This document shows positions 1-64,000 of a DNA stretch of 64,000 nt, piece by piece. Source of the DNA: an uncultured Pseudomonadales bacterium (lineage in GTDB: Bacteria > Pseudomonadota > Gammaproteobacteria > Pseudomonadales > Pseudohongiellaceae); contig CALTDI010000001.1 in the NCBI GenBank assembly GCA_943842505.1, forward strand, positions 1-64,000, in the 5' to 3' direction. Position 1 is the first letter of the stretch. Every line of letters starts with the position of its first letter. The notes under the pieces are model-generated. The model ran no database searches and was not told the DNA's origin. It was given only the letters and a program-made list of their open reading frames with translations. The position numbers and the translations under genes are program-made.

Positions 1-666
1 GGTTATAGGACAGTGATAAAGCGTAGCCTGGGTGAGGCTGCGCAAGCGATAGTCGACACCACTGGAAATCTCTACGGTTTTTGTATGCTCCTTAATAAGG
101 TCTATCGCGCGCATGAAGCGCTGTCTCTGCAGACCATCCTCGTAAAGCCGATCGGGCTCTATATTCGACGTAGCGACTAATATCACCTGCCGAGCGAACA
201 GGGCTTCCAGCAAGCCTGCAAGAATCATAGCGTCACCGATATCACGAACGAAAAACTCATCGAAACAGAGCACGCGCGACTCTCTGGCTATCTTGTCCGC
301 AACCTGCTCCAGGGGATTCTTCACCCCCTGCAACGATGCTAGGTCGCGATGAACCCGCTGCATGAAGCGATGAAAATGTGTGCGCATTTTTGCCTTACCC
401 GGCAGGCTCTCGAAAAACACATCCATCAAATAGGTCTTGCCGCGCCCCACTCCACCCCAAATATAGAGGCCCCGAATTGGGGCGCTCTGCTGATCTGTAC
501 CAAATAATCTTTTCTGCAACCATGCCTTCGGCCCCGAGCTCGCCTCCTGAGAGCGTGAGATTTGCTCATACAATTGCTGCAGCTGACCCACTAACGCAAG
601 CTGCGCATCATCCGCAGATATTGTGTTGTTCTGAAGGTCGAGATTGTAGCGCTGCAATGGACCCAT
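1..666 (-). CDS. zapE: ZapE, AFG1-family cell-division ATPase (partial, 3' end outside window)
   Basis: Reading the minus strand from the ATG at 666 gives 222 codons that run off the window edge, so the C-terminal part is missing. The protein has a Walker A motif GGVGRGKT (residues 71-78), the HFHRFM segment typical of the AFG1/ZapE family and a Walker B LCFDEF (133-138). ZapE is a Z-ring-associated P-loop ATPase acting at constriction. It is divergent from zapG, another division-linked gene, as in other gammaproteobacteria. Identification is firm from motifs and context. Confidence 0.93.
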   Translation of the reverse strand, partial: MGPLQRYNLDLQNNTISADDAQLALVGQLQQLYEQISRSQEASSGPKAWLQKRLFGTDQQSAPIRGLYIWGGVGRGKTYLMDVFFESLPGKAKMRTHFHRFMQRVHRDLASLQGVKNPLEQVADKIARESRVLCFDEFFVRDIGDAMILAGLLEALFARQVILVATSNIEPDRLYEDGLQRQRFMRAIDLIKEHTKTVEISSGVDYRLRSLTQATLYHCPIT

Positions 667-945
667 AGTTTCTTTGCCTAAAATGGTTTCCTGCCTACTA
701 AGGTGCTCTGCCAATTAGCTGCCGTCAAAAAAGCGCTCAGTTTCCAGACTATGGAGATGAATGGCAACCTCTATTCACTCCCAGGCTGCCTCTACTTACA
801 TGAACGACACTCAGCAGGCACACAGACAACAAGATTGCTAAAAAAATCGCCTAAACTGGGGTATACTTGCCCTTCGCGCCTTAAGCTGGAAGCCAGCAAG
901 AGGCAAAACATTTGAACGAGATGTCATCAAGAGGCGATTAGTTAA
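667..945. promoter_or_regulatory. zapE-zapG divergent intergenic region
   Basis: This 279-bp gap between divergent genes must hold promoters for both. A TATACT hexamer at 862-867 could be a -10 for zapG, but I find no well-spaced -35. An open frame at 703-915 has no homology that I recognise and a composition unlike the neighbouring genes, so I do not call it. Confidence 0.3.
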
Positions 946-1413
946 ATGATCTGGGTAACTGCAATAGCATGTCTAGCCGTCGGAGTAATCATTGGCGTAG
1001 TATTCTCCAGTCGCTTGAATAGCAGTGCGTCACGAGTCCAGGAATTGGAAAATCAAATTCGCGACATCAAAGATAATCACCTGACCTATCGCGACAATGT
1101 AAGCGACCATTTCAGCATGACAGCCGACCTAGTGCAGCATATGACGGAGAGTTATCGTGAGGTCTATCAGCATTTGGCGAGCGGCGCCCAAGATCTATGC
1201 AGCAATGAAGTGGCGAGCAAATTACTACCCGCCGGCTCCGATGCCGTGTTCGATAGCAATGAAGAGCCCGAGGCTGCTGGCGGTCTGAACCCTCCGAAAG
1301 ACTATGCGGCAAAGCAAGACCCAGGCCAGAAAGGTGCGCTATCCGAAGAGTTTGGCATTAGTAAGTCAATCTCGAACAGCGAAGAAGAAGCCTCAAACCA
1401 GCCCAAGCATTAA
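946..1413 (+). CDS. zapG: ZapG (YhcB, DUF1043) inner-membrane division/envelope protein
   Basis: The 155-residue protein begins with one transmembrane helix (about residues 3-20), followed by a coiled-coil region and the conserved YhcB segment containing YRDNVSDHFSMTADL and YREVYQHLA. The C-terminal third is acidic and low complexity. YhcB/ZapG is an inner-membrane protein linking divisome and cell-wall/outer-membrane biogenesis. A GAGG lies upstream of the ATG, somewhat distant. Position next to zapE supports the call. Confidence 0.88.
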   Translation: MIWVTAIACLAVGVIIGVVFSSRLNSSASRVQELENQIRDIKDNHLTYRDNVSDHFSMTADLVQHMTESYREVYQHLASGAQDLCSNEVASKLLPAGSDAVFDSNEEPEAAGGLNPPKDYAAKQDPGQKGALSEEFGISKSISNSEEEASNQPKH

Positions 1414-1495
1414 ACCGAAGATCACTGCAGCAACTAACGCACCCCATCGAATTTTCGACAGACAGCTGTCTCTGTCCACTATGAATTAACAGATT

Positions 1496-2404
1496 ATGTC
1501 CGAATACAATCTAACTCACCTGAAACAACTCGAAGCCGAGAGCATTCACATAATGCGCGAGGTTGCTGCCGAATTCGACAAGCCGGTTATGCTGTACTCA
1601 GTCGGCAAAGACTCGGCAGTCATGTTGCACCTGGCACTCAAAGCCTTCTACCCAGGCAAACTGCCCTTTCCCCTGATGCATGTTGACACAACATGGAAAT
1701 TCAAGGAGATGATCGCCTTTCGCGACCAGCAGATCGAGAAACTTGGCCTGGACATGATCGTGCATATCAATCAGGAGGGTGTCGACGCGGGTGTTGGCCC
1801 GTTTACCCACGGCAGCGAAAAACACACCGATATCATGAAGACCCAAGCCTTAAAGCAGGCTCTGAATAAATATAAATTTGATGCGGCCTTCGGCGGGGCT
1901 AGACGCGACGAAGAAAAATCCCGCGCCAAAGAGAGAGTGTTTTCTTTCCGCGACAAGAATCACGTCTGGGATCCCAAGAACCAAAGGCCAGAGCTGTGGA
2001 ATATCTACAATGGCAAGATCAATAAGGGCGAGAGCATTCGAGTCTTTCCGCTATCCAATTGGACCGAGCTGGATATTTGGCAGTACATCTACCTAAACAA
2101 TATCGACATCGTACCTTTATACTTCGCCAAACCCAGGCCCGTCGTTAACATCGACGGTGTTGACATCCTGGTTGATGATGATCGAATGCCTATTGAAGAA
2201 GGCCAGAAGATCGAAACCAAGACTGTGCGCTTTCGCACTCTGGGCTGCTACCCACTCTCCGGTGCGGTCGACTCTACCGCCACAACCCTTCCCGAGATCA
2301 TTCAGGAAATGCTTTTGGCTACAAGTTCCGAGAGACAGGGCCGACTCATCGATTCTGACAAGAGTGGCTCCATGGAAGACAAGAAACGCCGAGGCTATTT
2401 CTAG
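1496..2404 (+). CDS. cysD: Sulfate adenylyltransferase subunit 2 (CysD)
   Basis: The 302-residue protein is the length of E. coli CysD. It carries the PP-loop SVGKDS (35-40) of N-type ATP pyrophosphatases, the [15 protein letters not shown] segment, and the C-terminal GCYPLSGAV and [15 protein letters not shown] signatures. With CysN it makes adenosine 5'-phosphosulfate from ATP and sulfate in the cytoplasm. It is followed after 59 bp by cysNC, forming the usual cysD-cysN(C) unit. Confidence 0.97.
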
Positions 2405-2410
2405 CCCAAC

Positions 2411-2438
2411 GCAATCAGCAATCAGCAATCAGCAATCA
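2411..2438. repeat. Heptamer tandem repeat (GCAATCA)x4 between cysD and cysNC
   Basis: Four perfect head-to-tail copies of the 7-mer GCAATCA lie just after the cysD stop and 25 bp before the cysNC start. The array is in the untranslated spacer, so gain or loss of copies would change spacing and local mRNA structure, not a reading frame. Confidence 0.95.
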
Positions 2439-2463
2439 CAGCCGCATGAGATTCTAAACAGAC

Positions 2464-4368
2464 ATGTCACATCAATCCGACTTAATTAGCACCGACATCA
2501 GTGCCTACCTGGCTCAACACGAACGCAAGGAACTGCTGCGCCTGCTGACCTGTGGTAGCGTGGATGATGGCAAGAGCACATTGATCGGACGCCTGCTTCA
2601 TGACTCCAAGATGATCTATGAAGACCAGCTTGCAGCCATTGAGGCCGACAGCGTTAAGTCGGGAACCACTGGAGGGAACATCGATCTGGCGCTACTGGTA
2701 GATGGCCTGCAGGCGGAACGCGAACAAGGCATTACTATCGACGTGGCCTATCGTTATTTTTCCACAGCGAAAAGAAAATTCATCATCGCCGACACTCCCG
2801 GTCACGAACAATACACGCGCAATATGGCCACCGGCGCTTCCACCTGCGATCTGGCAATAATTCTAATTGATGCGCGCCACGGTGTTCAGGTACAGACGCG
2901 GCGACATAGTTTCATTGCCTCCCTGCTAGGCATCAAGCACATTATTGTTGCCATCAACAAAATGGATCTGGTCGATTTCAGCGAGAGCGTCTTTAATGAA
3001 ATCAAAGCCGACTACCTAAAATTCAGCGAGAAGCTCGACCCGGCCAGCTTCCACTTTATACCCATGTCCGCACTAACCGGGGATAACGTGGTGAACCCAA
3101 GCGAGCACACTCCCTGGTATGACGGCGGTGCATTGATGCCGCTTCTCGAAAGCATCGAGATTGCCGGCGACAAGAACTATTCCGATTTTCGCTTTCCGGT
3201 GCAGTACGTCAACCGACCCAACTTAAACTTTCGCGGCTTCTGCGGCACGGTCGCCTCAGGAGTAATCCGCAAGGGTGACGAGATAACGGTCCTGCCGTCG
3301 AACAAAACGAGCCGCATTAAATCCATCGTAACCTACGACGAAGAACTTGAGTTAGCTCACGCAGACATGGCCGTTACGCTCACACTGGAAGATGAGATCG
3401 ACGTGAGCCGTGGCGACATACTCGCGCATCCCGAGAATGTTCCCGCCAGCGATATACGCTTCGATGCCACTGTCGTATGGATGGCAGAGACCCCATTGCT
3501 TCCGGGGAAAGCCTTCGATTTCAAATTGGGCAGCAAGACTGTAAGCGGCAGCCTGAATACGATTCATAGCCGAATCGACGTAAACACACTGGAGAAGCAT
3601 CCAGCCCCGGGGCTGGAATTGAATGAAATCGGCCTGACAGAAATAAATCTGGATGAGACAGTTTGTTTCGATGGCTACAAGGACAACCGCGCCACTGGCA
3701 GCTTCATTATTATCGATAGACTCAGCAATGTAACTGTCGGAGCCGGCATGATCGACTGTGAACAGCAGCCAAGAAGCGCTCGCAGCGAATCCAGCAATAT
3801 CATCGTTACCAAGGAAGAGCGCGCCGCGCGTTATGGTCAGAAGCCCGCCACGATTATGTTCGTCGGCGTCTCAGGATCCGGCAAGTCCACTCTCGCACAT
3901 GGCCTGGAGAGACGACTGTTCGATCGCGGGCGCGTAAGCACCGTATTGGACGGCAAGACTATGCGCCTGGGCATAAGCAAAGACCTGGCTCACGACGCCG
4001 AGGGCCGCGCCGAAAATTTAAGACGCAGCGCCCACATCGCCAGATTCCTGAATGATTCGGGTGTTATCTGTTGCGCCTCCTTTGTAGCGCCCAATGCCGA
4101 TTCCAGAGAACATGCTATTAGGGTAATCGGTAAAGACAACTGCTACATTATTTACCTCAATCCGCCCATGGAAGTTTGTGTTCAGCGAGACCCAAGTGGA
4201 TTGTATGCTGCCGCAGAAGGAACAGAATCCTCAGACATTCCTGGCCTGTCGTTTCCCTATAGTGTGCCCGAGGTCGTGCACCTCGAACTGGATACGGCGG
4301 CCTTGTCTGCGGATGAGTGTCTGGAGAAGGTTCTACGATTAATGCGCGAGAAGGAGATTATCCAATAG
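2464..4368 (+). CDS. cysNC: Bifunctional CysNC: ATP sulfurylase GTPase subunit fused to APS kinase
   Basis: This 634-residue protein has two halves. Residues 1-~450 are an EF-Tu-like GTPase (CysN) with G1 GSVDDGKS (31-38), G3 DTPGHEQY and G4 NKMD, followed by beta-barrel domains. From about residue 463 there is an APS kinase (CysC) domain with P-loop GVSGSGKS (468-475). Together with CysD it forms APS and then phosphorylates it to PAPS. The kinase segment that is usually DGDNVRxG reads DGKTMRLG here, a divergence near the APS site. No strong Shine-Dalgarno is visible before the ATG. Confidence 0.95.
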
Positions 4369-4381
4369 CGCAGCTACGCAG

Positions 4382-5143
4382 TTAGACCGGGTTATCGATG
4401 TCGATAAACTGGTGCTCCAACCCAAACTTTTCTGCTAGATAGTTACCTATGGCCTGAACCCCGTAGCGCTCGGTGGCATGATGCCCGGCTGAGAAAAAAT
4501 GGATGCCAGACTCCCTTGCAATATGCACTGTGGGCTCGGACACTTCTCCTGTGATGTAGGCATCGACACCGGCGGCAACGGCGAGTTCGATATAATTCTG
4601 CGCAGCGCCAGTACACCAGGCCACTGATTTTATATTTTTCGACTTCCCTTCTATTGCCAGGGGCTGCCTACCGAGTTTTTGCTCAATCAGAGTCTGAAGC
4701 GAATCGAAATCGGCATCTTCAGCCAGGGTTCCGGTGAGCCCGATAGGGTGATTGTTCTGCTTGCCTAGCTCCCCCTCAATCTCGATTCCCAAGCGCTGCG
4801 CCAACTGCACGTTATTGCCAAATTCTCGATGCACATCGAGGGGCAAATGATAGGCGAGGAGACTGATATCGTGTTTCAGCAAGGCCTCGATACGCGACTT
4901 CTTTATTCCCGATATCGACTGATCTTCTCCACGCCAGAAATAACCATGATGAACCAACAAGGCATCGGCTTTCGCTGCGACAGCTGCATCGATCAATTCC
5001 TGACAGGCAGTAACCCCCGTCACTAGCTTAGATATTTGTTCACGCCCCTGCACCTGCAATCCATTGGGGCAATAGTCATTAAACTGCTCGGGTCGCAGCA
5101 CTTGTTTTAATTCGGCTTCAAGCTCTTTCAGGCTAACTGGCAT
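4382..5143 (-). CDS. Nif3-like dinuclear metal centre protein (YbgI family)
   Basis: I start at the ATG at 5143, which is preceded by AAGGTGG at good distance; an in-frame TTG six codons upstream is less likely. The 253-residue product matches YbgI/Nif3: YCPNGLQVQG, VTGVTA, the metal-binding HHGYFW (H65, H66), HLPLDVHREFGN, and the C-terminal GHHATERYG. Members form toroidal hexamers with a dinuclear metal site; the substrate is unsettled. The gene converges with cysNC, with only 13 bp between stops, and is divergent from the algW-like protease, as in Pseudomonas. Confidence 0.9.
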   Translation of the reverse strand: MPVSLKELEAELKQVLRPEQFNDYCPNGLQVQGREQISKLVTGVTACQELIDAAVAAKADALLVHHGYFWRGEDQSISGIKKSRIEALLKHDISLLAYHLPLDVHREFGNNVQLAQRLGIEIEGELGKQNNHPIGLTGTLAEDADFDSLQTLIEQKLGRQPLAIEGKSKNIKSVAWCTGAAQNYIELAVAAGVDAYITGEVSEPTVHIARESGIHFFSAGHHATERYGVQAIGNYLAEKFGLEHQFIDIDNPV

Positions 5144-5261
5144 TGGAATCCACCTTGGCAACGCTGTATATTGGTTTCGCCCGACAATAATAACATAGTG
5201 TTATCTCAAGCAGATGAGGTGGCGCATCTGGCAAGACAGTAGCTATTCAGGCAAAGACGTC

Positions 5262-6386
5262 ATGAGCGGCATAAACAGACTACTCAAATACTTAAGCTGG
5301 CCCGTAGCCTGCGGCATTCTGTTGGGTCTCGTTGTTCTGCAGTACCAGCAGCTACAACAACTTGGCAATCGGGCTCTCCCCGTCGCGACTACCGCTCCCA
5401 CCACTAGCGCCCCCTTATCATTCTCTGAAGCCATTGCGCTCGCCGCTCCCGCTGTCGTTTCCATCAATGCGACCAACGTGAATGTTGAATCTATCGAGCG
5501 CACCTCCGACGATCGCCTGAATCTATATCTTGGCGAGCGAGCGAGCCTCGGCTCTGGCGTGATTGTCAGTGAGAATGGATTTATATTGACCAACCTGCAT
5601 GTCGTCGACACATTATTCGACGCATTCGATGCTGAGGTTACCCTCAACGATGGCCGCAAGATTTCCGCAACGGTTGTTGCATGGGATGAAGCGAGCGACC
5701 TGGCAGTATTACATATCAACATGGATAACCTGACCCCTATTCAGATTGGTGACGACAGTTCATTACATATTGGTGACATTGTGTTCGCCATTGGCTATCC
5801 AAGAAATATTGGGCAGTCCGTCTCCCAGGGAATTATTAGCGCATTAACCAAAGAATCGGAGAGCAATCCCGGCATCATTCAGACCGACGCCGCTATTAAT
5901 CCTGGCAATTCCGGCGGCGCCCTTATTAACTCTCGAGGACAACTAGTAGGTATAAATTCCTCTATATTTTCAGAATCGGGTAACTTCGAGGGCATCGGCT
6001 TCGCCACACCGGCAAGTGAAGCAATTGAAGCCTTTCATGAGATGGCAGAGCAGGCTATCGACGCAAACGCCGGATACCTGGGCGTGATTACCGGCGAGGC
6101 ATTGAACGCGCAATCCAGCCAGCTGTTCTTCGGCGTCGATAATATTCGAGGTATGTTGGTCGAGAGCGTTGACGAGGGTGGTGCCGCAGAAAGAGCCGGC
6201 ATTCAGCCCGGAGATGTTATCACCATGGTAGAAGATACATCCGTCATCGACGGGCAGAATATAATGATGGAAGTGCGTAACAAGAAACCGGGTGACTCGA
6301 TAAATATACAGATCTATCGTGACGGGGATAATTTCGTACTACCCACAACGCTAGGATTTGGACAGGCTATCATCATAGAGCCTTAA
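5262..6386 (+). CDS. algW: Periplasmic serine protease of DegS/AlgW type
   Basis: Starting at the ATG at 5262, the 374-residue protein has an N-terminal signal anchor (about residues 11-28), a trypsin-like domain with catalytic H113 (NLHVVD), D146 (SDLAVL) and S217 (NPGNSGGA), and one C-terminal PDZ domain (~275-370). A single PDZ plus a membrane anchor fits the site-1 proteases DegS/AlgW, which sense misfolded outer-membrane proteins and cleave the anti-sigma factor of the envelope stress sigma factor. An upstream in-frame ATG at 5214 exists but would put a charged extension before the anchor. Position near the his-mur block matches algW in Pseudomonas. Confidence 0.9.
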   Translation: MSGINRLLKYLSWPVACGILLGLVVLQYQQLQQLGNRALPVATTAPTTSAPLSFSEAIALAAPAVVSINATNVNVESIERTSDDRLNLYLGERASLGSGVIVSENGFILTNLHVVDTLFDAFDAEVTLNDGRKISATVVAWDEASDLAVLHINMDNLTPIQIGDDSSLHIGDIVFAIGYPRNIGQSVSQGIISALTKESESNPGIIQTDAAINPGNSGGALINSRGQLVGINSSIFSESGNFEGIGFATPASEAIEAFHEMAEQAIDANAGYLGVITGEALNAQSSQLFFGVDNIRGMLVESVDEGGAAERAGIQPGDVITMVEDTSVIDGQNIMMEVRNKKPGDSINIQIYRDGDNFVLPTTLGFGQAIIIEP

Positions 6387-6422
6387 CAACACAGGCGACT
6401 CTAGTCTGGTTTTACAAAGTCT

Positions 6423-7742
6423 CTAATCGACACTCTTAAATCGATATTCAGCAGAAAGCGCATGCGCCTCCAGGTGTTCGTCACGCGCTATAACCGATGC
6501 CGTTCTTGCCAGGGTATTGGCACCGGATTCTGAACAGTTGATTATTGAACTGCGCTTCTGAAAATCATACACGCCTAATGCAGAGAAAAACTTTGCAGAA
6601 CCTGATGTAGGCAATACATGGCTGGGGCCCGCACAATAGTCTCCCAAAGCTTCCGCGCTGTAACGACCCATGAAGATTGCGCCCGCATTTTCTATCGAGT
6701 CGAGCAACGCTTGAGGCTCATCAATCGAAATCTCTAAATGCTCTGGAGCAATAATATTACTCACATTTGCCGCCTCCTGCAGATCTCCTACAAGAATAAA
6801 TATGCCGCGATTGCGTAGCGATACCGAGATGATGTCACGCCTGGACATTCCTGGCAGCAGGCGATCTATGCTGTTCTTTACCTCATCGAGAAAGGCAGCG
6901 TCATCGGATATCAGGATCGACTGCGCCTGTTCGTCATGTTCTGCCTGAGAGAACAAATCCATGGCGATCCAATCAGGGTTCGACTTGCCATCGCAGATGA
7001 TCGTTAACTCAGAAGGCCCTGCTATCATGTCGATACCGACCTCACCGAAGACTAGTTTCTTTGCCACCGTCACATAAATATTACCCGGGCCAGCTATCTT
7101 ATCGACCTTGTCGATCGTTGCCGTGCCGTAGGCTAGTGCCGCCACAGCCTGAGCGCCACCGATAGTGTAAAGCTTGGTAACCCCAGCAAGCGCAGCAGCA
7201 GCAAATACCAGCCTTCCCGCCTCTGAATAGGCCGTCGGAACTGTTGCGATTATCTCTTTAACACCTGCGACCTGTGCAGGAATCGCCAACATGAGCATCG
7301 ATGACGGGTAGTTAGCCTTGCCGCCTGGGACATACACACCAACACGTCGCAAGGGGCTTATCTTCTGACCATAGACCGAGCCATCTGCCTCAGTATAAGT
7401 CCAGGAATCTTGCTTCTGCTTCACGTGATAGCTTCGTATTCGATCAGCGGCGTGTGTTAGCGCTTCTCGCTGCTCCTTCGAAATACTCTGCAGTGCATGC
7501 TGCATCTGCTCTTGCGAAACCGACAGCTCGTCGATGGAGTCTGCCGCGAAACCGTCGAATCGCTTGGTATACTCCACAACCGCGGAATCACCCCTACTTC
7601 TTACTTCCTGCAGAATATCACTAACAGTATGAGTAACTTCTTCGGCGACAATCATTTCGCGCTGCAATAGAGTAGCGAGGCGATCTTCGAAGTCGCTATC
7701 GGAGGCGTTGAGTCGGTTAATATCTATGACTGTACTGGACAT
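6423..7742 (-). CDS. hisD: Histidinol dehydrogenase
   Basis: The 439-residue protein covers full-length HisD, with the NAD-binding [13 protein letters not shown] segment, [19 protein letters not shown], and the zinc/catalytic regions [12 protein letters not shown] and [12 protein letters not shown]. It oxidises histidinol to histidine in two NAD-dependent steps. It follows hisG by 7 bp in the same operon. hisC, which lies next in Pseudomonas, is absent here: the next gene is the convergent protease. Confidence 0.97.
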
Positions 7743-7749
7743 GCTAGCG

Positions 7750-8388
7750 CTATTTCTTATCGACTGCGTCGCGCAGTTGACCCAATATTTCTCGTATCAA
7801 AGCATTCTTAATTTTCATAGAGGCCTTGTTGACAATTATTCGCGAGCTAATTTCTGCGATGAGCTCACGCGGCTCCAAGCCATTCGCCTTGAGGGTTTTT
7901 CCGGTATCGACAATATCCACTATGGCATCGGCGAGTCCCATCATGGGAGCCAGTTCTAACGCACCATTTAACTTTATTAGCTCAATCTGCTGCCCCTGCT
8001 GAGCAAAATACTTCTTGGCAATATTGGTAAACTTGGTCGCAACCTTGAGCCTGCCCTTAACCGGTTTAGCGTTCACGGGCTCTGCAGTCATCATCTGACA
8101 GACTGCTATCTTCAAGTCCAATGGTTCGTAGAATCCCTCATCACCGTATTCGAGTAACAGATCTTTGCCGACAACACCTATATCAGCGCTGCCAAACTCG
8201 ACATAGGTGGGAACATCAGTCCCCCGAATCACCATCAGCTTTACATTCTCTCGGTTGGTATCAAAGATTAGTTTACGGCTCTTGTTAATATCTTCAGCAG
8301 GCACGATTCCAGCCTGCGCAAACAAGGGCAGCACTTCTTCCAAGATACGCCCCTTAGTGAGGGCTATGACTAACTGATTGGAATTCAT
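7750..8388 (-). CDS. hisG: ATP phosphoribosyltransferase, short form
   Basis: At 212 residues this is the short HisG lacking the C-terminal regulatory domain of the ~300-residue enteric form. Recognisable segments are [10 protein letters not shown], the [11 protein letters not shown] motif, and the phosphate-binding [14 protein letters not shown]. It condenses ATP with PRPP, the first step of histidine synthesis. Short HisG needs the HisZ partner for activity and feedback control; no hisZ is in the window. It sits between murA and hisD. Confidence 0.96.
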
Positions 8389-8428
8389 TTAAAGATAAAC
8401 TCGCAAGACTGAAAAAAGTTCGCTTTTC

Positions 8429-9691
<1,263 letters not shown>

Positions 9692-9719
9692 TTATTTGCT
9701 CGGCGGGAAGAAAGTGTAT

Positions 9720-9956
9720 TCAGGAGGTCTGACTTTCGTTCACGGTCATCAGGTTCATAGTGACTGCGTGAATGGCTCCACTCGTTATATGCTCGTTCAA
9801 AATTTTGTAAATGGCCTGCTGTCGCTTCACGGCGTTCAATCCTTCAAACACATCGCCAACAACGGATACAAGATATTTGCCATCACCGCCATCAACGGCT
9901 ACCTGACAGTCTGTAAGCTTTGCATTAAGCAGTTCGGTAATCTGACTCGCGTCCAA
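9720..9956 (-). CDS. ibaG: BolA-family protein IbaG (YrbA)
   Basis: A 78-residue BolA-fold protein with the segment VSVVGDVFEGLNAVKRQQAIY, including the class-typical F-x-G-L and R-Q/H region. IbaG partners with monothiol glutaredoxin in Fe-S handling and acid stress. It lies between mlaC and murA, its usual place, although mlaB, which normally separates it from mlaC, is missing. Confidence 0.93.
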   Translation of the reverse strand: MDASQITELLNAKLTDCQVAVDGGDGKYLVSVVGDVFEGLNAVKRQQAIYKILNEHITSGAIHAVTMNLMTVNESQTS

Positions 9957-9970
9957 TCTTCTACTCCGTT

Positions 9971-10573
9971 CTATTTCCAGTTATCCAATACAGCGTCGAT
10001 ATCGTTGTCATTCTGCCCCATCAAGGCAGAAAACTGAGTGAAATACTGCCGACCCAGATTGATACCAGCCAGGCTTAGGTTCTTAAGCTTCCACTCATCA
10101 TTCTCATTGAGGAACATCTGGTACTGCAGACGCAGATTGGAGTCACCACCACGCAACTCCATGCCTACCACGGTATCGCCGCGGGGATCAGCGTCTGTAT
10201 TGCTGGCCGGAAGGAAGACCAGCTCCTGCCCTTCGTAGGCAACCAGCGAAGCACCGTAAAAACGGGTTAATGTATTCTTTAGAATATCGGCGAAGCGTTG
10301 CTTCTGAGCGTCACTAGCTGAGGCCGCAAAACGGTTCATTACCACCTCTGCGACAGCAGTAAAATCTACGATTGAAGTGAGCGCTCCCTCGACAGCGGAG
10401 AAGTAGGCATCGCGATCCGAGAGAAAAAGAGTTCGAGACTCTTGAACTGTAGCTAGAAGCGATTCCACTCCGGTCTTGGCAGTCTCAACAGCCGTGTATT
10501 GCTGGGCATAACTGAGCGCTGGCAACATTCCAACAAGGACCAGGGTGACTAAGTATTTATTCAATGATTTCAT
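9971..10573 (-). CDS. mlaC: MlaC, periplasmic phospholipid shuttle protein
   Basis: I choose the ATG at 10573, preceded by AAGGA at 7 nt, giving a 200-residue preprotein with a signal peptide ending near SYAQQ. Longer in-frame starts would precede the signal peptide with a non-hydrophobic extension. The mature part matches the Ttg2D/MlaC fold (VDFTAVAEVVMNRF, LTRFYGASLVAYEGQ, LRLQYQMFLNENDEWKLKNLSLAGINLG). MlaC ferries phospholipids between the outer-membrane MlaA complex and the MlaFEDB transporter. The transporter genes are not next to it here. Confidence 0.93.
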   Translation of the reverse strand: MKSLNKYLVTLVLVGMLPALSYAQQYTAVETAKTGVESLLATVQESRTLFLSDRDAYFSAVEGALTSIVDFTAVAEVVMNRFAASASDAQKQRFADILKNTLTRFYGASLVAYEGQELVFLPASNTDADPRGDTVVGMELRGGDSNLRLQYQMFLNENDEWKLKNLSLAGINLGRQYFTQFSALMGQNDNDIDAVLDNWK

Positions 10574-10807
10574 TTGCTTATCCTTCATCATTACTCGAAG
10601 CTGAGTCCTTAAATCCGCTAATCGGATACCTGCAGATCTAAAATACACAAAAAGAGCTGAATATTGACTGAACTTTCTTAGAGAACCTTACTAGAGCAGT
10701 GGCGCAGTTTACATCAAATAGACAGTTCAATAAATTATTACTTGCAAAGCTCCCCAAAGAATCTTCTAATTGACCGCTTTACCTAGGCATCTAAGAATAC
10801 TTCCTCT

Positions 10808-11761
10808 ATGTTCCTCGACCCGATCATTATCGTTCTCGGATTTGTTGGCTTAATCTGGGGAGCGGACAAGTTTGTATTTGGCGCATCGGTTCTCGCCCGA
10901 AATTTAGGGGTCTCCCCCCTGATGATCGGTCTTACTATCGTCGCATTCGGCACCTCAGCTCCAGAAATTTTTTCTTCGGCCGTTTCTGCACTAAACGACA
11001 AACCAGAACTCGCAGTCGGCAATGCCCTAGGCTCAAATCTTTTTAATGTCGGAGTAGCACTCGGTGTCGCTGCAGTGATCAGCCCACTTAAGCCTCCAGA
11101 GTCGCTAGTCAAGAAAGAGATTCCCGCACTATTACTGGTCACATTTGTTACCGGGGCCTTATTCTTGGATCTTTTCCTGGGCGTCTTCGATGCCGTAGTG
11201 TTAATCACAATTACCGTATATTTTGGCTACAGACTCTTTCGCAAGAAAGTTAAAACAGGGGTAATGCCCGAACTCGCCGATGAAGAACTAAGCGAAATAA
11301 GCAGCCTGCAAGCTGGCGCCTATTTAGTATTAGGCCTCGCACTCCTGGTCTTGAGTGCCGAGGCACTCGTAGCTGCGGCAACATCGATTGCCGGGTCTCT
11401 AGGTGTATCCACCGCAATTATCGGACTAACTGTAGTAGCTCTCGGCACCAGCCTGCCTGAATTGGCCGCATCAGTAACCTGCGTACTCAAGGGACATCAC
11501 GATCTGGCGATTGGAAACATAGTTGGATCGAACATTCTAAATTTACTCGCAGTGCTTCCATTTCCCGGTTTATTTGCACCGGGAGTGATCGAACCCGCAC
11601 TTCTCTATAGAGACTATATCGGCGTATTATTCCTCACTCTCTTGCTCGCCTACTTTTGCTATCAAGGGGTCAAGAAGGGCAAGATGATCAGTCGCCTCAA
11701 CGGCGCTGTATTCATATCCATCTACCTCGGATGGTTTGGCGTAATGCTGTATCAGCTTTAA
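10808..11761 (+). CDS. yrbG: Calcium/sodium antiporter of CaCA family (YrbG)
   Basis: A 317-residue membrane protein with about ten hydrophobic segments arranged as two inverted repeats. Each holds an alpha-repeat motif, GTSAPEIFSSAVSAL with VGNALGSNLFNVG in the first half and GTSLPELAASVTC with IGNIVGSNILNL in the second. This marks it as a YrbG-type cation/Ca2+ exchanger. It heads the co-directional yrbG-kds-lpt run, as in E. coli, and is divergent from mlaC. Confidence 0.93.
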   Translation: MFLDPIIIVLGFVGLIWGADKFVFGASVLARNLGVSPLMIGLTIVAFGTSAPEIFSSAVSALNDKPELAVGNALGSNLFNVGVALGVAAVISPLKPPESLVKKEIPALLLVTFVTGALFLDLFLGVFDAVVLITITVYFGYRLFRKKVKTGVMPELADEELSEISSLQAGAYLVLGLALLVLSAEALVAAATSIAGSLGVSTAIIGLTVVALGTSLPELAASVTCVLKGHHDLAIGNIVGSNILNLLAVLPFPGLFAPGVIEPALLYRDYIGVLFLTLLLAYFCYQGVKKGKMISRLNGAVFISIYLGWFGVMLYQL

Positions 11762-11817
11762 CAGACCTGCGCCCCGAAGTAGTCTGACGCCCTCTGGTAA
11801 GGTATGATCTGTGAACT

Positions 11818-12792
11818 ATGAATACCCACTCGTCCCTCATATCAAGCGCACTTCGAACTATCGAGATCGAGAATCGTGCTGTCGCCGAATTACTCAATCG
11901 AGTTGACGCTGGCTTTGTAAACGCCTGCGAAATCATCCTTGCAAGCAAGGGCCGAGTAGTCGTAATTGGCATGGGCAAATCCGGCCATATTGGTAAGAAA
12001 ATTGCCGCGACCCTGGCCAGCACAGGCACCACTGCGATGTATGTGCATCCCGCCGAGGCAAGTCATGGCGATATCGGCATGATAGCCGCAGACGACGTAG
12101 TTCTCGCCATCTCTAATTCTGGGACGACCTCGGAAATATTGTCTCTGCTACCGGTATTAAAACGAAAAGGCGTTCCTCTAATCAGCTTAACCGGTGATAA
12201 GCAGTCGGAATTAGCCATGGCTGCATCGGCAAACCTAGACGCAAGGGTAGACGAGGAAGCCTGTCCCCTTGGATTGGCCCCCACATCGAGCACTACTGCC
12301 GCTCTCGTACTTGGCGATGCTCTGGCTATGGCCTTATTGGAAGCGAGGGGGTTCACACGCGATGATTTCGCCATCTCCCATCCCGGCGGCAATCTCGGCA
12401 GGCGCCTTCTGGTCAAAGTAAAGGATGTGATGCATTCCGGAGATGCTATCCCGAAGGTCATGACCGGCACCACGCTGCCCGAAGCTCTTTTAGAGATGAG
12501 CAGCAAAGGCTTTGGCTTAACAACTATCATAGGTAAAAACGGAGAACTACTCGGCGTATTCTCCGACGGCGACCTGAGGCGCACAATAGATTCCGGCAAG
12601 AATATTCAAGAGACACTTATCGACGAGGTCATGTCGTCCACCTTCAAGCATATAGACTCTAATGCTCTCGCTGCCGAGGCAGCCAGAATCATGCAGGAAT
12701 CGAACGTCTATGTTCTTATCGTGAAGGGCGAAACACCATCTGTTGAGGGCATGCTAAAGATGCATGACCTGCTTCAATCAAATGTAGTCTAA
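11818..12792 (+). CDS. kdsD: D-arabinose 5-phosphate isomerase
   Basis: The 324-residue protein has an N-terminal SIS domain (GMGKSGHIGKKIAATLASTGT, HGDIGM, ISNSGTTSE) and two C-terminal CBS domains (~205-324). It converts ribulose 5-phosphate to arabinose 5-phosphate for Kdo synthesis. Followed by kdsC with a 13-bp gap. Confidence 0.96.
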   Translation: MNTHSSLISSALRTIEIENRAVAELLNRVDAGFVNACEIILASKGRVVVIGMGKSGHIGKKIAATLASTGTTAMYVHPAEASHGDIGMIAADDVVLAISNSGTTSEILSLLPVLKRKGVPLISLTGDKQSELAMAASANLDARVDEEACPLGLAPTSSTTAALVLGDALAMALLEARGFTRDDFAISHPGGNLGRRLLVKVKDVMHSGDAIPKVMTGTTLPEALLEMSSKGFGLTTIIGKNGELLGVFSDGDLRRTIDSGKNIQETLIDEVMSSTFKHIDSNALAAEAARIMQESNVYVLIVKGETPSVEGMLKMHDLLQSNVV

Positions 12793-12805
12793 TCCAGAGG
12801 CATGC

Positions 12806-13345
12806 ATGCTTTTTAGCACCACCGAAGAACAGGCAATCGAAGCGGCGAGTAAGATCAGATTACTTCTGCTCGATGTCGATGGCATCCTCAGCGATGGCAG
12901 GCTCTACTTTTCGAATTCCGGGGAAGAGATTAAGGCCTTCCATAGCCTGGACGGACACGGGATTAAAATGCTCATGAGCACTGGGATAGCAGTGGGAATA
13001 ATCACTGGCAGAACGTCTGCTATCGTTTCTAAAAGAGCCGCAGATTTGGGCATCGACATCCTTTACCAGGGCCGCGAAGATAAAATTGATGTCTTACAGG
13101 AAATCAGCAAGGAACAAGCCATTCCACTCGGCGCCATCTGCTATGCCGGCGATGACTTGCCAGACCTACCGGTACTTAGAGCCGTCGGTCTCAGCTTCTC
13201 GGTACCGGGAGCACACTACGCGGTAAAAGACGCTGTACAGGTCGTGACCGCACGCCATGGCGGAGAAGGTGCCGTTAGAGAAATCACTGATTTTATTCTG
13301 GCAGCACAGGGCAATCTTCAGCCTTTCCTGAGCCCGCCTACTTAG
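12806..13345 (+). CDS. kdsC: 3-deoxy-D-manno-octulosonate 8-phosphate phosphatase
   Basis: A 179-residue HAD-superfamily phosphatase without cap, with the nucleophile motif DVDG (23-26) after LLL, GIITGR, and the metal-binding GDDLPDLPV. It releases Kdo from Kdo-8-phosphate. The ATG at 12806 has AGAGG 5 nt upstream; the overlapping ATG at 12802 leads to an immediate stop. Confidence 0.96.
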   Translation: MLFSTTEEQAIEAASKIRLLLLDVDGILSDGRLYFSNSGEEIKAFHSLDGHGIKMLMSTGIAVGIITGRTSAIVSKRAADLGIDILYQGREDKIDVLQEISKEQAIPLGAICYAGDDLPDLPVLRAVGLSFSVPGAHYAVKDAVQVVTARHGGEGAVREITDFILAAQGNLQPFLSPPT

Positions 13346-13451
13346 ATAGCAACCAGCAGATAGCGATAGCTCCTCCATTATTTGGACCACGAAGCAATAG
13401 ATTCATGTTAGGCTTCAACTACTTACCACCCTTTTCAAGCGCTAGCACATT

Positions 13452-14039
13452 ATGCAACGAACAGGCCTGCTCATTGTCCCAGGATTAATTGCTGTCGCAC
13501 TATTCCTCGGCTTAAATACCTTTAACTCGCCTGGCAATAACCCCGACACTCCATCAGCGGCTGCGAATCTAGACTTTAATGCCTACTCCGAAGGTATTAA
13601 TACGATTCTTTACGATGTGGACGGTAAAATTAATTACACACTGCAGGCGCAGCGACAGGTTCACTACAACGACGATACCACTGAGTTACAGAAACCGTTT
13701 ATCCGATTATTTCAAGAAGGCGATTCCCGCTGGAATATCGTTGCCGATTCCGGCAGAATTTCTTCATCTGAAACCGCATCAAATACCAGAGTAGATAAAA
13801 TAGAACTTGTAGGGGATGTACAAGTCTACAGTCTTGACGATTTCGGGAATAGAACATTGATATCGAGTGAGTTTCTAACCCTGAACCCAGAATCAGAAAT
13901 TCTAGAGACCGATCTAGCAGTATCTGTTGTAACAAAAGCATTAGAACAATCGTCTATAGGAATGCTAGCCAACCTGAAGACTGATGAAATTACTTTCTTG
14001 CGTGAAATCAAGGGCCGATATGAACAAGCGACACAGTAA
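13452..14039 (+). CDS. lptC: LPS export protein LptC
   Basis: A 195-residue bitopic protein: a single N-terminal transmembrane helix (LLIVPGLIAVALFLGL) and a periplasmic beta-jellyroll with the signature YSEGINTILYDVDGKINYTL. LptC joins the LptB2FG extractor in the inner membrane to the periplasmic LptA bridge. It overlaps lptA by 20 bp. Confidence 0.93.
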   Translation: MQRTGLLIVPGLIAVALFLGLNTFNSPGNNPDTPSAAANLDFNAYSEGINTILYDVDGKINYTLQAQRQVHYNDDTTELQKPFIRLFQEGDSRWNIVADSGRISSSETASNTRVDKIELVGDVQVYSLDDFGNRTLISSEFLTLNPESEILETDLAVSVVTKALEQSSIGMLANLKTDEITFLREIKGRYEQATQ

Positions 14040-14550
14040 AAGTTTTGCGCCGATTATGATGACCGGACTCATTGCTATCGGCTGCTTAACTTCAGGTAAC
14101 TCACTAGCTTTAGAGTCCGACAAACAGCAGGAACTGATTTTCAGCGCTGACGGCGGCTCGCACATGAGCATTGCGAATGGGATTCGCGTTCTCGAAATGT
14201 CCGATAACGTAAAGATCATTCAGGGCACGATGGAAATTCGCGGCGATGCAGCGACTATCGAGTCCAGCATTAGCAATAACGAAGTTAGCAAGATTACGGT
14301 AATTGGAAATCCTGTTTATTATGAGCAACAACTTGATTCAAGCGGCGCGCCTGTAAAAGGCTCCAGCAATACCATCACTTTTTACACAGACGAAACCGAT
14401 GGCTACTCGATTATTGAACTTGTAGGAGAGGCCGTTATTGAATCGCCCAGTTCCAACCTAAAGTGCAGCGCTATCATCTATATCGCTGATCTGGATTTAA
14501 TCCGCGAAGCACCGGGCCCATGCACCGGCGTATTTAGCTCAACGAATTGA
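14020..14550 (+). CDS. lptA: LPS transport periplasmic protein LptA
   Basis: From the ATG at 14020 the product is 176 residues, with a signal peptide (positively charged MNKRHSK then hydrophobic core to SLALES) and the OstA/LptA jellyroll ([24 protein letters not shown]). LptA oligomerises to form the periplasmic LPS bridge. An in-frame ATG at 13984 is deeper inside lptC and would spoil the signal peptide. Confidence 0.92.
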
Positions 14551-14557
14551 ATCGAAA

Positions 14558-15277
14558 ATGCTAGAAGCCCACAACCTTGCCAAGAGTTACAAAAAAAGAG
14601 AAGTCGTTCGCGACGTCTCAGTTTCAATTCAACAGGGTGAAATAGTAGGACTACTGGGTCCCAATGGAGCCGGCAAAACTACCTGCTTCTATATGATAGT
14701 GGGGCTCGTCGCGGCAGACAAAGGCAAGGTACTGCTGGGAAACGATGACATCACCGAAGCGCCCGTCCATCGGCGAGCAAGCCATGGACTCGCCTATCTA
14801 CCCCAGGATTCTTCCATTTTTCGCACGCTCAGCGTTGAAGACAATATCCTGGCTATCTTAGAAACCCGTAATGACCTCAGCGGCGCCGAGAGACAAAGAA
14901 AGCTGGAGTCGCTTCTAGACGAATTTAATATACAACATATTCGACACAACAAAGGCATGAGCCTGTCGGGGGGTGAACGTAGACGAACAGAAATCGCACG
15001 AACACTTGCCACCGATCCGAAATTTATCCTGCTAGATGAACCCTTCGCCGGTGTAGACCCGATTTCCGTTAGCGATATCAAACAAATTATTCAACACTTG
15101 AAGCAGCGCAATATTGGCATTCTTCTGACCGATCACAATGTTCGAGAGACTCTGGATATCTGCGAGAAAGCTTACATCGTTAGTGAGGGACAAGTTATTG
15201 CCCAGGGCAATGCCGAAGCAATACTCTCAGATGAAAAAGTGAGAAAAGTATATCTAGGCGAACAGTTCAAGATATAG
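14558..15277 (+). CDS. lptB: LPS export ABC transporter ATPase LptB
   Basis: The 239-residue ATPase has Walker A GPNGAGKT (34-41), Q-loop in [17 protein letters not shown], signature LSGGERRR and Walker [13 protein letters not shown]. It powers LPS extraction with LptFG, which are encoded elsewhere. It starts 7 bp after lptA and ends the lpt run before rpoN. Confidence 0.97.
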
Positions 15278-15397
15278 ATTACCTGAGGACGAAAGACCTC
15301 GAACCAGACTGCACAGCCTCCTCGAATACCCTCGAATTCCTGCTCAAACCGCCATAAAATTCTTGCCAAAAAGGCTATGCAATACAGGCATGAATCT

Positions 15398-15406
15398 TGC
15401 TATAAT
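15398..15406 (+). promoter_or_regulatory. Extended -10 promoter upstream of rpoN
   Basis: TGCTATAAT lies about 84 bp upstream of the rpoN start: a perfect TATAAT with the extended TGn element. There is no good -35 at 17 bp, which is tolerated by extended -10 promoters. It lies in the 212-bp lptB-rpoN gap, so rpoN probably has its own promoter. Confidence 0.5.
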
Positions 15407-15489
15407 CGACTACTCTAACGTGAGCTACATGGTTCCAACATACTTATAATACTAATAATTTTCCAACTCGGTCATAAGATGTATTCTTC

Positions 15490-16998
15490 ATGAAATTATC
15501 GCTTCAGCTCAAGCTAGGTCAGCAACTGACCATGACTCCTCAGCTGCAGCAAGCTATACGACTTCTGCAACTCTCAACACTAGACCTTCAGCAAGAAATC
15601 CATCAGGCCCTAGAATCCAACCCCATGTTGGAATTGATCGAGAATAGCGAGGACGATACCCCCGACACGAACGACAACTCCACCACTACCGACCTTAACG
15701 AACCTCCAGCGGCCGAAGATAGCACCTCAACAAGAGACAATGCCGAGCTGAATAGCGCCGATAGCGACTGGCAGAATGAGATTCCCAATGATCTCGCCGT
15801 AGACACCCATTGGGATGACATCTATCCCGGAACCTCATCCCAGTCGAATTCCTTCGATGGAGATTCATCAGACTTCGAATCACGCACCAGCGCCGAAGGC
15901 ACTCTACAAGACCATCTTCTGTGGCAGCTCAATCTGACTCATATATCCGAAAAAGATAATTCGATCGCACTCGCAATTATCGATGCCATCGATAACAACG
16001 GCATGTTGACTGTGGATTTGGATTCTATTCACAGCGGTTTCGACGAAGAGTCGGAAGTAGAACTGGATGAGCTAGTCGCAGTTCTTCATCGCGTCCAACA
16101 ATTCGACCCTATAGGAGTAGGCCATAGAGACCTGGCAGAGTGCCTTATGCTGCAACTTGCTCAGATCGAAAGCCCTGAACTAGAAAAAGCCGTACGCAAC
16201 GCCAAGTTAGTCATCAGCGAACATATAGATCTACTCGGAAATCGAGATTATGCCCAGCTGATGCGACGCACCAAATTAAAGGAAGGTGAGCTTAGCGAAG
16301 CGATTACCATCATCGAAAGCTTAAACCCCAGACCAGGCGCCAGTATCTGTCCTCCGACAACGAGTTACGTAGTACCCGATGTAATCGTGAGCAAAGACAG
16401 CTCATCAGGAAAGTGGAAGGTCGAACTAAATCCCGAGACGGCACCAAAAATTCGAATCAATAGCGGCTATGCTGCACTCGTGAAGCGAGCCGATACCAGC
16501 GACGATAACAATTACTTGCGCGATAACTTGCAAGAGGCCAAATGGTTTATCAAGAGCCTGCAGAGCCGCAATGAAACTCTAATGAAAGTCTCCACACGAA
16601 TTGTCGAACATCAGAAAGGCTTTCTCGAGTATGGCGAAGAAGCAATGAAGCCGCTCGTGCTTCACGATATAGCCGAAGCCGTCAGCATGCATGAATCTAC
16701 GATTTCCCGAGTCACCACCCAGAAATACATGCACACACCCAGAGGCATCTTCGAGCTCAAGTACTTTTTCTCCAGCCACGTATCCACCAAGGGCGGTGGG
16801 GAATGTTCGTCCACGGCGATTCGAGCTATCATTCGCAAGCTAGTCGCGGCAGAGAACACAAAGAAGCCATTAAGCGACAGCAAGATTACCAATCTTCTGG
16901 AAGAGAAAGGCATCAATGTGGCGAGACGCACCATAGCAAAATACAGAGAATCACTCTCTATTCCTCCCTCCAATGAGCGAAAGCGATTGGCCGGATAG
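15490..16998 (+). CDS. rpoN: RNA polymerase sigma-54 factor
   Basis: The 502-residue protein has the glutamine- and leucine-rich activator region I at the N-terminus ([20 protein letters not shown]), an acidic low-complexity region II (about 50-140), the core-binding domain, and the C-terminal RpoN box [10 protein letters not shown]. Sigma-54 promoters need AAA+ activators such as the CbrB encoded at 40.4 kb. It is followed directly by ptsN; the hpf gene that normally intervenes is absent. Confidence 0.98.
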
Positions 16999-17064
16999 AA
17001 AGAGGTCTAAGATTAAATTTCGAAACCAGGTCATTAACTAAACGGAATCAGAGAAAGCACAGCA

Positions 17065-17514
17065 ATGCAATTGGAAGACATACTCAGCCCCGAACGCTGC
17101 CACTGCAGAATCGACGGTATTAGCAAGAAGAGAATTTTAAGCAAGATTAGCGAAATCGTCTCAGAAAACATCGATTCACTGGAAGCGTCCGACGTATTCG
17201 AAGCCTTAATGGCTCGCGAACAACTTGGAACCACAGGACTAGGGAATGGAATTGCCATTCCCCACTGCCGCCTTGCTCCCTGTGAAAATATTATAGGCGC
17301 CTTGATCACCCTGGATCAGCCCATAGATTTCGACTCACTGGATGGCAAACCGGTGGACATACTGTTTGTATTGCTGGTTCCCCACGAGGAAAACGACGAA
17401 CACGTTAGAACCCTAGCCGGGCTAGCAGCCTTATTCAATGACGAGGATTTTTGCTACACGATTCGACATACTCTCGATAGCGAAGACTTATATAATATCG
17501 CCATCACCTACTAA
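17065..17514 (+). CDS. ptsN: PTS IIA-like nitrogen regulatory protein (EIIA-Ntr)
   Basis: A 149-residue EIIA domain of the fructose/mannitol type with the phosphorylatable histidine H67 in GNGIAIPHCRL. It receives phosphate from NPr in the nitrogen PTS and regulates K+ and stress functions through protein contacts. It lies between rpoN and rapZ. Confidence 0.95.
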   Translation: MQLEDILSPERCHCRIDGISKKRILSKISEIVSENIDSLEASDVFEALMAREQLGTTGLGNGIAIPHCRLAPCENIIGALITLDQPIDFDSLDGKPVDILFVLLVPHEENDEHVRTLAGLAALFNDEDFCYTIRHTLDSEDLYNIAITY

Positions 17515-17534
17515 GCTAAACCAGGTTGAGCGCA

Positions 17535-18389
17535 ATGAAGCTAACTATTATCAGTGGTAGATCGGGCTCTGGAAAAAGTACTGTCCTTCATGTTCTTGAG
17601 GATCGCGGCTACTATTGTATCGACAATCTGCCTGCGAGCTTACTGCCGGCACTTGCAGATCGCATAAGTGAAGATGATTCCAACCTTCCCAATATTGCTG
17701 TTAGTATCGATGCCCGCAATATTTCCGCCGACCTACAGCAAGCCCCTACGATTATCAGCGAATTGCAGTCTAGAGCACTGCCTACCGAGATACTATTTCT
17801 CGACGCTAACAGTCAGACCCTACTAAAACGATTCAGCGAGAGCCGTCGAAAACATCCATTGACCACCGAGACCATCGATCTACGTGAGGCTATCGATATC
17901 GAATCAGAACTACTCGAATCGATTTCAATGATGGCCAACCTAGTAATCGATACTAGCAATATGTCGCTTCACCAGCTACGCGACCTGGTAAAAACCAGAC
18001 TCGTAAAGCGAAGTGAAACCAGCATGGCTCTTCTCTTTCAATCCTTCGGGTTTAAAAACGGCGTGCCGGTAGATGCGGATCTGGTGTATGACGTACGCTG
18101 CCTACCCAATCCATACTGGGATACGGCCCTTCGATCACTAACAGGACTGCATAGCGAAGTAGCGCAATTTCTAGACTCTCAAGATGAGGTTCAGGATATG
18201 TATAATGATATAAAAGACTATCTTGAGAAATGGCTACCAAGGTACGAAAGTAATAACCGCAGCTATATTACAGTTGCGATAGGCTGCACTGGCGGCCAGC
18301 ACCGCTCCGTATACATTGGCGAGAAACTCGGCAAGTTTTTCACGCCTAAAATCAATAATGTACAGATACGCCATCGCGATCTCGGTTAG
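17535..18389 (+). CDS. rapZ: RNase adapter protein RapZ
   Basis: From the ATG at 17535 (an AGG lies 9 nt upstream; an in-frame TTG at 17526 is less likely) the product is 284 residues. It has Walker A GRSGSGKS (8-15), the DNLP segment, and the C-terminal GCTGGQHRSVY motif. RapZ binds sRNAs and directs RNase E to GlmZ in enterics, coupling glucosamine-6-phosphate levels to envelope synthesis. Confidence 0.96.
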   Translation: MKLTIISGRSGSGKSTVLHVLEDRGYYCIDNLPASLLPALADRISEDDSNLPNIAVSIDARNISADLQQAPTIISELQSRALPTEILFLDANSQTLLKRFSESRRKHPLTTETIDLREAIDIESELLESISMMANLVIDTSNMSLHQLRDLVKTRLVKRSETSMALLFQSFGFKNGVPVDADLVYDVRCLPNPYWDTALRSLTGLHSEVAQFLDSQDEVQDMYNDIKDYLEKWLPRYESNNRSYITVAIGCTGGQHRSVYIGEKLGKFFTPKINNVQIRHRDLG

Positions 18390-18447
18390 AATCTCAAACA
18401 GCAACACAGTTCGGGATACAGTCACTTAAACCCAATCAGAACAAAGT

Positions 18448-18714
18448 ATGTTAAAAGCTACTACGACAATCATTAATAAAGCTGGGCTTCATGCCCGCGC
18501 GGCAGCCAAGTTGGTCGAACTAACTGGCGGGCTTGAGAGCGCAGTCCAGATAGGTCATGACAAGATGGTCGATGGCAAGAGCATCCTCTCACTGATGATG
18601 CTTGCTGCGGTACAAGGCACCGAAATTTCTATCGAAGTCGATGGCGCCGACGAGGAGCGAGCTTTGCCCGCAATACTCGAACTCATCGCGAACAGATTCG
18701 ACGAAGCCGAATAA
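18448..18714 (+). CDS. ptsO: HPr-like phosphocarrier protein NPr
   Basis: An 88-residue HPr fold protein with active-site H15 in KAGLHARAAAKLVEL and the MVDGKSILSLMMLAA segment. NPr passes phosphate from EI-Ntr to PtsN. It completes the rpoN-ptsN-rapZ-ptsO cluster. Confidence 0.95.
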   Translation: MLKATTTIINKAGLHARAAAKLVELTGGLESAVQIGHDKMVDGKSILSLMMLAAVQGTEISIEVDGADEERALPAILELIANRFDEAE

Positions 18715-18845
18715 CTACCCGGTCTAGCCAGTTTTGGCAAAGACCTTCTGCCCAGTTACACAGAAAAGTCTGATTCGGGCAATTCTGCTAAACTCGTTTG
18801 AGTTCTCTTGGCTCGCTTTTGACTGTAGAATTGCGCAAATTCGCG

Positions 18846-18862
18846 CTGGCACCAGCCTAGCA
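18846..18862 (+). promoter_or_regulatory. Candidate sigma-54 promoter upstream of mgtE
   Basis: CTGGCACCAGCCTAGCA matches the -24/-12 pattern: GG at 18848-18849 and GC at 18860-18861 separated by exactly 10 bp, with a full TGGCAC and one mismatch in the TTGC box. Predicted start near 18873, about 65 bp before mgtE. It also happens to contain the palindrome GCTGGCACCAGC, so chance is possible. Confidence 0.35.
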
Positions 18863-18938
18863 AGCCAATAAAAATCGCCTATTAACTGGATTTACACAGG
18901 CAGCGAGCCTCATACTGAGCATAGGGCCAAGCACTACA

Positions 18939-20297
18939 ATGTCTCAAGCCAAAGAACTTCAAACTCAAGAAACCCTCGCACTTGAACTCAATCAAGCGCT
19001 GGACAGTGGTTCGCTGTATGAGGTTAGGCAACTACTAAAATCACTGCCTAGCGCAGGCATAGCCCATCTTCTCGAATCCTCCCCACCAAAGACTCGTAAT
19101 GTCCTCTGGCAACTAATCGACAAGGACGCCGAGGGCGAGGTTCTGCAAGACCTTAATGAAGATCTGCAATACGAGATTCTGAGTGAACTTGACGCCCAGC
19201 AGGTTGTAGAGCTGACTGAGGGCCTCGAAACTGATGATCTGGCCGACATCCTTCAGCAGCTACCGGATCAGGTGGCCTTCGAAGTGCTTCGCGCTATGGA
19301 TGAGCAAGACCGGCAACGCGTGGAGTCGATCCTATCCTTCGATGAGGACACAGCCGGCGGCTTGATGAACACGGATACCATCACCGTGCGCCCTACTCAT
19401 ACCCTGGAACTCGTGCTGCGTTATCTGAGGCGCCATGAGAGCATTCCAGAAATGACGGACAATATTCTCGTCGTAAACCGTGCAGACAAGTTTTTGGGCA
19501 TACTGCCACTACGACAGATTCTGGTCTCTGACCCGAATATGACTGTTAGAGACATAATGCGCGAAGACATCGACGCGATTCCAGTTGGCATGGAAGCGAC
19601 CCAAGTTGCGCAACTATTCAAACAACATGACTGGGTGTCAGCACCCGTTGTAGATCCTGACGGCAAACTCGTAGGCCGCATCACCATCGACGATGTGGTT
19701 GATGTGATCGAGGACAACGCTGAACACTCATTGATGAGCATGGCCGGCCTCGACGAAGAGGACGACAGCTTCGCACCTATACTGAAAACAGCAAGGCGAC
19801 GCGCTCTATGGCTAGGTGTAAATCTGATGACGGCAGTATTCGCGTCCGGCGTAATCTATCTGTTTCAGGACACTCTGGATCAGGTTGTCTATCTTGCGGT
19901 GCTCATGCCCATCGTCGCCAACATGGGCGGCGTAGCCGGCACGCAGACCCTCACCCTGGTAATCCGAAGCCTGGCATTGGGTCATATCAGCTCCTCCAAT
20001 AGCCGCTGGCTATTGATCAGAGAGCTTGGCGTGGCAGGATTAAACGGTTTCGCTTGGGCAATTGTTATCGCGACAATCACCTTCGCCTGGTACGGTGATC
20101 TCCCACTAAGCCTGGTGATTGGCGCGGCGATGCTAATTAACCTGGTTGTCGCCGCCCTCGCCGGTGCCTATTTGCCGTTATTCCTAAACCGCATCAAGAT
20201 CGACCCCGCGCTTGCCGGTTCGGTCGCACTAACCACCGTCACTGACTCTGTCGGCTTCTTCGTCTTTCTCGGACTGGCCCAGTTGTTCTACCTATGA
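18939..20297 (+). CDS. mgtE: Magnesium transporter MgtE
   Basis: The 452-residue protein has the MgtE order: an N-terminal helical domain with SLP/LPS..EVLQDL repeats and DEDTAGGLM (~1-135), a pair of CBS domains (~136-258) and a C-terminal five-helix pore (~285-452) with the conserved NMGGVAGTQT segment. It is a Mg2+ channel gated by intracellular Mg2+ through the cytosolic domains. Its TGA overlaps the darP ATG. Confidence 0.96.
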   Translation: MSQAKELQTQETLALELNQALDSGSLYEVRQLLKSLPSAGIAHLLESSPPKTRNVLWQLIDKDAEGEVLQDLNEDLQYEILSELDAQQVVELTEGLETDDLADILQQLPDQVAFEVLRAMDEQDRQRVESILSFDEDTAGGLMNTDTITVRPTHTLELVLRYLRRHESIPEMTDNILVVNRADKFLGILPLRQILVSDPNMTVRDIMREDIDAIPVGMEATQVAQLFKQHDWVSAPVVDPDGKLVGRITIDDVVDVIEDNAEHSLMSMAGLDEEDDSFAPILKTARRRALWLGVNLMTAVFASGVIYLFQDTLDQVVYLAVLMPIVANMGGVAGTQTLTLVIRSLALGHISSSNSRWLLIRELGVAGLNGFAWAIVIATITFAWYGDLPLSLVIGAAMLINLVVAALAGAYLPLFLNRIKIDPALAGSVALTTVTDSVGFFVFLGLAQLFYL

Positions 20298-20812
20298 GCA
20301 CCATGGACTTCAAACCTGAATCAGATACAGAGTCAGACCTGCCGAGCAAGACACGACTCAAGCAGGAGGCGATCGAGTTACAGCAACTTGGGAAACATCT
20401 CACCACCCTCAGCTCTGCAGTCTTAAGGAAATTGCCGGTTACCGAGATTCTTATATCTGCCATCGAAGAATTTAACCGACTACCCAACAGTCATGGCGCA
20501 CAACGACGCCAGCTTCAATTCATAGGTCGATTAATGCGCGACCTCGACTATGCCGCCGTGATGAAAGCGATTGACGATCTGGAATCTGGCCACCTGCGCA
20601 AACAAAAGAAACCATCTGTCGCAAAAGTACTATGCGAGCGCATACTAGAGTCCGGCGACTCGGAAATAAACGCGCTACTGGCCCGATACCCCCAGCTAGA
20701 AAGGCAAACGATGCGCCAGTTCTATCGCGAGTACCAACGCAGTGACGAGGCCGGGCGTGGTAAGTACGAGAGTAAACTGCGAAATTACCTGCAACAACAG
20801 ATCAACGGCTAA
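20294..20812 (+). CDS. darP: DarP / YjgA, ribosome-associated DUF615 protein
   Basis: A 172-residue protein of the DUF615 family, recognised by LPSKTRLKQEA, the ALRKLP-like SAVLRKLPVTEI, GAQRRQLQFIGRLMR and the C-terminal LRQFYRE-type helix. DarP assists 50S subunit assembly. ATGA overlap with mgtE implies translational coupling, an unusual partner for this gene as far as I recall. Confidence 0.85.
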   Translation: MSTMDFKPESDTESDLPSKTRLKQEAIELQQLGKHLTTLSSAVLRKLPVTEILISAIEEFNRLPNSHGAQRRQLQFIGRLMRDLDYAAVMKAIDDLESGHLRKQKKPSVAKVLCERILESGDSEINALLARYPQLERQTMRQFYREYQRSDEAGRGKYESKLRNYLQQQING

Positions 20813-20950
20813 CAGACCCACCCGATTAGCCCATGCAAGTCCCTTGTTAGCAAGCTATAGGCGCTCCTATACGGTATCCCCATTAGGTGATAAACTCTAT
20901 GCAAATTAGTAGGCTACGCCCCTAAATCAAGCGCTTCGATTCCTACTCAC

Positions 20951-20968
20951 AACAATAATAAGAAGAGG
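20951..20968 (+). promoter_or_regulatory. AAYAAYAA (Crc/Hfq-type) motif joined to the Shine-Dalgarno of the symporter operon
   Basis: AACAATAATAAGAAGAGG comprises two overlapping perfect AAYAAYAA octamers (20951-20958 and 20954-20961) immediately before the Shine-Dalgarno AAGAGG. In Pseudomonas, Hfq with Crc binds such A-rich motifs at ribosome binding sites to repress catabolic and transport genes. With a CrcZ-like RNA in the same window, this is a predicted catabolite-repression site. Confidence 0.5.
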
Positions 20969-20974
20969 ATGCCC

Positions 20975-21271
20975 ATGTCTGACTCCAGCGCCAATTCCTA
21001 CTGGAAGGCTAATATTCGATTAGTTCTTTCACTTCTCTTTGTATGGTTCTTCATATCTTTCGGTTGTGGAATTCTTTTCGTCGACGCCCTCGATACGATT
21101 CGCTTCGGTGGATTCAAACTCGGCTTCTGGATCGCTCAACAGGGTTCGATCTTCGTCTTCGTGGCGCTGATCATTATTTACATTCGGGCAATGGACAAGC
21201 TAGACGATAAATACAATCTTGAATCCTCCAACGAGAAAGACTCGGCAGCATCCCAGGAGAGTTCAAAATGA
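20975..21271 (+). CDS. DUF4212 small subunit of a sodium/solute symporter
   Basis: I start at the ATG at 20975, which has AAGAGG 6 nt upstream; the ATG at 20969 is only 0-2 nt from the SD. The 98-residue product has two transmembrane helices separated by GFKLGFWIAQQGSI, the DUF4212 signature. Such proteins accompany large SSS symporters of the VC_2705 type. Its stop overlaps the next ATG (ATGA). Confidence 0.9.
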   Translation: MSDSSANSYWKANIRLVLSLLFVWFFISFGCGILFVDALDTIRFGGFKLGFWIAQQGSIFVFVALIIIYIRAMDKLDDKYNLESSNEKDSAASQESSK

Positions 21272-22956
21272 GCGTACAAATCTGGACCTATATTTTTGTC
21301 GCCCTTTCCTTCAGCCTCTACATCGGTATCGCAATCTGGTCTCGCGCAGGGTCAACCAAGGAATTCTATGTCGCCGGAGGCGGTGTACCTCCATTGGCGA
21401 ACGGTATGGCAACGGCTGCAGACTGGATGTCCGCCGCTTCCTTCATCTCCATGGCTGGTCTCATCTCTTTTCTAGGCCGCGACGGAACCTTCTATCTGAT
21501 GGGCTGGACCGGCGGCTATGTGCTGCTCGCCCTACTGCTGGCACCCTATCTGAGGAAATTTGGTAAATTTACGGTGCCGGACTTTATCGGTGACCGCTAC
21601 TACTCTCAGACTGCCAGACTTATAGCCGTGTTCTGCGCGATCTCTGTCTCCTTCGTCTATGTATGCGGTCAGATGCAGGGCGCAGGCATCGTATTCTCTC
21701 GATTCCTCGAAGTGGATTTCACCACCGGCGTGCTCATCGGTATGGCGATCGTTTTCTTCTATGCCGTATTAGGTGGCATGAAAGGCATTACCTACACACA
21801 GGTAGCACAATACTGCGTGCTTATCTTCGCCTTCATGGTACCGGCGATATTCATTTCAATTATGATGACCGGCCAACCTATTCCACAGATCGGATTCGGC
21901 TCTGAATTGACCGAGGCTTATGGCGGCGGCTATCTGCTAGACAGGTTAGATGGGCTTAGCGAGCAGCTAGGCTTCGCGACCTACACCGAGGGTCAGCGCA
22001 GCACTCAAGACGTGTTTTTTATTACTGCGGCACTGATGTTTGGTACTGCCGGACTGCCCCACGTCATTATTCGCTTCTTCACCGTTCCCAATGTTAGAGA
22101 CGCGCGCAAGTCTGCAGGTTATGCCCTGGTGTTTATCGCTATTCTCTACACGACCGCCCCCGCTGTTGCTGCCTTCGCTCGCACCAACCTCATCAATACG
22201 GTCAGCAACGCAGAATACGAGATGGTTCCGGAGTGGTTCAGCAAATGGGAGAACACCGGACTGATCACATTCGACGACAAGAATAACGACGGCATCATTC
22301 AATATGTGGGCGACCCAGCGACTAACGAATTAAATGTAAATAGAGACATCATGGTGTTGGCGAATCCCGAGATTGCGGAATTGCCTAACTGGGTGGTAGC
22401 GCTGGTAGTTGCGGGAGCCCTCGCCGCTGCGCTGTCCACGGCTGCGGGCCTGCTATTGGTTATCTCAACCTCGGTAGCCCATGACATGATGAAACGGACG
22501 TTCATGCCAAATATCTCGGAGAAGCAAGAGCTCGCCTATGCGCGAATTTCGATCTTCGTCGCAGTGCTGATATCGGGTTACTACGGGATTAATGCGCCTG
22601 CCTATGTGGCACAGGTGGTCGCCTTTGCATTCGGGTTAGCCGCGGCATCTTTCTTCCCAGCCATAGTGCTCGGTATTTTTCAGAAGCGTATGAACAAAGA
22701 AGGCGCCATTGCCGGAATGATCGTCGGCTTTACATTCACCGCGGCCTATATTATCTACTTCAAGATTATTAACCCAGCGGCTGACACCGCTGACAACTGG
22801 TTGTTTGGAATTTCACCGGAGGGAATTGGCTCTCTTGGCACAGTGGCAAACCTGCTTGTTGCTCTGGCTGTAGCAAAGTTCACACCACAACCACCAGCTG
22901 AGGTGCAAGAGATCGTGGAGAATATTCGCCTGCCAGGCGAGACCATCCCTCGCTAA
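21268..22956 (+). CDS. Sodium:solute symporter (SSS family), large subunit
   Basis: A 562-residue, roughly 13-helix SSS transporter related to ActP, with FYVAGGGVPPLANGMATAADWMSAASFISMAG near the N-terminus and GLPHVIIRFFTVPNVRDARKS centrally. The loop after DKNNDGIIQY resembles a partial EF-hand. Pairing with DUF4212 indicates the VC_2705 type, likely importing a small carboxylate; substrate not shown. Translationally coupled to the small subunit and predicted to share its AAYAAYAA control site. Confidence 0.92.
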   Translation: MSVQIWTYIFVALSFSLYIGIAIWSRAGSTKEFYVAGGGVPPLANGMATAADWMSAASFISMAGLISFLGRDGTFYLMGWTGGYVLLALLLAPYLRKFGKFTVPDFIGDRYYSQTARLIAVFCAISVSFVYVCGQMQGAGIVFSRFLEVDFTTGVLIGMAIVFFYAVLGGMKGITYTQVAQYCVLIFAFMVPAIFISIMMTGQPIPQIGFGSELTEAYGGGYLLDRLDGLSEQLGFATYTEGQRSTQDVFFITAALMFGTAGLPHVIIRFFTVPNVRDARKSAGYALVFIAILYTTAPAVAAFARTNLINTVSNAEYEMVPEWFSKWENTGLITFDDKNNDGIIQYVGDPATNELNVNRDIMVLANPEIAELPNWVVALVVAGALAAALSTAAGLLLVISTSVAHDMMKRTFMPNISEKQELAYARISIFVAVLISGYYGINAPAYVAQVVAFAFGLAAASFFPAIVLGIFQKRMNKEGAIAGMIVGFTFTAAYIIYFKIINPAADTADNWLFGISPEGIGSLGTVANLLVALAVAKFTPQPPAEVQEIVENIRLPGETIPR

Positions 22957-22966
22957 CAAGCCTTTC

Positions 22967-22995
22967 GAGATACCCCAGTGCACTGCGGGTATCTC
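22967..22995. terminator. Hairpin between convergent symporter genes
   Basis: GAGATACCC (22967-22975) pairs perfectly with GGGTATCTC (22987-22995) around a loop that is itself a CAGTG/CACTG palindrome. A short CTTTC follows on the plus strand. It sits in the 60-bp gap between two convergent stops, so it probably terminates one or both transcripts. Confidence 0.7.
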
Positions 22996-23016
22996 CTTTC
23001 AACTAAGTACTTAGCT

Positions 23017-24690
23017 CTAAGTCTTGTGCTTACCGTGTTCTGTCTCTTCCCAGTACTTCGTGACAGTCTGCTTCATTTCTTTGTGCATAAACAAGATGCC
23101 GATCAGGTTTGGTACCGTCATTAATACGATGGTAATTAGCGCGACGTTCCACACGATAGTCGTATCGGCCAAGGCTGCATAGAAGAAGCCCAACACGTAC
23201 ACAACACGATAGGGCAGCACAGATTTGGGCCCTAACAGATAAGTCATGGCTCTATCGCCATAGTAAGACCAGGCGATGGCCGTCGAGAAGGCAAACAGCA
23301 CTAGCCCTATAGAGACAATATATTTGCCGAAATCTCCAAACAAGCCCTGGGTGAAAGCCATCGTCGTCAATGGTACCGAGTGCAGCAGGGACTTGCCGCT
23401 CACCTCAACATCACCATCGTCCAATCTCCCCCCGGAAACGATGAGTTGGCCGGTTATCGGTTGCCCATCTCTGCTATAGACAACGTCCTCGGCGAAAGAT
23501 CTAGCGCTTATCAGAGTAAAGTCGCCATTGTTGTCTGCAGCGCGTCCATCAAAGACGGAGAATTCACCCGAGAAACTACTCGCATCCGATTCATCACCAT
23601 TGAGGTAGGCGAACAGCTGGGTAACATCTTCTGCATTCGATTCTTCATAAGACCCTGCAACGAAGCTCATGTCAGCGCGTTGAAAGTCATTCTCAAACTT
23701 CTCCATCCAGACACCGGAAGAGAGGATCACGAGACCCGTAATCGTACAAATAACAATAGTGTCGATGAAGGGCTCAAGGATAGACACCATGCCCTCATCG
23801 GCGGGCTCGTCGGTTCTGGCAGCGGCGTGGGCGATTGGCGCTGAACCCTGACCCGCCTCATTCGAATACAGGCCTCGATTTACTCCTCGATCGAAAGCAT
23901 AGGCAAATGAAGCACCGAGAAAGCCGCCCACAGCCGCCGATCCGGTAAAGGCGTCGGAGAAGATAGAGATAAAAGAGGGACCGATATTGGCAAGATTAGG
24001 AATTATCACTGCGAACGCGCCAATCAGATAGATAACAGCCATGGTGGGCACTATGGTCGCGGCGACCTTTGCTATACGAGTGATGCCGCCAATGATGACC
24101 AGGGCTAGCAAAACCGATAGCACACTGGCGGTAATTATTGGCTCAATCTCGAAAGTGCTCTTCAGACCGGCAGCGATACTGTTAATTTGCGGAAGATTTC
24201 CTGTACCGAATGAACTCAGTACCGTAGCTATGGCAAACAAGATCGCCAACCACTTCGCGTTAAGGCCCTTCTCCATGTAATACATGGGGCCTCCCGCCAT
24301 CGTACCATCTGCGGTCTTCTCGCGGTACTTATGTGAAAGCGTTACCTCAACAAACTTACTGGTCATTCCGAAGAACGCCGTCATCCACATCCAGAATAGC
24401 GCAGCAGGGCCACCTAGGTGCAAGGCCAATGCCACACCGCCAATATTACCGGTTCCGACTGTTCCAGAGAGCGCCGTTGCCAGGGCCTGAAAATGTGATG
24501 TGTCTCCAGCAGCGCCATCCTTATCGAACTTGCCAGTGGTGATGCCGATGGCATGTTTGAAATAGCGAATCTGAGGAAAACCAAGATAGAGAGTAAAGAA
24601 AACACCGGTGGAGAGAAGCAGTGCCGGAAACCACATCGCACTGCCAAGGTAACCGTCTATGAAAATTAAAAAATCATTAACCGCGTCCAA
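23017..24690 (-). CDS. Alanine/glycine:cation symporter (AGCS family) with a large insertion
   Basis: The 557-residue protein has AGCS signatures ([52 protein letters not shown]). Family members are usually ~450 residues; the excess is an acidic, hydrophilic block at about residues 330-440 between late helices, including [18 protein letters not shown]. The start is the TTG at 24690, with GGGG 8 nt upstream; no ATG is near. It would take up an amino acid with Na+ or H+. Confidence 0.9.
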
Positions 24691-24749
24691 TGTAATACCC
24701 CACTAATTATCTGTTTGCCGAATCTCGTAGCTAATGTGTAATTCGCATA

Positions 24750-25598
24750 TTAATCGTCACTGATAGATATAATTGGGCCATCGTTACTGCTTGATACAGC
24801 TAACAGTTGCTGCTCAACCCTGCCCGCTAATTCCATATACGCTTTCGTGGCGATGTGATCTGAATTCGATGCTACCACAGGATTGCCCGCATCCGTCGTT
24901 TCTCGAATGGTTAAATCTAACGGAAGACGACCTATAACTTCCACCCCGTATTCGGCCGATAGCCTATCTCCACCGCCGCTGCCAAAGATTGCCTCTTCAT
25001 GCCCACAATTCGAGCAGGTATGCATGCTCATATTCTCAACGACGCCCAATATGGGCACGTCAACCTTCTTAAACATTTCGATACCCTTGCGAGCATCCAG
25101 CAAGGCCACATCCTGGGGCGTAGTTACAATCACCGCACCACTCACCTTCACAGACTGCGCCAGGGACAACTGAATGTCTCCAGTGCCCGGCGGCATATCG
25201 ACAATCAAATAATCCAGATCAGACCAGGCCGTGTCATTCAGCATCTGATTAAAGGCAGAGATTATCATCGGGGCGCGCCACACCATGGCGGTCTTCTGAT
25301 CGACCAAGAACCCCATAGAATTGCACTCGATGCCATGCGCCTTAAGTGGCAGCATAAACTTGTTGTCGTGGATCTTTGGCCTAGTGCCTTCGGGAACCCC
25401 CATCATTAATGGCAGACTGGGCCCATAGATATCAGCATCTAAAATACCCACGCTGCGCCCCAGCTTGGATAGCGCAAGCGCAAGATTTACTGCGGTAGTA
25501 GATTTCCCTACTCCGCCCTTCCCGGAAGCCACACAAATTATGTGGTTAATCTTTTCAATACTTCTCAATTTACCTTCCCTTACTGCCTTGTAACTCAA
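24750..25598 (-). CDS. Mrp/ApbC Fe-S cluster carrier ATPase, short form
   Basis: The 282-residue NBP35/Mrp-type ATPase has the deviant Walker A GKGGVGKS (26-33), DADIYGPS, VDMPPGTGD and the cluster-binding pair TCSNCG. The N-terminal MIP18/DUF59 domain found in ~360-residue Mrp proteins is missing. It delivers Fe-S clusters to apoproteins. It is not next to metG, its common neighbour in other gammaproteobacteria. Confidence 0.92.
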   Translation of the reverse strand: MSYKAVREGKLRSIEKINHIICVASGKGGVGKSTTAVNLALALSKLGRSVGILDADIYGPSLPLMMGVPEGTRPKIHDNKFMLPLKAHGIECNSMGFLVDQKTAMVWRAPMIISAFNQMLNDTAWSDLDYLIVDMPPGTGDIQLSLAQSVKVSGAVIVTTPQDVALLDARKGIEMFKKVDVPILGVVENMSMHTCSNCGHEEAIFGSGGGDRLSAEYGVEVIGRLPLDLTIRETTDAGNPVVASNSDHIATKAYMELAGRVEQQLLAVSSSNDGPIISISDD

Positions 25599-25866
25599 TT
25601 GAGCATTATGCTGGCTATTCTCCTGAGTCGCGAACTCACAACTCGCTGGAGACTCAATGCTGCGAAACGAGCACTGATTATCTTTGATTAGCTACGAAAA
25701 ATCCAAGACAAGTCAGGGAAAGACTGCGGAACACAGCACTTCGAGTAAACGGTAACGCGGTCATTTATGATTAGGAGGAATAATCTCGTCTAAATACGAG
25801 CCAAGAGACACAAACAGTGCAAATTGAGAATGACAGGCAAGCTGCTTCACCGCTAGAATCCAGACT
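25599..25866. other. Divergent intergenic region, no gene seen
   Basis: A 268-bp gap between divergent genes. It holds an inverted GAGTC...GACTC pair near 25626-25655 and an AGGAGG at about 25771 that has no start codon at the right distance. No confident promoter or RNA. Confidence 0.3.
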
Positions 25867-26409
25867 ATGCAAAACACATTAAGGGTATCCTCTGTTTTCG
25901 CCTTGTTGGGCTGTATGTCGCTCCCGTTCTATTCGAGTGCCGAGCAACAAGAAGAGACCGAGGTCAAGTTCGCGTTCTACTCCTCGGCCTGGGGAGAAAA
26001 TACCGACGACGGCCTACGCCTCGTCGCATTCAATCAAACACCGGCCCCGATTAGACTTAATAGCATCGAACTTCATAGTGGTGACGAGTCAGCAGAAACC
26101 ATTGTGATAGATATCGAGTTGGAGATTCCCTCTGGCGGCTATGCCGACAAGGAATTCGGCTACATCGATTTGCTCTCGGGAGATGAATGTATCGACCGAA
26201 CAATGCAGGAAAACTGGAAGCTTGTAGAGATCTCTAACTACACCCTAAATCCCTCGGTAAGAAACCTAATAATAGAAAACACCGATTCTTTCCGTATCTA
26301 TCAGTGTGTTCAGACTATTTCCACTTCGTGGACGGACCTGAGCAGCAATCAACTGTATGAGTATGAGGAATGGGTCTTATTTCACTTTGAGACCCGGAGA
26401 GACTTATAA
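25867..26409 (+). CDS. Exported protein of unknown function
   Basis: I do not recognise this 180-residue protein. It has a signal peptide (LRVSSVFALLGCMSLPFYSSAEQ), then a mainly beta-strand region beginning VKFAFYSSAWGENTDDGLRLVAFNQTPAPIRLNSIEL, suggestive of an immunoglobulin-like or beta-sandwich fold, and two later cysteines (in SGDECIDR and YQCVQT) that could form a disulfide in the periplasm. A Cys in the hydrophobic stretch (LLGC) could alternatively be a lipobox. It ends at a shared terminator with hppA. Confidence 0.75.
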   Translation: MQNTLRVSSVFALLGCMSLPFYSSAEQQEETEVKFAFYSSAWGENTDDGLRLVAFNQTPAPIRLNSIELHSGDESAETIVIDIELEIPSGGYADKEFGYIDLLSGDECIDRTMQENWKLVEISNYTLNPSVRNLIIENTDSFRIYQCVQTISTSWTDLSSNQLYEYEEWVLFHFETRRDL

Positions 26410-26436
26410 CAGCCACAGACAGAAATTTCAGGCAAT

Positions 26437-26468
26437 AAAAAAGGGGATCAGATGACCCCCTTTTTTTT
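26437..26468. terminator. Bidirectional rho-independent terminator
   Basis: An A-rich run, GGGG, an 8-nt centre with further TCA/TGA pairing, CCCC and a run of eight T. The A-tract on one side and T-tract on the other make it a terminator on both strands, between the convergent exported protein and hppA. Confidence 0.92.
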
Positions 26469-26487
26469 AACTAATTTCTAGGTTCCG

Positions 26488-28611
26488 CTATAGCAAGATG
26501 CCGCCATACTGAACGAAGAATGGTGCAAATACCAAGCTGAGAATCGCAGAAAGCTTGATAAGGATATTAAGTGAAGGGCCTGAAGTATCTTTCATCGGGT
26601 CACCAACAGTATCACCAACAACAGCCGCAGTGTGCTCGTCTGAGCCCTTGCCACCATGATTACCTGCTTCGATGTACTTCTTGGCGTTGTCCCAAGCACC
26701 ACCACTATTGGAAGAAGCGATGGCGAGTACGCCGCCGGTGATTAGTGAACCGATCAGCATTGCCGCCACGGCTTCAACACCGAACAGGAATCCCACAACA
26801 AGAGGCGAGCCCATGATCAATACGCCAGGCGCGATCATTTCTTTTAGTGCTGCCTGAGTAGAGATAGCCACACACTTCGCATAATCAGGCGTACCCGTAC
26901 CTTCCATAATGCCCGGAATGGTTTTGAACTGATGACGCACTTCTTCGATCATCGCAAATGCCGCCGCACCAACTGACTTCATAGTCATGGCAGAGAACAA
27001 GAAAGGCAGAACCGCACCGACAAACAGGAAAGTGAAAACCAGAGGCTCTAATAAGCTCATGGAAATAGGCTCGCCCATCAATTTCTCAGCGGTAGTAATG
27101 AAGGCCGCAAACAACGCAAGTGACGTCAGTATCGCAGCACCAATCGCAAAACCCTTACCGATAGCCGCGGTCGTATTGCCCGCAGAATCGAGAATGTCAG
27201 TTCTACGTCTTACTTCTGACTCCAAGCCCACCATCTCAGCAATACCGCCGGCATTGTCAGCAACTGGGCCGTAGGCATCGATAGTCAGAGTTAGCACGAG
27301 GCTGCCCAGCATACCTAGAGAGGCAATCGCGATGCCGTACATGCCGGCAAGCTCCCAGGATATGAAGATGCTTATCGCAATGGCGATATAAGGAAGAACC
27401 GTACTCTTATAGCCGAGTGCGAGGCCATAGATGATGTTTGTAGCAACACCGGTTTCGCAAGACTTAGCTACTTCCTGTACTGGAGCAAATTTTTCAGATG
27501 TGTAGTAGCCAGTTAGCAAGCCAACCGCTAGACCTGAAATCAAGCCAGCCAGGAAGCAGAAATAAACACCAACGTTGGTATAGTCAGAGCCGCCTAGATT
27601 AAATTGATCTGGAATCAGAGCAAGAGTAAAGAAGTACATTACCACGGCCATAATGGCACTGGAGATAATCAACAACTTCATCAATGCTGGCGCGACATCG
27701 TCTTCAGTCTTAACACCAACCAAGAGTTTAGTGATTAGGGCTATAGGGATACCTACGGCGCTGATCAATATTGGGAATAACAAAGCGTCTGGATTACCGG
27801 CAAATACCACAGCACTAATAACCATCGCGGCACAGGTACTCTCCGCACAGGAGCCGAAAAGGTCGGCACCCATTCCTGCCACGTCACCTACGTTGTCACC
27901 AACGTTGTCAGCGATTACCGCAGGGTTACGTGGATCATCCTCAGGAATGCCCTGCTCAACCTTACCTACAAGGTCAGCACCAACGTCGGCAGCCTTAGTG
28001 AAGATACCGCCACCAACTCGAGCGAACAGTGCAATAGTTGAACCACCTAAACCAAATCCAGCGATAACCTCCATAAGGATGTGGTTATTCTCTTCGCCCA
28101 GATCTGCCAGCAAGAACTTCATCACTACGTAGATAATAACCAGACCTAGAGTCGCCAGGCCAACGAGGGCAAAGCCCATCACCGCTCCAGAGTTAATGGC
28201 TACGTCGTAGGCTGCAGAGATGTCTTTCTTTGCAGAAACCGTAGTTCGGGCATTACCCTGAGTGGCAACCTTCATACCTATATAGCCTGAGGCTATAGAG
28301 ATGGCGCCACCAAATAGAAAGGCGATAGCCGTATAGATTCCCTCATGGATGTTCGGGGTATGTGTATCGTTAATCAGGACAGCGATAATAGCCGCAAAGA
28401 CCACCATAAAGATGGAGAGTACTTTGTATTCCTGCTTTAGGAATGCCATGGCTCCGTCTGCAATAGCGCCGTGGATGAAGGTAAGCTTCTTCGCCTGCTC
28501 TTCTTCCAGCCCCAGGTCGAGGGGTACACTTATTACCTTCTTCATATAAAAGAAGGCAATTCCCAAGCCTAGCAGCGACAGGACTGTAGTTACCGTAATT
28601 GTTATGCCCAT
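26488..28611 (-). CDS. hppA: Membrane-bound ion-pumping pyrophosphatase, K+-dependent type
   Basis: A 707-residue, ~16-helix V-type pyrophosphatase. The active-site loops [38 protein letters not shown] (abbreviated: [11 protein letters not shown] and DNVGDNVGD) and the C-terminal [16 protein letters not shown] are intact. It couples PPi hydrolysis to H+ and/or Na+ export. The GNTTAA segment has Ala where K+-independent enzymes have Lys (GNTTKA), placing it in the K+-dependent class, which includes Na+ pumps; I cannot decide the ion from sequence alone. Confidence 0.96.
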
Positions 28612-28687
28612 CTAAATTCTACCCCTCAAAAATGGAATGTTTATTTTAAAGGCGCGCACTTTACCATAATGGACGCCGCAAAAAAAG

Positions 28688-28703
28688 GCGATAAACACGC
28701 TGT
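28688..28703. repeat. 16-bp direct repeat, copy 1 (upstream of hppA)
   Basis: GCGATAAACACGCTGT occurs here and again at 29791-29806, 1.1 kb away. This copy lies about 80 bp upstream of hppA. The core ACA-CGC-TGT is an inverted repeat, as for an operator half-site pair. Confidence 0.6.
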
Positions 28704-28815
28704 GAAACCAGTATTTCAGTGCATATCGGAGTATTTCAGAGGAAGCTGGAAACACCCCTGCATACAGACATCGCTGAAGACTGGAAGTAGAGGCAATAAA
28801 GAGGTCGGTGGCGGC

Positions 28816-28977
28816 TTATTTCTTGGATTTACGGCGTTTCTTATTCTTACTCGGGGTCTTATCGGTTTCACCTCGAGATAGACGGAAAGCCTGACGCATC
28901 GCATCAAGCTTGGCTTCCTTGCGCTTATGCAGCTGGCTCTCCTTGCCAGCTTGAAAATCGACGATCTTATCAACCAT
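28816..28977 (-). CDS. Small basic protein, 53 residues
   Basis: A short open frame from the ATG at 28977 to TAA at 28816. The product starts MVDKIVDFQAGKESQLHKRK and ends in a lysine/arginine tail TPSKNKKRRKSKK; it is predicted helical and highly charged, fitting a nucleic-acid-associated protein. Codon choice (AAG, GAT, CGT, CTG) resembles the neighbours. It begins 25 bp after the lipoprotein gene on the same strand, suggesting an operon. No strong Shine-Dalgarno is seen. Family not recognised. Confidence 0.65.
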   Translation of the reverse strand: MVDKIVDFQAGKESQLHKRKEAKLDAMRQAFRLSRGETDKTPSKNKKRRKSKK

Positions 28978-29002
28978 GGTCGGATACAGCTTATCTCATC
29001 AA

Positions 29003-29656
29003 CTATTGTGAGTTGGACTGGCGCAGCAATTCGTCCTTGCGTGACTCTAATTCGGCTATCAGGTCCTTAGCTAGGGGCTCCAGGGTATTTCCAGCCGCAT
29101 CGGTATTCTCGTATTTATCCTGCTCTTCTGTAAGGACAGTCAAGAGTTCTTCGGCAACCTCGACGGCCTGCATCAGACTAGCAGTTCTCGATTCATCATC
29201 GACCACATCGGCCTGAATTGAGGCAATCTGCTGCTCCAGAGCGGCTATACGGTCTAGCTTTTCCTGCCTCTGCGCTTCAACCGCGGCAATTGCAGCCAGT
29301 CGCTCGCGCTCGCGCTGCTCCTCCGCCTCTGCGACCTGACGCTCCGCTTCGGCTCGCGCCTGTGCCTCGGCTAGCTGGCGATCTCTTTGCGCCTGCACTC
29401 TGGCCCGCTCCGCCTGTGCCCGTTCTCGTTGCCGTTGCAGCTGCGCTGCACGCGCTCGCTCCTGCTCCACTGCCACCTGCGCTGCCTCTTGCTCCATCGC
29501 TATGCGCTCGGCTTCGACAGCTACTAATTCCGCCTCTCTTGCGCCCTGCGATGCGCAGGAAGCGAGAGTGAGCATCGCCACAGTGACGAGAATCGCGCGC
29601 GATTTCGATGCTATTGGGAAGAGACGAAAATCGCTCAGTTCCAATCGATACTTCAT
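29003..29656 (-). CDS. Coiled-coil lipoprotein rich in Ala, Arg, Gln and Glu
   Basis: The 217-residue protein has a long N-terminal tail, a hydrophobic segment and a lipobox LASC (31-34) with Cys34 as lipidation site. Residues ~40-150 are an uninterrupted A/R/Q/E-rich helix with QRxRAQAERARxQAQRDRQ-type heptads, then a second coiled coil. An AAGGAG lies 6-7 nt before the ATG. It could be a periplasmic spacer or a peptidoglycan-linked scaffold; the low-complexity composition prevents a family assignment. Confidence 0.85.
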   Translation of the reverse strand: MKYRLELSDFRLFPIASKSRAILVTVAMLTLASCASQGAREAELVAVEAERIAMEQEAAQVAVEQERARAAQLQRQRERAQAERARVQAQRDRQLAEAQARAEAERQVAEAEEQRERERLAAIAAVEAQRQEKLDRIAALEQQIASIQADVVDDESRTASLMQAVEVAEELLTVLTEEQDKYENTDAAGNTLEPLAKDLIAELESRKDELLRQSNSQ

Positions 29657-29790
29657 GACAATCTCCTTCTGGTTGAGCGCCTCGCTTTATCGGCACTCCC
29701 ATCTATCAAAGGATACTAACGCCAAGCCCTTGATTAATAAATTATTTTCTATATAAATCGTAGAATCTGTCGACTTTGTCATACTTTATA

Positions 29791-29806
29791 GCGATAAACA
29801 CGCTGT
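29791..29806. repeat. 16-bp direct repeat, copy 2 (between divergent genes)
   Basis: Second exact copy of GCGATAAACACGCTGT, here extended to AAACA-CGC-TGTTT, a better inverted repeat than in copy 1. It lies 93 bp before the plus-strand gene at 29900 and 135 bp before the minus-strand lipoprotein gene. Confidence 0.6.
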
Positions 29807-29899
29807 TTGTCAGTAAAATCAAGACTTAGGCCATGTATCGGCAGGGCCTCAATACATTTCATCTCAGCAGCTTAATCCGGCGAGCAATAAGAATTCACA

Positions 29900-31255
29900 A
29901 TGACCAGCCAAGTATCACTGGACTCTAGAGCCTCAAAACGCCCGAAGCTCCTTATACTCATGCTACGCCCGCTGGTAGCGCTGCTATTGAGCGCCCCTGT
30001 CATTGTCCTGCTACTTTCTATAGAGACGACCTCCAGACCGGTTAGCGATCAGCAATTTAGCCCGCAGGAGCTTTCCAGAATCGAAAGCCTCCTACTGGAG
30101 AGCACACCACAGACCCCTGGTAATGCGAGCATGCAGCAGCTGCAATTCGATGCCGACGAACTCAATCTATTGCTGCGCTATGCCGTCAACGTTATGAACC
30201 TCTCCTCACAGTGGGCGGCGACTACGCAACTGAACGAAAATGCCATGGGCATGCAGCTGAGTCTGCGGCTGAGCCAAGGCCCCCTGCCCCTTTTCCTGAA
30301 TGTCGAAGCCGACCTAATCGAGCAGGACAACCAGCTCAAGCTACAGGCATTGAAAATCGGAAGAATCCGGATACCCGATAGATTTTTGCAATTTACACTG
30401 CAACGCTTTCAGGCAAACCTGGCTGCTGGAAATCTCGCCTACACGGATTTCCTCGAACTAATAAACAATGTAAAGAGTGTTAACCTGAGCCAAGACCATA
30501 TGACCCTCGCCTTGCAATGGGACCCCAACCTTATTGGGCGCATAGGCAATCATGCTCAGCAACTGTTCATCTCAGAGCAAGATCAACAGCGGATAATTGA
30601 CTACTATCAGAACATCACCAATATCGCTGCGGCAGTGCCAATTGATATACGGGCCGTATCTATCAATACATTTCTCGTCCCTCTCTTCGCAGCGGCAAGA
30701 GAAAAGTCACTAGGGGGCAGCGATCCAATAGCCGAAAACCGGACGGCATTCCAGACACTCGCCATCTATCTGAACAAGGAATCCATAGGGCAACTCATCG
30801 GTGACGAAACCGCAAGAGGCATCCCGCCAGCGCCCTTTATCGAGGCCCGCTTGCAGAGGCGTCAGGATCTCGCGCAGCATCTTGTTTCTATCGCCGCAAT
30901 TACGGCTTCGGCCGGCGCTGACCTGGCGCAGATGTTGTCCACCACGAAGGAAGCCTACGATGCACGTTATCGTAGCGGCTTCAGCTTCTCAGACCTCACC
31001 GCAAACAGCGTCGGCGTCGCTATGGCCAGGCTCTCTACCCGTGACGAGAGTACCGCCAGGGCTATGCAAGAACGCCTCGCCAACCTAAGCAGTGAATCAG
31101 ACTATATGCCGGAGGTTGGCAACAATAGAGACGGCCTGTCTGAAAGCGCGTTCAATGAGTTGTATACAGATAGGAGCAGCCCCGAGTACCAACAGCGGCT
31201 CGCAGAAATTCAGGCCCTGATCTATAGCAAGCGCCTATTTGCCGGCCTGCTATAG
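29900..31255 (+). CDS. Membrane-anchored protein of unknown function
   Basis: A 451-residue protein that I do not recognise. It has a basic N-terminus followed by one hydrophobic helix (about 20-42), so the rest is probably periplasmic. The next ~130 residues look like a lipid-binding-type beta fold (FDADELNLLLRYAV, MQLSLRLSQGPLPLFLNVEADL), and the C-terminal half is helical with RSGFSFSDLTANSVGVAMARLST and a closing RSSPEYQQRLAEIQALI. It stands alone, divergent from the coiled-coil lipoprotein. Confidence 0.8.
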   Translation: MTSQVSLDSRASKRPKLLILMLRPLVALLLSAPVIVLLLSIETTSRPVSDQQFSPQELSRIESLLLESTPQTPGNASMQQLQFDADELNLLLRYAVNVMNLSSQWAATTQLNENAMGMQLSLRLSQGPLPLFLNVEADLIEQDNQLKLQALKIGRIRIPDRFLQFTLQRFQANLAAGNLAYTDFLELINNVKSVNLSQDHMTLALQWDPNLIGRIGNHAQQLFISEQDQQRIIDYYQNITNIAAAVPIDIRAVSINTFLVPLFAAAREKSLGGSDPIAENRTAFQTLAIYLNKESIGQLIGDETARGIPPAPFIEARLQRRQDLAQHLVSIAAITASAGADLAQMLSTTKEAYDARYRSGFSFSDLTANSVGVAMARLSTRDESTARAMQERLANLSSESDYMPEVGNNRDGLSESAFNELYTDRSSPEYQQRLAEIQALIYSKRLFAGLL

Positions 31256-31303
31256 CAAGCGCGTAATACAACTCCCCTGAAAACTCCAAAGGCGACACAC
31301 ACC

Positions 31304-31663
31304 GTGGAAGGTTTTACGGACAGACAATTACAGGAAATACAGGCCCTGCTTTTAGAGAAGAAGGCACAGCTAGAGCAGCAATTACGGGATGCAGAGTCGG
31401 CGACCGGCGTGGTTACATTAGACCAAACTGCCGTGGGCAGAGTATCACGCGTAGATGCGATGCAGCAGCAAAGCATGGCAGTGTCGACTCTAAGAAAGGC
31501 AGAGGCGAGTCTGAGAAAGGTCATAGGCGCGCTAAGAAGAATCGATGCGAAGGACTATGGTTACTGCAGTAACTGTGAAAGGCCCATCGAGTTCAAGCGT
31601 CTCGAGGTGCAACCTCAGGCGAGCCACTGCCTGATCTGCCAAGATCAACTAGATCAAGCCTAA
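31304..31663 (+). CDS. TraR/DksA-family C4 zinc-finger protein (not DksA itself)
   Basis: The 119-residue product starts at a GTG with AAAGG upstream. It has an N-terminal coiled coil and a C-terminal CSNC...CLIC zinc finger. The coiled-coil tip lacks the DxxDxA motif that DksA uses in the RNA polymerase secondary channel and has LDQTAVGRVSRVDAMQQQ instead, typical of a separate DksA-like subfamily. Its role may overlap with stress transcription control but is not shown. Confidence 0.85.
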   Translation: MEGFTDRQLQEIQALLLEKKAQLEQQLRDAESATGVVTLDQTAVGRVSRVDAMQQQSMAVSTLRKAEASLRKVIGALRRIDAKDYGYCSNCERPIEFKRLEVQPQASHCLICQDQLDQA

Positions 31664-31771
31664 GCCAGACGCTATCATAGGTCCCACAAAGCCTCGCAGC
31701 TTCCAATATAGACAGTGCTAGTGTATAAAATCGCCTGCATTTCCTCCCTTGAACCAATCTGAGCCGATGTC

Positions 31772-33001
31772 ATGACGAAAAAAGGCTTCAACACTACAAA
31801 CCTCCACTGCGACCGCAGAGACAACCCGGAACATGGCGTACTGCACAAAGCCATTCATCCGTCCGTGGCCTATGGCTACGAGGACGCCAGGGAATTGGCC
31901 GAGGTATTCCAGGGAAAGCGTGCGGGTTACAACTACGGACGCCAGCTAAACCCAACCGTAACCGCCCTGCAAAACAGAATAACCGCCATGGAAGACGGCA
32001 TAGCGACCGCCGCCTTCGCCACAGGCATGGCCGCCATCGCATCAACCATGCTCTCACTGCTGCGTCAGGGGGATCACATCATCTCCAGCGCGTATCTGTT
32101 CGGCAACACCAACAGCCTGTTTGGCACGCTCCAAAACCTGGGCATCGAAGTCAGCTTCGTCGACGCGACCGATCTGAATGAGGTAAAGGCGGCGATCAAG
32201 GAAAATACACGCCTGGTCTTCGTCGAAACCATAGCGAACCCAGTCACGCAGATCGCAGATCTGGCCGGGATTGGTGCACTGTGTAAAAGTGAAAATCTGA
32301 TTTATTGCGTCGACAATACGATGACCTCGCCGCACCTGTTTTCGCCCAAGTCCGTTGGCGCTAGTTTCAGCGTCAATTCCCTGACCAAATATATAGGCGG
32401 TCACGGCAATGCCCTCGGTGGCGCCATCACCGATACCGGTCTCTACGATTGGTCGAATTTTGCCAATATTTTTGATGACTACAAGAATCAAGATGTAAAA
32501 CTCTGGGGCATTACACAGGTAAAGAAGAAAGGCCTGCGCGACATAGGCGCCTCTCTGGGGCCCGAAGCCGCTCACCACTTAGCCGTAGGCTCGGAAACGC
32601 TAAGCCTGCGTATGGACAAGGCCTGCAGCAACGCACAGGCAATTGCAGAGTTTTGCGCTGCGCACCCCAAGGTGAACCAGGTCTACTATCCCGGCCTGCC
32701 CACACATCCACAGCACGGTCGGGCCAGGGAATTATTCAGCGGGTTTGGCGGGATCATGAGTATCGACCTCATCGAGGGCGTAGATTGCTTCGATGTACTG
32801 AACGCGCTGGACAACGTGGTTTCATCGAGCAACTTGGGTGACACGCGCACACTCGCCATTCCAGTTGCCCATACCATTTATTATGAGATGGGCGCGCAGC
32901 GCCGCGCCTCTATGGGCATCGCCGATTCCATGATTCGCTTCTCGATTGGCATCGAAGAAATCGACGACCTACTCGCCGACTTCGAAACAGCACTCGCCTG
33001 A
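31772..33001 (+). CDS. PLP-dependent trans-sulfuration enzyme (methionine gamma-lyase-like)
   Basis: A 409-residue Cys/Met-metabolism PLP enzyme. It has the PLP-phosphate contact YNYGRQLNPT, a cofactor Asp in YCVDNTMTSP, and the Schiff-base lysine K206 in NSLTKYIGGHGN. Absent operon partners make it hard to tell cystathionine gamma-synthase, gamma-lyase and methionine gamma-lyase apart; the GSETLSLRMDKACSNAQ region favours the broad 'cystathionine gamma-synthase family'. It is followed after 22 bp by a Rieske-type protein. Confidence 0.88.
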   Translation: MTKKGFNTTNLHCDRRDNPEHGVLHKAIHPSVAYGYEDARELAEVFQGKRAGYNYGRQLNPTVTALQNRITAMEDGIATAAFATGMAAIASTMLSLLRQGDHIISSAYLFGNTNSLFGTLQNLGIEVSFVDATDLNEVKAAIKENTRLVFVETIANPVTQIADLAGIGALCKSENLIYCVDNTMTSPHLFSPKSVGASFSVNSLTKYIGGHGNALGGAITDTGLYDWSNFANIFDDYKNQDVKLWGITQVKKKGLRDIGASLGPEAAHHLAVGSETLSLRMDKACSNAQAIAEFCAAHPKVNQVYYPGLPTHPQHGRARELFSGFGGIMSIDLIEGVDCFDVLNALDNVVSSSNLGDTRTLAIPVAHTIYYEMGAQRRASMGIADSMIRFSIGIEEIDDLLADFETALA

Positions 33002-33023
33002 GTTTACGGAGAACAAGGTAATT

Positions 33024-33371
33024 ATGATCAGTCTTATTGCGATAGATGAAATCGAGGAAGGGACATCAAAGGGAATCGAAGTTAACAACCTTTACATGTT
33101 TGCCGTAAAGAAAGACGATCAGATATTCCTGTATTGGAATCGTTGCCCGCATCTTGGCACACCACTTGAGTGGGAAGAAGACAAGTTTTTGGACCCCGAC
33201 GGAGCGCTGATTATTTGCTCCACACACGGCGCGCTCTTTCAGATAGAAGGTGGTCAATGTCTTGCCGGGCCTTGCAAGGGCAAACACCTGCAAGCGATAC
33301 CGTTTATTGCCGACAATGGCATGGTCATGGTTGAAGAATCTGCCCTGCGCGTGTCGACGCCGCTGCGCTAG
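33024..33371 (+). CDS. Rieske [2Fe-2S] ferredoxin-like protein
   Basis: From the ATG at 33024 with AAGG 5 nt upstream, the 115-residue product is a single Rieske domain with C41-x-H43 (CPHLG) and C65-x-x-H68 (CSTHGALF), the four cluster ligands. It is likely a cytosolic electron carrier or a nitrite-reductase small-subunit-like protein. It lies 22 bp after the PLP enzyme and may be co-transcribed. Confidence 0.9.
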   Translation: MISLIAIDEIEEGTSKGIEVNNLYMFAVKKDDQIFLYWNRCPHLGTPLEWEEDKFLDPDGALIICSTHGALFQIEGGQCLAGPCKGKHLQAIPFIADNGMVMVEESALRVSTPLR

Positions 33372-33407
33372 ACGCCTTTCCCACAGCACCGCAGCCGACT
33401 CCTGCTC

Positions 33408-34133
33408 CTACTCTAGGAGCACCGGCAGGCTTTCATGCAGTTCTATTGTAGAGTCTTGCAAATCGAATTCGGCTGCATAGGCGAGAACCTCCACCCCCTT
33501 GGCCGCAACCTCTCTGAGCAGACGGCCGTATTCGGGGTCAATATCATCGGCCGGGGCGATGCGCTGTATGCCGCTGTGTTGCACACAGAACAGAAGAACC
33601 GCTCGATGACCCTGTTCATGCATCGCCAGTAACTCTTGCAGGTGCTTCTGTCCGCGCGTGGTAACCGCATCTGGGAACGTGCCCAGGCCGTCACCGAGAC
33701 CCAGGCTCACATTCTTCACCTCGACAAAACAGAGCGCATTGGCATCGCCAGTGGAACCTTCCAGAAGAAAGTCGATACGGCTCTTCTGCTCACCGTAGGG
33801 CACTTCACTGCGAATCGTCTCGTAGCCGACCAGTTCTGCTATTCGATCTTTTGCAATAGCCTCATGAACGAGCTTGTTTGCCAGCCCGGTATTGATTCCA
33901 ACGATGTGCTCGCCATCCACCTCTACCAACTCCCAGGTGCAGGCGTATTTCCTCTTTGGATTTTCGGAATCGGAGTACCAGACCCTACTGCCAGGCTCCT
34001 GACAATTCTTCATAGAACCCGTGTTAGGGCAGTGTATAGTAATCAGCTCGCCGTTTTCTTTTCTTATATCTGCAAGAAATCGCTTGTAGCGTTTGACTAG
34101 AGTGCCTGCCTGTAACTTCTTATCTAACTTCAT
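33408..34133 (-). CDS. sfsA: SfsA (sugar fermentation stimulation protein)
   Basis: The 241-residue protein matches Sfs[20 protein letters not shown], the ANKLVHEAI segment and [10 protein letters not shown], the latter resembling a PD-(D/E)XK nuclease core. E. coli SfsA was described as DNA-binding; its biochemical role is open. sfsA lies near dksA in many gammaproteobacteria, as here. I start at the ATG at 34133 rather than the adjacent TTG. Confidence 0.95.
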
Positions 34134-34188
34134 CAATTGTCCGTCCGCAGTGGAAAAACATTGCTCGCCGACTCGAGAGGAGTAGCAC

Positions 34189-35362
34189 TCACTTCAACAA
34201 CGCCTTGCTGAGTCTTTCCACGCCCAGCACCAAACTGTCCATATCCGTGGTGAAGGCAATTCGCACATGGCGTTTGCTCTCGAAGTCCCCGAAGTCAGTG
34301 CCCGGAGTTAGGGCTACGCCATGTTCCTCTAGCAGATCGCGGCAGAATTCTTCACAGTCATCTGAGAACCTGGAAATATCGGCGTAAATATAGAACGCTC
34401 CCTGAATATTCTCTGATAGAGAGAAAGCCAATGTCTTTAAGCGCCGCTGTCAAGTAATCCCTACGCTGTCGAAATGCATGCCGTCGCTCCTCGAAGATAG
34501 TCTTCGCCTCGGGAGTGAAGGCAGCAAGCGCCGCATTCTGCGCAATGGAAGAAGCCGATATATACAAGTTTTGTGCAAGTATCGTTGCCATCTCGATATA
34601 GTCATCGGGCACGACGATCCAGCCCAGCCGCCAGCCTGTCATACCAAAATATTTAGAGAAGCTATTTACTACAAAGGCAGACTGATCCAATTCCAACACA
34701 CTTGGCAGGTCGTCTACATAATGTAGGCCGTGGTAAATCTCATCTACCAACAGATGCTTTTGCTTCGATGCCGCCCAGTCACAGGCAGCCTTGAGATCCT
34801 CTCGCTCCAAAATAGTGCCCGTGGGATTGCTAGGAGATGCCAACCATAGACCGCTGGTATTGTTCTCGCAGTATTGATCCAATTGCGCCACGCTAGGCTG
34901 AAAATTCTGCTCTATACCTACCGGAATCAATTGCGGTTGAGCAGACATCATGTGGATAAAATTGCGTACACAGGGATACGCTGGATCGCTTATTAATACG
35001 CCATCGCCCGCTCGAACCAGCAGATTAGCCAACAGACTCAGGCCGCCGCTGGCACCGGGAGTAATAAGAATTCGCTCGGGGCTAACCTCGACACCATAGT
35101 TCTGCTCATAGTAGCCAGCCAGACTTTCCCGCAAAGGAGCGAGCCCCGTGGCAGCCGTGTATTGCGTTAATCCCGCATCGAGAGCCTTCTTACCGGCGTC
35201 TATAATAGGCTGCGCGGAAGAGTAATCCGGCTCCCCGACTTCCATGTGCACAATTCGCCGCCCCTGTGCTTCCAGCTCCTGGGCTCTGGCCATGACCGTC
35301 ATGACACGAAAAGGGTTCACCTTAGAGAGTGGATCTGGACCCCGGTTTGGCAGACTGGACAT
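34189..35362 (-). pseudogene. Class I/II PLP aminotransferase, frameshifted
   Basis: Two overlapping minus-strand frames together make one complete fold-type I aminotransferase. The first, from the ATG at 35362 (AGGA 8 nt upstream), carries the PLP site (LLVDEIYHGL, Schiff-base Lys in VNSFSKYFGMTGWRLGW). The second, ending at 34189, carries GAFYIYADIS and the substrate-carboxylate arginine region HVRIAFTT. The shift falls at about 34415-34430 in a CTCTCT tract; adding one CT unit, or removing one base, restores GF.LSENIQGAFYIYADIS. It may be decay, slippage-based switching or a sequence error. Confidence 0.85.
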
Positions 35363-35708
35363 GATGAGATTCCTGGCAGGACTTCGAATGGCTGGAGCCA
35401 ATCATTATAGTGGATGAAATTTATCGACAGCTAGGTATTAATAAGGCCCAAGCCCAACTATGCCCACTTTTTAACAAACTTCTAATTTTGATAGCATCCC
35501 CATTGAGAATCTGGTAGCTTACCCAGCTTTCTGAAAATTGCACTTTTTCAAACTACAAAAAAGCGCAATAATCCACTAACCAACTCCGTCTGGGATTTGC
35601 CAAAAGAGTTCGTTTAATCAATAAATAATCTTGGTTCACGCGGCTAGCTTGCCTAAAAACTTGCGCAATTAACGTGTTGAACAAAGATATACAGAGGCAT
35701 TAGCGATA
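35363..35708. promoter_or_regulatory. dksA upstream region (346 bp), A/T-rich
   Basis: Divergent gap between the frameshifted aminotransferase and dksA. It is A/T-rich, with a possible -10 TATACA at 35688-35693 but no well-spaced -35, and several A-tracts that could be UP-like elements. No open frame or RNA that I can support. Confidence 0.3.
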
Positions 35709-36152
35709 ATGGCTAACACTCAAAACTTAGAAGCCCAACCGGTTCTAAAAAACTTCGTTCCGTACAAGCCGAAGAAGAACGAAGTGTACATGAACGAAAA
35801 GCAGCGCGAGCACTTCAAAACTATCTTGCTAGATTGGCGTAACCAGCTAATGCAGGAAGTCGATCGGACTGTGCATCATATGCAAGACGATGCCGCCAAC
35901 TACCCTGATCCTGCAGATCGCGCCACCCAGGAAGAAGAGTTCAGCCTGGAGTTGCGTACTCGTGATAGAGAACGCAAGCTTATCAAGAAGATAGACAGCA
36001 CCATCGAACTCATCGCTCAAGATGACTATGGCTACTGCGAATCTTGCGGCATCGAAATAGGTATTCGCCGACTCGAAGCAAGACCCACGGCGAACAAGTG
36101 TATCGACTGCAAGACTCTTGATGAAATCAAAGAGAAGCAGCTAGGCAGTTAG
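35709..36152 (+). CDS. dksA: RNA polymerase-binding transcription factor DksA
   Basis: A 147-residue DksA with the coiled-coil tip [10 protein letters not shown], containing the key acidic residues, and the C4 zinc finger CESC...CIDC. DksA acts with ppGpp in the RNA polymerase secondary channel to control rRNA and amino-acid promoters. Gene order dksA-gluQ-cbr follows the Pseudomonas pattern. Confidence 0.98.
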
Positions 36153-36162
36153 AGATATTCAT

Positions 36163-36194
36163 AAGCCGCATGCGCTAAATTGCGCTTGCGGCTT
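36163..36194 (+). terminator. Strong hairpin after dksA
   Basis: AAGCCGCA-T-GCGC (36163-36175) pairs with GCGC-T-TGCGGCTT (36182-36194): 8 plus 4 bp around one T.T mismatch and a 6-nt loop. No U-tract follows, so it may be a weak terminator or an mRNA 3' stabiliser between dksA and gluQ. Confidence 0.6.
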
Positions 36195-36289
36195 AGCCTG
36201 CCCGCACCACCTCCAAAGCAGCAAAGCCTTCTTGCCTCATCAATTGAGAGAGAATTACGGGCCCATTCCGTACTAAACTGCTACTCAAT

Positions 36290-37207
36290 ATGCAAAACCC
36301 AACAGACACCCAGAACCCGTCGAAGTTAGCTTCAGGCTATATAGGCCGCTTTGCGCCGTCGCCAACCGGCCCCCTGCATTTCGGCTCACTGGTTGCCGCC
36401 CTTGCCAGCTTTCTGGATGCCCGCGCCAACAATGGCAAGTGGCTCATGCGACTAGAAGACCTGGATCCACCCAGAGAACCACAGGGTAGCGCCCAGTTGA
36501 TTCTGCAACAGTTGCTGGATCTCGGGCTAAGCTGGGATGGCGAAGTGCTTTATCAGAGTTCACGCCTGGATGCCTACGAAGAAGTCTTGCAACAGCTACA
36601 GGACAAAAGGCTTGCCTACCCCTGCAACTGTACTCGTCCCCAGATTAAAGCCATGGGCAATGTCTACGATGGCTCCTGTAGGACTAGAATCTCAGCACCG
36701 GCAAAACCCTATGCACTGCGCGTAAAGATCGAGGCCATAGAATTAGGCTTCGACGATGCCATACAGGGGCGCTTCGTCCAACAACTCGCAACCCAGCTCG
36801 GCGATTTCGTGGTCCGTCGCAAGGACGAACTCTTCGCCTACCAATTGGCGGTAGTGGTCGATGATGAATTTCAGAATGTTTCACACGTTGTACGCGGATG
36901 GGACCTGCTCGACTCAACACCGAGGCAGATCTATCTTCAGCAGCTCCTCAACTACAGACCCATGCATTATGCGCATATCCCGATTGTGGTTGACGAGCTG
37001 GGGCAGAAACTGAGCAAGCAGGCTTTCGCGAGTTCTATTAGAACCGACAGGGCAACAGAGCTAATTTTTCAGGGGCTAAAATTTCTCGGCCAATCGCCTG
37101 TTGACGAGATTAAAAAAGAGAGCCCGGAGTCACAATTGCAATGGGCCATAGAGAACTGGGACATACAGCGCGTCCCAAAAGTAGCGAAGCTGCCATTTAT
37201 ACTATGA
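36290..37207 (+). CDS. gluQ: Glutamyl-Q tRNA(Asp) synthetase
   Basis: A 305-residue truncated glutamyl-tRNA synthetase paralogue with FAPSPTGPLHFGSL (HIGH-type), zinc-binding CNC...YDGSC, and KLSKQ as KMSKS equivalent; the anticodon-binding domain is missing, as expected. It attaches glutamate to queuosine in tRNA-Asp. It is commonly found downstream of dksA. Confidence 0.96.
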   Translation: MQNPTDTQNPSKLASGYIGRFAPSPTGPLHFGSLVAALASFLDARANNGKWLMRLEDLDPPREPQGSAQLILQQLLDLGLSWDGEVLYQSSRLDAYEEVLQQLQDKRLAYPCNCTRPQIKAMGNVYDGSCRTRISAPAKPYALRVKIEAIELGFDDAIQGRFVQQLATQLGDFVVRRKDELFAYQLAVVVDDEFQNVSHVVRGWDLLDSTPRQIYLQQLLNYRPMHYAHIPIVVDELGQKLSKQAFASSIRTDRATELIFQGLKFLGQSPVDEIKKESPESQLQWAIENWDIQRVPKVAKLPFIL

Positions 37208-37298
37208 GTAGATTCCAGCCCATCACCCGCTTAGCCATAGACTTGCTCAGACGCTCCTTATACTATCCTGCAGGTGTCATAGCGGAGAAGGAATCCTA

Positions 37299-37475
37299 GT
37301 GTATATACCTCGATCGATCTTAGTCCTTCTATTGATCGTATACCTGCTCTTCCTATTGAGCGCCGACTGGATCAATCAGGCCAGCGGTGCCTGGTACCGT
37401 CCTTTTATGGTTGGATTCTTGGTAGTTCTGATTGCTAGCTGGTCCCATCGGGAACAGGATTCTGATGAATTTTGA
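37299..37475 (+). CDS. cbrX: CbrX-like small membrane protein upstream of cbrA
   Basis: A 58-codon frame begins with GTG at 37299, with AAGGA 6 nt upstream, and encodes two hydrophobic segments (SILVLLLIVYLLFLLSADW and FMVGFLVVLIASW) ending HREQDSDEF. It overlaps the cbrA start by 11 nt, implying translational coupling. Pseudomonas has a small ORF, cbrX, in this position and arrangement; size, membrane character and overlap fit. It is too short to appear in most automated calls. Confidence 0.8.
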   Translation: MYIPRSILVLLLIVYLLFLLSADWINQASGAWYRPFMVGFLVVLIASWSHREQDSDEF

Positions 37476-40386
37476 AATAACCACCATTATTGCGCTGGGC
37501 AGTGGCTATCTTGCGCTTCTGTTCGGCATCGCCTTCGTAACAGAGCGCGGCTGGATTCCGATCAAGATCGTGCGCCACCCTATCGTCTATGTACTCTCGC
37601 TCGGAGTCTTCGCAAGTGTTTGGGCATATTACACCTCGGTAGGCAACGCCCAGCGCGATGGCTACGGCTATCTCGCCAGCTTCATCGGCATCTCGCTGGC
37701 ATTCCTATTCTCTCCCCTATTACTGCGCCCATTATTAGAACTCACTCGCACCTATCAGCTGAGCTCCCTGGCCGACCTCATGGCATTTCGCTATCGGACT
37801 CCCTGGGCGGGCACCTTAACCACACTAGTCATACTGATCGCAGTTACACCGCTTATCGCACTGCAGATAAGAGCGGTATCCGATACTGCCTACCTATTGT
37901 CTCCAGAATCTGCCCAGGGTCTATTAGCAATTGGATTCTGTGTGGTAATCACACTGTTCTCTATTCTGTTTGGCACTTCAAGAAAGACAGGGCGCACTCA
38001 ATACGACGGCCTGGTCATGGCGATCGCCTTCGAATCCCTGGTGAAGCTAATCGCGTTTCTGGCTGTGGGTGTCTTTGCGATATACGGTGCTTTCGGCAGC
38101 CTCGATGAACTCGATCTTTGGCTGCAAGATCAGCCAGAACTGCTGGCCAGCCTGAAGAACACCGACTACTTCTCCTCCTTCCATGTCATGGCGCTACTTT
38201 TCTTCACGGCGGCTATCGCGATGCCACACATGTTCTATGTAACCTTCAATGAGAACAATGGACAGAGAGCGCTGTCTTTTGCCAGCTGGGGCCTACCCTT
38301 ATATTTTCTCCTACTTAGCCTGCCGGTTCTGCCCATACTCTGGGCTGGATTGCAGTCTGGCAGCAACGTGCCGGTAGAATACTTCCCTGTAGTGATCGGC
38401 GCGGCTTACGATATGCCACTGATCAGCATGCTCGCCTATCTGGGCGGGCTCTCGGCAGCGAGCGGCCTGATTATCGTGATTACTCTGGCGCTTTCCAATA
38501 TGTGCCTAAATCATCTGATACTACCTATCTATCAACCCAAGGCAAACGAAGACATCTATCGTTGGCTACTATGGAAGCGCCGCCTTCTTATAACTGCAAT
38601 CATATGGATGGGGTTTTTCTTCCACTATCTTCCAAGCCAACAAATAAGTATCGAGGTGATCGGCATCGTCGCGTTCACCGCCTGCCTGCAATTTATGCCG
38701 GGCATCGTCGCCATTCTCTACTGGCCAATGGCGAACAAGAAAGGCTTCCTCTGGGGGCTCGCTACAGGCGTACTCATCTGGTTTCTATTTCTCATGTTAC
38801 CGCTGCTCTCCGACGCTGACCCACTCGCCCTGACCTCTATTAACTGGCGTGAGATAACGGCGTTCTCGCTCATCGGCAACTGCATTATATTTGTCGCCGT
38901 CTCCATCCTTAGCACTAGCAGTGACGAAGAAAGAAGCTCTGCCGACATCTGCACACTAGACACCATCAAGCGACGCAAACGCAGCGGCCTGGTTGCAAAA
39001 TCAACAGATGATTTTGTTAAGAGCCTCAGCAAGCCCTTGGGAGAGAAGACGGCAACTCGTGAAGTCGACCGCGCACTCAAGGATCTAGACATCGGAGAAA
39101 AGGATCGCCGACCCTACGCCATGCAACAGCTCCGAGGGCGGCTAGAAGCGAACCTTTCTGGTCTGCTAGGCCCTTCGATTGCGAGAGAGATTATCGACGG
39201 CTACCTGCCCTACAGCATAGTCTCACAACACGGCAGCTCCGATCTGAACGTTATCGAGAATCGAATCGAAGCCTACCGCAGCAACCTATCTGGCATGGCA
39301 GCCGACCTCGACAACCTGCGGCGCTATCACCGCCAGATTCTATTAGACCTACCCTTAGGCGTTTGCTCGCTGAGTAGCGACAATGAGATCATCATGTGGA
39401 ATCGTGCCATGGAACAGTTTACTAATCTGAACTATACCGATGTCGTCGGGTCTCAGGTAATCGATCTTTCGGAGCCATGGCTAAGCCTTATTACAAATTT
39501 CATCGATGACGATGCCCTCCACTCCTATAAGTATGCCTTCGAACTAGACAGCCAGAAAAAGACAGTTAATCTGCACAAGGCACTCATCGAAAAAACCACT
39601 GATCCCGACTCGACTCATGACGGCGTAATCATTCTGCTGGAGGATATAACCGAGACTGAAATACTCGAGGCCGGGCTAACTCACAGCGAAAGACTTGCCT
39701 CAATCGGCAGACTAGCCGCCGGAGTAGCGCATGAGATAGGCAATCCAATTACCGGCATCGCCTGCCTCGCGCAAACGATTCGCGACGAATATGAAGACGA
39801 AGAATTACTTAATCTCGCCTCGCAAGTGATAGAGCAGACCGACCGCACATCGACGATACTGCAGTCGTTGGTCAACTTCGCCCATGCTGGCACGAATAAG
39901 ACTCAATACGAGCGCGAGGTAGTGTGCATTAGCGAATGCATGGCACAGGCACAGACCCTGGTTTCGCTGGATCGTAAGAACAAGGAACTGAGCTTACGCA
40001 TCGAGTGCGACCCCGAGGCTAGGGTTCTCGGCGACTCACAGCGCCTATTGCAGGTATTGATCAATCTAATCAACAACGCCCGTGATGCAAGTCAATCAAA
40101 TGGCGAAGTTCTCTTGCAGACACAAGTAAAAGGCGAGATAGTCGAAATCGCCGTAGTCGACCGAGGAATAGGCATACCCCAGGCGATCAAAGATCGTGTC
40201 TTCGATCCATTTTTTACTACCAAAGAGGCGGGAGAAGGCACTGGACTGGGGCTTTCACTCGTTTTTAGCATAGTTGAAGACTTAGGTGGTGATATTGATA
40301 TAATCAGCCCCGCAAAGGAAGGCGCAGGCGGTACACGGGTATTGCTGCGATTTCCTTGCTACCATGGTGAACCTGCCGAGAAGTAA
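37465..40386 (+). CDS. cbrA: CbrA, SSS-transporter-fused sensor histidine kinase
   Basis: From the ATG at 37465 the product is 973 residues. Residues 1-~500 form an SSS-type transporter domain with about 13 helices, then a STAC linker (~520-590), a PAS domain (~630-740), a HisKA domain with phospho-acceptor H756 (VAHEIGNP) and a HATPase domain (INNARD, DRGIGIP, GEGTGLGLS). In Pseudomonas CbrA controls use of many carbon and nitrogen sources and its transporter domain moves histidine. It phosphorylates CbrB, encoded 49 bp downstream. Confidence 0.95.
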   Translation: MNFEITTIIALGSGYLALLFGIAFVTERGWIPIKIVRHPIVYVLSLGVFASVWAYYTSVGNAQRDGYGYLASFIGISLAFLFSPLLLRPLLELTRTYQLSSLADLMAFRYRTPWAGTLTTLVILIAVTPLIALQIRAVSDTAYLLSPESAQGLLAIGFCVVITLFSILFGTSRKTGRTQYDGLVMAIAFESLVKLIAFLAVGVFAIYGAFGSLDELDLWLQDQPELLASLKNTDYFSSFHVMALLFFTAAIAMPHMFYVTFNENNGQRALSFASWGLPLYFLLLSLPVLPILWAGLQSGSNVPVEYFPVVIGAAYDMPLISMLAYLGGLSAASGLIIVITLALSNMCLNHLILPIYQPKANEDIYRWLLWKRRLLITAIIWMGFFFHYLPSQQISIEVIGIVAFTACLQFMPGIVAILYWPMANKKGFLWGLATGVLIWFLFLMLPLLSDADPLALTSINWREITAFSLIGNCIIFVAVSILSTSSDEERSSADICTLDTIKRRKRSGLVAKSTDDFVKSLSKPLGEKTATREVDRALKDLDIGEKDRRPYAMQQLRGRLEANLSGLLGPSIAREIIDGYLPYSIVSQHGSSDLNVIENRIEAYRSNLSGMAADLDNLRRYHRQILLDLPLGVCSLSSDNEIIMWNRAMEQFTNLNYTDVVGSQVIDLSEPWLSLITNFIDDDALHSYKYAFELDSQKKTVNLHKALIEKTTDPDSTHDGVIILLEDITETEILEAGLTHSERLASIGRLAAGVAHEIGNPITGIACLAQTIRDEYEDEELLNLASQVIEQTDRTSTILQSLVNFAHAGTNKTQYEREVVCISECMAQAQTLVSLDRKNKELSLRIECDPEARVLGDSQRLLQVLINLINNARDASQSNGEVLLQTQVKGEIVEIAVVDRGIGIPQAIKDRVFDPFFTTKEAGEGTGLGLSLVFSIVEDLGGDIDIISPAKEGAGGTRVLLRFPCYHGEPAEK

Positions 40387-40435
40387 TGCCTGCGGCAATT
40401 AACACACAGATAATTTACATAGCATAAGTAGTCAG

Positions 40436-41815
40436 ATGACAGCAATGAATCAAGTTCTAGTAGTAGAAGATGAAGTGGTAATTCGAACTGCGCTGAAGCG
40501 ATTACTGGAACGCCACGAATACAAAGTAAGCGAAGCCGGATCCGTCAAAGAGTCACTAGACAATTTTGACATGGACGACTTCGACGTGATTATCAGCGAT
40601 TTGCGATTACCCGGCGCACCAGGCACCGACCTAATCAAGGCGACCACGACCCCCGTCCTAATAATGACCAGCTACTCCAGTATTCGCTCCGCCATCGATT
40701 CGATGAAACTGGGTGCTGTCGATTACATTGCCAAACCTTTCGAGCACAAGGAACTAATAGAGTCAGTTGCCAAAGTAATTCGCGAACATGCTAAAGCTCC
40801 ACGTCAAGAGAGAATAGGTTCTGAAGAATTCGAACCACCGGTTCATGGAATGATCGGTAGCTGTTCACAGATGATGGAATTGTTTCGACGCATCCGAAAG
40901 GTAGCGCAGACTAATTCAACCGTTCTTATCAATGGCGAATCGGGCACCGGTAAAGAATTAGTAGCAAGAGCGATTCACAATCTGAGCAATCGCAGCACCC
41001 AGGAAATGATCTCGGTAAATTGTGCAGCGATTCCGGAAAACTTAATTGAATCGGAACTGTTCGGTCACGAGAAAGGTGCATTCACCGGCGCAACCGCAAC
41101 CAGAACCGGATTAGTCGAGGCAGCTAATGGAAGTACCCTCTTCCTCGACGAAATCGGCGAACTTCCCTTAGAAGCTCAGGCCAGGCTATTAAGAGTGTTG
41201 CAGGAGAATGAAATTCGCAAGGTCGGCTCGGTGCAGTCGAAAAAAGTAGATGTACGCCTAGTCGTAGCAACCCACCGCGACTTAAAGCAGCTCGTGGTAG
41301 ATGGTCACTTCCGCGAAGATCTCTACTATCGCATCAATGTAATGACCCTGTTGATACCACCACTAAGAGAACGCGGCGATGATATTCTCGAACTGGCAGA
41401 AGCCATTCTGCAACGCACCTGCAAACGGCTTAAGACGAAGATGCTTAGCCTGAGCGACGGAGCCAAGCGCGCCATAGCCAAATACCCCTGGCCTGGAAAT
41501 GTCCGTGAGCTGGAAAACGCGATAGAGCGCGCCGTTGTGCTGGCAGAAGAAATGGTAATCGGAGAAGAGCTGCTTGCGATTGGCGACGAAGAGAAACGAA
41601 TTTCGGGGCAGGAAGCAGAATTACAGAATCAGCAAGCGACCGCCGAACCCATTGAAGAGCTTTCTCTGGAAGATTACTTTCAGCGATTCGTGCTCGAACA
41701 TCAAGATATTATGAATGAAACCCAACTCGCGAAGAAATTGGGAATTAGCCGCAAATGTCTCTGGGAACGTCGCCAGCGTTTTGGCATACCACGCAAGAAA
41801 AAGCAGGAAGCCTAG
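40436..41815 (+). CDS. cbrB: CbrB, sigma-54-dependent NtrC-type response regulator
   Basis: The 459-residue protein has a receiver domain with D55 (VIISDLRLPG), a AAA+ domain with Walker A GESGTGKE, the sigma-54-contacting GAFTGA loop, and a C-terminal Fis-type helix-turn-helix (QLAKKLGISRKCLWERRQRFG). CbrB activates sigma-54 promoters, classically the crcZ sRNA promoter directly downstream. An almost identical arrangement is found here. Confidence 0.96.
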   Translation: MTAMNQVLVVEDEVVIRTALKRLLERHEYKVSEAGSVKESLDNFDMDDFDVIISDLRLPGAPGTDLIKATTTPVLIMTSYSSIRSAIDSMKLGAVDYIAKPFEHKELIESVAKVIREHAKAPRQERIGSEEFEPPVHGMIGSCSQMMELFRRIRKVAQTNSTVLINGESGTGKELVARAIHNLSNRSTQEMISVNCAAIPENLIESELFGHEKGAFTGATATRTGLVEAANGSTLFLDEIGELPLEAQARLLRVLQENEIRKVGSVQSKKVDVRLVVATHRDLKQLVVDGHFREDLYYRINVMTLLIPPLRERGDDILELAEAILQRTCKRLKTKMLSLSDGAKRAIAKYPWPGNVRELENAIERAVVLAEEMVIGEELLAIGDEEKRISGQEAELQNQQATAEPIEELSLEDYFQRFVLEHQDIMNETQLAKKLGISRKCLWERRQRFGIPRKKKQEA

Positions 41816-41934
41816 CCCGATCACTCCAAAGCCGCAGCCGCCAGCTTAGACGCATGGCACATTACTGCAGCCCCAAAACCAAGGCTTTTGACGGGTGATA
41901 TGACGAGGGTTATTTGTTACCGCTACCCGACTAC

Positions 41935-41960
41935 CCAAATATTAGGGAAAAACAGTAACA
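41935..41960. promoter_or_regulatory. Putative CbrB upstream activating site
   Basis: An inverted repeat TGTTAC (41935-41940) - 14 bp - GTAACA (41955-41960), lying about 75-100 bp before the sigma-54 -24 element. This is the expected distance for an enhancer and resembles the CbrB site reported for Pseudomonas crcZ as I recall it. Direct binding is inferred. Confidence 0.6.
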
Positions 41961-42032
41961 TAAGTGGGTCTTTAGAAATGGAATACTAATTTCTCAAATA
42001 CTAACCACTTGATATATATACCTATTACCAAC

Positions 42033-42049
42033 TTGGCACAGTAAATGCT
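42033..42049 (+). promoter_or_regulatory. Sigma-54 promoter of the CrcZ-like RNA
   Basis: TTGGCACAGTAAATGCT carries a complete TTGGCAC -24 box with GG at 42035-42036 and the GC of the -12 box at 42047-42048, exactly 10 bp apart; the only notable deviation is ATGC for TTGC. Transcription should begin near 42060, just before the A-rich repeats. Confidence 0.75.
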
Positions 42050-42256
42050 GGTATACAGTGATAATAATAACAATAAATAATAATAATAATTCTCAATAAA
42101 AACAAAAATAGCATTACTGAGTTATAAAACTAAGGTTAGTGCAATAAATAATAATAAGGTCGGGTTGTAGTTAATTTGGCATTTGCCATCGAGCTTCATG
42201 TTCACCACCTAATACTTATGCAGTACCGCCATGGGTACGCACTTAAAAATATAGAT

Positions 42257-42282
42257 CTAATAGCAATAATAATAACTATTAG
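42257..42282 (+). other. Hairpin presenting the AAYAAYAA motif in its loop
   Basis: CTAATAG (42257-42263) pairs perfectly with CTATTAG (42276-42282), leaving the 12-nt loop CAATAATAATAA, which holds two overlapping AAYAAYAA octamers. An exposed loop is a suitable display for the Hfq distal face. Confidence 0.7.
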
Positions 42283-42290
42283 CTTCCTAT

Positions 42291-42311
42291 GGGGGGTGGT
42301 ATTCACCCCCC
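42291..42311 (+). terminator. GC-rich stem at the probable 3' end of the CrcZ-like RNA
   Basis: GGGGGGTG pairs with CACCCCCC around GTATT. It is followed by AATAATATC rather than a U-tract, so it is not a textbook terminator; it may be a stabilising 3' stem or a processing site. Confidence 0.5.
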
Positions 42312-42586
42312 AATAATATCTCCCTAAACTTTCTAATTTACCCACATGCTGGCCGCTACTGCATTCTGCCCGTTCGCCGCCTGTAGTTTTCTCCGGTTCC
42401 GTGTATCATGCCAATTCATGATTGGTAAGCAGACCCTCTCTACAGGTTTGTCCAGCCAATGCGATAGACGCATGCCTGCGACTTGAAGTTGTAATTGCAA
42501 AGAAAATTAGCCGTGACCAAGTTCTCTATACTCGTACTATACAGCCCTGCCTCGCAGCCGAATTGCGCATTGGAGTGTGAGCCGCG
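42312..42586 (+). promoter_or_regulatory. pcnB upstream region
   Basis: No open frame. Possible -10 hexamers TATACT (42527-42532) and TATACA (42538-42543) lie 45-60 bp before pcnB, but neither has a convincing -35, so the pcnB promoter is only suggested. Confidence 0.3.
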
Positions 42587-43957
42587 ATGAATCAGCCGAC
42601 GAACCCTTCCTCTACTTCATCACTGGTAGGCATCGAAAAAGCGACTCTGTTGGAGCGCGATCACCACCCTATCTCGCGCAAGCAGATTTCCCCCAACGCG
42701 GTAAGAGTCCTCTATAAGCTTGCCGAAGCCGGGCACCATGGCTTCCTTGTGGGCGGCGGTGTACGTGACCTGCTCCTGGGGAAAAACCCCAAGGACTTCG
42801 ACATCGCGACCGATGCCTCGCCGGAGCAACTCAAGTCATTGTTTCGCAACGCCAGAATAATCGGGCGCCGCTTCAAGATTATTCATCTACGCTTCGGTAG
42901 AGAGATCATCGAGGTTACAACCTTCCGCGCCCCTCATGACGCCGAGAACAAGATTGCAGACAACGTACCCAGGCGCCGCATTCAGAATCAGGAATCCGCA
43001 CACTCTACCGCTGGAATGATTCTGCGCGATAACGTCTATGGCAACATCGATGAAGATGCGCTACGCCGGGACTTCACCATCAATGCCCTGTACTACACTA
43101 TAGACAAGTTTCGGATTCTGGATTTCAGCACCGGCCTGGAAGACTTGGAGTCAAAGCAAATACGCATGATCGGCGATCCTGCCGAGCGCTACAAAGAAGA
43201 CCCTGTGCGCATGCTGCGAGCGATTCGTTTTGCCGCGAAGCTGGGTTTCACTATCGAAGAAAAGACCGAGAAGCCCATCGACGAACTGGCGCACCTGCTG
43301 GAATCTATATCTACCGCCAGGCTCTTTGATGAAACCATCAAACTGATGGCCGGGGGTCATGCCGTCAAGACCTTCGAACTGCTTAGACGCTATCGACCGG
43401 GCATGTACTTATTCGCGCCCACATTCCGCGCTCTGGAAAAAATCTCCGGGCCACCGAGTAAACTGGTAGATCTGGCATTGGAAAACACTGACTCAAGGCT
43501 GGCTGCAGGCAAGTCTGTAACCCCCGCATTTCTCTTTGCCGCCTTGCTCTGGCCTGTTTTGCAGCTACGCTTACAGTCGCTACAGTCGAACGAGGCCAAC
43601 CAACATCAGCTATTCCAACAAGCCGCACAAGAAGTTTTGATGGAACAGATACAATATACCGCCGTGCCGAAGCGCTTTACCATTGCTACGAAAGAGATAT
43701 GGGATCTACAGTCACGCCTGATGCGCGACAACCGGCGCAACATAGACGGCGCGTTTAACCATCCCAGATTTCGAGCTGCCTATGATTTCTTGCTCTTGCG
43801 TGAAGATGCCGGAGAAGACCTGGGCGGTCGCGGCGCATGGTGGACCGAGTATCAAATCGGTGCTACAAAGCGAGAGGTTGAACATGTAAATAGCGACGGC
43901 GAAGCGCCAAAGAAAAGGCGACGCAGACGCAAACCAAAAACCAAGCCCGCAGCCTAA
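42587..43957 (+). CDS. pcnB: Poly(A) polymerase I
   Basis: The 456-residue class II nucleotidyltransferase has GGGVRD (56-61), catalytic D70 and D72 (KDFDIATDA), RRDFTINALYY and the downstream RNA-binding helices, ending in a basic tail (KKRRRRRKPKTK). It adds 3' poly(A) tails that speed RNA decay. The position after the CbrB/sRNA region is as in Pseudomonas. Confidence 0.96.
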   Translation: MNQPTNPSSTSSLVGIEKATLLERDHHPISRKQISPNAVRVLYKLAEAGHHGFLVGGGVRDLLLGKNPKDFDIATDASPEQLKSLFRNARIIGRRFKIIHLRFGREIIEVTTFRAPHDAENKIADNVPRRRIQNQESAHSTAGMILRDNVYGNIDEDALRRDFTINALYYTIDKFRILDFSTGLEDLESKQIRMIGDPAERYKEDPVRMLRAIRFAAKLGFTIEEKTEKPIDELAHLLESISTARLFDETIKLMAGGHAVKTFELLRRYRPGMYLFAPTFRALEKISGPPSKLVDLALENTDSRLAAGKSVTPAFLFAALLWPVLQLRLQSLQSNEANQHQLFQQAAQEVLMEQIQYTAVPKRFTIATKEIWDLQSRLMRDNRRNIDGAFNHPRFRAAYDFLLLREDAGEDLGGRGAWWTEYQIGATKREVEHVNSDGEAPKKRRRRRKPKTKPAA

Positions 43958-43987
43958 TCCCTTAAAACCAGGAATCGCACAACGACA

Positions 43988-44653
43988 ATGACACTTGGCG
44001 ATACTAGCAGAGAAGCTCCTCGCTACATTGCGGTAGAGGGGCCTATAGGCGTAGGCAAGACCACGCTAACGAAACGCCTCGCCGACACTTTCAACTACGA
44101 GCTATTACTTGAGAAGAGCGAGGACAATCCTTTTCTCGATCGTTTCTATCAGAACCCAAAGCAGCACGCCCTATCAACGCAACTCTTCTTCCTCTTTCAA
44201 CGCGCCCAGCAGATTCAAGACCTACGTCAGAACGACATGTTCGAACCGGTGCGGGTAGCAGATTTCTTGATCGACAAGGATCAATTGTTCGCCCAGCAAA
44301 ATCTCGAACCCGATGAGTTCGAGCTCTATCTCAATGTATACCGTCATCTCACTATCGATGCACCGGTACCCGATCTGGTTATCTATCTGCAGGCACCCAC
44401 CGAGGTGTTGCTAGGCAGAATTCAAAAACGTGGCGTCGATGCCGAGCAACTCATCGAACGCAGCTATCTGGAGAACCTGAATGAAGCCTATGCCGAGTTC
44501 TTTCACTACTACAACAGGTCGCCGCTGCTCATCGTGAACAGCGCAGATATCGACCTGGTGAACAATGAAGATGACTACGAGCAACTGGTAAAACGGGTAG
44601 TGTCCCCCGGCGCCGGAACTCAATATTTCAACCCGCGCCCCTCACTCATCTAA
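43988..44653 (+). CDS. Deoxynucleoside kinase family protein
   Basis: A 221-residue P-loop kinase with GPIGVGKT (18-25), FLIDKDQLFAQ, and the LID-like region ERSYLENLNEAYAEFFHYYN. It belongs to the dCK/dGK-type deoxynucleoside kinases, salvaging deoxynucleosides. In related genomes it follows folK; here it follows pcnB directly after 30 bp, with no folK. Confidence 0.9.
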   Translation: MTLGDTSREAPRYIAVEGPIGVGKTTLTKRLADTFNYELLLEKSEDNPFLDRFYQNPKQHALSTQLFFLFQRAQQIQDLRQNDMFEPVRVADFLIDKDQLFAQQNLEPDEFELYLNVYRHLTIDAPVPDLVIYLQAPTEVLLGRIQKRGVDAEQLIERSYLENLNEAYAEFFHYYNRSPLLIVNSADIDLVNNEDDYEQLVKRVVSPGAGTQYFNPRPSLI

Positions 44654-44733
44654 CACCTGTTATAAAGCGTACAGCGAGTTTTTCAGATTTAACACCAAAC
44701 AAATTACGAAATACCAAAAGCGAAGGGAAAACC

Positions 44734-45222
44734 ATGAAAACCAAGCAGCTACAAATGCCAGAAATCAAAGGACCAGAACTGAACCGAAGAGGATTCCTGG
44801 CAGCCGGAGCCGGAGCGATAGCTCTCGCCAGTATGACTCGCTCGGTCAGCGCAGCGCAGCTAACGACCGACGAGGCCGCCAACGTACAGCTTGTAAATGA
44901 TTTCTGCGCGGCGTGGCCCAGCCATGATCTCGATAACATAATGGCATTTTTTGCTGACGATGGTGCCTACCGGATGACCGAGACTACGCCCTTGGCCGAT
45001 GGCCGCGATGCCGTAGCGGAGCGTATCCAGACGATCATCAACAACGTCGACCGTTTCGATGTGCTCGACACCTTTGCACGAGGACCGATGGTCATCAATG
45101 AACGCATAGACTACTTCTCGGACTTCGCCCTGAAGACCTGGCACGGCGTAGGCGTTTTTTTTATCAGAGAGGGCAAGATTGTCGATTGGTACGATTACAC
45201 AATAGCTATGGAACAGGCTTGA
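44734..45222 (+). CDS. Tat-exported SnoaL/limonene-epoxide-hydrolase-like protein
   Basis: The 162-residue product has a twin-arginine signal (NRRGFLAAGAGAIAL, R18-R19) cleaved near SAAQ, then a SnoaL-like cone fold with VNDFCAAWPSHDLDNIMAFFADDGAYRM and GRDAVAERI, close to limonene-1,2-epoxide hydrolase. These normally hydrolyse epoxides or isomerise small hydrophobic compounds; export by Tat is unusual. GAAGGG lies before the ATG. The gene interrupts the usual kinase-panB neighbourhood. Confidence 0.85.
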   Translation: MKTKQLQMPEIKGPELNRRGFLAAGAGAIALASMTRSVSAAQLTTDEAANVQLVNDFCAAWPSHDLDNIMAFFADDGAYRMTETTPLADGRDAVAERIQTIINNVDRFDVLDTFARGPMVINERIDYFSDFALKTWHGVGVFFIREGKIVDWYDYTIAMEQA

Positions 45223-45382
45223 ACCGGGCCTAGCGTGCTCATGGCATGCTGCAGGCCTTGGCACCGCTGCGCCCCATTAAATCCAGACACCAAATAGCGA
45301 AGGTTTGGCTTGAATACGCGCTTTTCTCGCCTTACTATCCCTCTCCCGATCAATGCCGCAGACGCAATCGCAAGAAGATCCT

Positions 45383-46195
45383 ATGAGCACACAAGCAAAA
45401 AGTGGCAACGTCACCCTGACCACCCTGTTCAAGATAAAGGAACGTGGGGAAAAGTTTGCCTGCCTGACCGCCTACGATGCCTGTTTCGCCTCGATTCTGG
45501 GTGATTCCGGGGTGGAAGTCATTCTTGTGGGTGACTCACTAGGCATGGTGCTACAAGGCCACGACAGTACGCTACCGGTTACGATGGATGACATGATCTA
45601 CCATATGCAATGCGTGAAACGGGGTAACAAGGGAGCTCTACTCATAGCCGACCTCCCTTTCATGAGCTATTCCTCAGAGACGCAAACACTCGAAAACGCG
45701 GCCGCTCTAATGCGGGCTGGCGCGCACATGGTGAAACTCGAGGGAGGCGCCTGGATCGAAAATACGACCAGACTACTCGCCGAACGCGGCATTCCCGTAT
45801 GCGCGCACATGGGTCTGACACCGCAGTCGGTGAATCGGATCGGTGGCTTTCATGTGCAGGGGCGCGATACCGAACAGGCTGACGCCATCGTCGCCGAGGC
45901 AAAGCTATTGGAAGAAGCCGGCGCGAGCACACTGCTGCTTGAATGCGTTCCCCGCCGCCTAGGTAAGACCGTTACCGACTCTCTGGATATCCCGGTGATC
46001 GGCATCGGTGCCGGCCCCGACACGACGGGTCAGATCATGGTGTTGCATGATGTATTGGGGGTCTCGCCAATCTCACCCAAGTTCGTTAAAAATTTCCTGA
46101 ATGATTCCAGCAATGGCATTCCCGGCGCCATCGAAGACTATGTGCAGGCTGTGAAGTCGCAGTCTTTTCCCGCCGATGAGCACTGTTTCAACTAA
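45383..46195 (+). CDS. panB: 3-methyl-2-oxobutanoate hydroxymethyltransferase
   Basis: Starting at the ATG at 45383 the product is 270 residues; an upstream in-frame ATG at 45353 only adds a polar tail that homologues lack. PanB motifs: [44 protein letters not shown], and GIGAGP. It makes ketopantoate from alpha-ketoisovalerate and methylene-THF for coenzyme A synthesis. It is followed by panC after a repeat-containing gap. Confidence 0.96.
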
Positions 46196-46231
46196 GTCGT
46201 TTTAACTAATTCGTTTTAACTAAGTCGCTTT
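46190..46231. repeat. 14-bp imperfect tandem repeat x3 at the panB-panC junction
   Basis: Three head-to-tail copies of AACTAAGTCGTTTT, the second and third each with one substitution. The panB stop codon lies inside copy 1, and every copy contains an in-phase-independent TAA, so copy number changes would not extend the protein greatly. Confidence 0.9.
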
Positions 46232-46265
46232 ACCAGGACACTGCTTTTAAATAGGCGCCCCGCAG

Positions 46266-47117
46266 ATGCAAACCGAAAAGAAGATCAAGGACCTGCGGCA
46301 GGTGGTGAAGGCCGCTAGATCACAGGGCAAATCGATCGCCCTGATTCCCACGATGGGAAATCTGCATGAAGGTCATTTACAGCTGATCAAGCAGGCGCGA
46401 GACCGTTACGACTTCCTGGTCTGCAGCATCTTCGTCAACCCGCTACAGTTTGGTGCTAACGAAGATCTGGGCGCCTATCCGCGCACACTGGAAGCCGATA
46501 GAGAAAGCTTGGAAATTGAAAACTGTGACTGCCTTTTCCTTCCCTCCATTGAAGAGATTTACGGCGATAGCCTCGAACTGCAAACCAGTATCAAGGTGCC
46601 AGGTCTAACCGAAAAATTCTGCGGCAGTAGCCGACCCGGCCACTTCGACGGTGTCGCCACAGTTGTGACGAAGCTATTCAACATGGTCCAGCCTGATGCC
46701 GCCTTCTTTGGCTTGAAAGACTATCAACAATTTCTAGTCATTCGGAAACTCACGCAAGACCTGGCCCTCGATATCACAATTCATGGCATCGAGACACATC
46801 GAGAAGAAAGCGGTCTGGCGATGAGCTCGAGAAACAACTATCTAAGCGAAGAGCAAAGGCAGCAGGCTGCCAATCTCTATAGCTGTCTCAAAGACTGTGC
46901 CGAGAAAATAGCTGCGGGTAACAGCGATTTCGAGCAACTCGAGAAAGCGGCGAAGAAGGCGCTGCAGAAAGCCTCGCTAAAGCCTGACTATTTCCAGGTC
47001 TGTGATGCAGACACACTGCAACCACCGAGCCCTGTGACCTCACATTTCGCCATTCTCGCCGCTGTCTACATCGGCAAGAGCAGACTGATAGACAATATAC
47101 GATTCGAGCGCAGCTGA
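46266..47117 (+). CDS. panC: Pantothenate synthetase
   Basis: The 283-residue protein has the nucleotidyltransferase motif TMGNLHEGH and downstream VSIFVNPLQFG-like (SIFVNPLQFG), FFGLKDYQQ and ESGLAMSSRN. It ligates pantoate with beta-alanine using ATP. It ends before a 235-bp gap; pgi, which follows in Pseudomonas, is absent. Confidence 0.97.
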   Translation: MQTEKKIKDLRQVVKAARSQGKSIALIPTMGNLHEGHLQLIKQARDRYDFLVCSIFVNPLQFGANEDLGAYPRTLEADRESLEIENCDCLFLPSIEEIYGDSLELQTSIKVPGLTEKFCGSSRPGHFDGVATVVTKLFNMVQPDAAFFGLKDYQQFLVIRKLTQDLALDITIHGIETHREESGLAMSSRNNYLSEEQRQQAANLYSCLKDCAEKIAAGNSDFEQLEKAAKKALQKASLKPDYFQVCDADTLQPPSPVTSHFAILAAVYIGKSRLIDNIRFERS

Positions 47118-47352
47118 ACCCCCACCATACCAGCCCATCCCCCGTGTTCTGCCGCGCCAATAAAGGGCTGCAGCGTCGAGCCGGTTGCCCGAAAAGACGC
47201 TTTGAGGCATACTAATTGGCCGTTATTGCCGCTGCCACTCGCAGCAAATTCAGCAGTCTTAACAGAGGTATTGCCAGCCCTACCCCATACACAGAACGCG
47301 CCCATCTACAGACAGCGATTCGGCTACAAAACATCCGATAAGGAATTCTTTC

Positions 47353-49290
47353 ATGTCAGAAGACAAAATCTATCCAGTTACCCAATCAAGTGCTGCCAAG
47401 AGCTATCTGAATAAAGACACATTTAGCCAGATGTATCAGCAGTCTATAGAGGCACCGGAAGACTTCTGGGCAGAGCAGGCTGGAAAATTACTGCACTGGC
47501 ACCAACCCTGGAAGAAAGTCTCTAGCGGCGACTTCGCCAAGGCAGATTCCAAATGGTTTGAGGGCGCAAAATTAAACGTCGCTTACAATTGTATCGACCG
47601 TCATCTCGAACGCCGTGGCGAACAGACTGCAATTATCTGGGAGGGTGATGAACCCGATGCCGATAAGAAGATAAGCTACCGCGAACTCCATCAACAGGTT
47701 TGCAAACTAGCGAATGCACTAAAAAGCCGAGGCGTTAGCAAGGGCGACCGTGTCTGCATCTATATGCCCATGGTGCCAGAGGCAGCCTATGCGATGCTTG
47801 CCTGCGCCCGCATCGGGGCCGTTCACTCTGTAGTGTTTGGCGGCTTCTCCCCCGAATCGATCAAAGACAGAATATTGGACTCTGACTGCCAGACGGTTAT
47901 CACTGCCGACGAGGGTGTACGCGGTGGTCGCCTGATTCCCCTGAAGGCGAATGTTGACCAAGCCTTGGAACAATGCCCAAATGTACACTCCGTATTTGTA
48001 GTACGGCGCACCAATGCCGATGTCCCCTGGTTTGAGGACCGTGATGTCTGCTACTACAAAGCCACAGAGGCGGCGGACAGCGAATGTGAGCCTGAACTCA
48101 TGGACGCCGAAGATCCGCTGTTTATTCTCTATACATCGGGCTCCACCGGAAAGCCCAAGGGTGTTCTTCACACAACCGCCGGCTATCTGCTGGGTGCGAG
48201 CATCACCCACAAGTACGTGTTCGACTATCACGAGGGCGACGTCTATTGGTGTACCGCCGATGTAGGCTGGGTTACCGGACACTCCTATATCGTCTACGGG
48301 CCACTCGCTAACGGTGCCATCACACTCATGTTCGAGGGCGTACCCACCTACCCGGATGCGTCACGCTTCTGGCAGGTTATCGACAAGCACCAGGTGAATA
48401 TTTTCTATACCGCGCCTACGGCGATTCGCGCACTGATGTCAGCCGGTGACGGTCCGGTCAAGAACACCTCAAGGTCCTCATTACGCTTGTTAGGCTCTGT
48501 AGGTGAGCCAATCAATCCAGAGGCCTGGGAATGGTATTACCACGTAGTAGGCGATTCTCGCTGCCCTATCGTCGATACCTGGTGGCAGACAGAAACCGGG
48601 GCGATTATGATCTCTCCGATCCCTGGCGTAACCGATCTCAAACCAGGCTCTGCAACGACACCCTTCTTCGGCGTGAAGGCCGCACTTCTGGATGCCGATG
48701 GCAACGAGATAGAAGGCGCAGCCACCGGAAATCTGGTGCTCTGCAATAGCTGGCCAAGTCAGATTCGCAGCGTATACGGTGATCATCAGCGCTGCATCGA
48801 AACTTACTTCACCACCTACCCCGGTTACTATTTCACCGGCGATAGTGCGCGCCGGGACGAGGACGGCTTCTATTGGGTTACCGGTCGCGTCGATGACGTA
48901 ATCAACGTTTCCGGGCACAGACTTGGAACGGCAGAGATAGAGAGCGCACTGGTACTGCACCCGGCTGTTGCGGAAGCCGCTGTGGTCGGCTACCCCCATG
49001 ACATCAAAGGTCAGGGCATCTATGCCTATGTCAGCCTGATGGCCGGCACCGAGGCCAGCGAAGACCTGCGTGCGGCGCTGCTCAAATTTGTCGCCAAAGA
49101 GATAGGCTCCTTCGCACGACCCGAGGTAATTCAATTCGCACCGGGCCTGCCGAAGACAAGATCCGGCAAGATTATGCGCCGCATCTTACGCAAGATCGCG
49201 TCGAACGAACTGGATACGCTGGGGGATACCACCACACTCGCAGACCCGGCCGTCGTCGAGCAACTTATCGAGAACAGGGCTAACCGTTAA
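47353..49290 (+). CDS. acs: Acetyl-CoA synthetase
   Basis: A 645-residue AMP-forming ligase. It has [22 protein letters not shown], the [21 protein letters not shown] hinge region and the acetylatable catalytic K606 in SGKIMRR. It activates acetate to acetyl-CoA and is often a catabolite-controlled gene. The upstream gap of 235 bp shows no clear sigma-54 or AAYAAYAA site. Confidence 0.97.
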
Positions 49291-49381
49291 TGCTATAGAG
49301 ACTCAACACCAGTCGTGAGAAGCCTCTATTAACATTTGCTACTACCAATTGAGAGAGAAACACCTGAGAGAGAAAAACACC

Positions 49382-50371
49382 ATGGCGCAGAAACAACTAG
49401 GACAAACCAATATCATGCTCACCCAGATCGGCCTGGGCTGCATGGGCCTTTCCGAGTTCTACGGTCCGCCTACCGAAGAGTCTGCGGCCATCAAACTTCT
49501 GCACGAGGCCATCGATCTCGGTGTGAATCATTTCGATACCGCTGAAGCCTATGGCGTGGGCAGAAACGAGAGCCTGCTCGGCAAGGCCTTTAGCGATAGA
49601 CGCGACAAAGTTCGTATCGCTACCAAGTTTGGTTTCCTTCGCGACCCGGACACTGGCGCACCGCTGGGCCTGGACGGCTCTCCAGAAAATTGCAGAAAGG
49701 CCGCGGAAGGGTCTCTGCGCCGATTGCAAACCGATCACATCGATCTCTATTATTTACATCGAGTCGACCCGAACACACCTATCGAAGAAACCGTTACCGA
49801 GATGGCCAAACTCGTCACCGAGGGCAAGGTGGGAGCACTAGGTCTATCCGAAGTTTCGGGTGAGACTCTGCGCCGCGCACAGGCAATCCACCCCATTACC
49901 GCAGTACAGTCAGAATATTCAATATTCAGTCGCGAGATCGAACAAGATGTACTGCCAGTGTGCAAAGAAACAGGAACCAGTCTAGTCGCCTACTCTCCAT
50001 TGGGGCGCGGCATGCTAACCGGCAGCTTCAAGCGAGACAGCGAAATCTCAGAAACAGATTTCCGCGGTTCTGCCCAGCCAAGATTTAGCGACGGTGCCTA
50101 TGCCGCCAATCTGCAGCTAGTCGATACCATTCTCAGTCTTGCCGCATCGCTAGACGTCAGTGCTGCCGAGGTTGCCCTGGCATGGGTAATCGCGAAGCAG
50201 GATAACGTCCTGCCAATTGCCGGCACCACGAAACTCGCCAATTTAAAAACGAATCTCGCCGCCATGGAATTGACACTCAGCCCAGAGCTCATCGCCTCGC
50301 TGGATGACCTGGCTGATCGGGTTGAGGGCACGCGCTACAACGAACAGGGCATGACGATCGTGAATGCCTGA
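49382..50371 (+). CDS. Aldo/keto reductase
   Basis: Starting at the ATG at 49382 the product is 329 residues. The catalytic tetrad of the superfamily is present: Asp and Tyr in HFDTAEAYGVGRNE, Lys in RIATKFGF, His in YYLHRVDP. The MGLSEFYG start and C-terminal IAGTTKLANLKTN place it in the YajO/AKR13-like group. The cofactor is probably NADPH; the substrate is unknown. The 5' leader has a partial direct repeat GAGAGAGAAA. Confidence 0.9.
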   Translation: MAQKQLGQTNIMLTQIGLGCMGLSEFYGPPTEESAAIKLLHEAIDLGVNHFDTAEAYGVGRNESLLGKAFSDRRDKVRIATKFGFLRDPDTGAPLGLDGSPENCRKAAEGSLRRLQTDHIDLYYLHRVDPNTPIEETVTEMAKLVTEGKVGALGLSEVSGETLRRAQAIHPITAVQSEYSIFSREIEQDVLPVCKETGTSLVAYSPLGRGMLTGSFKRDSEISETDFRGSAQPRFSDGAYAANLQLVDTILSLAASLDVSAAEVALAWVIAKQDNVLPIAGTTKLANLKTNLAAMELTLSPELIASLDDLADRVEGTRYNEQGMTIVNA

Positions 50372-50464
50372 TAGTTCTCGCCGTTCTGTGTAAGAATGGC
50401 GACAGCACTAGGGTCTTAATTACCACAGCCAGGCAACGAGGCATCTCGAATCCACAGACCAGCC

Positions 50465-51790
50465 ATGCAATCCGGACTCAAAATTCAATTTCACCCGAAT
50501 AAGTCGTTGCTGGTCGCTCTGCTCAGGCGGCTAGCCGGGCTGTTCCCGCTTACCTTGCAGGGCATAATAACCTTGGTACTCACCGCCTACGCACTGCGTG
50601 TCTATGGCTATGGCTCCATGGACCTGGTTGTGTTCTCTCTGGCGATCTGCGCGCTAGCCATCTTGATATTCAGCCTGTTCTGTTGCGTGATCAGCGGCAT
50701 CTTCATTCAGCGGCGCATACGCACAAGCCTGAAGAAAATGGCCAGGGTCGAGCCTATAAAAGTGGAGGCGGGCTATCCAAACGAGACTGGTTTCACCCTG
50801 CCGGCGCTCAATTACTTTCCACTGATAAAGCTCAGCTGGAAGATGACCTACCCAGACCATGTCGAGACTCGCATACGTGTCTGCCCCGACGGCGATCTAG
50901 TCGAAGAGATCGTGCCGGATAAACGCTGCAAGACCGACCGCGTTACGCGCCAATTTTCGGTAAGCGATGTGCTGGGCTTCTGTCGTTACTCCTGGCTACA
51001 GAAACAAGACATCTCCTGCACCGCGCTGCCAAGGACCAATACGGTGAAGCCTCTGCCACTGCTGCGCTCACTGACCGCCGAGGATGGCATACCCAATCCC
51101 TCCGGAGATCCCGATGGTGACCGCATGGAGATTCGCCCTTATGTGCCAGGCGATTCCGTACGCAATATCATGTGGAAAGTCTTTGCGCGCAGTAGACAGC
51201 TGAACGTTAGGCTCGCGGAGAAGAGCGTCTTCCATAGCAATCGTACGGTGGCCTATCTGCTTAGCAGCGACAACGATGAAGCCGCTGCGGCCGTTGCGCG
51301 CGTCGCTCTGGAAACCGGAGCATTGGGCGACGACTGGGCGTTCTCCGCCGATGGGTCAGAAACCCCTGCCAATACGCTGCCCGCCGCACTGGATGCCATC
51401 GCAAAGTCTCGTGCTATCGACTCGACCCTCAGCTACGGGCTGGATGACTTCCTAAGCCAAAGTGTAGGCCAGACCGGCGCCCACTGTATCGTCTTCGCCG
51501 GGGCTGAGTTTGCTCCCTGGTTTGAACAACTGAAGAAGACAATTGCCCGCTTTCCCGGTCATTTCTCCCTGGTGCTTGCCACCGACGGGTTCAGAGACGG
51601 CGAGCCGAAGAAACTGTGGCAGCGTCTGCTTATGCAAGACGACAGGGCAGTCTCTCAGGAGCAGGAATCTGCTGGCTCCAGAGCCGATTTACTTAAGTTA
51701 TTGACCGCTCTGGGGCAACTAGTAGAATCAACCATAGTTGTAGATAGAAAAACCGGCCTCAGTTTCGATCAAAACCTGAGAAAAGTATAA
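50465..51790 (+). CDS. DUF58 membrane protein
   Basis: The 441-residue protein has two N-terminal transmembrane helices (about 20-75) and a cytosolic domain with the DUF58 core motif PGDSVRNIMWKVFARSRQLNVRLAE. DUF58 proteins act with MoxR ATPases and transglutaminase-like proteins, encoded just downstream. Exact role not known. Confidence 0.88.
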   Translation: MQSGLKIQFHPNKSLLVALLRRLAGLFPLTLQGIITLVLTAYALRVYGYGSMDLVVFSLAICALAILIFSLFCCVISGIFIQRRIRTSLKKMARVEPIKVEAGYPNETGFTLPALNYFPLIKLSWKMTYPDHVETRIRVCPDGDLVEEIVPDKRCKTDRVTRQFSVSDVLGFCRYSWLQKQDISCTALPRTNTVKPLPLLRSLTAEDGIPNPSGDPDGDRMEIRPYVPGDSVRNIMWKVFARSRQLNVRLAEKSVFHSNRTVAYLLSSDNDEAAAAVARVALETGALGDDWAFSADGSETPANTLPAALDAIAKSRAIDSTLSYGLDDFLSQSVGQTGAHCIVFAGAEFAPWFEQLKKTIARFPGHFSLVLATDGFRDGEPKKLWQRLLMQDDRAVSQEQESAGSRADLLKLLTALGQLVESTIVVDRKTGLSFDQNLRKV

Positions 51791-51823
51791 GCTATTGAAT
51801 AATATAGATTTAAAAATAGAGCG

Positions 51824-53980
51824 ATGACAATGAAACAGGCAAGCACCAAGGCAACAACGGCCCCGCATTTCCTGCCGACCAGCTTACGCGCCGCTATTAT
51901 CGCCAGCAGCTACTGGCTGCTCAGCCTCTCCCTGACTGTCGTGAGCGGCTCAGTCGCCTCTTTCCTCGGCTGTCTGTTTGCCTGCTATCTTATCGACATC
52001 GGCATACGCCGCCCGCCGATGAAGCAGCTACGTTCCTTCACCATCAATCTAATGAGCCTGAGTTTTCTTCTACTGGGGTTATTGCTTGCATCACTGGTTA
52101 CCAGCACCTCACTTTTGTCCAATCTAAGCTCGCCCATGGCGTCCTTCAACACCGGCGAGTTTATCAAGTTCTTTGCCATTAGCGCCTCGCTCACCGTCTG
52201 CCTGCGCGTTCTCGCCCAGCGAACCAGCTACGGCGCAGTAATCGAAATACTGTTCGTGGCAACCGCCTTCGTCATCACGCTATCGGCGCATCGTAACGGC
52301 ATGATTCACAGGCCCTTCGTGATCGGCGACTATGCGCTGACCCGCGGCATCGATCCCTCGTCGATATTGATGGCCTTCGGCTGTGGCGCGGTGCTCTCCC
52401 TGGCGGCACTGCTAATGATCGAGAACAATCATCGCCGCCTGCCCTATCACTTCACCGTACTGGGGCTGCTGTGTTTTTCACTTCTGTTTTATGTGCGCAT
52501 GTTCGGCCTTCCCACTCCCCAGCTAACAGATGACCTGGGGCTAACCGGGCAAGAGCAAGCTGGCAACAGTGCCCAGCGCGAGAATCCTTTCAGAGATAGC
52601 GAGAACACCGCCGAAGACAAGGAGGCGCCTGTGGCTGTCGTGGTTTTCCGCGATGACTACGAGCCTCTAAATGGCTCCTACTATTTTCGTGAATCAGCCT
52701 ACTCTCAATTCAATGGCACCATGCTCGACTTTACAACGCGCAGTGATATGGATCAGGATCTGATAGCAAACTTTACCAACTCGCGCATCGAAGCCAATCA
52801 GCTACCTAGAGCAGAAGATCAACGCACACCGGTTCGCGCCAGCATCGGCATGCTGATCTCGCATCGCACACCGTTTGGACTGGAGAGCCCCGTCGCCTAC
52901 GAGAACACCGCCAATCCAAATAACCTGCGCTTCAAGCGCACCTATGACGCCTACTCCCTGGCACCAGAGTATGACTTCAACTACCTTCTAGGTCGCGAAC
53001 TTGGCAGAGCCGACTGGTCGCAAGAGGTATGGGACGAATATCTGGAACTACCCGATGACCCCCGCTACACGGAACTGGCCGCGTCTCTCATCGCCGATTT
53101 AAAGCCTGAATATACCGACGATCCCTTCGCCAAGGCATGGGCTGTTAAGACCTATCTGGACGAGAACGGCATCTACAGCCTTAAGAACGATCATGCCTAT
53201 GAGACCGACCCCGCCGCCTCATTCCTATTCGGCGATCTGACCGGCTACTGTATGCACTTCTCCTTCGCAGCAACCTATATGTTCCGCAGCCTGGGCATCC
53301 CAGCGCGAGTCGGCATTGGCTACTCGGTTCCCGCAAGCAACAAGGCCGGAGGCTCATCGCTCTTGATTCAGGCCGTCCACGGCCATGCCTGGCCCGAAAT
53401 CTATTTCCGCGATGTTGGCTGGGTTATCGTCGACCCCGCTCCACAGCAAACCCTCGTAGACATGACTACCGATCCACAGAACAACCTGCAGCAACTGCTG
53501 GGGGACATGCTACGCAACGACGCATCCTTCGATGATTTCATGCAGTCGCAGCAGACGTCGATGATCAACCTGCAGCTCATTCTCAACACATTCTACGCAC
53601 TAGTATTAGCGGCGTTACTTAGCGCCTATACGGTCAAGTTCTACCGCATCTGGATCCCATCCAGAGCCGCAGCAGACAAGCAGTACCGGCTAAGCTATAG
53701 GGCGATGTTAGATCAACTCGCAGCCGTCGGCTTGCATCGCAAGTTTGGCGAGAGCCGAGAACAATTCGCTAGACGCGTGCAAGGCGTCGCACCCACTATG
53801 CAGCAGCTAACCGAGCAACATCTCGCCGCTGCCCTGGGCGCAAGGAAAGCCGACGGCGCTGATCCACAGAAGTGGTTACAGCTGCGCAACAAGATTGCAG
53901 AAGAAATAAGCCTCAACACTCAGACATGGAAGCGAGTCCTCGCCTGGCTCAACCCATTCTCCTGGTTACTGAGCAAATAA
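51824..53980 (+). CDS. TgpA-like membrane transglutaminase-domain protein
   Basis: A 718-residue protein with an N-terminal multi-helix DUF3488 region (about 1-230), a large periplasmic transglutaminase-core domain and one late helix (~585-605). The catalytic triad is C476 (TGYCMHF), H521 (VHGHAWPE) and D537 (IVDPAP). A similar protein in Pseudomonas (TgpA) is essential; it probably modifies envelope proteins. It lies 33 bp after the DUF58 gene. Confidence 0.9.
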   Translation: MTMKQASTKATTAPHFLPTSLRAAIIASSYWLLSLSLTVVSGSVASFLGCLFACYLIDIGIRRPPMKQLRSFTINLMSLSFLLLGLLLASLVTSTSLLSNLSSPMASFNTGEFIKFFAISASLTVCLRVLAQRTSYGAVIEILFVATAFVITLSAHRNGMIHRPFVIGDYALTRGIDPSSILMAFGCGAVLSLAALLMIENNHRRLPYHFTVLGLLCFSLLFYVRMFGLPTPQLTDDLGLTGQEQAGNSAQRENPFRDSENTAEDKEAPVAVVVFRDDYEPLNGSYYFRESAYSQFNGTMLDFTTRSDMDQDLIANFTNSRIEANQLPRAEDQRTPVRASIGMLISHRTPFGLESPVAYENTANPNNLRFKRTYDAYSLAPEYDFNYLLGRELGRADWSQEVWDEYLELPDDPRYTELAASLIADLKPEYTDDPFAKAWAVKTYLDENGIYSLKNDHAYETDPAASFLFGDLTGYCMHFSFAATYMFRSLGIPARVGIGYSVPASNKAGGSSLLIQAVHGHAWPEIYFRDVGWVIVDPAPQQTLVDMTTDPQNNLQQLLGDMLRNDASFDDFMQSQQTSMINLQLILNTFYALVLAALLSAYTVKFYRIWIPSRAAADKQYRLSYRAMLDQLAAVGLHRKFGESREQFARRVQGVAPTMQQLTEQHLAAALGARKADGADPQKWLQLRNKIAEEISLNTQTWKRVLAWLNPFSWLLSK

Positions 53981-54065
53981 TCGCCTCGCCTCTGCTTAGG
54001 CGGAGGCTATCTGGCTAACGAAGAAGAACTAGAAGAGTCGAACAAAAATTGAAGTGGAGTAGACT

Positions 54066-55124
54066 ATGACGCCTGACAGTATCACCGAAGTTACTGAGCC
54101 AATCCCGGCCAGCGATACTGAGGATGCGAACACCCCAAGCCCAATCACTGCAGCAATCGATGTACTTAATCGACTCACCACCGCCGTCAAACAACAAGTC
54201 CTGGGTCGAGACGATGTCATCGAACTAACCCTGATCGCATTAGTTGCCGACGGCCATGTACTGCTTGAAGATTTTCCCGGCTCAGGCAAAACCACCCTGG
54301 CGAAGGCGCTGGGCGAGGCTATTATCGACGACGGTACAGACAGTAACCGTGATGAGTTTATTCTGCCGTTTCGCCGCATTCAGTTTACCCCCGACCTGTT
54401 GCCGTCAGATGTAACTGGCGTTCCGGTTTTCGATAGCAACAGCAACGCCTTCCATTTCCGTCACGGCCCCCTGTTCGCCCACGTTGTACTCGCCGACGAG
54501 ATCAATAGAACCTCGCCAAAGGTACAGTCGGCAATGCTGGAAGCCATGGGCGAGAAGCAGGTTACCGTAGACAACGTTACCTATCCGCTGGATGATCTGT
54601 TCTTCGTGATTGCAACGCAGAACCCCCTGGATCTGGTAGGCACCTATCCACTGCCCACACCGCAGCTCGATCGCTTCCTGTTCAAGATAACGATGGATCA
54701 CATCGATCGCCAATCCGAACTCGATGTACTGGACAGCTACAAACAGCGCAGAGATCTACAGCAAGAAAGAATCACCGTCACCCGCGACGAAGTCCTCTTT
54801 GCCCGAGAACAGATCGATGCGGCCGTCACCATTAGCGCTAGCGTAAAATCGGCACTGGTCGATATCTCCCGCAACCTGCGCGAGGATGAACGCGTGCTTC
54901 AGGGCAATTCGACACGTTCTATGGTGCTCATGCTGCCTGCCTTGCAGGTTGCCGCCGCATTGCGTGGGCGTAACTACGTGAGCGCCGAGGATATTGAACT
55001 TCTGCTACCACGCGTCCTCGGCCACCGCATCGAGTTGGCCCCCGGCGTAGCCGACATGAATAAAGTGTTGCTCGATGCCATGCGCGGGCCCATGGAGCAG
55101 TTCGCCAGAGGCACGCTAGCCTAA
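54066..55124 (+). CDS. MoxR-family AAA+ ATPase
   Basis: The 352-residue ATPase has Walker A FPGSGKTT, Walker B VLADEINRTSPKVQSAMLEAM, and the MoxR/RavA C-terminal helical lid. MoxR ATPases are chaperone-like remodelling enzymes for neighbouring VWA/DUF58 proteins. Its stop overlaps the next gene's ATG (TAATG). Confidence 0.95.
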   Translation: MTPDSITEVTEPIPASDTEDANTPSPITAAIDVLNRLTTAVKQQVLGRDDVIELTLIALVADGHVLLEDFPGSGKTTLAKALGEAIIDDGTDSNRDEFILPFRRIQFTPDLLPSDVTGVPVFDSNSNAFHFRHGPLFAHVVLADEINRTSPKVQSAMLEAMGEKQVTVDNVTYPLDDLFFVIATQNPLDLVGTYPLPTPQLDRFLFKITMDHIDRQSELDVLDSYKQRRDLQQERITVTRDEVLFAREQIDAAVTISASVKSALVDISRNLREDERVLQGNSTRSMVLMLPALQVAAALRGRNYVSAEDIELLLPRVLGHRIELAPGVADMNKVLLDAMRGPMEQFARGTLA

Positions 55125-57187
55125 TGCCTCGTCAATATTTAAGACAGCACTCGCGGCAGCTATTCGCGAGTCTTAGCATGACTGCAATTCTGATCGCTGC
55201 GAATAATGGCTTCGCACAAGACGACCCCCTGTCCCTGGGCAATATAGAAATACCCCAGGCGCAGCGTCAACTCTGTTTCGGCTTTACCGATGTCGAGGAT
55301 CCCCAGGCTCTAGCTGTCTGTGACGCATTGAATCTCGATCTAAATGTTAAAGCGCGCGAACTTAGCGAGCAATGGGTGCGCTCCGAGCCCAGCTCTCCTG
55401 CGGCGCAGTTTGCCCTCTCCGAGGTATTGCTCACTATCGAAGGCAATATGCCAAGAGCCTTGTTTCATCTTAATCGCGCGGAAGAACTCACTAACTACAA
55501 CACCATTCCCGAGGCGCTCGAATCGGGAAATCTGCAATGGCACTACCTGACCCTGAGCCAACTCTCCTATGTGCATCAACTCATGGGCGACCAGCTGCTT
55601 TCGCTGGAATATCTGGATCGTCTGGAGGAAGTCTATGGGCAGGATGTGGAGTCCTTTCGCGGCTGGCCACTAATCAAACTAAAGCAATACGACGCGGCTC
55701 GCGATAGCGCCAATCTGGTATTGCAAGACAGTGAAGATGACAGAGAGCGAGCCCGCGCCTGGAACACCCTCTGTGCCGTCGAACTGGCAAGCCTGCAACC
55801 TATAGAGTCCATGGTCGCCTGCGACCGCACCATAGATGAGGATGGAGACGGCATCGATTCGATGAACGACTACGACACGGTCTACCTGAGCAATGCATCG
55901 GAGGTCGCACTGAGCCTGTTAAAAATAGACGAGGCCGAAGAGTATCTCAATCGTGCCACTCGCTATCTGAACGCCGACAGCGTGGCCAACCCCTGGATCT
56001 ACAAACTGTATCTGCTCATGAATCAGGGCCGCTTCGACGAATCCCGCGAGGCACTCGATCGCATGCTAGTCTGGCGCGAGGCGCAAGAGCCCATAGTCAA
56101 TGTTATGAATCGTGCCGAACACTTTCTGGTTACCGCAAGCCTGTTTCTGCTTGCCGGCTATAGCGAAGACGCAATCAAGCTCACAACCACGGCACTGAAC
56201 CAACCCGACCGCAATGGATCCTACAGCGCAGACGATGCACAGAAAGATTCTATGGCCGCACTGATAAACATGATGGCGAACCGCCTCGAATACCAGATTC
56301 GTCTGGAGCAGATCGCCACTATGGATTTCTTCGACTCTCTATCTGCCCGCATCGATGCTACTAACTTTCAGGTCAACGCCTGGCGTTCAGAGCGGCGTGC
56401 CGCTGCACTGTTTGCCGAATTCGATGTACTACAGAACAGGCTGCGGCCCTATGCACCTCTCGATGTCCATATCCCGGAATGGATAGAGCCCGAAATCATT
56501 GGCAGCATCGGCACCGGCGTCATGAATAATATTATCGAAAAGGCTAATAGCAACGGTGCCTTCATGTTAAACGCTGGCTACTACCACGCCTACAAGACAG
56601 AAGTAGCCGCACTGGACAATAATCGCGATGCAGTTCTGGCACAGGGCGCAGCCGCTCTGAGCCAGCTACCCTCGCAGGAAGTACTACTGCGCGCTCGCCT
56701 GGCCGCACACCTGGCTACAGCAGCCTGGCAAAACAACGACCTTGTCGAGGCGCTTGGCTATTATGAATCCGCCTACCAGCAAGACCCAAGCATACTGCGC
56801 CGCTTGAACATAAGCCTACCCGTGGACATCACCAATGACGGCACTGATTTCTCCGAGCAGGTGAGCGACTACCTGGCAAAATCTCCGCGCTTTTCACAGA
56901 ACTCAAATGGCATGGTATTGGAAGCAATCACCATACCCGATCTCTCCATCTGCCTGAAAACGAGAACGGGCACCATCCTGTCGTGTTACACTATGACCGC
57001 TGCCGAGAACGAGAGCAGCAAGTGGAACGCTCAACAACTGACTAAGATGTTTCATACCCAGACCTTCGGTTTAGGCTACGATATTAGTCAGGCTCAGCGT
57101 TCCATCCTGATGGGATCAAGCGTTATCCTGAGCTCGCAGAACGACAGTTCTGTGCAGCGCAATAGAGAAGCCGTACTGGATCGCTAA
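55124..57187 (+). CDS. Exported TPR-type protein of the MoxR operon
   Basis: A 687-residue protein with a signal peptide (LFASLSMTAILIAANNGFAQ) and helical repeats with TPR-like spacing (for example PSSPAAQFALSEVLLTIEGNMPRALFHLNRAEEL and a second array near 560-600). The start overlaps moxR by one base, so it is translationally coupled and likely works in the same complex from the periplasm. No family name that I can support. Confidence 0.85.
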   Translation: MPRQYLRQHSRQLFASLSMTAILIAANNGFAQDDPLSLGNIEIPQAQRQLCFGFTDVEDPQALAVCDALNLDLNVKARELSEQWVRSEPSSPAAQFALSEVLLTIEGNMPRALFHLNRAEELTNYNTIPEALESGNLQWHYLTLSQLSYVHQLMGDQLLSLEYLDRLEEVYGQDVESFRGWPLIKLKQYDAARDSANLVLQDSEDDRERARAWNTLCAVELASLQPIESMVACDRTIDEDGDGIDSMNDYDTVYLSNASEVALSLLKIDEAEEYLNRATRYLNADSVANPWIYKLYLLMNQGRFDESREALDRMLVWREAQEPIVNVMNRAEHFLVTASLFLLAGYSEDAIKLTTTALNQPDRNGSYSADDAQKDSMAALINMMANRLEYQIRLEQIATMDFFDSLSARIDATNFQVNAWRSERRAAALFAEFDVLQNRLRPYAPLDVHIPEWIEPEIIGSIGTGVMNNIIEKANSNGAFMLNAGYYHAYKTEVAALDNNRDAVLAQGAAALSQLPSQEVLLRARLAAHLATAAWQNNDLVEALGYYESAYQQDPSILRRLNISLPVDITNDGTDFSEQVSDYLAKSPRFSQNSNGMVLEAITIPDLSICLKTRTGTILSCYTMTAAENESSKWNAQQLTKMFHTQTFGLGYDISQAQRSILMGSSVILSSQNDSSVQRNREAVLDR

Positions 57188-57257
57188 TCTAGCACTCACA
57201 GTTTCCAACTGCTTAGAGATCTCATCAATGTTGATACACCATTGATGGAATACAGTT

Positions 57258-58457
57258 TTGCCTACACGAACATCTCTTTCCAAGACACTCATAGTCTTAT
57301 TGGCAGCGACTTCCGCACTCGGTCCCGCTGCCATGCAAATCTTGCTGCCTGCCCTGCCCGTTATCAAAGAGACGTTTGAGGTTAGCACTGAAGTTGCACA
57401 GCTAACTCTGAGTCTCTCGATGCTGGCTATTGCACTTGGCACGCTGTTCTATGGCCCCCTCTCCGACAAATACGGCCGCAAACCCGTGATGCTGCTTGGC
57501 CTGTTTATTACCGTTGTTGGTTCCGTTTTCTGCTTCCTCGCCAACACCATCGAGCTACTCATCATTGGCAGATTCATCCAAGCCTTCGGCGGTGCAGTGG
57601 GCCTGGTTTTGGCGCGCGCTATAGTACGGGATGTCTATGGCGCACAGGAAGCCGCGAGAGTCATAGCAACTTTGGTTATGGTTATGGTCGTAATACCCAT
57701 GCTCTCTCCGGCGTTGGGTGGTGAGATAATGCACAGGATCGGATGGGAATACGTATTCGTAGTGATCGCTCTCGCCTGCATCTTGATTCTTCTGCTGCTC
57801 AGTAAAAGCCTGCCGGAGACGCTCAAGGAACCAGTACCCTTTACCGGCACAGTAGCGATGCTGAAGAACTATGGCCTGCTATTTAAGTCGCGAGCTTTCT
57901 GCGGCTATGCCTTCTGCGTTACCTTTGTCTCGGTAGTCTTCTTCAGTTTTATTTCCGCGGCACCGGAGATCATGGTGTCGGTTCTCGATCGTCCGCCCAC
58001 GGAGTATGGCTACTATTTTGTCATGATTCCGCTGGGCTTCATGACGGGCAACTATTTCGCCCGACACTACGGACGCCGCGTCGAACTGAACCGAATGATT
58101 ACCCTGGGTGCCAGCATAGGCGTTGGCGGAATAGCGCTGGCGATCCTCTTGCAAGTCATTGGCTTCCATCAGCCCATCGCCCTATTCGCACCCGTGGCTT
58201 TAGCGGTTATGGGCAACGGCATTACTCTCCCCAATGCGCAGGCTGCAGCGATAAACGAGTTCCCTAAGTTCGCAGGCAGCGCCTCCGGCCTGACCGGGTT
58301 TCTGCAGATGTTCTTCTCCGCCATGGCGGCACAACTGGTCGCGGTTATCTTTAACGGAACCGTCTACCCACTCTTGATTATGATGCTTTGCGCATCGCTG
58401 CTATCATTGGTTTGTTTCAGGTTGGGCGTGCGCGTTAGCTCTAAAATTTCCACCTAA
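57258..58457 (+). CDS. MFS drug-resistance transporter, Bcr/CflA type
   Basis: A 399-residue, 12-helix major facilitator with motif A YGPLSDKYGRKPVML and the RAIVRDVYGAQEAARVIATL segment diagnostic of the Bcr/CflA subfamily. It probably exports drugs or metabolites by proton antiport. The start is a TTG at 57258 with only a weak Shine-Dalgarno; no ATG fits better. Confidence 0.9.
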   Translation: MPTRTSLSKTLIVLLAATSALGPAAMQILLPALPVIKETFEVSTEVAQLTLSLSMLAIALGTLFYGPLSDKYGRKPVMLLGLFITVVGSVFCFLANTIELLIIGRFIQAFGGAVGLVLARAIVRDVYGAQEAARVIATLVMVMVVIPMLSPALGGEIMHRIGWEYVFVVIALACILILLLLSKSLPETLKEPVPFTGTVAMLKNYGLLFKSRAFCGYAFCVTFVSVVFFSFISAAPEIMVSVLDRPPTEYGYYFVMIPLGFMTGNYFARHYGRRVELNRMITLGASIGVGGIALAILLQVIGFHQPIALFAPVALAVMGNGITLPNAQAAAINEFPKFAGSASGLTGFLQMFFSAMAAQLVAVIFNGTVYPLLIMMLCASLLSLVCFRLGVRVSSKIST

Positions 58458-58559
58458 CTAATTGGTAAATCTATACGATATAATACTGACCAGAATCAAT
58501 TTTTTCGGCTCATATTAGCGGTAACCTAGGCATATAATTTGGAAAAGGAGTAAGCCATT

Positions 58560-59012
58560 ATGAGCAGCAAAGCAAACGGGTCAATCTTTCGAGTCGCCAT
58601 TCCCCTAATCGCGGCACTAACACTATTCGGGTGCAACGCGAACTCGGATTCGTTCCCGCAGATCGCAAATCCCCCACCCTTCGACTACATCGACGGCGAA
58701 GAATTACGCTCTAATATGCACCAGCTAGCATTCGAATTGCAGCAGCTCGACATGGCCCTATTGGATGCCTATGTCGATCGCCCCAGCTTTCAGCGCCAGA
58801 TTGTAGACAGCATTCAGAATATCGAACGCATCGGTGGCTATATTCAGAATACCGATCTGAGCATCAGGCACCCTTTCTTGATCGATGATATGGATCGCTT
58901 TTTATCTGATGTTCGACGCGCAAAGATGGATGCCGAGAGAAACGTGCCACGCTACTACATGGCAGGCCGCATCTCTGGTGGTTGCATCAACTGCCATAGT
59001 CAGAACCGCTAA
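58560..59012 (+). CDS. Lipoprotein cytochrome c with C-terminal haem site
   Basis: The 150-residue protein has a lipobox LFGC (lipid attachment cysteine in LTLFGCNANS) and a predicted helix bundle ending in a single CINCH haem motif (C142-H146), close to the C-terminus. The late motif and helical body resemble class II cytochromes c'. AAGGAG lies 9 nt before the ATG. It lies next to a desulforedoxin-like gene on the same strand. Confidence 0.85.
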   Translation: MSSKANGSIFRVAIPLIAALTLFGCNANSDSFPQIANPPPFDYIDGEELRSNMHQLAFELQQLDMALLDAYVDRPSFQRQIVDSIQNIERIGGYIQNTDLSIRHPFLIDDMDRFLSDVRRAKMDAERNVPRYYMAGRISGGCINCHSQNR

Positions 59013-59058
59013 CGGCACAATGCAGTCTTAAACACGATGGCCACAAGGAGTGGAGAGT

Positions 59059-59238
59059 ATGTCTAGAGAATCCGGAGATCGATACCACTGCGACAGTTGC
59101 GGCGCAGAGCTGGTTTACGAAAAGCCCTGCCCCTGCGGCGACAACATGGTTCATTCAGAGATCTGCTGCGGTAAGCAGATGACCAAGATAGAGGGTCGGA
59201 CGTCGGGACCAAGCCGATCTACTATCTCCGACTACTAA
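59059..59238 (+). CDS. Desulforedoxin-like small iron protein with an inserted CPC loop
   Basis: From the ATG at 59059 (AAGGAG 8 nt upstream) the 59-residue product has YHCDSCG (C11, C14) and EICCGKQM (C37, C38), the CxxC...CC pattern of the FeS4 desulforedoxin/desulfoferrodoxin N-domain. Between them is an extra EKPCPCGDNM segment with C24 and C26, making the linker longer than usual. It may be an electron carrier for its redox neighbours; an alternative is a zinc ribbon. Confidence 0.7.
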   Translation: MSRESGDRYHCDSCGAELVYEKPCPCGDNMVHSEICCGKQMTKIEGRTSGPSRSTISDY

Positions 59239-59302
59239 GGTTCTTCTTAGTAGTCCTTAGCAACTCACCTATACACCCCGATTATGTGACTGCTGCGAGA
59301 AT

Positions 59303-60988
59303 CTACTTCTCGTAGTAGGTCACATAGCCGGTGAACATCTCATCATAGCTTTCCAAACCAAAAGTCACTTCCTCACTCGGATCAGGATTAAACGGATTGG
59401 AATAGGAATTATCGAAAGCACCTCGAACATGAATGCGATCACCAGCACCTAGCTCCAACGCCTCGCTGAGATGGTAGTGTGGCTGCCAGCCGTAGTTATA
59501 GGCAGGAATGCTGAGCACGTCGCGCATCACTCCACCGGCTGGCTCCACCGCGAACTTCATCTTCTTCCCACGGAAATTCATGCGGGCTCGCACACTGGTA
59601 ATCACCACCGGCCTATCAAACTCATAGCTAGCGTCCATAGCGTGATTCGCCTCAAAGGGCTCGATCACGAAACGGGGAGAGACCGCCTTGGTCAGCAATT
59701 CTCTGCCTGGCGGCTCATCATAGAAATACAGCCCGATAGACGTCTCGTCGGTAGTCGCCAGCCCGTTTGTCACGTAGTGGAACTGCAGCGACAGTTTATG
59801 TCCCTTCGGTATCAGGATGCCGGTGCCTTCATCGAAAACTGTCGCCGGATTATTACCAGGGATAAAACTGCCCAGGAAGCGACGGGTACTTATTTCGTTC
59901 TCGGCCTCGCTCCCCCAGAAATCTTCATCGGCAGGCGAGATAAATGTCATCAAGTGATGCAGAACCGTCTCCTTGCCAGGGTTGTATTGGAATGCACGCA
60001 CCCACACATCGCGATCGAACGGCAGTGTTGCCTCCGTGTACAGGTAATCCTGAATCCCCACAGAAGCGATCTCGTTCTCAGGAGCCTGCACAATAAAATC
60101 CGGCTCACCCAGCTCCCACTCAAAAATCTTTTCACTGGGAACAAGCTCAAGAGGATCCACAGGATTTTCACCCCGGGGCGCTCCCGCATCCATCCAATGC
60201 AACAGTGTCTGCAGGGTCTCGGCAGACAGGTACTGCGCACTCTTCGTATGCCCGATCAGCGGATCAACCTGCATGGGTGGCATGCGCTTGTTCAGCAACA
60301 CTTCGCGAATCATCGGCGACCAACCAAGCAAAGAGGTATAACTGTCTAGCGCGAAGGGACCAGCACCACCCCAGCGGTGACACTCGGAGCAGTTATCAAC
60401 AACGATAGGTGCGACTTCTGTACTGTAGTCCGGCGGATCCGCTAGTAATTTATCACGCATCGGATAGTCGATAGCGCAGCCGGCCACCGCGTTGCTCACG
60501 GTGTCGCTTACACTACCCGCAAGCAGAGCCTGCAAAGTACTATCGAGAGACTCGTTGGCAGCGCCGCGGTAGAACAGGGAGAGTCTCTCGGGGTTAAACA
60601 CGATAACTTCACCACTGCGCTCTATCTCCAACGCAGCACTTACTAGCTGCCCGACATCATTGAGCGCCGGTAGCGGCAGATCCAAGCCATCTATGAGCGC
60701 TCGGTCAGAGCCCGAAGAATCTAGCAACAGAAACTCCACGTCGTCGCCAGCGAACTTGGTATTCAGCTCGGAAAGATAGCTGACACTGTCGGCGATACTG
60801 TTACAGCTGGGATGATAAGACATCATCACCACCGCCTTGCGATGTTGATAGCGACTAATCTGATGAAACTCGCCTTCGTTGTCCAGAAGAGCGAAGTCTC
60901 CAACTCGGTCCAGAGAACCATAGGCCTGCGTCATTAGCACGCTAGCACCTAAAGCTAAGGTAAGTTTTACTACTCTATCAATTGCCAT
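59303..60988 (-). CDS. Exported redoxin / cytochrome c / copper-monooxygenase-like fusion
   Basis: From the ATG at 60988 (AAGGA 5 nt upstream) the product is 561 residues: signal peptide (to ~24), a thioredoxin/AhpC-like domain with one cysteine (C62), a cytochrome c domain with CSECH (200-204) and a C-terminal PHM-like (type II copper, ascorbate-dependent monooxygenase) domain from ~290. The CuH site is visible (H344-H345, H404) and a candidate Met ligand (M551), but the usual HxHLRGK is replaced by RMNFRGK at ~469-474, so the second copper site seems damaged. Function of the fusion is unknown. Confidence 0.85.
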   Translation of the reverse strand: MAIDRVVKLTLALGASVLMTQAYGSLDRVGDFALLDNEGEFHQISRYQHRKAVVMMSYHPSCNSIADSVSYLSELNTKFAGDDVEFLLLDSSGSDRALIDGLDLPLPALNDVGQLVSAALEIERSGEVIVFNPERLSLFYRGAANESLDSTLQALLAGSVSDTVSNAVAGCAIDYPMRDKLLADPPDYSTEVAPIVVDNCSECHRWGGAGPFALDSYTSLLGWSPMIREVLLNKRMPPMQVDPLIGHTKSAQYLSAETLQTLLHWMDAGAPRGENPVDPLELVPSEKIFEWELGEPDFIVQAPENEIASVGIQDYLYTEATLPFDRDVWVRAFQYNPGKETVLHHLMTFISPADEDFWGSEAENEISTRRFLGSFIPGNNPATVFDEGTGILIPKGHKLSLQFHYVTNGLATTDETSIGLYFYDEPPGRELLTKAVSPRFVIEPFEANHAMDASYEFDRPVVITSVRARMNFRGKKMKFAVEPAGGVMRDVLSIPAYNYGWQPHYHLSEALELGAGDRIHVRGAFDNSYSNPFNPDPSEEVTFGLESYDEMFTGYVTYYEK

Positions 60989-61030
60989 CACTATCCTTTG
61001 CTCATTACACGCGAATCAATATGCTCAAAC

Positions 61031-62167
61031 TTACTGAGGCATTGGAAACTTGCTGATGTGTGGGTTTTCCTGACGCTCTCGAGAATAATTTCGATCGGGT
61101 CTCTGCATTCCGCCTCTAGCTGGGCCACCGGCATTATAGATGCCACCCCGTAGCACAGAGATCAGATAATCTCTGTGATCAAACAGGTAATCAGTCTTGT
61201 TTGTATAGTCCGCAACCATCGACTCTATTATCTCCGAGCGTGCCATTAGGTCTGGATAAGCCAGGGCATCCCCAATAACAACCTTTAGCGCCTCTATATT
61301 ATCCACGATGGCCGAAGCCTCGGGATGGAAGGTATAGAAGTTCGGCGCAATTACAGGAATGGTAGGAATATCGGAAGGCAAGGACACCAGGCTGCCATGA
61401 AGGCGCGTTGTCTTCTCTTTGTAGTACAGCAATACGTTAGAAACTTCGCGAATCTTCGCCTCCTGATCCGGAGCCGTCGCCACTATTTCCAGTGTCGCTA
61501 TCTTCAACCACTGTGATGCCCAGGTGAGGCCACTGAGCTGGGGAAAGCCAACACGATAAGAATAGGCATAGGGATGGTCAGACAGCAGCTCATCGGATTT
61601 GGGCAGTGAGGCCACCGAATGCTCGTCGTCACTTAGATAGCGTTGCACGGCCGCATCTACGGCTACCTTCTTGTCATCATAGCCATCGTCCAGATAGATC
61701 TCTAAGAGCTCTTCAACAAATTCGCGCCCACGCTTCAGAGTCTCGATAGCAACCGGGGGCAATGTGCCGCTTTCGGCAAGTGCCGCTGCTGCCTGCTCAG
61801 CGGTCTGCTCACGATTAATGGTAACGATAATACCAGGCACCGCTCGGCTTTCGAATACGCGGTGCGGCCCCAGCATGGCAAGGTGGTCACCCGCCGAATG
61901 ATAGTGAGAGGCCGATGCCTCGGACAACTCTTCCAATTGCTCTACTAATAATCGCTTACCGATCGCCGCCGCAGAGGATTCATTGGTAGCCTCTATTTCC
62001 TCGAATGCACGGGCATGCAGCACGTCGTGGGCATACAACAGATTTACCAACTCAGGGAAAAGCTGATTCAACACAGGGCTATCAGCCAGGACAATAGTAG
62101 GGCGCAGTAACATGGCGGCGCACAGTCCAGTGAAGGCGAATCGTGATAGCAGCGAAAGGTTTCGCAT
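61031..62167 (-). CDS. Exported protein of unknown function (378 residues)
   Basis: The ATG at 62167 has GGAG 6 nt upstream; the longer TTG-type start adds residues in front of a signal peptide (LSRFAFTGLCAAMLLRPTIVLADS). The mature protein is mainly helical with His-rich spots (ASHYHSAGDHLAML) and a glycine/arginine C-terminus (GGPARGGMQRP). I do not recognise the family. It is immediately upstream of the redoxin fusion on the same strand (39-bp gap), so it may be a partner. Confidence 0.8.
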   Translation of the reverse strand: MRNLSLLSRFAFTGLCAAMLLRPTIVLADSPVLNQLFPELVNLLYAHDVLHARAFEEIEATNESSAAAIGKRLLVEQLEELSEASASHYHSAGDHLAMLGPHRVFESRAVPGIIVTINREQTAEQAAAALAESGTLPPVAIETLKRGREFVEELLEIYLDDGYDDKKVAVDAAVQRYLSDDEHSVASLPKSDELLSDHPYAYSYRVGFPQLSGLTWASQWLKIATLEIVATAPDQEAKIREVSNVLLYYKEKTTRLHGSLVSLPSDIPTIPVIAPNFYTFHPEASAIVDNIEALKVVIGDALAYPDLMARSEIIESMVADYTNKTDYLFDHRDYLISVLRGGIYNAGGPARGGMQRPDRNYSRERQENPHISKFPMPQ

Positions 62168-62468
62168 AGTTTTCTCCAGTAGATCCCAAGGCATCGATGG
62201 GACGAGCTCTATAATAAGCAGGCTATTTTATAAGATGGCTGAAGGCGATGCGACATAATGTCTCAGCCAGAATCATGATCGAAAAGAGGGCTCTCAGAAA
62301 AAGCTATCTATATTAGTAAGTTAAGGCCGAATAAGCGGCGGGTGAGGCGGGCCATGTAACAAAAAACTACAGATCGATCGGCGCGGCTTCTCACAAGTCG
62401 ACACCGATTCGACGTAAACCTCATTCCCCCTGTCCGCCATAGTAGCGAATAGAGGGTTTTGTAAGGGC
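62168..62468. other. 301-bp intergenic region, no gene seen
   Basis: Lies between the orphan exported gene and the arylsulfotransferase. It holds a GGCTGA...TCAGCC inverted repeat near 62237-62267 without a T-tract. No open frame, no recognisable RNA. Confidence 0.3.
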
Positions 62469-63891
62469 CTAGGGCTGAGCAGGTATCCGAAATTCACCCA
62501 GCGCCGGCGGGATTACCGCCCTCTCTCTGGGCACATTCAATTGCGGTATCCACGCATAGGGATAACGGTACGCTCTGTAGACTCGATGGCTGGGGGTATC
62601 ATCGTCGGTGAAGAATGGGCTCACGTATTCCCACACTAACTCCTTCTCTTCGGTAAGTTCAAAGATTCGACCATTCATGCCTTCATTGATCATAGTATTA
62701 CCGTTAGGAAGACGCTGCGCATTACTTACATACCAACTGTAGAACTGAAACCGTTCCGTTCCGCTCAGCGAGTACTCCCAGATAACTTCAAACGTTATGG
62801 GGTTAATTTCCAGTACACGGGAACTGTCTCGCGTCATCGAATTGGTACCACTAGGAGCTGCAGGGTTGGCATTTCCGTACCCCCCTATTCCGCCATTATC
62901 GAAGACCAGCAAATTGCCAGCGCCAGGAAGTCCCTGGGGAATAAGATGCGGATTATGCTGACCAATTATCTGGCCCAATTCAGCTAGCGGCGTCCGAATC
63001 GGTATAGTCAGGTCCCATTCGCCAAACGATGCTGCCATCGCGTGCAATGATGGCGATGATGTTAGCCGTTCTGCTGCTGATCATTATGTGATCGGGATGA
63101 AACCGCTCATCGCCGGCGTCATACCACGGGTTGGGACCTAGATAGTTCGCCGAATTAACATGCACCCAGTCAGCACTCTGTCGGGCATCGTTAAAAGCTA
63201 CCGATCTGTAGATAGCATTGCGCGCGTCTTCAGAAAAACCCATCTCGTCTATATGATCGCTGGCCAGCCACTCCCACAGCACCTCGCCATCCCAGGAGAC
63301 CTCATACAGGTAATCGTCTTCCAGTCGCTTGTCAGACACGGCAAGGTTTACTAGATTCTTGTGACCGACAATCAAGGTGTTGCCGCTGGATGACTGAGGG
63401 ATTAATTCCGGCGAATAATAGCCAACAGGATTACCCGTGCGCTGCCAGTCATGATGCTGCCGCGCTGCCCAGACCGCAGAGGCATCATCGTCTTGCTCCG
63501 CTTCATCATCACTTGTTGCAGCCGCCAACATGTCGAGACGATCGAAGCGCCACACTTCTTCGCCTTCCCAGTTATACTCAATCAAGGCGATAGACTCCTG
63601 ATAGGGAGCACGGAATTCGCTGCCACCCATCACATAGCCATCGGGGAACATGCGAAAAGGGCCCATGCCTGCAAGCTCGGGCCAGCGCCGCACTATATTT
63701 CCATTCATGTCGATCAGGACAGCCCCATCGCCGTCTGCGGTATCGAGCAGCGTAAAGCCACTCCAGGTTTTATCGGGTTGATAGATCGTCGTTCCGGTGG
63801 GATATACGGATACCACGGCATTGATAAGAGGAGAGGCAAATCCAATCATTGCTGCAGCCACTACAAACGTCTTTAGTCGGCGTCGAGGCAT
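62469..63891 (-). pseudogene. Arylsulfotransferase (ASST) family protein, frameshifted
   Basis: Two minus-strand frames make one ASST-type beta-propeller. The first starts at the ATG at 63891 with AAGGAG 8 nt upstream, has a signal peptide (KTFVVAAAMIGFASPLINA), and contains HDWQRTGNPVGYYSPEL and DGEVLWEWLASDHIDEMGF; it stops just after GPDYTDSDAAS. The second continues ELGQIIGQHNPHLIPQGLPG and ends PALGEFRIPAQP. Removing one G at about 62993-63000 joins them as DSTPLAELGQIIG. It may be decay or a sequencing error. Confidence 0.85.
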
Positions 63892-64000
63892 TTCGAACTC
63901 CTTATTTAGTTATTCTAGTTTTTGGCTGTTCGGTCTAAAAACGTTATCTGCTCAGTTGTTATTACATGGGATCAACACGTAGTCGAGCTATATCGCTTGA

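Follow-up and report, generated by a model that had tools for sequence, protein, structure and literature searches.

A CrcZ-type RNA module between cbrB and pcnB in the Pseudohongiellaceae, most likely working without Crc

The DNA analyzed here is a stretch of 64 kb (the window) from a bacterium of the family Pseudohongiellaceae (f1; genome completeness 94%). The gap between cbrB and pcnB in the window (41816-42586, 771 nt) holds a real, conserved sequence feature of the CrcZ type. We give roughly three chances in four to the reading that it encodes a regulatory RNA, driven by CbrB and sigma-54, that acts as a sponge for Hfq, most likely without Crc. In the literature, CrcZ is treated as the antagonist of Hfq/Crc. 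The anatomy of the module, its conservation, and the genes for CbrAB, RpoN, and Hfq are observed.

Locus and promoter

An earlier note on this DNA had described the gap between cbrB and pcnB as noncoding. This is borne out by the list of open reading frames, which has none of at least 80 amino acids on either strand inside the gap. TIGR01942 identifies pcnB (Table 1). Upstream of the gap, an SLC5-STAC kinase adjoins a sigma-54 response regulator, the arrangement by which we define CbrAB. Residues 12-600 of CbrA match PDB entry 10ED (P. putida CbrXA SLC5-STAC; accession given in PMC13022988, in excerpt) with 626 bits. Pfam places HisKA, HATPase, and PAS domains in CbrA, and its SSF model gives no match to the protein at 1e-3. 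The small ORF at the start of cbrA can be called CbrX-like; Pseudomonas CbrX is encoded upstream of cbrA and is translationally coupled (PMC13022988, in excerpt). A gene of the deoxynucleoside-kinase family (PF01712) lies directly 3' of pcnB, at 43988-44653.

Table 1. Features of the module and of related genes in the window.
Feature	Position	Strand	Remark
Candidate target site AACAATAATAA	20951..20961	+	directly before the Shine-Dalgarno sequence of the DUF4212/Na_symport_sm gene; inferred
rpoN (sigma-54)	15490..16998	+	TIGR02395, 494 bits; inside the window
CbrX-like membrane ORF, 58 aa	37299..37475	+	overlaps cbrA start; assigned by position and hydrophobicity alone
cbrA, SLC5-STAC-PAS-histidine kinase	37432..40386	+	likelier start is the ATG at 37465
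cbrB, sigma-54-dependent response regulator	40436..41815	+	Response_reg and Sigma54_activat; ortholog-level matches order-wide
Putative CbrB F subsite, TGTTAC	41915..41920	+	about -118, vs -122 in named Pseudomonas loci
Putative CbrB subsite at R2 position, GTAACA	41955..41960	+	R1 position empty
IHF-like site, strict WATCAANNNNTTR	42002..42014	-	not in the earlier note
sigma-54 promoter TTGGCACAGTAAATGCT	42033..42049	+	aligned in 24 genus loci
CrcZ-type RNA, predicted, ~255 nt	42059..42312	+	start from promoter spacing, end from hairpin
A-rich Hfq/CA cluster 1 (putative)	42063..42089	+	strongly conserved in genus
Hairpin 1	42111..42142	+	conserved; 95% of cells pair
CA cluster 2	42147..42157	+	AAYAAYAA scan
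CA cluster 3	42265..42275	+	mostly in hairpin loop of predicted fold
3' terminator-like hairpin	42290..42312	+	compensatory changes; not in the earlier note
pcnB, downstream neighbor	42587..43957	+	TIGR01942, 481 bits vs cut-off 306

The inverted repeat TGTTAC/GTAACA reported earlier is present, with a spacer of 34 nt. In named Pseudomonas loci the boxes F, R1, and R2 lie near -122, -103, and -81, and in Pseudohongiellaceae loci F and R2 lie near -118 and -79. With the CrcZ subsites F1/R1/R2 as defined in PMC6296734 (in excerpt), the window locus has F and R2, and R1 is absent. Box R1 is missing in g1 (which includes the window), g23, and g145; more boxes are kept in g24.

The sigma-54 promoter shows the exact GG-N10-GC spacing that had been claimed for it, with GG at 42035-42036 and GC at 42047-42048. 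The pattern YTGGCACN6TGCW has a single plus-strand match in the 64 kb, which is this element. The IHF-like site matches the strict IHF consensus. Among the 60 Pseudohongiellaceae loci that show the full architecture (one of which entered the count twice), 49 have such a site with at most one mismatch, against 17% of shuffles.

Predicted RNA

The A-rich transcript with three AAYAAYAA clusters that had been proposed remains a prediction from sequence, and its motifs are found well above the level of shuffles. The RNA is 39% A and carries 10 overlapping AAYAAYAA matches in three clusters, out of 17 plus-strand matches in the window. Versions of the RNA shuffled by dinucleotides hold 0.35 matches on average, and 0 of 3000 reach 10; three or more clusters appear in shuffled RNA with a frequency of 0.0027. 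The predicted fold of 260 nt has an energy of -55.9 kcal/mol (z -2.24). Clusters 1 and 2 are essentially unpaired in it, and cluster 3 is mostly looped.

The stem of the 3' hairpin is paired in 94% of cells across the genus (20 loci), and 7 of its 10 pairs have changed on both sides. It has 29 double-change cells; shuffles give 8.6, and slid versions never give more than 12. The hairpin lies 231-284 nt from the promoter in 22 of 24 loci. It has no T-run in the window's own genome, and a T-run is present in some relatives; a simple terminator scan found nothing on the plus strand at the locus and did not list this hairpin. Hairpin 1 was rejected as covariation evidence, being too invariant and showing no covariation. 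A short ORF was also rejected as the product. The longest ATG-started stretch in the RNA has 32 codons, and the open stretches in the RNAs of relatives (0-41 codons) are unrelated in sequence.

Conservation

In the alignment of 24 loci from the genus, the first cluster is strongly conserved, as are the block between the boxes and the promoter. We defined a strict architecture as GTTAC or GTAAC 40-170 nt 5' of the sigma-54 element together with AAYAAYAA 20-90 nt after the start of the element. Downstream of cbrB it is found in g1 at 25 of 32 loci (own included), in a further Pseudohongiellaceae draw at 26 of 45, in other families at 13 of 20, and in the named set, which is mostly Pseudomonas, at 37 of 50; it is also found at 5/5 and 3/3 loci picked for their Rfam match. 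None of 27 paralogue loci has it, nor does any of 3640 shuffled sequences, all groups pooled. Loci with less than 300 nt downstream were excluded (2 of 34 in g1, 0 of 20 in other families, 1 of 51 named, 2 of 47 in the further draw, and 2 of 29 paralogues), and at L135 cbrB is absent.

The g1 loci that fail are L023 and L025, whose genomes are still matched by the R1 model described below, and the gap-less L027, L029, L033, L034, and L035. The failures in other families are L036, L038, L040, L042, L046, L051, and L052, and those among named loci are L169, L179, L196, L201, L202, L204, L207, L208, L209, L212, L213, L217, and L218. In the further Pseudohongiellaceae draw, 19 of 45 fail, three of them from the gap-less clade (L255, L263, L264, L266, L270, L273, L274, L275, L280, L281, L283-L286, L289-L292, and L294). 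Two loci from two other families, L039 (G047) and L048 (G041), have two tandem sigma-54 elements downstream of cbrB, each followed by AAYAAYAA clusters, and possibly encode two CrcZ-type RNAs in a row.

A model of the first 99 positions (the R1 model), which has the window's own sequence among its sources, matches the window at 42061-42159 with E 5.9e-10. It matches 27 of 58 genomes (own included), all from the window's genus; 23 of these supplied the model and 4 did not. The best match lies downstream of cbrB in all of them except G032, where cbrB is on another contig. There is one copy in the window's own genome, at the CrcZ place, and a second, partial match in G020. In a subclade of the genus the gap has been lost, and pcnB lies within ~60 nt of cbrB or overlaps it. 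Eight loci are gap-less or nearly so (L027, L029, L033, L034, L035, L274, L280, and L283). The R1 model finds nothing elsewhere in the five of these genomes that were searched, and RF01675 finds nothing in all eight.

Relation to Rfam family RF01675

The Rfam model RF01675 scores 13.4 bits on the window sequence over 42055-42340 (E 0.41); its gathering score is 95. At gathering cut-offs, Rfam finds nothing in the window, and RF01675 gives no genome-level match in the window's own genome, in the two wider searches below either. The first of these, over 390 genomes from the order, gives matches in 71 at E 1e-3. Above the cut-off are 19 genomes, 16 in f21 and 3 in f2. Family f21 is Pseudomonadaceae-like: the Crc of its genome G056 is 87% identical to P. 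aeruginosa Crc, and the CbrB of G056 clusters with those of Pseudomonas and Stutzerimonas in the CbrB tree. Five genomes of g23 match with E 4e-9 to 2e-7, and a sixth (G259) has no match.

A second search with RF01675, at a level of 0.05, covered 35 chosen genomes, 27 that are not gap-less and 8 that are gap-less or nearly so. At the cbrB locus, 9 of the 27 match (E 9e-9 to 0.004); those in G080, G434, G025, G003, G011, and G012 have E 9e-9 to 5e-5, and the rest are in G009, G035, and G029. The other 18 and all 8 gap-less genomes are without a match there. Four matches lie off the cbrB locus, with E 2e-4 to 0.03. Because 3 of 14 control genomes also match at the 0.05 level, the weakest matches mean little. 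Pseudohongiellaceae relatives with a match score 20-41 bits at the same place.

The claim that the sequence is not recognizably that of CrcZ therefore stands for the window's own sequence, at 13.4 bits, and does not stand for several relatives, at E 9e-9 to 5e-5. Position, promoter class, and motifs had also been likened to those of CrcZ; geometry and synteny agree with the named Pseudomonas loci, apart from box R1. The RNA is therefore a syntenic CrcZ-type RNA that relatives bridge to the Rfam family. We file it as CrcZ-type and not as a member of RF01675 since it does not reach the gathering score.

Hfq and Crc

Hfq is found in the window's own genome with 97.6 bits. It shares 61 of 74 residues with P. 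aeruginosa Hfq; Y25, I30, K31, and Q33 are kept, and N28 is replaced by S. The earlier note had proposed a CbrB/sigma-54-driven RNA working with Hfq and Crc, and had named a genome without orthologues of these two as a finding that would refute it. The RNA type, Hfq, and RpoN hold up, but the Crc partner does not, so that half of this refuting condition applies: canonical Crc was found neither in the window's own genome nor in any Pseudohongiellaceae sequence read. The searches used the own homologue and a Crc profile as queries at E 1e-15, and 47 of the 90 listed profile matches were read.

Three Exo_endo_phos proteins are encoded in the own genome, one of them close to Crc. It is 45% identical to Crc and scores 254 bits with it; the Neisseria AP endonuclease gives the better match, at 296 bits, and all eight catalytic positions checked are intact in this NApe-type protein. 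Intact catalytic residues are found in 75 of 75 ExoIII-like rows from the Pseudohongiellaceae (33 + 28 + 14 rows; 69 genes). The same search recovered a degenerate Crc in 16 of 21 genomes from other families, and no Crc was found in f3, f17, f18, f19, or f22. The same combination, RNA architecture present and canonical Crc not found, occurs in f17, in f22, and in a 75% complete f3 genome.

The Crc sequences form one clade in the tree (100/99). In the CbrB tree, the Pseudohongiellaceae join the Crc-bearing family f5 (96/76, not a starred branch), and in the neighboring group all sampled families but f18 have Crc. Because Crc is monophyletic and the neighbors in the CbrB tree bear it, loss is the simplest reading, and Crc appears to have been lost in the Pseudohongiellaceae. 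Since canonical Crc was not found, the partner of the RNA is probably Hfq alone rather than Hfq/Crc.

An intact NApe-type nuclease and a degenerate Crc occur together in f4, f9, and f13 (L110-L112 with L098, L102, and L104). This is consistent with an origin of Crc by duplication of an NApe-type nuclease.

Alternative explanations

Two alternatives keep a Crc function in these genomes. The intact ExoIII/NApe-type AP endonuclease might moonlight as Crc, with the RNA titrating an Hfq/nuclease complex as in Pseudomonas. No protein in the genome is indeed closer to Crc than the NApe-type one, and several g1 copies carry a KRRE patch at Crc positions 139-142. However, many copies have K, G, D, S, or N (the window's own has K) in place of R140, which is pivotal in P. 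aeruginosa Crc (PMC6422490, in excerpt). By contrast, all 16 canonical Crc proteins examined carry K139/R140/R141 unchanged. Moreover, the RNA architecture is kept in G299 and G442 (g24) and in G423 and G428 (g144), the four genomes of these groups in which RNA locus and nuclease were both read. None of the four has the NApe-type protein; the only protein that the Crc profile matches in them at E 1e-15 comes from a different ExoIII-like subfamily, which has no such patch. We consider this explanation unlikely, and NApe as a stand-in for Crc is disfavored. It is less likely still that the system is the canonical CrcZ/Hfq/Crc one, with a crc gene that the assembly misses or that has diverged too far to be found. 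The genome is 94% complete and most relatives are drafts, an ExoIII-like match at E 1e-15 is missing in 4 of 37 g1 genomes, and the reading covered 47 of the 90 profile matches. Against this, a single NApe-type gene is what most g1 genomes show, including some that are 99-100% complete, and in f4, f9, and f13 the same query recovered NApe as well as Crc. G259, a single contig and 100% complete, has two matches, of which the better, the one read, is intact (L165).

The other alternatives concern the element itself. It could be a long 5' leader or an enhancer of pcnB, with the A-rich stretches acting in cis; it does precede pcnB in the same orientation, and in the own genome there is no T-run at the terminator. 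We regard this as very improbable, as a covarying 3' hairpin ends the element ~270 nt before pcnB and CrcZ is made from the same place in Pseudomonas. That an A/T-rich spacer with simple AAT repeats should look like this by chance is scarcely credible: the RNA is 39% A, but the shuffles, the paralogue control, the position-specific conservation, and the covariation all speak against it.

Candidate targets

Within the window, a symporter operon would be the best candidate target on the strength of its leader motif. It consists of the DUF4212/Na_symport_sm gene (20975-21268) followed by a VC_2705-type symporter gene (21268-22956). Among 26 loci of the genus outside the gap-less clade, this leader has AAYAAYAA in 12, AANAANAA in 4 more, and neither in 10. 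In the gap-less clade, 0 of 4 leaders have AAYAAYAA or AANAANAA. The difference gives p 0.13 for AAYAAYAA (12/26 vs 0/4) and p 0.04 when AANAANAA is included (16/26 vs 0/4); leaving out G034, whose RNA status is unknown, gives 0.27 and 0.04. One locus in the comparison, L329 (G013), is probably a paralogue, the closer copy in G013 being broken into two matches. The contrast between RNA-bearing and gap-less loci is only suggestive.

In 459 kb of the own genome, AAYAAYAA occurs at 11 of 389 gene starts, the top count among 28 permuted motifs, the rest of which average 3.9. The Pseudomonadaceae-like positive control came out lower than expected, with 2 of 340 (rank 2 of 28; mean of other motifs 1.0), and the RNA-less G475, which is more GC-rich, has 0 of 312. 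As support for Hfq targets this test is weak. The 11 gene starts, which include those of MadL, a tannase-family protein, NhaB, and a PEP-utilizing protein, serve as leads. A AATAATAA motif is also present at 5186-5214, and the ATG of a DegS/HtrA-like protease gene follows 28 nt after its start.

Spread of CbrAB

CbrB is present at the level of an ortholog (51-64% identity) in 20 of 21 genomes from other families, one of which is the Pseudomonadaceae-like f21; in f19 the CbrB match is at paralogue level only. In 17 of the 20, CbrA is matched on the stretch that holds CbrB. The CbrB of the window is 61-64% identical to Pseudomonas CbrB. CbrAB has been said to be unique to the Pseudomonadaceae (PMC8871633, a 2022 review, and PMC6296734, both in excerpt). 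Contrary to the review, CbrAB and its RNA also occur outside that family. A literature search, in which most subscription journals were not covered, returned no report of CrcZ outside the Pseudomonadaceae. The spread of the module beyond the Pseudomonadaceae and its apparent persistence without Crc are new.

The CbrB proteins at L212 (Pyxidicoccus fallax) and L217 (Myxococcaceae) are 56-57% identical to that of the window, stand together in the CbrB tree, and are without the RNA architecture; they may reflect transfer or contamination. At the Alcanivorax locus L218 the RNA architecture is absent. The excerpted text of an Alcanivorax sRNA paper (PMC9788540) does not mention cbrB or pcnB, and reports a Crc homologue to be absent in Alcanivorax.

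Proposed mechanism and its meaning

We infer transcription, the binding of CbrB, IHF, and Hfq, the targets, and the regulatory outcome. When the preferred carbon source is exhausted, CbrA would activate CbrB, which would occupy the F and R boxes ~118 and 79 nt 5' of the promoter element. IHF would bend the DNA, and sigma-54 polymerase would make the A-rich RNA of ~255 nt. Its three (ARN)n/AAYAAYAA stretches would fill the distal face of Hfq, and the Hfq block would be lifted from mRNAs with the same motif at the ribosome site, such as that of the Na+/solute symporter operon. Because Crc appears to be lost, Hfq alone is the most likely target of the sponge in the Pseudohongiellaceae. P. aeruginosa CrcZ is a decoy that attaches to the distal face of Hfq, and in E. 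coli Hfq was both required and enough to repress amiE (PMC4063720, in excerpt). By analogy, this decoy logic would fit the Pseudohongiellaceae, which appear to lack Crc.

We lean toward the view that CrcZ has outlived Crc. The Pseudohongiellaceae, nested among Crc-bearing families, would have lost Crc and mostly kept the sponge, leaving catabolite control to Hfq alone. One subclade would have lost the RNA too, so that cbrB abuts pcnB, and the module would date from early in the order and not from Pseudomonas. This amounts to a natural experiment on a question raised in PMC4063720 (in excerpt), namely whether the essential target of CrcZ is Hfq or the Hfq/Crc complex, and what Crc adds. Genomes with RNA and Crc, with the RNA only, and with neither (the 8 gap-less or nearly gap-less ones, from the same genus) can be compared directly. 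A broader covariance model of CrcZ could also be trained on these loci.

Comparison with known systems

The window RNA differs from Pseudomonas CrcZ in its predicted length (~255 nt vs 407 nt in P. aeruginosa; PMC4063720, in excerpt), in the absence of box R1, and in its score (13.4 bits vs 95), and canonical Crc was not found in the Pseudohongiellaceae. The two agree in their place between cbrB and pcnB, in F and R2 boxes at similar distances, in the sigma-54 promoter, in several AAYAAYAA stretches that begin ~30 nt after the start of the promoter element, and in an Hfq with conserved distal-face residues. CrcY and CrcX, the further CrcZ-like RNAs of Pseudomonas, share the promoter class and the CbrB boxes (crcY, PMC6296734, in excerpt), but the window's own genome has one R1-model copy only, and it stands at the CrcZ place. 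CbrAB was reported as exclusive to the Pseudomonadaceae, yet it is found here in other families, with a CbrA in the window that resembles P. putida CbrA. What appears to be the food-choice switch of Pseudomonas is present in the bacterium of the window, which stands far apart from that genus.
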